A stretch of 41,779 nucleotides of DNA from Sedimenticola selenatireducens DSM 17993. GTDB lineage: Bacteria; Pseudomonadota; Gammaproteobacteria; Chromatiales; Chromatiaceae. A program made the position numbers and the translations under genes. Below are positions 1 to 41,779 of the stretch, piece after piece. Position 1 is the first letter of the stretch. Each line of letters starts with the position of its first letter. Under the pieces are notes generated by a model. That model saw only the letters and a list, made by a program, of their open reading frames with translations. It did no database searches and had not been told where the DNA came from. Where the stretch lies: positions 1 to 41,779 of the forward strand of contig NZ_ATZE01000030.1 in assembly GCF_000428045.1 (NCBI RefSeq), read 5' to 3'.

Positions 1-179
1 GGCCTCCTACAGATGGATTGTGGGGACGGACGACATGCCCACCCTGCGGTTGAGAAAACCTGTAGGAGCGGCGCCCCCGCCGCGAAGAGGGCGGGTTGGA
101 TGGGTGCCGGTTGCCATCGGCCCGGGGGCGGGCCTCCTGCAGATGGATTGTGGGGACGGACGACATGCCCACCCTGCGG
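1..179. repeat. Tandem duplication of REP end plus 38-bp spacer
   Basis: Positions 1-49 and 131-179 are the same 49-bp sequence with one mismatch (a at 9, g at 139). Each starts with the right end of a REP palindrome (ggcctcctRca) and runs on through an identical non-REP spacer ending in caccctgcgg. The complete REP at 61-141 lies between, so the unit period is 130 bp. This is direct sequence evidence of a tandem duplication of REP plus flank just upstream of hypE. A preceding copy is probably cut by the window edge. Confidence 0.85.
61..141. repeat. REP-type palindrome, family 1
   Basis: It begins tgtaggagcggcg and ends cgggcctcctgca, the two ends being inverted complements that enclose a GC-rich centre. 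Sister copies lie at 4580-4658 and 6076-6157, and a shorter variant occurs twice near 34.9-35.2 kb. REP elements of this GTAGGAGCGGC type are common extragenic palindromes in gammaproteobacteria. They can end transcripts or stabilise mRNA, which is not shown here. Confidence 0.85.
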
Positions 180-212
180 ACCGATTATTTTTTTGTAGAT
201 GAATTGAAAACC

Positions 213-1256
213 ATGAACAAAAAACGCTACACCAGCCGACTGGACCTGAAGAACGGTACCGTCGACATGACCCACGGCAGCGGCGGTCGTGCCATGGCCC
301 AGCTGATTGACGAGATTTTTATCGGCAGCCTGGATAACGAGCTGCTCCGACAGGGTAATGACCAGGCCGCCTTCGATGCGCCCAGGGGGCGCATGGTGAT
401 GAGCGTGGACGGGCATGTGATCTCGCCGCTGTTCTTTCCCGGCGGTGATATCGGCTCTCTTTCCGTACACGGCACGGTCAACGATGTGGCCATGTCGGGC
501 GCCAAACCGCTCTATCTCTCGGCCGGTTTTATCCTGGAAGAGGGCTTTCCCTTGGCCGATCTGAAACGCATCGTCGAGAGCATGGCGGCGGCCGCCAACC
601 GGGCCGGTGTGCCGGTGGTGACCGGTGACACCAAGGTGGTGGAGAAGGGCAAGGGCGACGGCGTATTCATTACCACCACCGGCATCGGCGTGGTGCCCGA
701 GGGGATCAATATCTCGGGTGACCGGGCTCGACCGGGCGACAAGATTCTGATCTCCGGCAGCATGGGCGATCATGGAGTCGCCATCATGTCGCAGCGTGAA
801 AACCTGACCTTTGAGACCACCATTGAATCGGACTCCCAGTCGCTGCACGACCTGGTGGCCGCGATGGTGGAGGCGGTGCCGGATATCCACTGCCTGCGCG
901 ATCCGACCCGCGGCGGCCTGGCCTCCACCCTGAACGAGCTGGCCCAGCAATCCGGCGTCGGCATGCAGTTGCGCGAGGAGGCTATCCCGGTGAAGCCGGA
1001 GGTGCATGCCGCCTGTGAACTGCTGGGGCTCGATCCGCTCTATGTGGCCAATGAGGGCAAGCTGATTGCCATCTGCGCCGCTCAGGATGCCGAGCGGCTA
1101 CTGGCGGTTATGCGCGACCACCCGAAGGGGGTGGAGGCCGCCATTATCGGCGAGGTGATCGAGGATGAGCACAACTTTATCCAGATGGAGACCAGCTTTG
1201 GCGGCAGCCGCATCGTCGACTGGCTGGCCGGTGAACAGTTGCCACGAATCTGCTGA
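213..1256 (+). CDS. hypE: Hydrogenase maturation factor HypE (carbamoyl dehydratase)
   Basis: 347 aa. HypE works with HypF: the carbamoyl group placed on its C-terminal cysteine is dehydrated with ATP to a thiocyanate, the source of the CN ligands of the NiFe active site. The protein ends exactly in PRIC, the invariant HypE tail carrying the acceptor cysteine. Near the N-terminus is the HGSGG motif of the PurM/AIR-synthase fold, followed by the DGHVISPLFFPGGDIG stretch and VVTGDTKVV. The reading frame is open further upstream into the REP region, but ATG 213 fits the family N-terminus (MNKKRY, then VDMTHGSGG about 18 residues in). No strong ribosome site precedes it. hypX follows after 12 bp, so the two are probably cotranscribed. 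hypD and others would be expected to the left, outside the window. Confidence 0.95.
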   Translation: MNKKRYTSRLDLKNGTVDMTHGSGGRAMAQLIDEIFIGSLDNELLRQGNDQAAFDAPRGRMVMSVDGHVISPLFFPGGDIGSLSVHGTVNDVAMSGAKPLYLSAGFILEEGFPLADLKRIVESMAAAANRAGVPVVTGDTKVVEKGKGDGVFITTTGIGVVPEGINISGDRARPGDKILISGSMGDHGVAIMSQRENLTFETTIESDSQSLHDLVAAMVEAVPDIHCLRDPTRGGLASTLNELAQQSGVGMQLREEAIPVKPEVHAACELLGLDPLYVANEGKLIAICAAQDAERLLAVMRDHPKGVEAAIIGEVIEDEHNFIQMETSFGGSRIVDWLAGEQLPRIC

Positions 1257-1268
1257 CAGAGAGTAACC

Positions 1269-2975
1269 ATGAAGATCCTGTTACTGACCCACGCCTTCAA
1301 CAGCCTCAGCCAGCGGCTGCACATCGAGTTGAAAAAACGCGGCCATGCGGTTTCGGTGGAGTTTGATATCAATGATGCGGTGAGCGAGCAGGCGGTGGCG
1401 CTGTTCCAGCCCGAGCTGATCGTGGCGCCGTTTCTCAAGCGCGCTATCCCTGAGTCGATCTGGCGTCATCACACCTGCCTGATCGTGCATCCCGGCATCA
1501 AGGGTGACCGCGGTCCGTCGGCCCTGGACTGGGCGATTCTCAATGACGAGCCGGAGTGGGGTGTCACGGTGCTGCAGGCCAACGCCGAGATGGATGCCGG
1601 CGATATCTGGGCCACTGTCAACTTCCCCATGCGTGCCGCCAGCAAGGCGAGCCTCTATCGCAACGAGGTGACGGACGCGGCGCTGCAGGGGGTGCTGCTG
1701 GCGGTCGAACGCATGGAGCAGGCCAGCTTCCAGCCGGAGCCGCTGGATTACGCGCAGGCCGATGTGAAAGGCACATTGCAGCCGCTGATGCGCCAGTCCG
1801 ACCGACGCATCGACTGGCAGCAGGACACGACTGAAACCGTGCTGCGCAAGATCCGCAGCGCCGACGGCTTTCCCGGCGTGCTGGACTGGATCTACGGGCA
1901 GGAGGTGATGCTCTATGACGCCCATGCCGCCGATGGGCTGTACGGCGAACCGGGCATGCTGCTGGGCCACAGCGAACAGGCGATCTGTCGGGCCACGGTG
2001 GATGGCGCGGTCTGGATCGGTCATCTGCGGGACAAGCAGGGAGTCCACCCGTTCAAGCTGCCGGCTATGCGGGTGCTGGGTAAACGACTGGCTGATCTGC
2101 CGAAGATAGTCGCTGGCTACAGCGATATCCACTACGAGGAGCAGGGCCGGGTCGGCTATCTGCACTTTCCCTTCTATAACGGCGCCATGAGCACGGATCA
2201 GTGCAACCGGCTGCGCGAAGCCTATGTCGCTGCTCGCCGACGTGACACCCGTGTGATCGTGCTGATGGGCGGACCGGACTTCTGGTCCAACGGTATCCAT
2301 CTCAACACCATCGAGGCGGCCGAGAGTCCGGCCGACGAGTCCTGGGCCAATATCAATGCCATCAATGATCTGGCGCGGGAGATTATCACCACCGAAAGTC
2401 ATCTGACCGTCTCCGCACTGCAGGGCAATGCCGGAGCCGGCGGCGTGTTCCTGGCCCGTGCCGCCGACCGTGTCTGGGCGCGCCGTGGCGTGGTACTCAA
2501 TCCCCATTACAAGGACATGGGCAACCTGTTTGGCTCCGAGTACTGGACCTACCTGCTGCCGAAACGGGTCGGTGAAGAGCGTGCCCGACGCATCACCCAG
2601 GCGCGCCTGCCGATGGGCGCCGAGGAGGCGGGCGAGCTGGGGCTGTTGGACGGATATTTCGGGCAGGACAACCCGCAGTTTCTGGTCGAGCTGAAACAGC
2701 GGGCAAAGGCGCTGGCAGATGATGCGGATTTCGACCAGATACTGCGTGACAAGGTGGCGACCCGCCAGGCTGATGAGCAGGAGAAACCACTGGACGAATA
2801 CCGCCGTGAGGAGCTGGAACGCATGAACCTCAACTTCTACGGCTTCGATCCCAGCTATCACGTGGCGCGCTACAACTTCGTCTACAAGGTGCCCAAGTCC
2901 AGAACCCCGATCACCATTGCCGGACACCGCGACATTTCCAAACGTCCCAGAGATGACTGGAGCCAGGCCTCATGA
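1269..2975 (+). CDS. hypX: HypX/HoxX, CO-ligand synthesis protein for aerobic hydrogenase maturation
   Basis: 568 aa, the usual length for HypX/HoxX. The N-terminal half is a formyl-THF transferase/hydrolase-like domain, with HPGIKGDRGPSALDW near residue 74. The C-terminal half is a crotonase-like domain, with a GGPDFWSNGIHLN stretch near residue 335 and an oxyanion-hole type GNAGAGG segment. In the known family the protein takes a formyl group from N10-formyl-THF and releases CO for the active-site Fe when O2 is present. Its presence suggests that the NiFe hydrogenase it serves is made under oxic conditions (inference). ATG 1269 lies 12 bp after hypE, with gagag just upstream. The stop overlaps the hoxA start by 4 bp (ATGA), indicating translational coupling with the regulator. 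Confidence 0.93.
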   Translation: MKILLLTHAFNSLSQRLHIELKKRGHAVSVEFDINDAVSEQAVALFQPELIVAPFLKRAIPESIWRHHTCLIVHPGIKGDRGPSALDWAILNDEPEWGVTVLQANAEMDAGDIWATVNFPMRAASKASLYRNEVTDAALQGVLLAVERMEQASFQPEPLDYAQADVKGTLQPLMRQSDRRIDWQQDTTETVLRKIRSADGFPGVLDWIYGQEVMLYDAHAADGLYGEPGMLLGHSEQAICRATVDGAVWIGHLRDKQGVHPFKLPAMRVLGKRLADLPKIVAGYSDIHYEEQGRVGYLHFPFYNGAMSTDQCNRLREAYVAARRRDTRVIVLMGGPDFWSNGIHLNTIEAAESPADESWANINAINDLAREIITTESHLTVSALQGNAGAGGVFLARAADRVWARRGVVLNPHYKDMGNLFGSEYWTYLLPKRVGEERARRITQARLPMGAEEAGELGLLDGYFGQDNPQFLVELKQRAKALADDADFDQILRDKVATRQADEQEKPLDEYRREELERMNLNFYGFDPSYHVARYNFVYKVPKSRTPITIAGHRDISKRPRDDWSQAS

Positions 2976-4468
2976 ACAGACAACCCACCCTGCTGATCGT
3001 GGATGACGAGGTGCGTGGCCTGGAGGCGCTGGTACGTATCCTGGATGACGATTTTGAGGTCAGGACCGCCACCAATGCACGGGATGCGGAACAGATCCTG
3101 GAGCGGGAGTGGATCAATATCGTGCTTTGTGACCAACGCATGCCGGAGACCACCGGGGTGGAGTTTCTCACCAAGGTACGGCAGCAGTGGCCGGATGTGG
3201 TGCGCATGATCCTCTCCGGCTATACCGATGCCGAGGATATCATCCAGGGAGTGAATGAGGCGGGCATCTATCAGTACATCACCAAGCCCTGGCACCCCGA
3301 CAGCCTGCTGCTGACCCTGAAGAATGCCGCCCATCTGTTTGAGCTACAGCGCGAGAACGAGTTGCTGAATATCGAGCTGAAACGCAATCCCGACCTGCTG
3401 GAGCAGAAGGTCAGCGACAAGCGCAAACAGCTCAAGCAGCAGCACCACTGTGATGACGGCATTGTGCGTGCCGATGGCAGTCCCATGGATCTGGTCTGCG
3501 CCAAGGTTAACCGGGTGTCGCCCTACGATGTCACCGTGCTGCTCTCCGGCGAATCGGGTACCGGTAAGGAGCTGTGCGCCCGTGCCCTGCATTACAACAG
3601 CCTGCGCGGCGACAAGCCGTTTGTGGTGGAGAACTGTGCCGCCCTGCCGGACGAGTTGCTGGAGAGCGAGCTGTTCGGTTACAAGCGCGGCGCCTTTACC
3701 GGCGCGGTGGAGGATCGGGCCGGCCTGTTCGAGCGGGCCGATGGCGGCACCATTTTTCTGGATGAGATCGGTGAGGTGTCGCCGGCCTTTCAGGTAAAGC
3801 TGCTGCGGGTGCTGCAGGAGGGGGAGATCCGTCCCCTGGGTTGTGCCCGCCGCCGCAAGGTGGATGTACGCATCATTGCCGCCACCAATAAAGATCTGGA
3901 AGCCGAGGTGCGGGAGAAACGTTTTCGTCAGGATCTCTACTACCGGCTCTCCACCATCGCCATTCATCTGCCGCCGTTGCGAGAGCGCAAGATGGATATT
4001 CCGCCGATTGCCCATGCGCTGCTGCAGTCGGCCATGCGCTCCCTCAACAAACAGGTGGAAGGTTTTACTACCGAAGCCCTCGTGTGCATGCAGGCGTATC
4101 ACTGGCCAGGCAATGTGCGGGAGCTGCAGAACGAGATACAGCACATGCTGGTGATGAGTAATGAGCCAACGCTGGGCGCCGACCTGCTATCACCACGGGT
4201 GTTGCGTGCCGCGCCTCGTGAGGATGAGGCGCAACTCGATTTGCTGGCTTCCCTGGATGGGTCGTTGAAGGAGCGTATCGAGTCGATTGAAGCGCGCATC
4301 CTGCGTGAATCGCTGATCCGGCACCGCTGGAACAAGAGCCAGGCGGCGCGTGACCTGGGGTTGTCGCGGGTCGGACTGCGCAGCAAGCTGGAGCGTTATG
4401 GTCTGGAGCAGACGCCCCGGGCGCATGCCTGTTGTGACGAGGATGTCGAGCGTGAAACCGGCCGCTGA
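2972..4468 (+). CDS. hoxA: HoxA/HupR-type NtrC-family response regulator
   Basis: 498 aa. The order is a receiver domain (residues about 6-120, probable phospho-acceptor D54 in CDQRMP, and K105 in ITKPW), a sigma-54 AAA+ domain (Walker A GESGTGKE 193-200, GAFTGA 240-245, Walker B IFLDEIGE 261-268), and a Fis-type helix-turn-helix (about 454-477, NKSQAARDLGLSR). The family activates sigma-54 promoters of hydrogenase operons. In HoxA/HupR the unphosphorylated form is usually the active one, and the kinase turns it off without H2. The GAFTGA loop is intact, so sigma-54 contact is expected. The ATGA overlap with hypX and the position beside hoxJ and hoxBC fix the assignment. The target structural hydrogenase genes are not in this window. 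Confidence 0.93.
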   Translation: MNRQPTLLIVDDEVRGLEALVRILDDDFEVRTATNARDAEQILEREWINIVLCDQRMPETTGVEFLTKVRQQWPDVVRMILSGYTDAEDIIQGVNEAGIYQYITKPWHPDSLLLTLKNAAHLFELQRENELLNIELKRNPDLLEQKVSDKRKQLKQQHHCDDGIVRADGSPMDLVCAKVNRVSPYDVTVLLSGESGTGKELCARALHYNSLRGDKPFVVENCAALPDELLESELFGYKRGAFTGAVEDRAGLFERADGGTIFLDEIGEVSPAFQVKLLRVLQEGEIRPLGCARRRKVDVRIIAATNKDLEAEVREKRFRQDLYYRLSTIAIHLPPLRERKMDIPPIAHALLQSAMRSLNKQVEGFTTEALVCMQAYHWPGNVRELQNEIQHMLVMSNEPTLGADLLSPRVLRAAPREDEAQLDLLASLDGSLKERIESIEARILRESLIRHRWNKSQAARDLGLSRVGLRSKLERYGLEQTPRAHACCDEDVERETGR

Positions 4469-4493
4469 TTTTCTCCCAGAGTCCGGCTGTGAG

Positions 4494-4563
4494 GTAGGGT
4501 GGATAAGCCGGCAGGCGCATCCACCATTATTGCGGTGGATGCGCTGTCGCTTATCCACCCTAC
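4494..4563. repeat. Large palindrome, REP family 2
   Basis: The outer arms gtagggtggataagc and gcttatccaccctac are perfect 15-bp inverted complements. An inner inverted repeat, gcgcatccacc with ggtggatgcgc, gives a two-level hairpin. It lies 25 bp after the hoxA stop and could act as a bidirectional terminator or mRNA end, though no T tract follows. Partial copies of the same family lie at 14409-14440 and 30456-30486. Confidence 0.8.
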
Positions 4564-4579
4564 GCACTGATTGCGCCCT

Positions 4580-4658
4580 TGTAGGAGCGGCGCCTCGCCG
4601 CGATGGTCGTGCAGAGGCCAGAGCCCCGGCCAATCGGCCCGGGGGCGGGCCTCCTACA
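4580..4658. repeat. REP-type palindrome, family 1
   Basis: Starts tgtaggagcggcgcctcg and ends cgggcctcctaca. It is the same element as 61-141 and 6076-6157. Together with the family 2 palindrome it fills the 237-bp gap between hoxA and the kinase gene, whose start lies 47 bp further on. Confidence 0.85.
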
Positions 4659-4705
4659 GGTGGGGCAGGAGCGGCTTCAGCTGCGAAATTCGCGAAGGGG
4701 GCGGG

Positions 4706-6064
4706 ATGGTGACCGATTCGGGCATCAAGGGTGCCGGCAGCCTGATCTCCCGGCTGGGATCGGATGAACAGATGTCGACCTCGAGCAGCGAAGAGGCATG
4801 GATCGAGGTAATCCAGAAAATGGATCTGGTCTACGCCGATCTGGTGCGCTACCAGGTGGAGCTGGAAGAGAAGAACAGCGCGCTGGAAGAGGCGCAGCGG
4901 TTTATCGAAAGCGTGCAGGCGGCAATGACCGATGTGCTGATCGTCTGCGATATTCAGGGCCGTATCCAGCAAGCCAATACCGCGCTTGAACGGATTACCG
5001 GACGCAGTGAAAAAGAGCTGTTGAACCACTCTTTCAAGGCGCTGTTCGTTGAATCGTCGCAATATCTGGTGGACGGTTTTGCCGACAAGATCCGTTCCGA
5101 GACGGTGTATGACTGCGAGGTCAACCTGATCAGCGCCGATGGTACACCGACCCCGTTGGCGATGAACTGCAGCTCCCGTTATGACCACAACGGTCGTCTG
5201 GTGGGCATGGTACTGATCGGCCGCCCGGTGGGCGAGTTGCGCCGTGCCTATGAAGAGTTGCACGCGACTCATAAGGAGTTGAAGCAGGCTCAGGAACAGC
5301 TGGTCCACTCGGAGAAAATGGCCTCCCTGGGGCGCCTGGTGGCGGGCGTGGCGCATGAACTGAACAATCCGATCAGTTTCGTGTTCGGCAACATGCATGC
5401 CTTGAAGCGTTACGGTGAGCGCATCACCCGCTATCTGGATGTGATCCATAAAGATGCCGAAGGAGAAGAGCGGGAGGCGCTGCGGAAACAGCTGAAGATC
5501 GACCATATCCTGTCGGACATTGGTTCGCTGATCGACGGCACCCTGGAGGGCGCCGAGCGGGTGAGCGATATTGTGATGGATCTGCGGCGCTTTTCCGGCA
5601 ATCAGCAAGAGGATATCCAGCCGTTCCTGCTGGCGCCGGTGGTGACCACGGCCGTCGACTGGGTGGTCAAGGCAGCCCGCAGGAAGCCGGATGTCAGCGT
5701 GGAGATTCCCGGCGATCTCCAGGCCGTCGGCATCAAGGGACTGGTGCACCAGATCCTGGTCAATCTGGTGCAGAATGCCATTGATGTAATGGAGCAGATG
5801 GAAGAGCCCCGACTGGCGATTCGCGGCTGGCAGGACTGGGACCGGGTCAGGATAGAAGTGCGGGATTTCGGGCCAGGCATTCCCAAGGCGGACCTGATGC
5901 GGGTGTTCGATCCCTTCTTTACCACCAAGGATGTGGGTAAGGGCACCGGGCTGGGGCTCTACATCAGCTATGGCCTGGCCAATGATCAGGGTGGCTCGCT
6001 GGTCGCCTCCAATCATCCGGAAGGAGGGGCCATGTTCACCCTGACCCTGAAGGCGACCGGTTGA
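4706..6064 (+). CDS. hoxJ: PAS-domain sensor histidine kinase, HoxJ/HupT type
   Basis: 452 aa, with no membrane segment, so cytoplasmic. The N-terminal part is coiled-coil (about 30-70), followed by a PAS domain (about 70-175), a second helical linker, HisKA with H217 in the VAHELNNP box, and HATPase_c with N box (NLVQNAID), G1 (DFGPGIP), F box (DPFFTTK) and G2 (GTGLGLY). In the known systems this kinase binds the H2-sensing hydrogenase HoxBC and phosphorylates HoxA/HupR when H2 is absent. ATG 4706 is chosen because gaaggggg lies just upstream and the longer frame would run back through the REP. Gene order (hoxA-hoxJ-hoxB-hoxC) supports the role. A REP and 161 bp separate it from hoxB. Confidence 0.9.
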   Translation: MVTDSGIKGAGSLISRLGSDEQMSTSSSEEAWIEVIQKMDLVYADLVRYQVELEEKNSALEEAQRFIESVQAAMTDVLIVCDIQGRIQQANTALERITGRSEKELLNHSFKALFVESSQYLVDGFADKIRSETVYDCEVNLISADGTPTPLAMNCSSRYDHNGRLVGMVLIGRPVGELRRAYEELHATHKELKQAQEQLVHSEKMASLGRLVAGVAHELNNPISFVFGNMHALKRYGERITRYLDVIHKDAEGEEREALRKQLKIDHILSDIGSLIDGTLEGAERVSDIVMDLRRFSGNQQEDIQPFLLAPVVTTAVDWVVKAARRKPDVSVEIPGDLQAVGIKGLVHQILVNLVQNAIDVMEQMEEPRLAIRGWQDWDRVRIEVRDFGPGIPKADLMRVFDPFFTTKDVGKGTGLGLYISYGLANDQGGSLVASNHPEGGAMFTLTLKATG

Positions 6065-6075
6065 ATTGGATGAGC

Positions 6076-6157
6076 TGTAGGAGCGGCGCCCCCGCCGCGA
6101 AGAGATCGGGCCGGCGGCGGTGCCGCGACCGATCGGCCCGGGGGCGGGTCTCCTGCA
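6076..6157. repeat. REP-type palindrome, family 1
   Basis: Starts tgtaggagcggcgcccccgc and ends cgggtctcctgca, lying 11 bp after the kinase stop and 68 bp before the hoxB start. Third near-full copy of the element in the hydrogen cluster. Confidence 0.85.
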
Positions 6158-6225
6158 GGGTGACCGAAATCAACTGACGGTGCAGGTATTTTGAAAACGC
6201 ACACCTTCACACAAAGGAGCAACCG

Positions 6226-7230
6226 ATGAACAGCCAATCCGGTTTCAACGTGCTCTGGCTGCAGTCCGGCGGTTGTGGCGGCTGCAGCCTGTCACTGCTG
6301 AATGCCGAGTCACCGAATCTAGTGCATACCCTGGAAGGTGCCGGCATCAATCTGTTGTGGCATCCCATGCTGAGCGAAGAGTCAGGCTCCGAGATGGTGC
6401 GGATTCTGCAGGCGGTTATCGCCGGTGAGATCAAACTCGATGCGCTCTGCATAGAGGGGGCGATCCTGCGAGGTCCGAAGGATAGCGGCCGTTTTCATAT
6501 TCTGGCCGGCACCGGTCGCCCCATGCTCGACTGGGTGCGCGATCTCGCTGCTGTTGCCGGCTATACCCTGGGGATCGGTACCGGGGCGAGCTTTGGCGGC
6601 ATCACTGCCGGCGGTGACAATCCCACCGACGCCTGTGGTCTGCAGTTTGCCGAAACCGAGCGGGGCGGCGTTCTGGGTGAAGCGTACCGTTCAGCATACG
6701 ATATGCCGGTAATCAATGTGGCCGGCTGTCCGACCCATCCCAATTGGATCACCGAGACCCTGATGCAACTGACCCTGGGAGATTTTTCCGAAAGCGATCT
6801 GGATGAGTGGCAACGCCCCAGGGGCTATGCCGATCATCTGGTGCATCATGGCTGTCCGCGCAATGAGTATTATGAATTCAAGGCGAGTGCCGAGGAGCAC
6901 TCCCAACTCGGCTGCATGATGGAACACATGGGCTGTCTCGGTACCCAGGCCCATGCCGACTGCAACACCCGGCTGTGGAATGGCGAGGGCTCCTGTCTGC
7001 GCGGTGGTTACGCCTGTATCAACTGCACCGCACCCGGCTTCCAGGAGCCGGGCCACCGTTTTCAGGAGACACCGAAAATCGCCGGTATTCCGATAGGTCT
7101 GCCGACGGATATGCCCAAGGCCTGGTTTGTGGCGCTGGCCTCACTCTCCAAGGCGGCGACACCGAAGCGGTTGAGACAGAATGCCGTGTCGGACCATATT
7201 GTTGTCCCTCCCCATAGCAAAAAGAAGTGA
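6226..7230 (+). CDS. hoxB: Regulatory (H2-sensing) NiFe hydrogenase small subunit
   Basis: 334 aa. It lacks the long twin-arginine leader of energy-converting uptake hydrogenases, as expected for the cytoplasmic sensor HoxB/HupU. Fe-S ligands are visible: C17 and C20 in GGCGGCS, the CPTHPNW segment, and a cysteine-rich C-terminal half (HGCPRNEYYEF, then CLRGGYACINC). The N-terminus starts directly in the flavodoxin-like fold. A good ribosome site (aaaggag) lies 7 bp before ATG 6226. It passes electrons from HoxC-bound H2 within the sensor and docks on the kinase. hoxC starts 4 bp after the stop. The last ~30 residues are basic and variable. Confidence 0.93.
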   Translation: MNSQSGFNVLWLQSGGCGGCSLSLLNAESPNLVHTLEGAGINLLWHPMLSEESGSEMVRILQAVIAGEIKLDALCIEGAILRGPKDSGRFHILAGTGRPMLDWVRDLAAVAGYTLGIGTGASFGGITAGGDNPTDACGLQFAETERGGVLGEAYRSAYDMPVINVAGCPTHPNWITETLMQLTLGDFSESDLDEWQRPRGYADHLVHHGCPRNEYYEFKASAEEHSQLGCMMEHMGCLGTQAHADCNTRLWNGEGSCLRGGYACINCTAPGFQEPGHRFQETPKIAGIPIGLPTDMPKAWFVALASLSKAATPKRLRQNAVSDHIVVPPHSKKK

Positions 7231-7234
7231 TAGC

Positions 7235-8686
7235 ATGAGTCGAACCATTGTTGGGCCTTTTAACCGGGTCGAGGGTGATCTGGAAGTGCAGATCGAAACT
7301 GCCGGGGGCGTCGTCAGCAACGCCTGGGTGGTCTCCCCCATGTATCGCGGTTTTGAACAGATTCTGCACGGCAAGGACCCGCGCGATGCGCTGATCTACA
7401 CGCCGCGTATCTGCGGTATCTGCTCGGTCTCCCAATCCATTGCCGCCGCCGATGCCCTGGCCCATGCCGGCGGGATCATGCGTCCGAAGAATGGTGAACT
7501 GGCGCTCAACCTGATTCACGCCTGCGAAAACCTGGCCGATCATTTCACTCACTTCTATCTTTTCTTCATGCCGGACTTCGCCCGTGAGATCTATTGCGGT
7601 GAACCCTGGTTCGATGCGGTGGCGGAGCGCTTTAAGGCGGTGAAGGGCAGGGCGGCGGCTGATGTGATGCAGGCGCGCGCCGAGTTCATGCACCTGATGG
7701 GCATCATGGCCGGCAAGTGGCCTCACACCCTGGGCATCCAGCCTGGTGGAAGCACCCGCGGCATTGAGGCGACGGAGAAGGTAAGGCTGTTATCCATCCT
7801 GAGCGGGTTCCGGCGTTTTCTGGAACAGCGCCTGTTCGGCGCGCCGCTGGAGCAGATGCTGGAGATTGACAATCAACGGCAACTGGATGATTGGCTGACG
7901 GCGGGCGATCCGGCTGAGAGTGATTTCCGTCGCCTGCTGCAGCTGTCCCGGGATCTTCAGTTGGATCAGCTGGGCAAGACCGACAACCGTTTCATGAGCT
8001 ACGGCGTCTATTCACTGGAAGGCGAACGCACATTCCGCTCCGGTGTCTGGTATCAGGGCAAGCGAAGCAAGCTTAATTCGGATTGTATTACCGAGGATAT
8101 CAGTCACAGCTGGATGGAGGGACAGGCCGAACCCCAACACCCCTATCACGGCGTCACCCTGCCCGACGCTGATGCCGATTCCGGTTACACCTGGTGCAAG
8201 GCACCGCGCCTGGATGGCCAGGTAGTCGAGGTCGGCGCACTGGCCCGCCAACTGATTGATGGTCAACCCCTGATCAATGATCTGGTTACGACCGGTGGCA
8301 GCAATGTACGCAACCGCATGATCGCACGGCTGCTGGAGATCCCCCGGGTGCTGATCGAGATGGAGCAGTGGGTACGACAGTTGAAACCGAAGGATCACTT
8401 TTGTGTAGGCAGTGAATTGAAGCGCGAGTCGGAAGGTTTCGGGCTAACCGAGGCGGCCCGCGGTAGCCTGGGTCACTGGGTGCGGATCAAAAACGGCCGT
8501 ATCCTCAACTACCAGATCATCGCCCCGACTACCTGGAACTTCTCACCGAGAGATCAAAATGGCATTGGCGGCCCACTGGAGCAGGCGCTGATCGGCGCGC
8601 CGGTGCGTGAGGGTGAAAAGGAGCCGGTAGCGGTGCAGCACATCGTGCGGTCGTTCGATCCCTGTATGGTCTGTACCGTGCATTAA
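7235..8686 (+). CDS. hoxC: Regulatory (H2-sensing) NiFe hydrogenase large subunit
   Basis: 483 aa. The Ni-Fe ligands are C60 and C63 (RICGICS) and C477 and C480 in the closing DPCMVCTVH. The protein ends at that final His, with no C-terminal peptide for a maturation protease. This is the hallmark of HoxC/HupV sensors as opposed to energy-converting hydrogenases. ATG 7235 is chosen over an upstream in-frame start because it follows the hoxB stop by 4 bp with aagaag before it. The last codons (8662-8684) are repeated at 13353-13375, so this 3' end appears to be the insertion point of the defence cassette downstream. The coding sequence itself is intact. Confidence 0.95.
   Translation: MSRTIVGPFNRVEGDLEVQIETAGGVVSNAWVVSPMYRGFEQILHGKDPRDALIYTPRICGICSVSQSIAAADALAHAGGIMRPKNGELALNLIHACENLADHFTHFYLFFMPDFAREIYCGEPWFDAVAERFKAVKGRAAADVMQARAEFMHLMGIMAGKWPHTLGIQPGGSTRGIEATEKVRLLSILSGFRRFLEQRLFGAPLEQMLEIDNQRQLDDWLTAGDPAESDFRRLLQLSRDLQLDQLGKTDNRFMSYGVYSLEGERTFRSGVWYQGKRSKLNSDCITEDISHSWMEGQAEPQHPYHGVTLPDADADSGYTWCKAPRLDGQVVEVGALARQLIDGQPLINDLVTTGGSNVRNRMIARLLEIPRVLIEMEQWVRQLKPKDHFCVGSELKRESEGFGLTEAARGSLGHWVRIKNGRILNYQIIAPTTWNFSPRDQNGIGGPLEQALIGAPVREGEKEPVAVQHIVRSFDPCMVCTVH
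8662..8684. repeat. Candidate attachment site, left copy (3' end of hoxC)
   Basis: A 23-bp direct repeat with 13353-13375, 22 of 23 identical, including the 19-bp exact core atggtctgtaccgtgcatt. It codes for the last residues CMVCTVH of HoxC. Identity stops abruptly on both sides, as at a site-specific recombination core. No integrase is seen between the copies. Confidence 0.65.
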
Positions 8687-8966
8687 CCAGCGCAAGTCAT
8701 TGATAATAAATAGTTAAATGTTGTCTAATGTACTGTGCGATTTTGGGGAAGAGTTAGTCGCTAAACCCGTACCAGTCTGGCGTATCGGGCATTAAATTCC
8801 TTGTTGTCAATTGATCTGAATAACGTCCGGTATGCAGTCCATTTTAAGTCTAGTGGTTTATAAGTACACACTATTTGCATTGTAAAACTATGCAATAATA
8901 TATAAAAATAAACTCGCGCGTGGTTTTGATAGTGCGTATAATGCATAGTATGGCTATGCTAAGTGG
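8687..8966. other. AT-rich intergenic region before the abiE operon
   Basis: 280 bp, clearly richer in A and T than hoxC. No credible gene: the only open frame (minus strand, about 60 codons) has no ribosome site and an unlikely composition. The compositional break starts right after the hoxC stop, fitting a junction with acquired DNA. The promoter and operator of the abiE genes sit at its right end. Confidence 0.6.
8937..8959 (+). promoter_or_regulatory. Probable abiE promoter -10 and operator
   Basis: A perfect tataat at 8937-8942 is followed directly by the inverted repeat gcatag (8943-8948) / ctatgc (8954-8959), 7 bp before the abiEi start. AbiEi-type antitoxins autorepress by binding inverted repeats at their promoter, so this is a plausible operator. 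No good -35 is seen. Confidence 0.45.
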
Positions 8967-9779
8967 ATGTATAGTAAACTAATGGGCGGCTTCAGCTCTA
9001 GGGCCAGGCTAGAGGACCTGCTTCTTGACGGGCTGGTCGTTGACCGTGCCTGGCTGGCGGACCGGGGCTTTGATCGTCCCCTGGTGGATTATTACCTTCG
9101 TTCCGGTGCCCTGGTGCCGGTAGCCCGCGGGGCCTACCGTCGACCCGGCCCGCCGCTTAAATGGGAGCATGTGGTCTATTCCATACAGGAGTCAGGCTAT
9201 CGGGCCCATGTGGGTGGGCGCTCCGCGTTGGAGCTTCAGGGTTTTGCTCATTACCTCTCGATGCAGGGGGTGCAACAGATTCACCTGTATAGCGCTGAGA
9301 GGCTCCCCGGTTGGATTGAGAAGCTCGAGGCCCCCTATCAGTTCACTCTGCACAGCTCCCGATTGTTTGATCGGTTGTTGCCGGAGTACCTGACCACTAA
9401 GCCCTTTGGTCATTGGGACTGGCCGCTCAGTTATGCAACCCCCGAATTTGCCCTGCTGGAACTGGCCGCCGAGGTAAAGCGTTCCTCCGATTTTGAGGTG
9501 ATGGACAAGCTGTTTGAATCGGCCACCGCACTGCGCCCCCAATTGTTGATGAAACTGCTGACTACTTGCCGCCAGATCAAGGCCAAGCGCCTGTTTCTCT
9601 GGTTTGCCGAACGGCACGGCTTTGCCTGGTTTGACCGCCTGGAGGTGGATCTCATCAACCTAGGCAGTGGGAAACGGGTTATCGAGAAGGGTGGTGCTTT
9701 AAATAACAAGTATCAGATCACGGTACCCAGACATATGGTAAGCGAGGTGGCAGATGGACCCGGGCAATCCTTTTTATAG
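8967..9779 (+). CDS. abiEi: AbiEi-family antitoxin of type IV toxin-antitoxin pair
   Basis: 270 aa. The N-terminal winged-helix part (about 10-60, with VARGAYRRPGP, the GxYRRP turn typical of AbiEi) would bind the operator. It is followed by the AbiEi C-terminal domain (AHVGGRSALELQGFAHYL, then a YATPEFALLELA segment). The antitoxin represses the operon and counters the nucleotidyltransferase toxin without known direct binding, hence type IV. Its 3' end overlaps the toxin gene by 26 bp, the usual arrangement. ATG 8967 has only a weak ribosome site, and ATG 8982 (residue 6) is an alternative. First gene of the block between the two hoxC-end repeats. Confidence 0.88.
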   Translation: MYSKLMGGFSSRARLEDLLLDGLVVDRAWLADRGFDRPLVDYYLRSGALVPVARGAYRRPGPPLKWEHVVYSIQESGYRAHVGGRSALELQGFAHYLSMQGVQQIHLYSAERLPGWIEKLEAPYQFTLHSSRLFDRLLPEYLTTKPFGHWDWPLSYATPEFALLELAAEVKRSSDFEVMDKLFESATALRPQLLMKLLTTCRQIKAKRLFLWFAERHGFAWFDRLEVDLINLGSGKRVIEKGGALNNKYQITVPRHMVSEVADGPGQSFL

Positions 9780-10668
9780 GCAGGTGAGCCTGCTGGTTCA
9801 GCTCTTGCCCATCGTCGGGCGGCAGGAGTGTTTCGCATTGAAAGGCGGTACCGCCATTAATCTCTTTGTGCGGGACCTGCCACGTCTGTCGGTGGATATT
9901 GACCTTGCCTATCTGCCAACCGCGGATCGATATCAGGCGCTAATGGAGATCGATACGGCCTTACAGGCCATAGCCAATGAGGTGAGGCAGCGTCTGTCTG
10001 GCTGCCAGGTAACCGCACAGCCCAATCGCGCGACCGGAACCCTACTCAAGCTGAATGTTGCTCTCCCCGATGCCCAGGTGAAGATTGAGGTGACACCGGT
10101 TCTGCGCGGGGCAGTCTATGAACCGGAGGTGTGTTTGGTACGGCCTGTTGTCGAGAAACAGTTCGGGTTTGCCGAGGTTCAACTGGTCAGCTTTAACGAT
10201 CTCTATGCCGGTAAGCTCTGTGCGACATTGGATCGCCAGCATCCACGTGATCTGTATGACACGCGGCTGCTACTGGAGAACGAGGGGCTCAGTCGCGACC
10301 TTATGCGAGCCTTTCTCGTCTATCTAATAGGTCATAATCGACCCATGGCAGAGCTGTTGGCTCCCAGGCCCAAGCCACTGGCGGAAAGCTATGCTGCCGA
10401 GTTTAGTGGCATGGCATTTGACGAGGTCGACGTTGAGACGCTTGATGCGACGCTGCCCCGATTGGTAGAAGCGCTGCACGCCAATCTTACTGATGATGAT
10501 CGAGCGTTTCTGCTCTCCTTTAAGGCGGGTAAGCCCAATTGGGCGCATTTGGGCATACCGCATATCGAGCAGCTCCCCTCGGTGCGGTGGAAATTGTTGA
10601 ATCTTGCCAAGATGGCGAGGGACAAGAGAATTAAGGCCGTAGGCAATCTAGAGGCCGTATTAAAGTGA
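9754..10668 (+). CDS. abiEii: AbiEii nucleotidyltransferase toxin
   Basis: 304 aa. It has the nucleotidyltransferase signature GGTAIN (31-36) followed by D48 and D50 in SVDIDLAY, the metal-binding pair. A conserved LYAGKLCATLDRQHPRDLYD segment follows at about residues 150-169, typical of the AbiEii/AbiGii toxin family. Family members transfer nucleotides (GTP-dependent for AbiEii, CTP onto tRNA for relatives such as MenT) and arrest growth, often during phage infection. All visible catalytic residues are present, so the toxin is probably active. It overlaps abiEi by 26 bp. A 139-bp gap separates it from the next gene. Confidence 0.9.
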   Translation: MDPGNPFYRQVSLLVQLLPIVGRQECFALKGGTAINLFVRDLPRLSVDIDLAYLPTADRYQALMEIDTALQAIANEVRQRLSGCQVTAQPNRATGTLLKLNVALPDAQVKIEVTPVLRGAVYEPEVCLVRPVVEKQFGFAEVQLVSFNDLYAGKLCATLDRQHPRDLYDTRLLLENEGLSRDLMRAFLVYLIGHNRPMAELLAPRPKPLAESYAAEFSGMAFDEVDVETLDATLPRLVEALHANLTDDDRAFLLSFKAGKPNWAHLGIPHIEQLPSVRWKLLNLAKMARDKRIKAVGNLEAVLK

Positions 10669-10807
10669 TGTACGCGCGGTCAAGTATCCGACGGTGGCAT
10701 GTCCCCGTGGATTCAGTTGGCAGCGCAGGTCGAATAGTCATGGTTCAAAGTCTGGTATGCCGTTGGACCTGAACAAGAGCATGCAATCAGTATTCAGCGA
10801 GTTTTAG

Positions 10808-13153
10808 ATGTCGGTATATCCAAGCGGACGGTTTGAAGCTGAGCTGCGCTCGATTGAGCAGCGACTTGTTGAACTTAGCAAGGAGAAGTCCGACCTGCTG
10901 GATCGTAAAGCCGTTTTGCAACAGAGGCTGGCTCTCGGGGCTAACCAGGCTGGTACGCCACTTACGACAAAAGAGAAAATGAGTCTGTTTCGGGAACTCT
11001 TCCAGGGGCGTAGTGACATATTTGCTCTTCGCTGGGAGAACAAAGCCGGGCGAAGTGGATATACCGTGGCCTGCCACAACGAGTGGCAGGCCGGCCTGTG
11101 CCGTAAGCCCAAGATTAAATGTGGAGAGTGTCCCCATCGGTCGTTCAAGGCGCTGGACGCCAAGGCGATCTACGATCATCTGGTTGGAAAGCAAACCGTA
11201 GGTCTCTATTCGCTACTTCAGGACAGCAGCTGCCACCTATTGGCGGCAGATTTCGACAAGGCCGATTGGCAGTCAGCCGCAAAGGCCTATGCGCAGGCCT
11301 GTGTAAGCCTGCAAATCCCCTATGCGATTGAGCGTTCTCGCTCCGGAAACGGGGCCCATGTTTGGATCTTCTTTTCGGAGCCGGTGCCGGCGAAGGAGGC
11401 CAGGCGCCTCGGATTTCTACTGCTGGATCGCGCAATGGAGATCCATCCGGGACTCTCTTTTGAATCCTATGATCGCCTGTTCCCCAATCAGGACAGGATT
11501 CCGGAGGGTGGATTTGGCAACCTGATAGCGCTGCCTCTTCAACATAGTCCGCGGCAGAGTGGTAATAGCGTCTTTGTTGATATGGATCTGGTTCCCTATC
11601 AAGATCAGTGGGGGTTCCTCCAGCAAATCGGTTTGGTGATGCCCAATGCACTAACGGAACTGCTGAAGGTCGCGCAGGATCGTGCTGGTGAGGCGACCTT
11701 TGCGCTAAAGCCTTGGGAAGAGGGTCTCCCAGTGAAACCGAAGAAGCTGGAGAATTGCCCCGCTTCTTTGACCGTGGTGTTGGCCAACCAACTCTACGTG
11801 CCCATCGACAAGTTGCCTCCGACGTTGATCGCGCGACTGAAGCGATTGGCCAGCTTCTCCAATCCGGTCTTTTTCAAGACTCAGGCGCTGAGGTTTTCCA
11901 CGCAGGGGATACCCAGATTTATCAGTTGCGCCCGAATCGAGCAGGATTATCTGTCCATTCCAAGAGGTTGCCTGGATGGTGCCAGTGCGTTGCTGAAGGA
12001 GCAGGGGGTGGAGCTACAAATAGACGATAAGCGTAATCCGGGGATACCCCTGAAGAAGTTTCGGTTTCAGGGGGAGCTTCGAAAAGAACAGCGTAAGGCG
12101 GTGGCCGCCATGACAAGGCATGACGTGGGCGTACTTCATGCCCCAACGGCCTTTGGTAAGACGGTCACTGCCATCGGGATTATCGCCAAACGCAAGACCA
12201 ATACCCTGATCTTGACCCATAGCCGCCAACTGCTGGACCAGTGGCGCGAGCGTCTCGGGGCATTCGCGGAAGGAGCCAAGATCGGTGTGATTGGTGGAGG
12301 AAGGAAAAAACCGTCCGGCGAAATCGATGTGGCAACCTATCAAAGTCTGATTGATCGCAAGGACAACACGGTCCGTGAGTGGGTGCATGATTACGGCCAG
12401 ATTATTGTCGACGAGTGCCATCATGTTTCCGCGCCTCGGTTTGAGATGGTGCTCAATGCCATACATGCCAAATACGTACTGGGACTGACCGCAACACCTG
12501 AGCGCCAAGACGGTCATCAGCCAATTATTTTCATGGCGGCAGGACCGGTTCGTCACAAAGTCAGAGATGACCGACAGGTACAATTCGAACAGCAGCTCAT
12601 AGTGCGTTGGCGGGATCATCTGCCACCTCATGAACTGGTCATGGATAATGGCCGACCACATATTGCCGATGTATATCGCTGGTTGTCGGAGGATGAAGTG
12701 CGTAATCAAACGATTATTGATGACGTTTCCAAGGCGGTAGAAGCGGGACGGAATCCGCTGGTGCTGACTGAACGCCGGGAGCATGCCAAACGGTTAAGCG
12801 AGCGCATAGCAGGGTTAGGGTACCGTGTCGCAACCCTGCGGGGCGCCATGAGTGCCAAGGAGCGTAGCGCCGTGCTGGATAGCCTGGATGAGGTTCAAGT
12901 ATTGATTGCGACTGGAAAGTATATCGGTGAGGGGTTTGATTTGCCGAGGCTGGACACGCTCTTTCTGGCGCTGCCGATCTCCTGGAAAGGTTCTCTGGCG
13001 CAGTATGTCGGTCGGATTCACCGCAATGCCGAAGGCAAAGAGCGGGTATTGGTATATGATTATGTGGAGTCAGGTTTGCCGACGTTGAAACGTATGTTTC
13101 AGCGGCGTGAGAAGGGATATAAGGCGCTGGGCTATGTGGAGGTTTCCGGTTGA
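10808..13153 (+). CDS. Primase-helicase protein of the TOTE conflict-system class
   Basis: 781 aa. An N-terminal coiled coil (about 8-45) is followed by a cysteine cluster (C89, C98, C105, C108), probably zinc-binding. Next comes an archaeo-eukaryotic-primase-like domain with D148 and D150 in AADFDKADW and H184 in SGNGAHVW, the DxD and sxH catalytic set. A superfamily 2 helicase follows: Walker A APTAFGKT (445-452), DECH box (535-538), GLTATPERQDG, and a C-terminal helicase domain ending in QYVGRIHRN. This primase-helicase fusion is known from bioinformatic work as the TOTE type, predicted to act against invading DNA or RNA; its biochemistry is not established. It stands alone as the last gene before the second hoxC-end repeat. 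Confidence 0.85.
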   Translation: MSVYPSGRFEAELRSIEQRLVELSKEKSDLLDRKAVLQQRLALGANQAGTPLTTKEKMSLFRELFQGRSDIFALRWENKAGRSGYTVACHNEWQAGLCRKPKIKCGECPHRSFKALDAKAIYDHLVGKQTVGLYSLLQDSSCHLLAADFDKADWQSAAKAYAQACVSLQIPYAIERSRSGNGAHVWIFFSEPVPAKEARRLGFLLLDRAMEIHPGLSFESYDRLFPNQDRIPEGGFGNLIALPLQHSPRQSGNSVFVDMDLVPYQDQWGFLQQIGLVMPNALTELLKVAQDRAGEATFALKPWEEGLPVKPKKLENCPASLTVVLANQLYVPIDKLPPTLIARLKRLASFSNPVFFKTQALRFSTQGIPRFISCARIEQDYLSIPRGCLDGASALLKEQGVELQIDDKRNPGIPLKKFRFQGELRKEQRKAVAAMTRHDVGVLHAPTAFGKTVTAIGIIAKRKTNTLILTHSRQLLDQWRERLGAFAEGAKIGVIGGGRKKPSGEIDVATYQSLIDRKDNTVREWVHDYGQIIVDECHHVSAPRFEMVLNAIHAKYVLGLTATPERQDGHQPIIFMAAGPVRHKVRDDRQVQFEQQLIVRWRDHLPPHELVMDNGRPHIADVYRWLSEDEVRNQTIIDDVSKAVEAGRNPLVLTERREHAKRLSERIAGLGYRVATLRGAMSAKERSAVLDSLDEVQVLIATGKYIGEGFDLPRLDTLFLALPISWKGSLAQYVGRIHRNAEGKERVLVYDYVESGLPTLKRMFQRREKGYKALGYVEVSG

Positions 13154-13352
13154 TAGTGGGCCTCGTGAGCAGGTCATCTCATCCAGTATTACCGACTAAG
13201 TTATTGCTTCAGGATGAGCCAGTTCTTCCCAAAATGGTTCTGTAAGATGTTGATTTAAAGAGCCCGTAAACACCAATAATGGGCGGGCGTTAGAGTGGTG
13301 TTTGGCGAGCTATGTGACTGTATAAAAAGGCCAGTGAGCGATTTCGGAATTT

Positions 13353-13375
13353 CTGCATGGTCTGTACCGTGCATT
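13353..13375. repeat. Candidate attachment site, right copy (duplicated hoxC 3' end)
   Basis: 22 of 23 bases match 8662-8684. In the same reading frame it encodes CMVCTVH followed by a stop (TGA here, TAA in hoxC). There is no clear homology to hoxC further left, so it is not the tail of a second complete gene. This is the pattern left when an element integrates in a gene's 3' end and duplicates the core. The sequence to its right would then be the ancestral hoxC downstream flank. Confidence 0.65.
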
Positions 13376-13502
13376 GACGCTAACCCACTAGCTTTAGAGT
13401 CCCCGAAAGGGGATCTGTAAGCCCCTGGCCGTTAGGCGACGGATGGCGGGATATGCGAGTTCCGGGATAATGGATGCCTTACGAAATCTTGAACGAAGGG
13501 CC

Positions 13503-13523
13503 CCTTCTCCCTCAGGGAGAAGG
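13503..13523. terminator. Strong hairpin, possible terminator or dispersed repeat
   Basis: Arms ccttctccc and gggagaagg are a perfect 9-bp stem with loop tca, followed by acaggatgagggg. This motif is familiar as a dispersed intergenic repeat in proteobacteria. No T tract follows, so a terminator role is uncertain. Confidence 0.5.
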
Positions 13524-13698
13524 ACAGGATGAGGGGATTTGAATAATCAAAGCGTTAACTCACCTTTAGCGCCCCATGACCCCAGTCCTGAGCCATATGT
13601 AGCCAACCGACCAGCTTTAACCGGTGGTTGCTGGGTACATTCCCTAAAATACTAGTCACAATGGCATTATATCGCCTATTTTGCGTAGTGTGATTGGC

Positions 13699-13953
13699 AT
13701 GACAGAGCATGAGGCAGGTGTACTTGAGCGCCTCGGTGAGGGGCCAAGGTCCCAGCGCAAGCGTCGGGGAGACAGCCAGCTGGATGCGGCCGCCCGGCGT
13801 GGCGTCAGCCGGGAAACCTTTCGCCAAATGGAGCGGGGCAATCCAGGGACAGGTGTGGGCTGCTGGGTTCGGGCCATCCGCCTGTACGGAGACCTGGTGC
13901 AACTCGAAGCACTCTTTAGCGGCTCACTTTTTTTACCAGTTGCCGGGGGATAG
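13699..13953 (+). CDS. HipB-like XRE helix-turn-helix protein
   Basis: 84 aa from ATG 13699 (an upstream TTG at 13681 is possible). The region QLDAAARRGVSRETFRQMERG (about 33-53) is an XRE-type helix-turn-helix, followed by the LYGDLVQLEALF helix that in HipB-like antitoxins closes the domain. It is followed after 3 bp by a shortened hipA-like gene, so it is read as the antitoxin-repressor of a HipBA module. Residues after 75 (GSLFLPVAGG) look unconserved. Whether it is still expressed is unknown. Confidence 0.6.
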   Translation: MTEHEAGVLERLGEGPRSQRKRRGDSQLDAAARRGVSRETFRQMERGNPGTGVGCWVRAIRLYGDLVQLEALFSGSLFLPVAGG

Positions 13954-13956
13954 CGC

Positions 13957-14274
13957 ATGATACATCTCCGGGTCTGGCTGCGCCCTCCGGTGGGCGAACC
14001 CATTCTGGCAGGGGAGATCGTGGTGGCTGATCCCGATACGGCCAACAATCGGGAGCACGTTCTGCATTTCGGTACTGTGGGCAATACACCAACGCTGAAT
14101 TCACTTGATGTTCTTGGCCGTCAGTTTGGCATTGCAGCGGGTGCGGTGAAAAATATCATGAACGAGGTGAGGGAGGCCATAGAGCAGTTTCCACCCATCG
14201 GCGATGAATACGGCATCCCGGCTAAAGAGATAGATATCCTGATAGCGAGAATGAGGCTGCCGGGTCCTGGATAA
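13957..14274 (+). pseudogene. Internally deleted HipA-like toxin (N- and C-terminal ends fused)
   Basis: 105 aa where HipA proteins have about 400-440. The first ~27 residues (LRVWLRPP then LAGEIVV) look like the HipA N-terminal strand pair. From about residue 40 onward (TLNSLDVLGRQFGI, then VREAIEQFPP and YGIPAKEID) it looks like the HipA C-terminal helical end. The kinase core with ATP-binding and catalytic residues is absent. The frame stays open across the join, so a small protein could still be made. ATG 13957 is 3 bp after the HTH gene. The call rests on visual recognition of short segments; a novel small partner protein is the alternative. Confidence 0.55.
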
Positions 14275-14583
14275 ACCTGGCTGGATGCTGGTTATAACTT
14301 TTACTGTAACAACCTGATCAATTCATGCGCACGTGAGGTAGCTCACCGGCATCCTACCTCTCCGGCCACTCCTTTATCAGCGATTTTCCATGGGCACATC
14401 GGTATCTGGTAGGGCGGATAAGCCGGCAGGCGCATCCACCAAACCTGCTGGTATTTACGCTACGCCATGGGTATGCTAGACGGACATAAATCAAGACATT
14501 GTTAAATGGTAAAAATATCTAACAAATTGATATTAAACAAATAAAATAAACTTTACGGGTGGACATTTTTAAGGACTTTTTGC
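14275..14583. other. Intergenic stretch with a partial REP and AT-rich promoter area
   Basis: 309 bp without a gene. 14409-14440 (gtagggcggataagccggca onward) is the left half of the family 2 palindrome seen complete at 4494-4563. The last 90 bp are very A/T-rich (runs such as aaacaaataaaataaac) and probably hold the fic promoter. No clear -35/-10 pair stands out. Confidence 0.55.
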
Positions 14584-15759
14584 GTGGCTTGGGATAATCA
14601 AATCCAGCTAAGGATCGAAACCGACCGGTTTGGTCCCTTCACCTTTCAGCTCGGCGTGGACATGCCTTGCCTGGAAAGTCTGCTGATGCGCGTCGACGAT
14701 GCCCACAAGCGCTTTAAAACCTCGCCTTTATCCCAGGTAGCAAGCCGCCTGGAGAAGGAGGTGGTGGTCAGCAGCATCTATGACACCAACTCTATTGAAG
14801 GTGGCACCCTTTCTGTCGAGGAGACGGAGCAGGCCCTGGATCTCTCACCGGTCCAGGTGAAGGATATAGAACAACGCCGTGCCATCAATCTTAAAAATGC
14901 TTATGAACTGGCTCAACGAGTGGCCGCGCACCCCGGCTGGCGGCTCGATACAGCGTTTATCAAACAGATCCATATCGCCGTTACCGATCAGCTCCCCCAC
15001 GAATACAACCGGCCGGGGCTGCTCAGAGATAATCCCAAGGGGATAACTACACGGGTGGGCAGCCAGGAACACGGCGGGACATACAAGCCGCCACAGGATG
15101 GAAAAGATGTGGCGCGGCTGCTCAATGGTCTGATTGAATGGCACCAGCAATTGGTGAAGCACGGGGTCCCCGTACTGGTCCGCGCACCGCTGGTGCATCT
15201 CTATTACGAACTGATACACCCCTTCTGGGACGGGAATGGCCGTGTAGGCCGGGTGCTGGAAGCGACCTTGCTTCAGGCGGAGGGGTACAAATATGCCCCC
15301 TTTGCCCAGGCCCGCTACTACCTGGAGTATATCCACGCCTACTTCACTCTGTTCAACACGACCCGCAAAAAGGCGGAGAAAAACAGCGAGGTACCGAATA
15401 CCGATTTTGTCGCCTTTTTCCTGGAAGGGATGCTGGCCAGCATCAATGCACTGCATGATCGGGTTAACGTCCTGATCGCCCAGATCCTGTTTGAAAACGA
15501 AGTGAAACGCCTGCATGACGAAAAAGCGATCAACGCCAGACAATATGCCATCGTTAGCCAGACAATGGCGACGGGTAAGCCGGTATCGCTGTCGGACCTG
15601 AGGAAAGCGCCCTGGTATCAAGCGCTTTACATCAAACTGACAGATAAAACCAGGCAGCGTGATTTAAAAGGATTGCGGGAGTTAGGTATCGTGAGGCAGG
15701 ATGATACGAATAGTCTTTGGGTTGGATATGTGAATACGGCCACGGCCAGTGATGAATAG
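14584..15759 (+). CDS. Fic-domain protein (adenylyltransferase family), self-inhibited type
   Basis: 391 aa. The Fic active motif HPFWDGNGR (212-220) is complete (HPFxDGNGRxxR), so AMP transfer or the reverse is expected. The inhibitory helix motif TNSIEG (68-73, [S/T]xxxE[G/N]) lies before the Fic core, as in class II Fic proteins, where its Glu blocks productive ATP binding. The C-terminal ~100 residues (KPVSLSDLRKAPWYQALY, then RDLKGLRELGI) look like a winged helix that could bind DNA. GTG 14584 is preceded by aagga 9 bp upstream. No FicA-like antitoxin gene is adjacent, in keeping with inhibition inside the protein. Confidence 0.88.
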   Translation: MAWDNQIQLRIETDRFGPFTFQLGVDMPCLESLLMRVDDAHKRFKTSPLSQVASRLEKEVVVSSIYDTNSIEGGTLSVEETEQALDLSPVQVKDIEQRRAINLKNAYELAQRVAAHPGWRLDTAFIKQIHIAVTDQLPHEYNRPGLLRDNPKGITTRVGSQEHGGTYKPPQDGKDVARLLNGLIEWHQQLVKHGVPVLVRAPLVHLYYELIHPFWDGNGRVGRVLEATLLQAEGYKYAPFAQARYYLEYIHAYFTLFNTTRKKAEKNSEVPNTDFVAFFLEGMLASINALHDRVNVLIAQILFENEVKRLHDEKAINARQYAIVSQTMATGKPVSLSDLRKAPWYQALYIKLTDKTRQRDLKGLRELGIVRQDDTNSLWVGYVNTATASDE

Positions 15760-15901
15760 TTGGCAACTATCAATAACGAAATGGCTAAGACTAAGCCTTC
15801 AGGAATCAGTTGACAATGTCCCGTTACACCACAGGGAATTGCGGTATAAATGATGAGTGTCCTCTTTCTTTATATGATATGGGGTTAACCTGGGTTATCA
15901 G

Positions 15902-16300
15902 ATGCAGTCTTGTCCTTTTTGTACGCTAGATGCAAAACGCATTCTTCGCCAAACCCATCATGCCATTGTTATTCGTGATGGCTTTCCTGTATCCAGAGGA
16001 CACACATTAATCATTCCAAAACGTCACGTGAATAGTTTTTTTGAGCTTACCGATGATGAGCGCGTGGATATTTTTTCATCGCTGAATGCGGCAAAAGAAT
16101 ACCTGGATTACGAACTCCGTCCTGATGGATACAATATCGGAATTAATGATGGTGCTGCCGCCGGTCAAACCGTACCTCATCTTCACATCCACTTGATACC
16201 ACGATATAAAGGCGATCGGCCAGATCCACGCGGCGGTGTCCGTTGGGTGATTCCAAAAAATGCCGACTATTGGTCAGACAGGGAAGATGCAGTATCGTGA
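15902..16300 (+). CDS. HIT-family nucleotide hydrolase/transferase
   Basis: 132 aa. The histidine triad is H93, H95 and H97 in VPHLHIHLIP, and N-terminal CPFC (C4, C7) with a later His may bind zinc. The family hydrolyses or transfers nucleotidyl groups from dinucleotides or AMP-amides. The C-terminus GDRPDPRGGVRWVIP is typical of bacterial Hint/FHIT-like proteins found beside DNA-related genes. The stop TGA overlaps a GTG start of the next gene (GTGA at 16297-16300), so the two are translationally coupled and probably act together. Base composition is lower in GC than the hydrogen cluster. Confidence 0.85.
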   Translation: MQSCPFCTLDAKRILRQTHHAIVIRDGFPVSRGHTLIIPKRHVNSFFELTDDERVDIFSSLNAAKEYLDYELRPDGYNIGINDGAAAGQTVPHLHIHLIPRYKGDRPDPRGGVRWVIPKNADYWSDREDAVS

Positions 16301-17616
16301 TCTGGTTGACCGAATATGAGCGTCAGTTCACCAGATTGCGCATGAACCAATCGGGCGGCCATGCCAGTCCCCACAAGCTATGCATGCTGCTGGCTGTATT
16401 GGATTTATTCGAGGGAAACGCAATCACTCGTAACCGGATTCACTTTGATGAATCGTTGCGCGAATATTTTAGACGCCATTTTAACCACTATCGCGGCCCC
16501 AAGGATCGCGAAAATCCCCATCTGCCATTTTTCCACTTGCGTTCCGAGGATTTCTGGCATCATCGTATTCGTGACCGCCAAGAGGCGTCATACCAGCGGA
16601 TGACGACGACGTGGGGGCCGGGGCAAATTGAAAAGCACATCGCCTATGCCTACCTGGATGAGCCCCTCTATGAATTGCTTCTACACCAGATCACCCGGGA
16701 TCGACTGCGCGAGGTATTGATTGTAGAAGGCACGCGGCTGAACGGTATTCTGGGTCAAGAGTTGGAGGTGGGCGATAACACCTGGGGCTGGATAGAGTGT
16801 GAGTTGGCGGTTCATTCCTATCTGGAGATGCTTGATTATGAGTTGCAGGGTGAGACCTACCGCAAGACAGACTTCCGTAATCGATTGCTTGAGCAGCTAC
16901 CGAAACGCAGTAAAGGCTCGGTAGAATACAAGCACCAAAACATCTCGGCTATCCTGATCGACTTGGGTTACCCCTATATTGCTGGTTATAAACCGGCCTT
17001 CAACTACCAGCGAATCTTGCGCGAGGTTGTCGAGGTTCATTTGGCCCATCGCCATGGCCTATTGGTTCAGCAAGCCGAGGCGTCTCTGGGAGAAGCGATT
17101 GTGCCCCGCCCCACAGCTCAGTGGGGGCGTGTTCAAGAGTCGCCTCCAGCGCCGTATGATACGCGATCTGATAAAACGGATACCAAGCGGGAGTTTATCC
17201 CGAAAAAGTACAACTTTAGTGAAAGGGAGGCCAGTAACCGTCAGTTAGGACTTGCCGGGGAAAAGTTTGTGCTCGAGTTCGAGCGGTTCCGGATGAAAAT
17301 GGCAGGTAGGGAGGATCTTGTTTCTGAGATTGAATGGACCAGTCAAGAGCAGGGGGATGGAGCCGGTTACGATATCCGCTCGTTTAGGCCGGAGAGTGAG
17401 GAAGAGCTCTTTATCGAGGTCAAGACGACCAACGGTGGAAAGTACCAGCCGTTTCTTATATCGGAGAACGAAGTAGAATTTTCCAAGGCGCGTGCCGAAG
17501 ACTTTGCCCTCTATAGGGTGTTCGAATTCAGAAAAATGCCCCGGCTCTTTGTATTGGAAGGTAATTTAGGTGCCCAAGTAAATCTTAGCCCTCAGTTGTA
17601 TAAGGCTTGGTGGTGA
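16297..17616 (+). CDS. DUF3883 PD-(D/E)XK nuclease-like protein, possible modification-dependent restriction
   Basis: About 439 aa from GTG 16297, chosen for the GTGA overlap with the HIT gene and ggaag upstream; ATG 16243 inside the HIT gene is a less likely start. The N-terminal part (GGHASPHKLCMLLAVLDLF, then PHLPFFHLRSEDFW) resembles the DNA-binding domain seen at the front of ScoMcrA-like HNH and DUF3883 restriction proteins. The C-terminal domain from about 325 has D359 in GYDIRSF and E374-x-K376 in FIEVKTT, a PD-(D/E)XK set, so nuclease activity is plausible. Substrate unknown. I infer a two-gene defence unit with the HIT protein. Confidence 0.65.
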   Translation: MIWLTEYERQFTRLRMNQSGGHASPHKLCMLLAVLDLFEGNAITRNRIHFDESLREYFRRHFNHYRGPKDRENPHLPFFHLRSEDFWHHRIRDRQEASYQRMTTTWGPGQIEKHIAYAYLDEPLYELLLHQITRDRLREVLIVEGTRLNGILGQELEVGDNTWGWIECELAVHSYLEMLDYELQGETYRKTDFRNRLLEQLPKRSKGSVEYKHQNISAILIDLGYPYIAGYKPAFNYQRILREVVEVHLAHRHGLLVQQAEASLGEAIVPRPTAQWGRVQESPPAPYDTRSDKTDTKREFIPKKYNFSEREASNRQLGLAGEKFVLEFERFRMKMAGREDLVSEIEWTSQEQGDGAGYDIRSFRPESEEELFIEVKTTNGGKYQPFLISENEVEFSKARAEDFALYRVFEFRKMPRLFVLEGNLGAQVNLSPQLYKAWW

Positions 17617-17648
17617 GGCTGTCCTTCAGTCTTCCTACAGTTCTGTGA

Positions 17649-17804
17649 GAGGTTGGCGATGAAATTTCTCTCGCCTATTCACCTTTCGAAATTTTAGCTT
17701 ATGCATTGGTAGATCTTTTTGATCTTCAAGATGAGCTAGCTATCTCTTATGTCAGGGAAATTAATATTGATGATGCTTTCGAGTTACTGTGCCGCTGTAT
17801 TTAG
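17649..17804 (+). pseudogene. Open 51-codon remnant without a start codon
   Basis: The frame opens directly after a stop at 17646 and reads as protein-like (ILAYALVDLFDLQDELAISY, ending ELLCRCI). No ATG or good alternative start with a ribosome site is present. It may be the tail of a deleted gene. I recognise no family, and chance is possible. Confidence 0.25.
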
Positions 17805-17852
17805 TATTCATTATTGATGGACGCTCAATTTTATTAAATGCGGAGGTATTTT

Positions 17853-20800
17853 ATGCGAATTACTGCTTCTCAAATTGTTAACTGGGCTAATACTCAAGCG
17901 AAAGAGTCCCAAGAAAATCTTCCAAGGCTTATTCGACGACTTTGTTTCGACCCTACGCTAACCAAGCAGATAGCATTCCCCTCGGGTGATTCCACATTTG
18001 TTCCTGGTTGGGATGGCGTGACCACCACTGTAAAAGGAAACGCTTGGGTGCCGCCAGGTGATGCTCGCTGGGAAATTGGATGCGATCAAGATATTCGATC
18101 GAAAGCCAACGGAGATTACATAAAGCGAACAAATGAAACAGATGAGACAATAAGAATAAATTCTACATTTATATTTGTTACCCCTCGGCGATGGATCCAA
18201 AAGGTGGACTGGATTAAAACTATGCTTGCTGAAGGAAGATGGGGGGATGTTCGGGCGTATGATGCCGATGACCTGGAACAATGGCTAGAACAAACACCAG
18301 CTGTGGCCTTACAGTTTTCGGAAGAACTCGGTTTGGCTGGATGGGGTGTCATGAGCCCTTGGCGATATTGGGAGAGCTGGTCATGTCAATGTGCTCCTCC
18401 GATCCTGCCAGATGCATTTATCGGTGACCGCAATCAAATTAAAGATAACTTAAAGGAAAAAATAAGCAAAGCCATATCTCAGGTACAAACTCCGCAGACT
18501 ATAGTTATTAGAGCAGATAGTGTTGAAGAAGCGGCAGCATTTGCAGCAGTAACCTTACTTGAAACTGTTGAAGCATCATGTCACACGCTGGTAGTGACAG
18601 AATCTCAAGGATGGGGCTTTGTGGAGGCGAACACACAGCTACGAATTGCAGTAGCAGTCAATGGAAAGGTGGCTTCCGATGCTATAGTTAGAGAAGGCTT
18701 GTTGGTTGTGTTGCCGCATGCTTTAGGAGACATTGCAGAGAAAATCAGTGGTGCGGAAATTGTACTCGAAAGACCAGATATCTACGAGTTTGAAAAATCG
18801 CTGGTCTCTATAGGCATGGAAGAATCAGATGCTAAGCGATTTGCAGCTAGTTCAGGGAGATCATAGACAGTTTTTCGTCGCCAACTGTCGACAAATCCAT
18901 CATTAAAAAACCCCGTATGGTTGGAATCCACCAAGCCGGAAAGCCTATCAGTTCTATGTTTGATTAATGCGTGGAATGATCGCAAGGAGGACGATAGGAG
19001 AATTGTTGAGCGGATTACTGGACGAGATTACGAAAAAGTCGAGAGAGATCTGCGTCAACTTTCTTCTCAAGACGATTCACCAGTTTTGCACATTGGGAGC
19101 GTCTGGAAGGCTAAATCAGCTTTAGAACTCCTAAGTATTTTTGGAGGAAGAATACCATCTGATCAGCTTGATCGTTTTTTTGATGTGGCAAGGGAAATGC
19201 TGTCTACCCCTGATCCCCAGTTGGATCTGCCTGATGAGGAACGATGGATGGCTCAAGTGCATGGGAAGACCCACCCGTACTCTGGGCTGCTTTTTGAATC
19301 TGTATGCGACTCCTTGGTGAAACTAGCTGTTCGGGGTTCCGAAGACTCCGAGCTTCGAGCCTTGAATGTTGAGGAACGAGTATCTCGATTTGTTGATGAA
19401 TTGTTTGATAGTGCAGATGAAGTGCGATGGCTATCCTTAGCTTCATATCTGCCAACACTTGCGGAAGCTGCACCAGACGCGTTTTTGAAGGCAATTGAGA
19501 CAAGTCTCATATCAGAAGAAAAGTCAGTCACGAGATTAATTACAGAAACCGGTGATTCAGGCGGCTTAATAGGGCGCTGTTGGCATTCAGGCTTATTGTG
19601 GGCGCTGGAGAAGCTGGCTTGGTCACCGCGAAGACTCGCACGAGTTGCTTTGATTCTCGCCAAGCTTACACACGTTCCCATGAAAGGTAACTGGGGGAAT
19701 AAACCAAGTTCGAGTCTACTAGGTATATTTCGGTCATGGCTTCCTCAAACCTCCACGGATTTGGGGGGACGAATACAAGTGTTAGATCTCTTAATCGAGA
19801 AGGAACCAGAAGCAGCGTATCAACTCTTGGAAAAACTTTTGACCAAAGGGCATCATATGGCTTCACCAGCTAATCGTCCTGATTGGCGAGATGAGGATGC
19901 TGGAGCTGGGCATGGAGTTTCTACTTACGAACACTATGAAATGCTAATTGCCGCGAAGGAACGCTTGCTAAGGATAGCTGATCACAGAGCAGAGTGCATC
20001 GCTTCCCTTGTAAAAAATACAATTCTTGGAAATCGCGCGGAACTGCACGGTGTCTTGCCACTGATACAGCCAATCTTGGAAGAGGATGACAATGATGGTG
20101 ACCGTGAAAAAATACGCGCTTCATTGAGAAATATTATTCATTGGCATCGCAACTATGATGATGCCGATCAAGCAGATCTTAATGATTGGTTAGGGCCAAT
20201 AGAGTCATATTATGAGCAGCTTGCACCAAGAGATATCGTGGTCCGCCACCGCTGGCTATTCGATAACCACTGGGTAGAGCTTCCATATAAAGATCACAAT
20301 GATGGATACAAAGAACGGCAAGATATGCTCAGTCAAGAAAGGATATCTGCAGTCAATGAGATTTTCACGACAGTGGGGGATGCGGGGTTAGATAACCTTA
20401 TAGGGACCTGCGGTGAGCCTGGCACTGTTGGTGAAGTGTTTTCACAGGCCTCATGGAGTGGATTCTCATGGCCGGATTGGATTATTGAGAAAGGGGGGGA
20501 TTTCACTCAGAGTTCTCAAGTCAGTAGGTGCTTGTCAAAGTATCTACGAATGCTCTCGCCTGAAAAAGCAGCTGAATTACTCGAAAGCGTTGTTGCGCTT
20601 GGCAAAGATCAACGTTGGGAACAAGAGAAGTTTGCTCGATTTTTAGTGTTGGCACGGGCAGATAAACAAACATGGGATGTGCTTGACTTATGTGGCGAAG
20701 AAATAAAAGCCCGCTACTGGCAACTGGTAACGCCTCAGCAGTGGGTGAATGATGAAGATACTGAGTTCGTTTTAGACCAAATGCTTATAGCAGAAAGGCC

Positions 20801-21638
20801 ACTCACAGCACTGCAATATTGCCAATACTCCATAGGTAAGACATCTGCGAAACAACTCTACGACTTATTGCGACTGGTCCTGCAGGGAAAGGAAGTTGAT
20901 GGTCCAAGAATAAATTCATGGCACTTGGGTGAAATGCTAAAGCATATGGAAAACTCTGGTGAAATTGAACGAATGGATCTTGTGCGGTTAGAGTTTGGTC
21001 TTTTTCCAGCACTTGGATATGGGAACGAAGAAGATGCGGAATTATTATTTGAAGCAGTTATGACCGAGCCAGAACTTTTTAACGAGTTGATTTGTTTAGT
21101 ATATAAACCTGCACATGGAGAGGTTGAGGAGCCGACTGATGCTTCTCGTATGGCTGCTGAAACGGCTTGGGAGATCTTGCGGAGGTGCAAAAGAATCCCC
21201 GGATTACAAGATGACGGCACCATCAATGAGGCCACGATGTTGGAATTCATTGATGCAGTCCGAAAACAAGGCCAAGTTGACGACAGGTTAAGTGTGTGCG
21301 AAGAAACTTTGGGCGAAATTCTCGCTCATTGTAATTCTGATGAAGATGGTACGTGGCCAATGACCTCGGTCGCCAAGTTGCTTGATCGATCGGAGCTGGA
21401 TCAGATGCGAAGGGGGTTTGTAATTGGTACCCACAACAAGAGAGGAACTACCAGTCGTTCGCCTTGTGAAGGGGGTGCACAGGAACGTGACTTGGCGCAG
21501 TATTACAGAGAACAGGCAGAAAAGTTTCAATATGTATATCCAAATGTTAGTGAGATGCTTGAAGGCATTGCCAGAAGTTATGAATCTGATGCGAGACGTG
21601 AAGACTATGAAGCGGGGCTAAGAAAGGAAGGGTTTTGA
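17853..21638 (+). pseudogene. Very large unknown protein gene interrupted by in-frame amber codon 338
   Basis: The frame from ATG 17853 (ribosome site ggagg 8 bp upstream) runs to 18866, stops at TAG 18864-18866, and continues in the SAME frame to 21638. A single base change would give about 1261 aa. The residues around the stop, SSGRS-stop-TVFRRQLSTNPSL, read naturally if the stop replaces Leu (TTG to TAG). The N-terminal ~150 residues (FVPGWDGV, then WEIGCDQDIRSKANGDYIKRT, VTPRRW) have the feel of a nuclease-type domain with conserved D and E-K residues. The middle (about 195-350) resembles a STAND-like NTPase position but has no Walker A. The rest is all helical. Not a family I can name. 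Composition is clearly lower in GC. If 18921 were a real start, the second part would be a separate 905-aa protein. Confidence 0.7.
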
Positions 21639-21905
21639 AAGAGGCGATAACTGGAACCAAGATTCACTTATGATAGACCGCGCAATAACGGGACACCAAG
21701 ATTCAATTAGATCCGAAGAAGGCTCGTTTAATGGCAAGGACATTCGGAAATCTACTTACTTCCCAACTTAGCGACCCCACTTAGATTAAAGCTGATCGTA
21801 ACAGCCGTACGATTCGCAATGCGAGGCAGCTAAAGAAGCGTTCCTGAGAACACTAAAATGCCACAAAACATAGGCATATAATCACGTAAGCCTAGGTAAT
21901 GTGAC

Positions 21906-22517
21906 ATGCGAGCATCCTCAGACACCAAAATGCAGCAAGTGGTGGCCTATCTAAAGGCCCACTCCGTGGTTCGGCCCAGGGATATGGACCGGCTTTGCTT
22001 ACCGCGCTCCTATCTTAATCGTCTGGCTAATCAAGGTGTTATTGAGAAAATTGGCCGTGGCCTGTACCAGTGGCCCGAGAAGGATCTTGGGCGTTTTCAC
22101 TCCCTGGTCGAGGTCGCCAAGCAGGCCCCCAGGTCGGTTGTGGCGCTGCTGTCGGCGCTAAGTTTCCATGACCTGACCACCCAAAACCCCAGCAAGATTT
22201 GGCTGGCTATCGACCGCAAGGCTTGGCGACCCGAGATCAGCTACCCTCCGGTGCGCTTTGTTACCATGTCGGGCGAAGCGCTTCGGGCCGGTGTGGAGAG
22301 TCACGATATTGGGGGTGTGGAGATCAAGGTCTTCACCCCCGCCAAAACCGTGGCCGATTGCTTCAAGTACCGTAATAAAATCGGCCTGGATGTTGATCTG
22401 GAGGCCCTGCGCGAGGGGTGGTCTGGTCGCAAATTCACCATGGACGAGCTAATGCGCTATGCGGAGATCTGCCGTGTAAAGAAAGTGATCCAACCCTATC
22501 TGGAGAGCCTGGTGTGA
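21906..22517 (+). CDS. abiEi: AbiEi-family antitoxin, orphaned
   Basis: 203 aa. Winged-helix N-terminus (PRSYLNRLANQGVIEKIGRG, then LYQWP) and AbiEi core (APRSVVALLSALSFHDLTTQ, VFTPAKTVADCFKYRNKIG, FTMDELMRYAEICRV) are complete and typical of the short AbiEi class. Such proteins normally sit directly before an abiEii toxin gene. Here the next gene start is present but the toxin is destroyed after about 20 codons, so this antitoxin is probably an orphan that may still repress its promoter. Unrelated in length to the AbiEi at 8967. Its last ~130 bp are closely matched at 28966-29099. Confidence 0.85.
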   Translation: MRASSDTKMQQVVAYLKAHSVVRPRDMDRLCLPRSYLNRLANQGVIEKIGRGLYQWPEKDLGRFHSLVEVAKQAPRSVVALLSALSFHDLTTQNPSKIWLAIDRKAWRPEISYPPVRFVTMSGEALRAGVESHDIGGVEIKVFTPAKTVADCFKYRNKIGLDVDLEALREGWSGRKFTMDELMRYAEICRVKKVIQPYLESLV

Positions 22518-22533
22518 TGGAGGGAGCCTGCTG

Positions 22534-22800
22534 ATGCCCAAGGATATGGCAGCCTCGGTTAGGGCACGACTGCTGATGCTGGCCCGTGTACGGGGCGAGG
22601 TTTCGACTATGTGCTGTCCCGGGATCGACCAAGACCCCCGCATTCCCTGGGACCCGAGCACTGGCCATCACCTACAGTCTAATCTGGCTGGAAACAAAAG
22701 GCGCGTACCCGGTTTCATGCGCGATGTGCTTCTACCGGCAACCCTGCACCGGCGGGGGAGTCTTCAACTATTTCGACAACCAGAGACCTGATCAGTTATC
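22534..22800 (+). pseudogene. Wrecked abiEii toxin start fused to a hipA fragment
   Basis: From ATG 22534 the product starts like AbiEii (MAASVRARLLMLARVRGE). A frameshift near 22600 follows: the next codons read FDYVLSRD only in another frame. From about 22655 to 22790 the DNA instead resembles the N-terminal HipA segment at 29545-29680 (frame reading ALAITYSLIWLETKGAYPVS, then VFNYFDN). So this is a join of two broken toxin genes, neither functional. Seen directly by comparing the two loci; the order of events is inference. Confidence 0.75.
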
Positions 22801-22864
22801 TGTTGTAGACTGAGCGACAGAAATAAATCCTCTAGAAACACGATAACATATTGATTTTATTGTC

Positions 22865-23854
22865 ATGGCGAGCTCAGAACAGCTAAAAGCTCTTATTAAG
22901 TCGCATCTCTCCGGGGATGATGACCGCTTTTTGTCTGTCGCATTGCAGGTGGCGGCCCATGAGGCGAAGATCGGTCATGGCAAGTTGGCCATTGAACTCC
23001 GCGATCTGGTTGAAAAGGCCAGGAAAAGCAAAAAGTTGCAATCTGTCCCGGTCTCCATCGCCAAGGGGGTGAAGGATGCGTCGGGGCTTCTCTACGCCAC
23101 CACTCCCAGCGCCAGGCTCGCCGATCTGGTCACCACCCGGGCCATCGAAGAGCAGCTGATCCGTGTGATCCGTGAACAGCGCCACTTGGCCAAGCTGAAG
23201 AATCATGGTCTCGAACCTCGGCGCAGGCTTCTTTTAGTGGGCGCACCCGGTACGGGGAAGACCTTCACCGCCTCGGTGCTGGCCGGGGAGCTTGGATACC
23301 CGCTGTTTCAGGTTCGGCTGGATGCGGTTATCACCAAGTTTATGGGAGAGTCCTCCGCCAAGCTGCGTCAGATATTCGATGCCATCCGAGAGGTGCGCGG
23401 TGTCTACTTCTTCGACGAGTTTGATGCCCTCGGCAGCCAGCGTTCCTCATCCAATGATGTGGGTGAGGCGCGGCGCATCCTCAACAGCTTTCTGCAGATG
23501 ATCGAGCAGGATGACTCCAATAGTGTGATTGTCTGCGCCACCAATCATGCGCAGATGCTCGATTACGCGCTCTTCCGTCGATTCGATGATGTCATTCAAT
23601 ACCACCTGCCCGGCAAGGATGATATCCAACGCCTGTTCAATAACCGTCTTAAACCCTACATGGATAACTCAGTGCCGGTTGATAAGATGGCGGTACTGGC
23701 AGAGGGGTTGAGTTCTGCGGAGGTGACTCAGGCCGCACAGGACGCCATTAAGGAGATGCTCATCCATGGCCATGAAAAAGTTACACAGGATGATCTCCAG
23801 TCAGCGATAGAGGATCGCCGGAGGATGAGCCACCAAGTCCACAAGCAGGGATAA
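22865..23854 (+). CDS. ietA: IetA-type AAA+ ATPase
   Basis: 329 aa. AAA+ core: Walker A GAPGTGKT (126-133), Walker B FFDEFDAL (182-189), sensor 1 in CATNH, and Arg-finger region ALFRRFDD. The N-terminal ~100 residues are a helical substrate or partner domain. The downstream gene, 3 bp away, is a large subtilisin-like protease. This AAA ATPase plus S8 protease pair is the IetAS system, first described as a plasmid incompatibility and toxin-antitoxin-like locus and later listed among anti-phage systems. The ATPase may control or feed the protease (inference). Start ATG 22865 has no strong ribosome site. Both genes look intact between decayed toxin genes. Confidence 0.88.
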   Translation: MASSEQLKALIKSHLSGDDDRFLSVALQVAAHEAKIGHGKLAIELRDLVEKARKSKKLQSVPVSIAKGVKDASGLLYATTPSARLADLVTTRAIEEQLIRVIREQRHLAKLKNHGLEPRRRLLLVGAPGTGKTFTASVLAGELGYPLFQVRLDAVITKFMGESSAKLRQIFDAIREVRGVYFFDEFDALGSQRSSSNDVGEARRILNSFLQMIEQDDSNSVIVCATNHAQMLDYALFRRFDDVIQYHLPGKDDIQRLFNNRLKPYMDNSVPVDKMAVLAEGLSSAEVTQAAQDAIKEMLIHGHEKVTQDDLQSAIEDRRRMSHQVHKQG

Positions 23855-23857
23855 TGA

Positions 23858-26350
23858 ATGCCAGATAACATGGATGTGCGACCCCACTTTATTCTCGGCC
23901 AAACTGGTGTAGCAGAGCCTTTCACCTCCCCCTCTACTGGCGGTGATGGAGGCAAAACGGTCCCTCCTCAGAACCGTCAGCAACACGCTACATATCTCAA
24001 TAACCAGCTACAAAGCCTTGTTGGACAGCAGGAAGCGATCCGCGTGGAAGCGGAAGGTTTCGATCTGGAGTCGGCAATCGGTATCCAGATTGAGTTTGAA
24101 AGCTTCCCCGACATCGAGCTGGCGGTCGCCAGTCTCGCAGACGAGCGCCAAAAGATCGAGCTGTTGAATGTAGTCCATCGGGATGACAAGACCTTCGCAA
24201 CGGTTTTTGTGCCGGAGGGAAAATTGTCAGTCTTTGAAAACAAGATCCAGGCCTACCTGGAGGAGCAGACCGATAAGGCCGGTCGGCCGCGAGACAATCG
24301 AAAACTGATCGATGCCATCCAGTCGTTCCGCCGTGCGGCCGTCGAGGCGCTTTGGTCGGATGCCCAAGACCAGTTTCCTGGTGATGGTGCGATCATTTGG
24401 TGGGAGGTCTGGTTGCCTATCAGGCAAAACCGGGATGCCGTCTTGCGGGACTTCACCCGGTTAGCGCGAGGTGCCGGTATGGCGGTGTCGGAACGCGCAC
24501 TGCATTTCCCGGAACGGTCCATCCTCTTGGCAAGAGGCACCAAGGGGCAACTCTCACAGAGTGGTTTGTTGTTGAATACCGTCTCCGAGCTCAGGCGGGC
24601 GAAGGAGACGGCGGCGTTCTTCGATGAGATGCCTATGGCTGAGCAACACGAATGGGCTCAAGAGCTATTGGGCCGTCTTGTTCAAATCCCTGGCGGTGAC
24701 GATACGCCCTATGTCTGCGTGCTGGATACGGGTGTCAATTCGGGACATCCGTTGCTTGCCCCGTTTATCGATGCAAACGACCAGACGACAGTGGATATGA
24801 ATTGGGGCGTTGCTGATGGTGATGGTCATGGTACCGGGATGGCGGGCTTGGCCGTTTGGCGGGACCTGACGGAGGCACTGGAGTCAGGTGCCGAAATCAG
24901 GGTGAATCATCGCATCGAGTCGGTCAAGGTACTGCGACACTCCGGGGATAACCAGGGGAAACATTTGGGACTGGTCACTGCAGATGGCGTATCGACCGCG
25001 GTCATCGCAAATCCTGAGCGCACCCGTGTTTACAGCATGGCGCTGTCATCTAAAGATGGACGAGATCGTGGAAGACCTTCGGCGTGGTCATCGGAAGTTG
25101 ATAGCCTGACAGTGGACTATCTGGGTGAAGGCGAGATCCCAAAGTTATTTGTGGTGTGCGCGGGGAATGCCGGTGAGAATCTCAACGCAATCAGCGACTA
25201 CCCCAATCACAATTTGATTCAGGATATCCATGATCCAGGCCAGTCATGGAATGCCCTGACGATTGGTGCATATACCCATAAGTATCAGGTTATCGGAGAG
25301 GCCGCAGAGGCATATAAACCTTTGGCCCCACCGGGCGGTCTCTCACCTTACAGTACAACTTCCACGACATGGAACAAACACGCTCCGATTAAGCCTGAGG
25401 TGGTGTTTGAGGGCGGCAATATCGGCCGGGATCAATACGGTTGCGCCTCGTTACCAAGTCTTAGTCTGCTTACGACGCATTACCAGCCTGTCGAAAGACT
25501 ATTTACTCCAATGAATGCTACCAGCGCGGCAACCGCGCTGGCGGGGAATTTTGCCGCCGAGGTTCTTGCTCAGTATCCAGGGCTCTGGCCCGAGACCGTA
25601 CGGGCGCTGATGGTCCACTCCGCTGAATGGACGGATGAGATGGTCAATCAGTTTAACCATGGGACTACGCCCAGGGCGCAGGCTCAACATCGTGTACGAT
25701 GCGTTGGCTTTGGTGTCCCCAATATTGATCGGGCGTTGTGGAGCCTGAACAATTCGCTCTCGCTTATCGTGGAGGATGCACTCTATCCATTCGAAAAACG
25801 GAATGGAAGAATCGTCACCCGTGATATGCATCTGCATGACCTGCCGTGGCCCCGAGAGTCGCTGGAGGCACTTGGGGAAACCGAAGTAGAGATGGCGGTG
25901 ACGCTCTCCTACTTCATCGAACCGAACCCTTCAAACCGCGGAGTCAGTGGCAAGTACAGCTATCAAAGTCACAATCTGCGTTTCGACGTGAAACGCCCGC
26001 TGGAATCTGTTGACGATTTCCGCAAGCGTATCAATCGCCAAGCCAGGGCAGCGGAAGAAGGCTCAGGCGGTGGACCTGCTGATCCAGACTGGCTGCTCGG
26101 GTCACAGTTCAGGCATAAAGGTTCGATCCATAAAGACGTCTGGAAGGGTAAGGCGGTTGAATTGGCGGAACGCGGACAATTGTCGATATACCCGGCTATG
26201 GGATGGTGGCGTACCCGGACAAAACTAGAGCGGTATGACAAGGCAGCTCGCTATTCTTTGGTGGTATCTATTGCCGTGCCCGGTGTTGAAGTTGATATCT
26301 ATACGGAAGTGCTCAATCAGGTTGAAATCGCAACCGCTGTTGAAGTGTGA
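23858..26350 (+). CDS. ietS: IetS-type subtilisin-like (S8) serine protease
   Basis: 830 aa with no signal peptide, so cytoplasmic. The catalytic triad is visible: D290 in CVLDTGVNSGHP, H324 in DGHGTGMAG, S556 in TPMNATSAATA, with oxyanion Asn expected in VVCAGNAGEN. A ~280-residue N-terminal extension precedes the protease and a ~200-residue C-terminal domain follows. It pairs with the AAA ATPase 3 bp upstream (TAATGAATG junction). All catalytic residues are present. Target proteins are unknown. Its last 34 bp overlap the 3' end of the opposite-strand nucleotidyltransferase gene, so the two operons converge. The product would be toxic if unchecked, judging from the family. Confidence 0.88.
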   Translation: MPDNMDVRPHFILGQTGVAEPFTSPSTGGDGGKTVPPQNRQQHATYLNNQLQSLVGQQEAIRVEAEGFDLESAIGIQIEFESFPDIELAVASLADERQKIELLNVVHRDDKTFATVFVPEGKLSVFENKIQAYLEEQTDKAGRPRDNRKLIDAIQSFRRAAVEALWSDAQDQFPGDGAIIWWEVWLPIRQNRDAVLRDFTRLARGAGMAVSERALHFPERSILLARGTKGQLSQSGLLLNTVSELRRAKETAAFFDEMPMAEQHEWAQELLGRLVQIPGGDDTPYVCVLDTGVNSGHPLLAPFIDANDQTTVDMNWGVADGDGHGTGMAGLAVWRDLTEALESGAEIRVNHRIESVKVLRHSGDNQGKHLGLVTADGVSTAVIANPERTRVYSMALSSKDGRDRGRPSAWSSEVDSLTVDYLGEGEIPKLFVVCAGNAGENLNAISDYPNHNLIQDIHDPGQSWNALTIGAYTHKYQVIGEAAEAYKPLAPPGGLSPYSTTSTTWNKHAPIKPEVVFEGGNIGRDQYGCASLPSLSLLTTHYQPVERLFTPMNATSAATALAGNFAAEVLAQYPGLWPETVRALMVHSAEWTDEMVNQFNHGTTPRAQAQHRVRCVGFGVPNIDRALWSLNNSLSLIVEDALYPFEKRNGRIVTRDMHLHDLPWPRESLEALGETEVEMAVTLSYFIEPNPSNRGVSGKYSYQSHNLRFDVKRPLESVDDFRKRINRQARAAEEGSGGGPADPDWLLGSQFRHKGSIHKDVWKGKAVELAERGQLSIYPAMGWWRTRTKLERYDKAARYSLVVSIAVPGVEVDIYTEVLNQVEIATAVEV

Positions 26351-27222
26351 AACCTGATGGTGACGGGCATTTGCCGATATCCATCTAGAAATGCCTGGAA
26401 CATCACTCCGTGTTCTTCGTACTGAGCTGCAGTTGCCCCGATTTCGCAGCTTTCACGAATGAGTTCTTTAAGTGGCCGGTTTCTGATCTCTTCGTTAAAC
26501 AGCTGTTCCAGGTGTTCATGAGTATCCGGTCCAACTATCTGCCGCACATCTCTTCCCAACAGATACGCTGATCCGCATTCAGGCACCCAATCATATCGTT
26601 CCATCATGGCTTGTTGGTCGTACATCCGGTCTCGAATTACCGGGATTTCCTGGTAGTTGGCGCAGAGATAGAGAAAATCCTTTGCATCGTTCGGGCGTTT
26701 CTCATGTTCTCGTTCAGTCCAGGAAATCAATTTTAGAAGCGCCAGCCCGACGGGTGACGCGACTACAATATCAGTATTCGGGGAGTCGTTGATCCTAACC
26801 TGTAGGGTATGGCTATATGCTTCGGTGAAGCCGAGGATATTCATAACAACATCGCCTTTTGGCGGCCAGGCGACGGCTTTACCGTTGCTGGATAATGGAC
26901 CAAATGGAACCAGGTCGACCCAGCCTCCCCAACTCGTGCTGAGGCGGTGCACCGTCTTGGTTTCATAAAACCCCAATTCCAGAAGTCGGTTTTTCAAAGC
27001 TTCAAATGCCGACCAGTCAGGTATCTGTATAGCAAAGTCGAGATCCTGGGTGGCCCGACTGACCGGGGCACCATAGTAAAGATGGAGTACCAGATCCCGG
27101 GCGGTAGCGCCGATCACGAAAAACGGGATGCCCAGTCTTCTGGCGGCATTCGCCACCACCTGCAGAACAGTGAGGGTGCCGGGATCAACCTTGTCGGATA
27201 TGTCGAGCGATGTACTCGTCAT
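26317..27222 (-). CDS. Nucleotidyltransferase, AbiEii/AbiGii-like toxin candidate
   Basis: 301 aa. Nucleotidyltransferase fold: GATARD (38-43) and D60/D62 in TQDLDFAIQ form the metal site, with a later KLISWTERE and DAKDFLYL segment typical of AbiEii-like and COG4914-type proteins. It lies downstream of, and overlaps by 38 bp, the AbiEi-like gene on the same strand, the usual antitoxin-toxin order. It probably transfers a nucleotide onto an RNA or protein (inference from family). Intact. The 3' end runs 34 bp into ietS on the other strand, with no room for a separate terminator. Confidence 0.8.
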   Translation of the reverse strand: MTSTSLDISDKVDPGTLTVLQVVANAARRLGIPFFVIGATARDLVLHLYYGAPVSRATQDLDFAIQIPDWSAFEALKNRLLELGFYETKTVHRLSTSWGGWVDLVPFGPLSSNGKAVAWPPKGDVVMNILGFTEAYSHTLQVRINDSPNTDIVVASPVGLALLKLISWTEREHEKRPNDAKDFLYLCANYQEIPVIRDRMYDQQAMMERYDWVPECGSAYLLGRDVRQIVGPDTHEHLEQLFNEEIRNRPLKELIRESCEIGATAAQYEEHGVMFQAFLDGYRQMPVTIRFHTSTAVAIST

Positions 27223-28267
27223 AGATCATCCCCGCTGCTTCCAGGTTTCTTGGGTCGGCTGTCGCAATCAGATCGGCATAGGCCAGTACCGGCGGCACTA
27301 GGCCCGGTTTGGCAGGATCCAAAAAGGGCAATGCCGTATCTTGCCAAAACGTCTGGTACAGCCTGACGGTGCCGGTTTCCTCAAACACCGCCGCTTGTGC
27401 GGCTCGCAGGCGGGTTCGAGCCAAAAACTTGCTCTTGGCCTCTATTGGCAAATAGAGAGTGACGACTGCTGGTTTTAAATAATGTGTGTAGTGTGCTGCA
27501 GCAACTTCCCCGCCCCAGTAGCCGTGAAACTCCTGAACGTCGAAGTCCTGCCACCAGTAAGGATCTTCAGCGTGGAAGTCGCCGATATGTGCTTTCGGGC
27601 GGAGTTTCTCCGGATAGGTCTCTACCCACCGGTTGAGTAGCCGTTTGTAATCGACGAGTTCCCGGCGTTTGTCTTTTCCATACTCAAAAATAAAGCCTGC
27701 GGCTTTGAGTCCGCTGATAACACCACCCGCCGTTCCCAGGGCGACTCCCGCAACATCCGCAATTTCCCGGTAGGGTGCCGCAACCAGTTCCGGGCGACAA
27801 AGAAACGCGAATACGACCTTGAGTCCGGTTCGGTCAAAGGCGCGGTTGGTATCCTCTTTGGTTTTCTCCTTCCGCTTTGGCTGACGTCTCCCTGTTACCA
27901 GGATGTAGACAGGGGGTATGTCCAAGTAGGCGTTTCCTACGGTGTCTATGAATTGAACATGTTGCTCGCGCAATTTCTCAGCCATGTTGGGGTTTATATA
28001 GTCAGCGACCAGCAACCCCTTCATGGGTAGCGCCTGTACCTGATTGATCAGGGCACCCAGATTGGCTTGTGGCGCCCAGCGCTTGATTTCAGCGGCAAGG
28101 CGTTCCTTGCGTCCCTTGATCGTCAGCACGGCGTCGATCTCCCGTAGGCCAGCCTTGCCCCGGAGTTTATCGATACGCAGACGCAGGCCGGTTTCCCGGG
28201 CGACGGTCTCGATCGCCCGGTTCAGTATGGCCTCTTCTGTCTGGTGCGCATCTGTATCATCGTACAT
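27185..28267 (-). CDS. AbiEi-like antitoxin with winged helix (type IV TA partner)
   Basis: 360 aa. The N-terminal ~140 residues (IDAVLTIKGRKERLAAEIK, then GLLVADYINPNMAEKLRE and FIDTVGNAYL) form a restriction-nuclease-like fold found in this COG4861-type family. A winged helix follows (about 165-205: YREIADVAGVALGTAGGVIS), suited to operator binding. The C-terminal part has an acidic WWQDFDVQEFHGYWGGEVAA segment. It pairs with the nucleotidyltransferase it overlaps by 38 bp. Upstream sequence holds palindromes that may be its operators. Longer than, and unrelated at sequence level to, the AbiEi proteins at 8967 and 21906. Confidence 0.75.
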   Translation of the reverse strand: MYDDTDAHQTEEAILNRAIETVARETGLRLRIDKLRGKAGLREIDAVLTIKGRKERLAAEIKRWAPQANLGALINQVQALPMKGLLVADYINPNMAEKLREQHVQFIDTVGNAYLDIPPVYILVTGRRQPKRKEKTKEDTNRAFDRTGLKVVFAFLCRPELVAAPYREIADVAGVALGTAGGVISGLKAAGFIFEYGKDKRRELVDYKRLLNRWVETYPEKLRPKAHIGDFHAEDPYWWQDFDVQEFHGYWGGEVAAAHYTHYLKPAVVTLYLPIEAKSKFLARTRLRAAQAAVFEETGTVRLYQTFWQDTALPFLDPAKPGLVPPVLAYADLIATADPRNLEAAGMIYDEYIARHIRQG

Positions 28268-28277
28268 AATTGGCGAA

Positions 28278-28372
28278 TGTACATTAATAATGAACGCTAA
28301 TCAATAATGAACAATAGTCCCTGAAGTAGTAAGTATCGTTCATGAATAAATGGTGTACATTATTAATGTACA
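28278..28372. promoter_or_regulatory. Operator-like palindromes upstream of the minus-strand TA operon
   Basis: At 28354-28372 tgtacatta-t-taatgtaca is a perfect palindrome with 9-bp arms. At 28278-28295 a second, imperfect copy (tgtacattaataatgaac) lies only 11 bp before the antitoxin start. Between them are further aatgaac and gttcat half-sites. This arrangement suits autorepression by the winged-helix antitoxin. No experiment supports it. Confidence 0.5.
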
Positions 28373-28430
28373 TGGATATAAAATGAACAATTGTTTTCTT
28401 GAGCTCTTGGTGCCCCGAAAGCAGTATGCC

Positions 28431-28458
28431 AAGGAGCGGCATCCTCGCCGCGATGGTT
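28431..28458. repeat. Fragment of REP family 1
   Basis: aaggagcggcatcctcgccg and onward matches the left half of the REP elements (compare 4580-4606). The first few bases and the whole right half are missing. Confidence 0.5.
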
Positions 28459-28521
28459 GAGGTGGATGGCATTGCGGGCTGATGGGATAGGCATTCTTAT
28501 GCCGGGCGATGAACGAGTGCT

Positions 28522-28650
28522 TTACTTCGTTTGTGGTGCAAAGAATGCCGTGGCTTTTTTAAGATATCCCGCTCCATTTCAAGGTGTTTCACCTGGGCCT
28601 TCAGCTTTCTGATCTCTTTCTGCTCCGGCGTCAGCTGGTCATTGCCGCGA
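28522..28650 (-). pseudogene. IS3-family orfA relic (C-terminal end)
   Basis: Read on the minus strand it gives LTPEQKEIRKLKAQVKHLEM then ERDILKK, the leucine-zipper end of IS3-type transposase orfA. The usual ATAFFAPQTK-stop ending is present but one base out of frame (a C seems missing before ttaaaaaa). Neither the 5' part of orfA nor orfB is visible, so this is a dead fragment of an insertion sequence. Confidence 0.75.
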
Positions 28651-28655
28651 GTCAG

Positions 28656-28960
28656 TCATGTTTTTATTTGCTTAAGCCGTTTATTGATTTGGATGAGTTC
28701 GAAAGCCCTTGGGTCAAAAGCTCCACCCAACCACTCCATCAGGCTTTCATGTTCTTCATGCTGTGGATCTTCCATTGCGTTGAGGAACTCGAAGTAACCA
28801 CCCAAGCCACCCACATCTTCCGGTGGGCATGCCATTTCGCCACCGATGCAGACCACACCAGGCCATGCCGATGTCAATGGCAGCCTGTTTTCAAGGGTGA
28901 TTGTCTGCCACCAGCTATCACCGTAGTCGTAGAGATATTCAAATCGTCTTTTTCGCCCCA
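28656..28960 (-). pseudogene. pRiA4b ORF-3-like protein, C-terminal fragment
   Basis: About 100 codons on the minus strand reading RFEYLYDYGDSWWQTITLEN, ACPPEDVGGLGGYFEFL, HEEHESLMEWLGGAFDP. These are the diagnostic segments of the plasmid pRiA4b ORF-3 / IS1096 passenger family. The N-terminal part is missing: upstream the frame runs into the abiEi fragment on the opposite strand. A truncated relic with natural stop at 28656-28658, touching the IS3 relic. Confidence 0.75.
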
Positions 28961-29120
28961 ATACGGTCTGGATGTTGCTCTGGAGGCCCTGCGCGATGGG
29001 TGGTCCGCTCGCAATTTCACCATGGACGAGCTGATGCGCTATGTGGAGATCTGCCGTGTAAAGAAAGTGATGCAGCCCTATCTGCAGAGTCTGGTGTGAT
29101 GGGGAGAACCTGCTGATGCC
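28961..29120 (+). pseudogene. abiEi 3' end fragment (second copy)
   Basis: About 44 codons, GLDVALEALRDGW then FTMDELMRYVEICRVKKVMQ to the stop at 29097-29099, nearly identical to the end of the AbiEi gene at 22384-22517. The similarity continues past the stop into the next gene's ribosome site and start (cctgctgatgcc). The rest of abiEi is missing, replaced by the pRiA4b relic. It shows a second abiE locus once stood here or was copied here. Confidence 0.85.
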
Positions 29121-29127
29121 TGTCAAT

Positions 29128-29171
29128 ACACGCGAAAGCGTATATATTTTCTAATACCTGCAATCGCGTGT
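29128..29171. promoter_or_regulatory. Possible HipB operator pair
   Basis: acacgcga (29128-29135) and tcgcgtgt (29164-29171) are perfect inverted complements 28 bp apart, 39 bp before the hipB start. The stretch tatatattttctaata between them is promoter-like. HipB proteins autorepress through paired inverted sites. Low certainty. Confidence 0.35.
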
Positions 29172-29209
29172 AAAACGGCGTCGAGACTTCCGGCACGGAG
29201 AAGCCCATC

Positions 29210-29467
29210 ATGCTGTTTCATTCCCCGAAAGACCTGGCGGCATACTACCGGGACCAGCGTAAGGCGCGTGGCCTGTCCCAAACCGAAGTAGCGGAGGAGG
29301 GTGTGGTTCGCCAGGATACCGTCTCCAAGTTTGAAACCCGGCCCGATAACGTGCGCCTGGAAACCCTGTTTCGACTCCTTTCCGCATTGGACCTCGAGGT
29401 GCATCTCGTGCCGAAAGGTGAATCTGATGTCGAAGGGGATAAGGATCAGTGGAGTGAGCCGTGGTGA
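29210..29467 (+). CDS. hipB: HipB-type XRE antitoxin/repressor
   Basis: 85 aa. XRE helix-turn-helix: YRDQRKARGLSQTEVAEEGV then RQDTVSKFE (about 13-42), followed by LETLFRLLSALDLEVHLVPK, the HipB core ending that forms the dimer strand. In E. coli HipB neutralises HipA kinase and represses the operon. ATG 29210 matches the family start. The 3' end overlaps the hipA start by 7 bp (GTGGTGA). The toxin partner is broken, so this gene is probably an orphan repressor. Intact reading frame. Confidence 0.8.
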   Translation: MLFHSPKDLAAYYRDQRKARGLSQTEVAEEGVVRQDTVSKFETRPDNVRLETLFRLLSALDLEVHLVPKGESDVEGDKDQWSEPW

Positions 29468-30166
29468 GCAAGACCCGGTCGCTGGGTGTCTGGATGAACG
29501 GCATCCAGGTTGGTGAACTCACCAAGAGTGCCACCGGGGCACTGGCCTTTACCTACAGCTTAAACTGGCTGGAGACCAAAGGGGCGCGCCCGGTTTCACT
29601 CTCGATGCGCTTGAGCCGGCAACCCTACATCGGTGAGGTTGTCTTCAACTATTTTGACAACCTGCTGCCGGACAATCCGCTAATCCGTGAACGGATCCAG
29701 GCACGATTCGAGGCGGTGACTTCACTCCCGTTCGATATGTTGGCGGCGATTGGAATGGGTCGTGTGGGCGCGTTGCAAATCATTCCGAGCGATGAGTCCC
29801 CACCCGATGTGCGTTGCATCAAGGGGGCGCCGCCGACCGATGGGCAATTTGTGCGGTTGCTGAACAACTACCGAAACGCACCCCTGGGTATGAATGCAGA
29901 GAATGGCGATGACTCTCGAATCTCCGTTGAGCGGGCGTAACCGCCACTATCGTTGGGCAAATATCCAGCCGCGGCACTTCAGCATTACAGCCAGGCGGGT
30001 AGGCTTCAATGAAAAGACGGCACAACAGCTGTTTGTCGAGATGATGGATTCGGTGGATGAGGTTATCGGGCGGGTATCGGGCCTGATACCGGGGGATTTT
30101 CCGGATCACATTGTCGGTCCGGTTTTCGATGGTATGCGAAGCGTGCGTGACCGTTCGGTCGCATGA
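29461..30166 (+). pseudogene. hipA: hipA toxin with kinase core deleted and frame broken
   Basis: The N-terminal part (29461-29940, start GTG 29461 or 29464) matches HipA residues 1 to about 150: VWMNGIQVGELTKSATG, FNYFDNLLPDNPLIRERIQA, PLGMNAENGDDSRISVERA-stop. In the next frame 29894-30166 gives the HipA C-terminus (NRHYRWANIQPRHFSITARR, then LIPGDFPDHIV and onward to a natural stop). The ~200-residue kinase core between them, with catalytic Asp and metal ligands, is absent. The deletion joins ISV to the SPLSGRNRHYRW region out of frame. Not functional as a kinase. Confidence 0.88.
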
Positions 30167-30522
30167 TGGGCTTAAGCTCCGGACCAGAGGCTTCGTCAGG
30201 CGTTGCCGGGACGATTGGATTGGAACCTGTTGGGAGGTGTGGGCGGCTTAAAGTTTGCTGTCTGAGATACGGTAATATGCACATCGTGGATGTCATGCGC
30301 TAACCTTATTCCCTGTCAGAGCCCACGGGTGCAGCGTGCCCATGAGTGCCTTATTGACGTTGATTACAGCGAGTAAGTATGGATTGCGTCGTTCCCGGTT
30401 CTTCCATTACCCTGCGTGCCGAGAACGGCATCGGCGCTTTCAATATGATCCGGTGGCGGTGGATGCGCAAGCTTATCCGCCCTATGCGTACTAAACACCA
30501 TCCCAGGTAATCTGAACCACCC
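30167..30522. other. Island right flank, non-coding
   Basis: 356 bp with no credible gene. 30456-30486 (gcggtggatgcgc to cttatccgccctat) is the right half of the family 2 palindrome. 30329-30340 (gtgcagcgtgcc) recalls the other dispersed repeat at 35024. No attachment-site repeat matching 8662 or 13353 is visible here. Confidence 0.5.
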
Positions 30523-32400
30523 ATGAATACCAAGAAAATCATCCTCCGCATCCTGATCATCCTGCTGCTTCTGATCCCGTTGACCCTGATCGGCATCCTG
30601 ATGTCGCTCGACTTTAACCAGTACAAGCCCCAGGTGATGGCGCAGGTGGAGGCGCTGACCGGCCGCAAAATGACCATCGACGGGGAGCTGGAGCTGTCGA
30701 TCTCGCTCCGCCCCAGTATCGAGGTCAATGGGGCGTCGCTCGCCAATGCGCCCTGGAGTTCGACGGAGCAGATGGCTTCTATCGGCCAGTTGTCGATGCA
30801 GGTGGAGTTGCTGCCGTTGCTGACCGGGGATGTCCGGGTAACCCGGCTGATCGTGCGGCAGGCCGATATCCTCCTTGAGAGCAGCGCCGAGGGGGAGGCC
30901 AACTGGCAGTTCACGAAAAGTGATCCCGGTGAGGCCGCACAATCCGCTGGCGTCGCCCTTCCGGAGGTTAAGGATTTACTGATCGAGGATGCACGAATCC
31001 GTTTTCTCCCGGCAGCGGGTGATGCCGTGGAGGTCTCCATCGACCGGCTGCAAGCCTCGGCCGACAGCCTGGGTGCTCCACTGGCCCTGGCCTTTGAGGG
31101 CGTTTACAACGGCGAGCCTGTGGTCGTGGAGGGTGAACTGGAGAGTCTGGCGGCGATCGTCTCCGGGGGTGATCTGCGGTTCGATCTGCAGCTCGCGCTT
31201 GCTGGGCGGAAGGTGCAGTGGCAGGGGGAGGGCAAAGTTGCTGATGCTCTGTCCCGTATCACTCTGGAGCGACTCCAGCTCAGCCACGGCGAGGATGTAC
31301 TCACCGGTACACTGATGTTCGACCGGCTCGCACAACCACCCCTTCTGGAGGCGACCCTGACCACCGAGCGGATCGACCTGCGTAGCGAGAAGACGGAGGC
31401 GGATAAACAGGACGCCAGTCGCAAGCTCTTCTCTACCGCGTCACTGCCGTTGGATGGGCTGCAGGGTCTCGCAGCCGATGTGCGCTTCAGCAGCAAGCAG
31501 GTATTGGCTAATCGCTATACGCTGAACGATCTGGATGCCACCCTGCGGCTCGAGGACGGTGTCCTCACCGTCCAGCCGCTGACACTGTTGGCGGGCGGTG
31601 GTCCGCTCACCGGAAGTGCCGTGTTGAACGGCAGTCGCAGTCCTGCCGCGCTGGAGCTGCGGCTGAAAGGAAAGGATGTGTTGTTGGAGACGCTGTTGCG
31701 CGGTTCCGCCAAGGAGGCACCGATGCAGCGGGGGTCGGCCTCGATCGATATCGACCTGAAGGCACGGGGGGATTCCGTCGCCGCCCTGATGGGTGGTCTG
31801 AACGGCCGGCTGTTGATCAGCGTGGGCGAAGGCAGAATCAACAACCGCTACCTCGATCTGGTGGGCGGCGATCTGTTGAACCAGCTGTTTGCCGCGCTCA
31901 ACCCGGCAGCCGGGAGTGAACCCTATACATCAATGGAGTGTGCCGTGGTCAATCTCCGCTTCAACAACGGCGTGGCCGAATACGACAAGCGGATCGCCAT
32001 GCTGACCCGGCAGATGAGTATCGTCAGCGCCGGTACCATCGATCTGAAAAACGAGCAGCTGGACGTGGGGTTCAAGCCGATGCCCCGGGGTGACACCAAG
32101 GACCTGGGGATTACCGCCGGTGACCTGGTCAATGCGGCCCGCCTCAAGGGGCCGCTCAGCAAGCCGGAGCTGGGGCTGGATGCCAAGGGTACTGCCAAGG
32201 CCGGCCTGACACTCTACGGCGCGATCGCCACTGGCGGCGCCTCCCTGCTGCTGGAGGGGCTCTGGAACAAGGCGACTGCCGATGAGAATCCTTGCCGCAC
32301 CGCCCTGAACGGGGGCGGCGCTGACAGCAAATCGTCGAAAAAAGGGGCCGGCGAATCGGGTGGTCTGCTGGACAAGCTGAAGGGTGTGTTCGGTAACTGA
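30523..32400 (+). CDS. AsmA-family envelope protein
   Basis: 625 aa. One N-terminal membrane segment (about 6-28, ILRILIILLLLIPLTLIGIL) anchors it in the inner membrane, with the rest periplasmic. The first ~150 residues match the AsmA N-domain (FNQYKPQVMAQVEALTGRKM, then IDGELELS, SIEVNGASLANAPW). The C-terminal part has the AsmA-2 ending (NNRYLDLVGGDLLNQLF, IDLKNEQLDVGFKPMPRGDT). AsmA-like proteins are long beta-groove proteins that link the membranes and are thought to move phospholipids or help outer-membrane assembly. Single gene, followed by hairpins and the convergent small gene. Start ATG 30523 precedes the membrane segment correctly. Confidence 0.9.
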   Translation: MNTKKIILRILIILLLLIPLTLIGILMSLDFNQYKPQVMAQVEALTGRKMTIDGELELSISLRPSIEVNGASLANAPWSSTEQMASIGQLSMQVELLPLLTGDVRVTRLIVRQADILLESSAEGEANWQFTKSDPGEAAQSAGVALPEVKDLLIEDARIRFLPAAGDAVEVSIDRLQASADSLGAPLALAFEGVYNGEPVVVEGELESLAAIVSGGDLRFDLQLALAGRKVQWQGEGKVADALSRITLERLQLSHGEDVLTGTLMFDRLAQPPLLEATLTTERIDLRSEKTEADKQDASRKLFSTASLPLDGLQGLAADVRFSSKQVLANRYTLNDLDATLRLEDGVLTVQPLTLLAGGGPLTGSAVLNGSRSPAALELRLKGKDVLLETLLRGSAKEAPMQRGSASIDIDLKARGDSVAALMGGLNGRLLISVGEGRINNRYLDLVGGDLLNQLFAALNPAAGSEPYTSMECAVVNLRFNNGVAEYDKRIAMLTRQMSIVSAGTIDLKNEQLDVGFKPMPRGDTKDLGITAGDLVNAARLKGPLSKPELGLDAKGTAKAGLTLYGAIATGGASLLLEGLWNKATADENPCRTALNGGGADSKSSKKGAGESGGLLDKLKGVFGN

Positions 32401-32403
32401 TAG

Positions 32404-32486
32404 CCTCCCGGCAGCTAACTGCCAGAAAATCAGGATGGCGAAGGCGCCGGGAGGCCGGTCGGTATGGGGTAATCCCCCTGAGGGGG
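32404..32486. terminator. Convergent hairpins between asmA-like gene and the small minus-strand gene
   Basis: cctcccggc (32404-32412) pairs with gccgggagg (32446-32454). Further on ccccc-tga-ggggg (32474-32486) forms a short hairpin. They lie between two converging genes (stops at 32400 and 32506), so a bidirectional terminator role is likely, although T tracts are poor. Confidence 0.45.
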
Positions 32487-32505
32487 CATCCGGTCTAAAC
32501 GATGG

Positions 32506-32766
32506 CTAGATCATAGAGTGGTTAGAGACAAAGTGGTGGATCGCTTCGTGGACTTCGTGAGCCCGCTTGGTATCCCCCTTGCCTTCCACCTTTTCCAGAT
32601 AGGTCTGTAAAAACCCCAGCATCTTTCTGCATTCGCTCGGGGTGTCGGCAAACTGCTGCACCATGGCACAGACTTCAATCGGACTCATGTCGGCACCTGC
32701 CAGCAGGCCCAGGAGTTCGTCATCTGACAGGTCGCAAAAATCCGTGCAGTCTTTCAAGGTAAGCAT
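32506..32766 (-). CDS. Small acidic protein of unknown function
   Basis: 86 aa from ATG 32766, chosen because ggagg lies 8 bp upstream on this strand (longer upstream starts lack one). Two cysteines lie near the N-terminus (C7, C11) and two more at C33 and C46. The protein is otherwise helical and acidic (LSDDELLGLLAGADMSPIEV) with His at the end (HEVHEAIHHF). No family recognised. The cysteine and histidine content could bind a metal, which is speculation. Stands alone between AsmA (convergent) and lrp (same strand, 216 bp away). Confidence 0.7.
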   Translation of the reverse strand: MLTLKDCTDFCDLSDDELLGLLAGADMSPIEVCAMVQQFADTPSECRKMLGFLQTYLEKVEGKGDTKRAHEVHEAIHHFVSNHSMI

Positions 32767-32982
32767 GGTTTTATCCTCCATTGCTGATTCGTAGTGCACT
32801 GGTTTTGTGCAGTTTCAATGGTATGCACCAAGGTAGGATGTCTGTTGTTATCATTTAACATCCGGCAAAACACCTAACCCATTGATTGCACGTACCTCGC
32901 CAAGACTTCCGACGAGGCTGGATAAAGTTGCAGCAGAAATCAGGCCAGTCATGGCACGGTAACAGCGGGCAGGCAGGAAGAA

Positions 32983-33459
32983 TTATTGCGGACTACTGTT
33001 CCGCAGATCCGGCAGTTCATGATTTACCCGGGTATCGTAGATGATCGATGTCTCGATGCGGGTGACGCCGGGGCGGTTGGTGAACTGGTCCAGGGCGAGG
33101 TTTTTAAGATGCCGGGTGTCGTGCACCGCCACGTGGATCACCAGGTCGTAGCGGCCGGTGATCAGGTGGGCAGAGCGCACCTCGGGAATTTGCAGCATGT
33201 CATCCATGAACCGGTCGACGGTGCCCCGTTCGTGTTTCGCCAGCTCGATCATGAACAGCGCCTCCAGCCCGATCCCCAGGCTCGTCAGGTCCACTTCCGC
33301 ATGGGTGCCGGTCAACACCCCGTTTTCCCACAGTCGCTTCATCCGCTCGTGCACGCTGGAGGGCGCCAGCCCCACCTCGGCGGCGATCTGCTTGTTGGAG
33401 AGCCGAGCATTGTTCTGCAAAAGCCTGATTATTTCGATGTCGATTCGGTCGAGTGTCAT
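32983..33459 (-). CDS. Lrp/AsnC-family regulator, probable MdeR-type controller of methionine gamma-lyase
   Basis: 158 aa. N-terminal helix-turn-helix (LDRIDIEIIRLLQNNARLSN, then KQIAAEVGLAPSSVHERMKRL, residues about 3-50) and C-terminal RAM effector domain (about 68-145, with the GRYDLVIHVAV strand), the complete Lrp layout. It is divergent from the methionine gamma-lyase gene with 202 bp between, the same pairing as mdeR-mdeA in Pseudomonas, where the Lrp-like protein activates the lyase with methionine. The role here follows from this layout. An inverted repeat in the shared region is a candidate site. Confidence 0.88.
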   Translation of the reverse strand: MTLDRIDIEIIRLLQNNARLSNKQIAAEVGLAPSSVHERMKRLWENGVLTGTHAEVDLTSLGIGLEALFMIELAKHERGTVDRFMDDMLQIPEVRSAHLITGRYDLVIHVAVHDTRHLKNLALDQFTNRPGVTRIETSIIYDTRVNHELPDLRNSSPQ

Positions 33460-33495
33460 TTTGATCCCTGTTTACCGAAAACTATTTCATGGAAG

Positions 33496-33561
33496 TAAGT
33501 ATACAGCGAGAAATATACTTATTAAATCAGTAATTGACGAATTATATTAGGTTGATATAGC
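33496..33561 (+). promoter_or_regulatory. Divergent lrp/megL control region: inverted repeat and promoter
   Basis: taagtata (33496-33503) and tatactta (33514-33521) are perfect 8-bp inverted arms 10 bp apart, spaced as for an Lrp dimer. A sigma-70-like promoter follows for the lyase: ttgacg (33534-33539), 16 bp, tatagc (33556-33561). The operator would lie just upstream of -35, an activator position. Confidence 0.5.
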
Positions 33562-33661
33562 GAATGTTGGGTCGAATGATCATGGGTAAGGGATTCCCGT
33601 CGGTGATTCTTCGCCATCGATCCGATCCGCGATGCGGCCACCTGAGGAGTGATGCAGATCT

Positions 33662-34858
33662 ATGAGCAGATCAACAGATGACAAGCCGGGCTTCTCCACC
33701 CGGGCGATTCACCACGGTTACGATGCCTACGCGGGTGATGGCGCCCTGAATCCGCCGGTCTACATGAGCTCGACCTATACCTTTCCGACCGTGGCCGACG
33801 GTAGCGCACGCTTCGCCGGTGAACAGGCCGGGTATGTCTACTCCCGGGTCGGCAATCCGACCACGGCGCTGCTGGAGCAGCGCATCGCCGATCTGGAAGG
33901 TGGGGAGGCGGCGCTGGTAACGGGCTCGGGTATGGGGGCCACGGCCTCGTTGCTTTGGACCCTGCTCAAGCCGGGTGACGAGGTGATCGCGGACAAGACG
34001 CTGTACGGTTGCACCTACGCCTATTTCAATCACGGCCTGGCCCGTTTTGGGGTCAAGATCACCCACGTCGATCTGACCGAACCGGACAATCTGTCCCGGG
34101 CGATCAGCGGGAAGACCCGGCTGGTCTTCTTCGAGTCCCCGGCCAATCCCAACATGCGGCTGGTGGATATTGCCGCCGTGGCGGCCATTGCCCGATCCCA
34201 TGATGCGAAAGTGGTGGTCGACAACACCTACTGCACCCCTTACCTGCAGCGCCCGCTGGAGCTGGGCGCGGACTACGTGGTGCACTCCGCCACCAAGTAC
34301 CTGGGTGGACACGGCGACCTGATCGCCGGGGCCATTGTCGGCCCAAAGGAGTCGCTGGACGAGGTGCGCTTCTACGGCCTTAAGGACATGACCGGGGCGG
34401 TGCTCTCGTCCCAGGACGCCTTCCTCATCCTGCGAGGCCTGAAGACCCTGGCCCTGCGCATGGACCGGCATTGCCAGAATGCGCAAGGGATCGCTGAGTT
34501 CCTCGCGGATCACCCCAAGGTGGAGGTTTGTCACTTCCCGGGGCTGGTGTCGTTCCCGCAGCGTGAGCTGGCCGAGCGCCAGATGAGCGCGCCGGGCGGC
34601 ATGGTGGCTTTTGACTTGAAAGGGGGGCTGGAGGCCGGTTGCCGATTCATGGACGCGCTGCAACTGGTCACCCGCGCGGTCAGCCTGGGTGATGCAGAGA
34701 GCCTGGCTCAGCATCCAGCCAGCATGACTCACTCGGTCTATACGCCGGAAGAGCGCGCCGCCCACCTGATCAGCGAGGGGCTGGTGCGGCTGTCGGCGGG
34801 GCTGGAGGATCTGGACGACCTGCTCGGGGATATCGACCGGGCCCTGGCCAGGGTCTGA
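33662..34858 (+). CDS. megL: Methionine gamma-lyase
   Basis: 398 aa, the family length. PLP Lys is K212 in HSATKYLGGHGD, Asp partner D187 in VVVDNTY, and C117 in LYGCTYAYFNHGL corresponds to the active-site Cys116 that marks methionine gamma-lyase among Cys/Met PLP enzymes. The reaction is methionine to methanethiol, 2-oxobutyrate and ammonia. The PLP phosphate-binding YSRVGNPT and GSGMGATAS segments are present. ATG 33662 is preceded by gaggag at a loose spacing. Divergent from the Lrp gene that probably controls it. The downstream gap is filled with repeats. Cystathionine gamma-lyase is an alternative, but the Cys argues against it. Confidence 0.9.
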   Translation: MSRSTDDKPGFSTRAIHHGYDAYAGDGALNPPVYMSSTYTFPTVADGSARFAGEQAGYVYSRVGNPTTALLEQRIADLEGGEAALVTGSGMGATASLLWTLLKPGDEVIADKTLYGCTYAYFNHGLARFGVKITHVDLTEPDNLSRAISGKTRLVFFESPANPNMRLVDIAAVAAIARSHDAKVVVDNTYCTPYLQRPLELGADYVVHSATKYLGGHGDLIAGAIVGPKESLDEVRFYGLKDMTGAVLSSQDAFLILRGLKTLALRMDRHCQNAQGIAEFLADHPKVEVCHFPGLVSFPQRELAERQMSAPGGMVAFDLKGGLEAGCRFMDALQLVTRAVSLGDAESLAQHPASMTHSVYTPEERAAHLISEGLVRLSAGLEDLDDLLGDIDRALARV

Positions 34859-35265
34859 TCCCGATACAGCCCGATCGGCCAGGGGAGGTAAGTCCACGTC
34901 GGCGGTCAACCATACCTGTAGGAGCGGCTTCAGCCGCGAATGTCGCGGATAAATCCGCTCCTACAATAAGCCCCCGCTTCACGGAGTAGTGCATTCGGCC
35001 CGGGGCGGGCCTCTTACGGCCAAGTAGGATGGGCAAAGCGTAGCGTGCCCATCGCACCTGTCGGGTTACGCCTTCGGCTAACCTGACCCACTAACCGGGA
35101 TGGGTCTCCTGCAGGTCAACCCCGCGTCGGTGGCCAACCATACCTGTAGGAGCGGCTTCAGCCGCGAATGTCGCGGATAAATCCGCTCCTACAATAAGCC
35201 CCCGCTTCAGGGAACAGCGCATTCGGCCCGGAACGGCGCCCCGCTGCGGAAAGCGACGCCCTTGT
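34859..35265. repeat. Repeat-filled intergenic region with a duplicated REP unit
   Basis: No gene in 407 bp. An exact 75-bp direct repeat lies at 34907-34981 and 35135-35209 (period 228). Each copy contains the palindrome tgtaggagcgg...ccgctcctaca (34917-34965 and 35145-35193) and continues into cggcccgg. Between them 35024-35093 holds another dispersed element, with gatgggcaaagcgtagcg against cgtgcccatc and a following cgggttacgccttcggctaa hairpin. The region separates converging megL and selO and may terminate both. Confidence 0.8.
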
Positions 35266-36684
35266 TCAGGTCCCGCAAAAAGTCGCCAGAACCTGCTCGT
35301 TTTCGGCGGGTGGTTCGGCATAGTTCTCCAGCCCCGGATGTGCATCGAACGGCGCCGACAGCACCTGGTGCAGCTCATCGAACAGGCTCAGATCGTCCTC
35401 ATAGGCGGCATGGATGGCCCGCTCCACCTGGTGATTGCGCGGTATGAAAAGGGGGTTGGCCGCGGCCATCAGACCGGCTGCCGTTTCCCGGCCGCCGGGC
35501 TGTCGGTCGATCTGCTGCAGCCAGCGGGTCTCGAAATCGTCGAACAGGAGGGCGTCGTCGGCCTCCAGCCTCACCGCCAGTTGCCGGAAGCTCCGGGTGT
35601 AGTCCAGCCGTCTGTCCTGCAGCAGCTGCAGCCAGGCGGTCACCAGTTCCCGGTCCTCTGGGTCCGGCTGCGAGAGGCCCAGTTTCCGGCCCATCAGCGC
35701 GAAGTAGTGAGCCTCGAAGGTGGCCTGGAATTCATTCAGGCGGACCTCGTAGTCTTCCCGCTCCCCCTCAATCATCATCAGGCACTCGGCCAGCCGGGCC
35801 AGGTTCCACTGCGCCATGTGCGCCTGCCGGCCGTAGGCATAGCGACCCTGATGGTCAATGGAGCTGAATACCTTGTCGATATGGAACGTGTCGAGGAAGG
35901 CGCAGGGTCCGTAGTCCAGGGTCTCGCCGGAGATGGCGCAGTTGTCGGTATTCATAACCCCATGGATGAACCCGATCGCCATCCAGTGCGCGACCAGCCT
36001 CGCCTGGGCGGCGACCACTGCGGAGAAGAAGGTGTTGACGTGATTTTCGTCTGTCGCGCAATCCGGATAGTGGCGCTGGATGGCGTAATCGACCAGTGTT
36101 TGCAGCGCCTCGCCGTCACGCCGTGAGGCGAAGTACTCGAACGTGCCGACCCGTATATGGCTGCTGGCCACCCGGGTCAGGACCCCGCCCGGTTCCAACC
36201 AGTCACGAAACACCGGCTCGCCGGTTGCCACCGCGGCCAGGGAACGGGTGGTCGGAACCCCCAGTCGGTGCATCGCCTCGCTCAGCAGGTACTCCCGGAT
36301 CACCGGCCCCAGCGGCGACTTGCCGTCGCCGTTGCGCGAGAACGGTGTTAGCCCGGAACCCTTGAGCTGGATGTCATAGCGACGGCCATCCCTGGGGCTG
36401 ATTACCTCGGCCAGCAAGGCGGCGCGCCCGTCGCCCAGTCGCGGCACGAAGTTTCCGAACTGATGCCCGGCATAGGCCATGGCGATGGTCCTGCCGCCGG
36501 GCAGGGGCTCACTGCCGCTGAAGATCGCCGCCAGGCGCTCCTTGTCCCCGCCCAGCTCCTCCAGCCCGAGGTGCGCGGCCAGGCTCCCGTTCCAGGCGAG
36601 CAGGCGGGGGCTGGGGACCGGGTGGGTCCGGATCCGGGCGTAGAAATGTTCCGGCAGTTCGGCATAGCTGTTGCTGAGTTTCAT
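35266..36684 (-). CDS. selO: SelO/YdiU protein adenylyltransferase (pseudokinase)
   Basis: 472 aa from ATG 36684 (MKLSNSYAELPEHF); the frame stays open 14 codons further upstream without a better start. SelO has a protein-kinase fold but binds ATP upside down and transfers AMP to Ser, Thr or Tyr of proteins, linked to redox stress. Family marks are AYAGHQFGNFVPRLGDGRA, QLKGSGLTPFSRNGDGKSP, GVMNTDNCAISGETLDYGPC, and the usual C-terminal TFCGT with its penultimate-region Cys. The full set of SelO motifs is intact. 125 bp downstream of the same-strand efflux gene's stop, so possibly the last gene of that transcript. Confidence 0.93.
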   Translation of the reverse strand: MKLSNSYAELPEHFYARIRTHPVPSPRLLAWNGSLAAHLGLEELGGDKERLAAIFSGSEPLPGGRTIAMAYAGHQFGNFVPRLGDGRAALLAEVISPRDGRRYDIQLKGSGLTPFSRNGDGKSPLGPVIREYLLSEAMHRLGVPTTRSLAAVATGEPVFRDWLEPGGVLTRVASSHIRVGTFEYFASRRDGEALQTLVDYAIQRHYPDCATDENHVNTFFSAVVAAQARLVAHWMAIGFIHGVMNTDNCAISGETLDYGPCAFLDTFHIDKVFSSIDHQGRYAYGRQAHMAQWNLARLAECLMMIEGEREDYEVRLNEFQATFEAHYFALMGRKLGLSQPDPEDRELVTAWLQLLQDRRLDYTRSFRQLAVRLEADDALLFDDFETRWLQQIDRQPGGRETAAGLMAAANPLFIPRNHQVERAIHAAYEDDLSLFDELHQVLSAPFDAHPGLENYAEPPAENEQVLATFCGT

Positions 36685-36809
36685 ACCGGGAGTTTCGCAC
36701 GAATGGGCCGGCAGATATCCGTTCAAAATTCATGGGGTTTTTCAATCGAGGGGTAATAGCGGCGTCACCCCTAGAAGTTGTCCGGCAGCCAGTGGTTGTG
36801 TTCGCAGAC

Positions 36810-38030
36810 TCAACCGGTCTCCCCGGGGTGCACTGCACCGGCGACCTGCGCGTGGCGCAGAAGCAGCTGCATGATAATTGCCAGCAGGGTAAAGCCGAGC
36901 AGCATCCAGCCCAGGTTGGTTGTCCCTTCGTGAGGCACCAGTCCCACCACCAGTCCGCCAATAGCCCCCATCAACTGCTGCAGCAGGCCCGCCACCGCGG
37001 CAGCGGCGCCGGCCAGCGCGGGAAGCACACTGACCGTGCCTGCCAGGCTGGGCGGCATGATAAACCCGTGGCCTATGCCCAGCAGCATCAGGGGCAGGGT
37101 GAAGGCAAGCGGGGTATGTATGCCGATGAAGCTCAACCACAACAACAGCCAGATACTGGCCAGCGCCAGACCCTGCCCGATGGTCATGGTGAGCGGTTCA
37201 CCGAGCCGGTGGATCAGGTGGCTGGTGGCGTAGTTGCCGAAGATATAGGCGAGGGGGATAGCCGCGATGTACCAGCCGATCCCGTCCGGACCGACGCCGT
37301 AGCTGCCGAGCACGATCGGAGCGCCACCCAGGAAGACGTAGAACACCGCGGTGCTCATGCCGATCACGCCAATGTAGCCAAGGAAAATCGGGGCCCTGAG
37401 AAGTTGCCTGTAGGCGGCGAGCATCTCGCTCAGCCAGTGGCTGTCGACCCGGATCGGTTGCTTCCTGTGCACCGGCAGGCCGCGCCAGGCCGCCAGCAGC
37501 ATGACCAGCGCCAGGAGGGCGGAGAGCACGAAGTTGCCCTGCCAGCCGACACTCACATGGATCTGGCCGCCGATGATGGTGCCCAGGGGCGGGCAGAGCC
37601 CCATTGCCATGCCGGTGTAAGCCATTACGCGGGTGCGCTCAGGGCCGTCGAAGAAGTCCTGCACCATGGCGCGGCCCAGCACCATGCCGGCCGCGCAGCC
37701 TGCGCCCTGCAGCGCCCGAGCGGCGATCAGCAGCGGCAGGCTGGGCGCCAGTGCGGCGAGTGCGGAACCGACGCCAGCCAGAATCAGTCCCAGCATCAGC
37801 AGGCGCTTGCGCCCATAGCGGTCGGACAGGGGGCCGTAGATCAGCTGTGCGGTGCCGTACAGCAGCAGGTAAGCGCTGAGTGTCATCTGCACCGTGGGCT
37901 GGTCTTCACCAAAGATGGCACCCCACTCCTGCATCGAGGGGATGCTGAGGGTCATCGCAATCAGCCCGAAGGCCATCTGGCCGAGCAGGTTGGGAATCAA
38001 AAAACGATGGGGCGGCAAAGCGTGGCTCAT
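36810..38030 (-). CDS. Bcr/CflA-family drug efflux MFS transporter
   Basis: 406 aa from ATG 38030 (MSHALPPHR). The frame is open upstream by 39 codons but those residues are basic and not family-like. There are twelve predicted membrane segments. The MFS loop motif GPLSDRYGRKRLLMLG lies after segment 2, and ARALQGAGCAAGMVLGRAMV is the DHA1 Bcr/CflA signature in segments 4-5. It probably exports small toxic compounds or amino-acid derivatives with proton influx in the inner membrane. Upstream it is divergent from dgcN. Substrate cannot be told from sequence; Bcr-type proteins include cysteine and sulfonamide exporters. Confidence 0.88.
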   Translation of the reverse strand: MSHALPPHRFLIPNLLGQMAFGLIAMTLSIPSMQEWGAIFGEDQPTVQMTLSAYLLLYGTAQLIYGPLSDRYGRKRLLMLGLILAGVGSALAALAPSLPLLIAARALQGAGCAAGMVLGRAMVQDFFDGPERTRVMAYTGMAMGLCPPLGTIIGGQIHVSVGWQGNFVLSALLALVMLLAAWRGLPVHRKQPIRVDSHWLSEMLAAYRQLLRAPIFLGYIGVIGMSTAVFYVFLGGAPIVLGSYGVGPDGIGWYIAAIPLAYIFGNYATSHLIHRLGEPLTMTIGQGLALASIWLLLWLSFIGIHTPLAFTLPLMLLGIGHGFIMPPSLAGTVSVLPALAGAAAAVAGLLQQLMGAIGGLVVGLVPHEGTTNLGWMLLGFTLLAIIMQLLLRHAQVAGAVHPGETG

Positions 38031-38404
38031 GGATACCCGGGTGTCGATGGTCGAAAGGCAGGTCGTCAGCGTAGCTTGACGATACCGGTATTTTCTCCGG
38101 GGATATCGAGCGTAACCAATGAGGCTCCCCGGTCCGGTAGCATACACGATAGCGCTTATCAGCGGTGTCTTACTGCGGCTGATAAAGAGCAGGTGATTTC
38201 GTTACAACTTGCAATTCATCTGGAGAATAATGCCAGTGATCCTTGGCTTGCGTGCCGCGCCAGTACGGAACGGCAAAAGTAGGCTATAACGCAGAGTGTG
38301 GCATACGCAATCGGGCGGGCCCGGTTCGGCCGGGTCTTTGGACAGGATGGGCAGAGGTTTGGAACGAGCGGTTCCGGCTGTCAGCACCGGGTGAGACTTT
38401 AATC
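38031..38404. promoter_or_regulatory. Divergent control region between efflux gene and dgcN
   Basis: 374 bp without a credible gene. The inverted repeat ttatcagc (38156-38163) / gctgataa (38178-38185), 14 bp apart, is a candidate operator. No convincing promoter pair was found in either direction. Confidence 0.35.
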
Positions 38405-39409
38405 ATGCATATTCAGACCCCTTATCTGCTGTTCCTGGGCGATGCGCCGGATGCACTGGCGGCCAAGGTGGCCCAGGGTATTTGTGACTGGCGGCCGGAG
38501 CAGGCGATCGGGCAGTACCGGATGGCGGGCTGCCAGGCTGATCTCGGCCTTGCCGACCTCTCCCTGGAGGCGGCTGCCCGGGCCGGCGCCAGGACCCTGG
38601 TGATCGGCGTCGCCAACCGGGGCGGTGTGATCTCCGAGGCCTGGGTCGAGGTGATGCTGGATGCCCTGGATCTGGGTATGGATATCGCGGCCGGCCTGCA
38701 CAACCGGCTGACCGAAATCCCGGCCCTGGCGGAGAAGGCGGCCCGGTTGGGACGCACCCTGTTCGATGTGCGCCATCCCAGGGTGCAGTTTCCGGTAGCG
38801 ACCGGGGTGCGGCGCAGTGGCAAGCGGCTGCTGCCGGTGGGCACCGACTGCTCCTGTGGCAAGATGTACACCGCCCTGGCGATCGAGAGGGCGATGCGCC
38901 AGCGCGGCATGAATGCCGATTTCCGCGCCACGGGTCAGACCGGGATCCTGGTGGCCGGCGCCGGTGTGCCGGTGGATGCGGTGGTGGCGGACTTCATCTC
39001 CGGAGCGGTGGAGACCCTGGCACCGGAAAACGATCCCGATCACTGGGATATTATCGAGGGACAGGGTTCCCTGTTCCACGCCTCCTATGCCGGTGTCACC
39101 ACCGGCCTGATTCACGGCGCCCAGCCGGATGCCCTGGTGCTCTGCCACGAGCCGACCCGCACCCACATGCGCGGCCTGCCCGACTTTCCGCTGCCGGAAC
39201 TGGGCGAGTGCATGGAGGCGAACCTGAGAACTGCCCGCCTGACCAATCCGGATGTCCGTTTCGTGGCTATTGCGGTGAACAGTTCCAAATTGTCACCGAA
39301 ACGAGCGAAGGCCTACCTGGAGGAGACCGAGGCCCGCTATGGCCTGATCACGGTAGATCCGATGAGCCAGGGGGTGGAGCGGATCGTGGACGAGTTGGCA
39401 CGGTGGTAA
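38405..39409 (+). CDS. dgcN: DgcN-type N-acetyltransferase (DUF1611)
   Basis: 334 aa from ATG 38405 (MHIQTPYLLFLGDAP). The DUF1611 N-terminal Rossmann domain is followed by a P-loop-like LPVGTDCSCGKMYTALAIER segment (about 140-160), then FRATGQTGILVAGAGV and IIEGQGSLFHASYAGVT. Linkage to a dipeptide-epimerase-like gene is the DgcN-DgcA arrangement: DgcN acetylates D-glutamate (or D-Gln) and DgcA converts the product to the L-form, a D-amino-acid catabolic route. The dgcA start overlaps by 7 bp. The frame continues upstream but without a better start. Confidence 0.85.
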   Translation: MHIQTPYLLFLGDAPDALAAKVAQGICDWRPEQAIGQYRMAGCQADLGLADLSLEAAARAGARTLVIGVANRGGVISEAWVEVMLDALDLGMDIAAGLHNRLTEIPALAEKAARLGRTLFDVRHPRVQFPVATGVRRSGKRLLPVGTDCSCGKMYTALAIERAMRQRGMNADFRATGQTGILVAGAGVPVDAVVADFISGAVETLAPENDPDHWDIIEGQGSLFHASYAGVTTGLIHGAQPDALVLCHEPTRTHMRGLPDFPLPELGECMEANLRTARLTNPDVRFVAIAVNSSKLSPKRAKAYLEETEARYGLITVDPMSQGVERIVDELARW

Positions 39410-40383
39410 GCCTCGACGTCAAGCGGGAGTCCTGGCCGATACGCGGCAGCTTCAGGATCTCCCGTGGCAGCAAAATACGGGCCGAGGTGGTGACGGTGGA
39501 GTTGCGTTCGGGTGAGCACCGGGGGCGGGGCGAGTGCGTCCCCTACGCCCGCTACGGCGAGAGCTGCGATAGTGTGATGGAGCAGATCGGGGGATTGCAG
39601 GGTGACCTGACAAATGGCCTGGGCCGGGTGGAGCTGCAAAAGGTCCTGCCTCCCGGCGCCGCGCGCAATGCCCTGGATTGCGCATTCTGGGACCTGGAGG
39701 CGAAGCAGGCCGGCCGGCGTGCCTGGATACTGGCCGGTATAGCGGAGATGGCTCCCCAGGTGACGGCCTACACACTTTCGCTGGATAGCCCGGAGAAGAT
39801 GCAGCAGGCGGCGTTGGCGAATGCCCGGCGGCCGTTGCTGAAACTGAAGCTGTCCGGCGAGGGTGACCTGGAGCGGGTCGCGGCGGTCCGTTCCGGCGCA
39901 CCCGATGCGCGCCTGATCGTGGATGCCAATGAGGGCTGGACAGCGGATCTCTACCAGGCTTTTGTCCCGGAGTTGCAGCGCCTTGGCGTAGAGATGATAG
40001 AACAACCCCTGCCGGCGGGCGCAGACGGGGTGCTGGCCCAGATGGCCCGTCCCGTCCCGGTCTGTGCCGACGAGTCGTGCCACGACCGGGCGTCGCTGGC
40101 GACGCTGGTGGGCCGCTACGACATGGTCAACATCAAACTGGACAAGAGCGGGGGTCTGACCGAGGCGCTGGCGCTGCGCCAGGCCGCCGAGGCGGTGGGG
40201 TTGCGGATCATGGTCGGTTGCATGCTTGCCACCTCCCTGGCCATGGCGCCGGCCCTGCTGGTGGCCCAGGGGGTGGCGGTGGTGGACCTGGATGGACCGC
40301 TGTTGCTGGAGCGGGACCGTCCGAACGGACTCCGTTTCGACCGGGGTATGATCCATTCGCCCGAGCCGGCCCTGTGGGGCTAG
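39403..40383 (+). CDS. dgcA: DgcA-type N-acetyl-D-glutamate racemase / dipeptide epimerase, enolase superfamily
   Basis: 326 aa from GTG 39403, overlapping the dgcN stop by 7 bp; longer starts would lie deep inside dgcN. Enolase superfamily residues: the KxK pair in LLKLKLSGE, metal ligands in IVDANEGW, MIEQPLP and CADESCH, and the opposing Lys in NIKLDKSGG. This is the dipeptide-epimerase subgroup, in which two lysines face each other for 1,1-proton transfer. In context it would epimerise the N-acetylated D-Glu made by DgcN. L-Ala-D/L-Glu epimerase acting on murein peptides is the alternative, and the linked DUF1611 gene does not exclude it. Confidence 0.85.
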   Translation: MVSLDVKRESWPIRGSFRISRGSKIRAEVVTVELRSGEHRGRGECVPYARYGESCDSVMEQIGGLQGDLTNGLGRVELQKVLPPGAARNALDCAFWDLEAKQAGRRAWILAGIAEMAPQVTAYTLSLDSPEKMQQAALANARRPLLKLKLSGEGDLERVAAVRSGAPDARLIVDANEGWTADLYQAFVPELQRLGVEMIEQPLPAGADGVLAQMARPVPVCADESCHDRASLATLVGRYDMVNIKLDKSGGLTEALALRQAAEAVGLRIMVGCMLATSLAMAPALLVAQGVAVVDLDGPLLLERDRPNGLRFDRGMIHSPEPALWG

Positions 40384-40422
40384 ACAGTGACATTTTAATT
40401 TTATCAATTTAGAGGAGAAGCA

Positions 40423-41280
40423 ATGAGCCGAATCGTCTATGTCAATGGAGAGTACCTGCCGGAAGAGGAGGCCAAAATATCAGTGTTTGATCGTGGCTTC
40501 CTGTTTGCCGACGGAGTCTACGAGGTTACATCGGTACTGCAGGGCCGGCTGGTGGACAATGCCGGCCACCTGGCTCGTCTGCACCGTTCGCTGTCGGAGC
40601 TGGAGATGGATGCCCCGGCGAGCGATGCCGGGATCGAGGCCATCCAGAATAGCCTGATCGAGCGCAACGGCGTGCAGGAGGGGTTGGTCTACCTGCAGGT
40701 GACCCGGGGTGCCGCTGACCGGGATTTCGCTTACCCCGAGGGGGTCAGGCCCTCCCTGGTGATGTTCACCCAGGTGAAAAATCTGCTGCAGAGTCCGCAG
40801 GCGGAGCGTGGCATCAGTGTGATCACCACCAGAGATATCCGCTGGAAGCGGCGCGACATCAAGACCGTCGGACTGCTGGCGCCGAGCATGGCGAAGATGA
40901 TCGCCAAGCGGGCGGGTGCCGATGACGCCTGGCTGGTGGAATACGGCCAGGTGACCGAAGGGAGTTCCAACAACGCCTATATTGTGACCCGTAACGGCAC
41001 CCTGGTGACCCGCCAACTGGGCAACGAGATCCTCGCCGGAATTACCCGCAAGGCGGTGCTGGAGCTGGCCCGGACCAGCGACCTGAAAATCGAGGAGCGA
41101 GCCTTCACCGTTCAGGAGGCGACGGATGCGGCCGAGGCTTTTATCACCTCCGCCACCACCTTCGTGATGCCGGTGGTGAGTATCGACGGCCAACCGGTGG
41201 GCGACGGCCGGCCCGGTCCCGTCACCCGGCGCCTAAGGGAACTCTACATCCGTACCGCGCTGCAGGAGATCGAACCTTAG
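40423..41280 (+). CDS. dat: D-amino-acid transaminase (class IV PLP enzyme)
   Basis: 285 aa. PLP Lys is K147 in RRDIKTVGLLAPSMAK, with the phosphate and carboxylate region VTEGSSNNAYIV and a FDRGFLFADGVYEV N-terminal strand typical of D-alanine aminotransferase. It interconverts D-Glu and D-Ala with their oxo acids, linking D-Glu supply to murein or to the DgcNA route next door. A strong ribosome site (aggag) lies 8 bp before ATG 40423. 39 bp after dgcA, so probably the third gene of that operon. Branched-chain aminotransferase-like or 4-amino-4-deoxychorismate lyase functions are less likely given the motifs and context. Confidence 0.9.
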   Translation: MSRIVYVNGEYLPEEEAKISVFDRGFLFADGVYEVTSVLQGRLVDNAGHLARLHRSLSELEMDAPASDAGIEAIQNSLIERNGVQEGLVYLQVTRGAADRDFAYPEGVRPSLVMFTQVKNLLQSPQAERGISVITTRDIRWKRRDIKTVGLLAPSMAKMIAKRAGADDAWLVEYGQVTEGSSNNAYIVTRNGTLVTRQLGNEILAGITRKAVLELARTSDLKIEERAFTVQEATDAAEAFITSATTFVMPVVSIDGQPVGDGRPGPVTRRLRELYIRTALQEIEP

Positions 41281-41610
41281 GACGATGTGGTTCCCCGCCT
41301 GTGATCGCCACTGTCGGAATAGTACGGCGACAGATACGGCCTTTCCTGTTATCGAATGGGCCGGCCGGTCCGGCTTGCGCCAGCCGCTTGAACGGCAATT
41401 GATAACGGCAAATTATTCAATCGCGGTTGCACCCGATTTTCTGGACGGTCACTATCGATAACCACGGTGAAGAGAAGTTAACTGATCCCCTCTAGACAAA
41501 TATAAGAGACCCCCCAGCTTTGCTGGGGAGGCATTAGCAGTTTGACAGTAACGGGAGTCTCATAGTAACTCCAAAGCGTGAGCCGCCAAGCAACACGCAA
41601 AGGAGAAACC
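41281..41610. other. dat downstream region and IS200-type left end
   Basis: 330 bp without a gene. The first ~210 bp show nothing clear. From about 41500 the insertion element begins: hairpin ccccagc-ttt-gctgggg (41512-41528) followed by a leader to the transposase ribosome site (aaggag at 41600-41605). IS200 elements carry such a left-end hairpin just inside the tip. The exact tip cannot be placed. Confidence 0.6.
41512..41528. mobile_element. Left-end hairpin of an IS200-type element
   Basis: Perfect 7-bp stem with a ttt loop, 83 bp before the transposase start. In IS200 elements this hairpin blocks read-through and is bound by TnpA. The right end lies beyond the window. Confidence 0.6.
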
Positions 41611-41779
41611 ATGAGACGAGTAGAAAGTTTAAGTCACACGAGGTGGGAGTGTAAGTACCATATCGTGTTCATCCCGAAATATCGTAGGAAAGTGCTTTTT
41701 GGCCAAATACGCAAAGAGCTTGGTGAAGTATTTCATCGATTGGCAAAGCAAAAGGAGAGTCTGATCGAAGAAGGTCATA
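41611..41779 (+). CDS. tnpA: IS200-family transposase TnpA, 5' part (runs off the window)
   Basis: 56 codons visible, starting MRRVESLSHTRWECKYHIVF then IPKYRRKVLFGQIRKELGEV, the typical IS200 TnpA N-terminus (Y1 HuH transposase). The HuH motif and catalytic Tyr would come later; the window ends at EEGH. Ribosome site aaggag 5 bp upstream. Intact as far as seen. Confidence 0.92.
   Translation, partial: MRRVESLSHTRWECKYHIVFIPKYRRKVLFGQIRKELGEVFHRLAKQKESLIEEGH

Follow-up and report, generated by a model that had tools for sequence, protein, structure and literature searches.

An AbiE and TOTE-class defence gene block between two copies of the hoxC 3′ end, a putative phage attachment site

The hoxC gene and the cassette behind it

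The DNA analysed here (the window) is a whole stretch of 41,779 nt from a genome of 4.59 Mb. It carries a [NiFe]-hydrogenase operon, which we take to be of the sensor class, followed by three genes and a second copy of the hoxC 3′ end. The features were as follows.

4571–6064, PAS histidine kinase upstream of hoxC (PAS/HisKA match)
6226–7230, hoxB, upstream of hoxC (PF01058/PF14720 match)
7181–8686, + strand, hoxC-type [NiFe]-hydrogenase large subunit of the H2-sensor operon, frame ending in DPCMVCTVH-stop (PF00374, 3.9e-79)
8662–8687, + strand, hoxC 3′ end, putative attL core, serving as coding end and stop of the gene (repeat search)
8943–8959, inverted repeat GCATAG-TATGG-CTATGC before AbiEi, seen by eye, candidate AbiEi operator
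8967–9779, + strand, AbiEi antitoxin/regulator (PF17194, PF11459; PADLOC AbiEi, 6.3e-82)
9754–10668, + strand, AbiEii nucleotidyltransferase toxin, overlapping AbiEi (PF08843, 2.1e-40; PADLOC AbiEii, 6.2e-117)
10808–13153, + strand, TOTE-class archaeo-eukaryotic primase with superfamily 2 helicase (PF22548, 3.7e-96; ResIII, Helicase_C)
13353–13378, + strand, displaced hoxC 3′ end with TGA stop, putative attR core (repeat search, genome pattern search)
13640–15759, + strand, chromosomal flank that follows hoxC in genome G001 of the same genus: an 83-aa ORF, a 105-aa ORF and Fic (14584–15759)

A preliminary description had reported that the last 23 bp of hoxC recur at 13353–13375, again encoding CMVCTVH and a stop. 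The repeat was confirmed, with 22 of 23 positions identical to 8662–8684, and could be extended to 26 nt (8662–8687 against 13353–13378, 24/26 identical, 92%); the stop is TAA at hoxC and TGA at the displaced end. A degenerate 24-mer, with up to 3 mismatches allowed, occurred twice in the window and in none of 100 shuffles, and a search of the whole 4.59-Mb genome gave these two positions only (reversed-pattern control, 0), so that the recurrence is a single one genome-wide. Identity within the window is limited to the 26-nt core. Since it begins only at the core, the sequence from 13353 onward was ruled out as the tail of a second large-subunit gene.

The block between the two ends is 4.7 kb long, and Pfam and PADLOC gave the content claimed for it, namely AbiEi, AbiEii and a TOTE-class primase-helicase; the remaining listed ORFs all overlap these three genes. 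With the AbiEi antitoxin gene adjacent to that of the AbiEii nucleotidyltransferase, the pair is by domain content a type IV toxin-antitoxin system of the AbiE kind, and the third protein combines a TOTE-type primase domain with a helicase, as in TOTE conflict systems. The two are not linked in relatives: none of 13 loci with TOTE homologues had an AbiE match in flanks of up to 1.5 kb, and AbiE-TOTE as a conserved unit is therefore unsupported. ORFs and Pfam revealed no integrase or transfer genes inside the cassette, and among the PF00589 matches of this genome none lies on the contig, which bears out the earlier statement that no integrase is present inside. A transposon or insertion sequence was rejected, since none of the three cassette proteins is a transposase and a terminal inverted pair is lacking; of the 11 inverted pairs listed, none has one arm at each end of the cassette.

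The hoxC end in phages, prophages and related genomes

Recurrence at the hoxC end had been set beforehand as a condition for calling the site an integration hot spot. Displaced hoxC ends were found in six other genomes, each of which has hoxC, as well as in G007 and probably G002, both of the same genus. In Zoogloea, the hoxC end and the displaced end lie 38 kb apart on one contig, and the 38-kb prophage between them carries terminase, portal, tape-measure and tail genes, with an integrase gene beside hoxC that ends 53 nt from the first base of the core. Marinobacterium has an integrase and an Exc-type excisionase immediately after hoxC, and its displaced end is on another contig, next to portal, head and tape-measure genes of a phage. 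In two Accumulibacter genomes, too, hoxC is followed by an integrase, which in one case is cut off at the contig end. What is probably an integrase remnant (GHKSA.MT; tblastn E no better than 0.24–0.36) is present in a 1.6-kb insert in Dechloromonas, and an insert in Rhodospirillales has a weak remnant beside transposase-like ORFs.

Outside the window, the 24-mer of the hoxC end was seen as a displaced end in other genomes and as attP in a phage. In phage IMGVR_UViG_3300017698_000053 the core lies 90 nt from an integrase and an excisionase, and the record has no hoxC match; for these two reasons this core is considered to be attP. Together, these cases support the hoxC 3′ end as the predicted attachment site of temperate phages with lambda-type tyrosine integrases.

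Four of ten genome matches were dropped: L067, L070 and L075, from Bacteroidota, read on in what is presumably a ribosomal protein L6-like frame, and L072 has no hoxC match in its genome. The viral match L076 was also set aside. The phage has a lysin-like ORF, in which the match falls, and a serine-recombinase-like one (named by eye), and PF00589 gave no match in its record.

In G001 and G006 of the same genus, hoxC runs into genes which in the window are located after 13378, with Fic following hoxC in G006. The 263 nt past the displaced core did not align with the approximately 290 nt past hoxC in G001, and the alignment with G006 begins even later, so the evidence for the empty site is gene order, not a junction resolved to the base. 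The expectation that relatives would pass from the hoxC stop straight into this flank is thus supported at the level of gene order. G007 has serial hoxC ends with integrase-less inserts of 1.6 and 2.6 kb; its third end shows homology over 104 nt, longer than the att core. In G005, hoxC is directly followed by genes for a type IV restriction-like PLD-helicase and a methyltransferase, and there the contig ends.

In a class-wide sample of 369 genomes, a short displaced end was found in 0 of 23 other core-bearing genomes. The hot spot proposed earlier fits the genus and is too strong a term elsewhere, where the site is rarely occupied. Two genomes with two core copies were excluded as short displaced ends. 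G325 has a large duplication, with two hoxC 3′ portions (176 and 303 aligned codons) 13.4 kb apart, transposase-like and reverse-transcriptase-like ORFs between them (by eye) and, in 200 nt on either side, no perfect IHF site; G143 apparently has a redundant contig pair.

Attachment arms and integrases

Sites resembling the arms of the phage elements were seen at both cassette ends, WATCAANNNNTTR being what we take to be the IHF consensus.

8693–8705, − strand, perfect match to the IHF consensus WATCAANNNNTTR, 7 nt past the hoxC stop (consensus scan)
8740–8751, − strand, lone inverted TTCCCCAAAAT, as in the arm sites of the Marinobacterium prophage; weak and possibly due to chance
13226–13235, + strand, TTCCCAAAAT, P1-type arm site just ahead of the IHF site, in the same register as in the Marinobacterium prophage (sequence comparison)
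13243–13255, − strand, perfect match to the IHF consensus, starting 111 nt before the displaced core (consensus scan; matrix rank 1 of 83,484)

The Marinobacterium prophage also has a perfect IHF-consensus site past the stop, at 4 nt. An IHF-type site with an arm site 111–112 nt left of the displaced core is common to six phage elements, and the window cassette has both the IHF-type and the P1 arm site, at 111 nt. A matrix of this arm was built from the six phage elements, with the window excluded. It placed 13226–13263 first of 83,484 window positions with 22.7 bits, for a stretch picked after the window's arm had been seen; the runners-up scored 13.5 (same cassette end) and then 9.3 bits. 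Eight control loci reached up to 18.6 bits, lower than the window and high enough to indicate that the matrix is not highly specific. Other scores were 14.6 for the Dechloromonas insert (first of 11,928), 13.7 for contig C36 of G002 (first of 19,648, runner-up 12.4) and 11.6 for G007 (third of 9,984). At the empty-looking sites of G001, G006, G003 and G008, an IHF-type site right of the core was seen in 0 of 4, even with one mismatch.

The window cassette has the core at both ends and the IHF-type and P1 sites of the left arm of the hoxC phages, and lacks their right-arm repeats and an integrase of its own. The direct right-arm repeats are absent after hoxC, where only the single inverted word occurs, and the second left-arm IHF-like site, at 43 nt in most phage elements, is also absent. 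The right-arm zone of G007 contains TTGGCAA/TTGGCAAAAC words like those of the phage.

An integrase of the hoxC-phage family (E ≤ 1e-10) was found in 0 of 9 genomes of the genus, this genome included, an absence that carries little weight in two of them (65% and 78% complete). The family as a whole is not specific for hoxC. Among 80 viral loci encoding related integrases, 22 extend at least 250 nt past the gene and 58 are too short to judge; only one of the 22, IMGVR_UViG_3300017698_000053, has the core within 600 nt. Four genomes of the class gave weaker integrase matches; three have no core in the 1.5 kb beyond the gene, and the fourth covers 204 nt. The integrase tree requires two changes of target, the "other" labels being based on cluster members with flank.

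Origin of the cassette and comparable systems

The shared core and the arm sites in register indicate that the AbiEi-AbiEii-TOTE block is probably an attL/attR-flanked element without integrase. The layout of an element integrated at a gene end with core duplication, proposed earlier, is supported by these matching arms and by the phage and prophage cases. The best explanation, to which we give a probability of about 0.7, is phage-type integration at a hoxC attB followed by integrase loss. The hoxC 3′ end would serve as attB for a family of phage-encoded lambda-type tyrosine integrases; recombination in the core would have given hoxC the element-derived stop TAA and displaced its original end, with TGA, to 13353–13378. 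The integrase would then have been lost next to attL, presumably by deletion. No remnant of it was found in the cassette ends, a point against this reading, as are the missing right-arm repeats and second left-arm site. What remains would be a 4.7-kb AbiEi-AbiEii and TOTE island with phage attachment arms partly kept, whose cargo may protect the cell against phages. Most likely, the block came with such a phage, or made use of its machinery, before the integrase was lost.

It is rather doubtful that the cassette is instead a non-autonomous defence element, mobile in trans, with attachment sites recognised by the integrase of an incoming hoxC phage on which it would excise and re-integrate, defending the cell against that phage in the meantime. 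Small integrase-less inserts do recur (the window and the two of G007), the window retains its IHF and P1 sites in register, G007 keeps its right-arm words, and G005 has its PLD-helicase and methyltransferase after hoxC. However, the right-arm repeats are not seen in the window, which makes integrase loss the likelier course; of the two routes offered in the preliminary description, loss fits better and movement in trans less well, the right-arm sites being unrecognisable. The same cassette was not found in a second genome, which leaves its movement undocumented, and the 13 TOTE loci had no AbiE match. Moreover, the two G007 cargo proteins tested matched 0 PADLOC families and are not recognised as defence, and the likely integrase remnant in Dechloromonas suggests that decay probably yields small inserts. 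A wider scheme, in which the hoxC end is a contested docking site guarded by integrase-less defence cassettes whose attachment sites are still functional and which are moved by the integrases that invading hoxC phages bring in, is slightly less credible still.

Plain duplication of the hoxC end, by homologous recombination with a relative's DNA or mediated by an insertion sequence, has a precedent in G325 and might account for the 104-nt homology in G007, but identity in the window is confined to a core that is the one used by phages, with arm sites in register, and we consider this origin very improbable. A chance repeat beside unrelated defence genes is rejected by the shuffles and by recurrence in other genomes and phages, and its likelihood is negligible.

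The hupL element interrupts its gene and is excised during development, whereas in the present case hoxC is not disrupted and complete elements at the site are phages. The hupL element with XisC of heterocyst-forming cyanobacteria (PMC4874684) resembles the hoxC elements in relying on a tyrosine recombinase and in having the large-subunit gene of a [NiFe]-hydrogenase as its target. In PMC5704250, a CIME is a cis-mobilizable element without integration and transfer genes that has kept attL and attR. By sequence, the window cassette is similar, with flanking att sites at a restored target gene and no integrase or transfer genes inside, and the serial gene-end copies in G007 resemble accretion as sketched there. 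The difference from that account is that the parent here looks like a temperate phage, not an ICE or IME, and that the target is a hydrogenase gene. The cassette is thus like a CIME or a prophage remnant. The gene dusA, which according to PMC4482086 is the attB of prophages and islands across many genomes, is likewise a conserved protein-coding target; its integrases use the 5′ end, in contrast to the hoxC 3′ end, which encodes the C-terminal metal-ligand motif.

In a literature search, which was not exhaustive, hoxC did not come up as an attachment site. The locus would represent a phage integration site in an H2-sensing hydrogenase gene with a traceable integrase family, attP and att-arm anatomy, occupied by defence genes without an integrase, and its att sites are directly testable. 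Phages whose site is a gene end encoding a strongly conserved metal-ligand motif could be able to spread over wide taxonomic distances, and the hoxC end might serve as an insertion point in hydrogen-oxidising bacteria. The codons for CMVCTVH in the hoxC end form an imperfect dyad, as seen by eye.

The hoxC-end repeat and its cargo

The repeat of the last 23 nt of hoxC (22 of 23 identical) reported in the preliminary description was confirmed, each copy being followed by a stop codon, and was found to extend to 24 of 26 identical nucleotides. The two copies of this core are as follows.

8662–8687, core at the 3' end of hoxC (attL)
13353–13378, core in the displaced hoxC end (attR)

With up to 3 mismatches allowed, the core matched twice in the window, and 100 shuffles gave no match; the whole 4.59-Mb genome contained it at the same two places only. 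The genes between the cores were, as previously described, those for AbiEi, AbiEii and a TOTE primase-helicase. The G+C content per kb was 0.54–0.57 at 9000–12999 versus 0.60–0.61 at 6000–7999 (hoxBC). The stop codon is TAA in hoxC of the window and TGA at the displaced end, and among eight relatives from the genus, five have TGA as the hoxC stop; this difference, of one codon only, is thin evidence that would fit a new hoxC end from the element and a displaced old end.

TOTE homologues at E 1e-80 or better were present in 23 of 190 genomes, including that of the window. No match to the AbiE proteins of the window was found beside the homologues at the 13 relatives' loci fetched (with flanks of 1.5 kb or, in some cases, less), suggesting that the cargo arose by local assembly or varies from case to case. 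Elements that keep attL and attR after losing their integration and transfer genes have been described as CIMEs (PMC5704250). Among protein-coding genes, dusA is a known integration site (PMC4482086), and such genes are used by many islands, with the entered gene restored in many cases (PMC12884075). A non-exhaustive literature search found no published report of hoxC as an attachment site.

Displaced hoxC ends and core-bearing phages

The core was scanned for in a collection of one genome per species (84,980 species, contigs of at least 3 kb), using a pattern that left out the first Asp-codon base to avoid matching real hoxC genes. Ten stretches were obtained, six being displaced hoxC ends, from Zoogloea, Dechloromonas, two Accumulibacter, a Rhodospirillales MAG and Marinobacterium litorale; the remaining 4 were dropped and not counted as displaced ends. 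Recurrence, which had been left conditional, was thus found in six other genomes, each also having a hoxC gene (54–58% identical to that of the window) and two cores at no more than 1 mismatch.

Elements contiguous end to end on a single contig were those of Zoogloea and Dechloromonas only. In Zoogloea, 38 kb separate the cores, and this interval contains phage genes for terminase, portal, tape-measure and tail proteins. Ten proteins encoded in the phage regions of three genomes were tested, of which 8 matched PHROGs and 2 had no match. Four of the genomes (Zoogloea, Marinobacterium and the two Accumulibacter) have a tyrosine integrase gene that is directed at hoxC and ends shortly after its stop; the A. 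regalis copy is truncated by the contig end, and Marinobacterium additionally has an Exc-type excisionase. The 1.6-kb Dechloromonas insert encodes a 403-aa AAA protein (27.2 bits, cut-off 27) and contains a weak integrase remnant (tblastn E 0.24–0.36). In the Rhodospirillales MAG, 39 nt of the right arm align with the end of the Accumulibacter integrase (79%, E 2.5e-5), and transposase-like ORFs (named by eye) lie past them. The Zoogloea prophage (locus L098, 2246–3676) also has a reverse transcriptase gene (PF00078) close to that for the integrase. The two proteins encoded next, 190 and 219 aa long, resemble each other at their ends, and this region could be a diversity-generating retroelement.

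In IMG/VR, 2 contigs have the core with the Pro codon, and 4 have it when that codon is left out. In IMGVR_UViG_3300017698_000053, which has no hoxC match, it lies 90 nt from genes for a lambda-type integrase (Arm-DNA-bind_1 and Phage_integrase) and an excisionase, and represents an attP. Two other viral records (G120 and G122) have the core and a same-family integrase, not adjacent within the record; a fourth record with the core was dropped. When four integrases were aligned, the other three were 33–56% identical to the first. In IMGVR_UViG_3300044712_000205, the core (L065, 905–931) has phage genes on one side and a GIY-YIG-like ORF (named by eye) on the other, with a related integrase about 21 kb away in the record.

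Attachment arms and probable loss of the integrase

Arms were described using the IHF consensus and the arm terms of phage lambda. Six elements of phages or prophages share an IHF-type site that begins 111–112 nt left of the displaced core or attP core (perfect in 4, one mismatch in 2) and is preceded by an arm word. This word is repeated, as such or as a close variant, 2–3 times right of the core in all of them except the Rhodospirillales element. In the window, a perfect IHF site lies at 111 nt and is directly preceded by TTCCCAAAAT, in register with TTCCCCAAAA of Marinobacterium; a second perfect site follows the hoxC stop at 7 nt, its Marinobacterium counterpart being at 4 nt. The nine occupied sites, including the window, hold 10 perfect IHF sites, 2 of them in the window; 300 base shuffles gave 0.19 on average and at most 2. 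An arm matrix, built from the six elements with the window left out and over a stretch chosen after the window's arm was seen, scored this window site highest, at 22.7 bits, among 83,484 positions covering both strands; the next scores were 13.5 (also in the cassette end) and 9.3. Leave-one-out scores of the training elements were 14.1–29.9, and peaks on eight control loci were 2.3–18.6 bits. Neither the direct right-arm repeats of the phage elements nor an IHF-type site at 43 nt was found in the window.

Related integrases with TTCCCCAAAA-like arm words were also found in four viral contigs (L131, L133, L142 and L166), where the 420 nt following the integrase gene contain no hoxC core; they may combine a shared arm system with different target genes. 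Viral loci encoding related integrases numbered 80, of which 22 extend at least 250 nt past the gene and 58 end too soon to be judged; the core was present in 1 of the 22, namely IMGVR_UViG_3300017698_000053. Among the 369 class genomes searched, four had weaker integrase hits, with no core within 1.5 kb at three and only 204 nt spanned at the fourth. On the integrase tree, the hoxC label requires two changes. Some branches of a broader family of arm-binding integrases thus seem to be specific for hoxC.

The window has two att cores of a kind reused by phages, with arm sites in register. A crossover within the core would have integrated the element at the hoxC 3' end, the integrase would then have been lost near attL, and the cargo may serve in defence. 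Both integrase loss and movement in trans had been proposed. No integrase of the family (E ≤ 1e-10) was detected in the nine genomes of the genus, two being only 65% and 78% complete. Movement of an integrase-less cassette in trans is weighed lower, because the right arm of the window is not intact and decay is suggested in the Dechloromonas and Rhodospirillales MAG inserts; decay of an integrated phage-type element is therefore the favoured reading.

The hoxC site in the genus and class

The empty site expected in relatives was supported by gene order: in G001 and G006, two genomes of the genus, hoxC leads into XRE-like, 105-aa and Fic genes or Fic, the same as past 13378 in the window (the 105-aa gene is split in G001). 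The nucleotide alignment with G001, however, starts only at window position 13640, 263 nt past the displaced core and about 290 nt past the hoxC stop. Window positions 13501–13540 have similar sequences at three sites past hoxC in G008 and look like an interspersed repeat, which may partly explain the unaligned flank.

A second core was present in 2 of 20 relatives picked independently of the repeat. In the class-wide sample, 24 of 369 genomes had the core (no more than 1 mismatch), and two besides that of the window had it twice, neither being a short displaced end. As for the proposed hot spot, use of the site is thus recurrent but rare.

In one relative (G002), the second core (1 mismatch) is on another contig. 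In G005 (L050, 1–2822), a type IV restriction-like PLD-helicase (PADLOC mREase_IV, 5.6e-105) and a methyltransferase directly follow hoxC, and the contig ends before any second hoxC end. Three hoxC ends, at 359, 2015 and about 4619, lie on a 5.0-kb contig of G007, and between them are genes for DUF2189, DUF4389, a 400-aa protein with no Pfam match and MarR. The last of these ends (L051, 4538–4641) is degraded and homologous over 104 nt, longer than the att core, and may be where the gene originally ended, an earlier event having displaced it.
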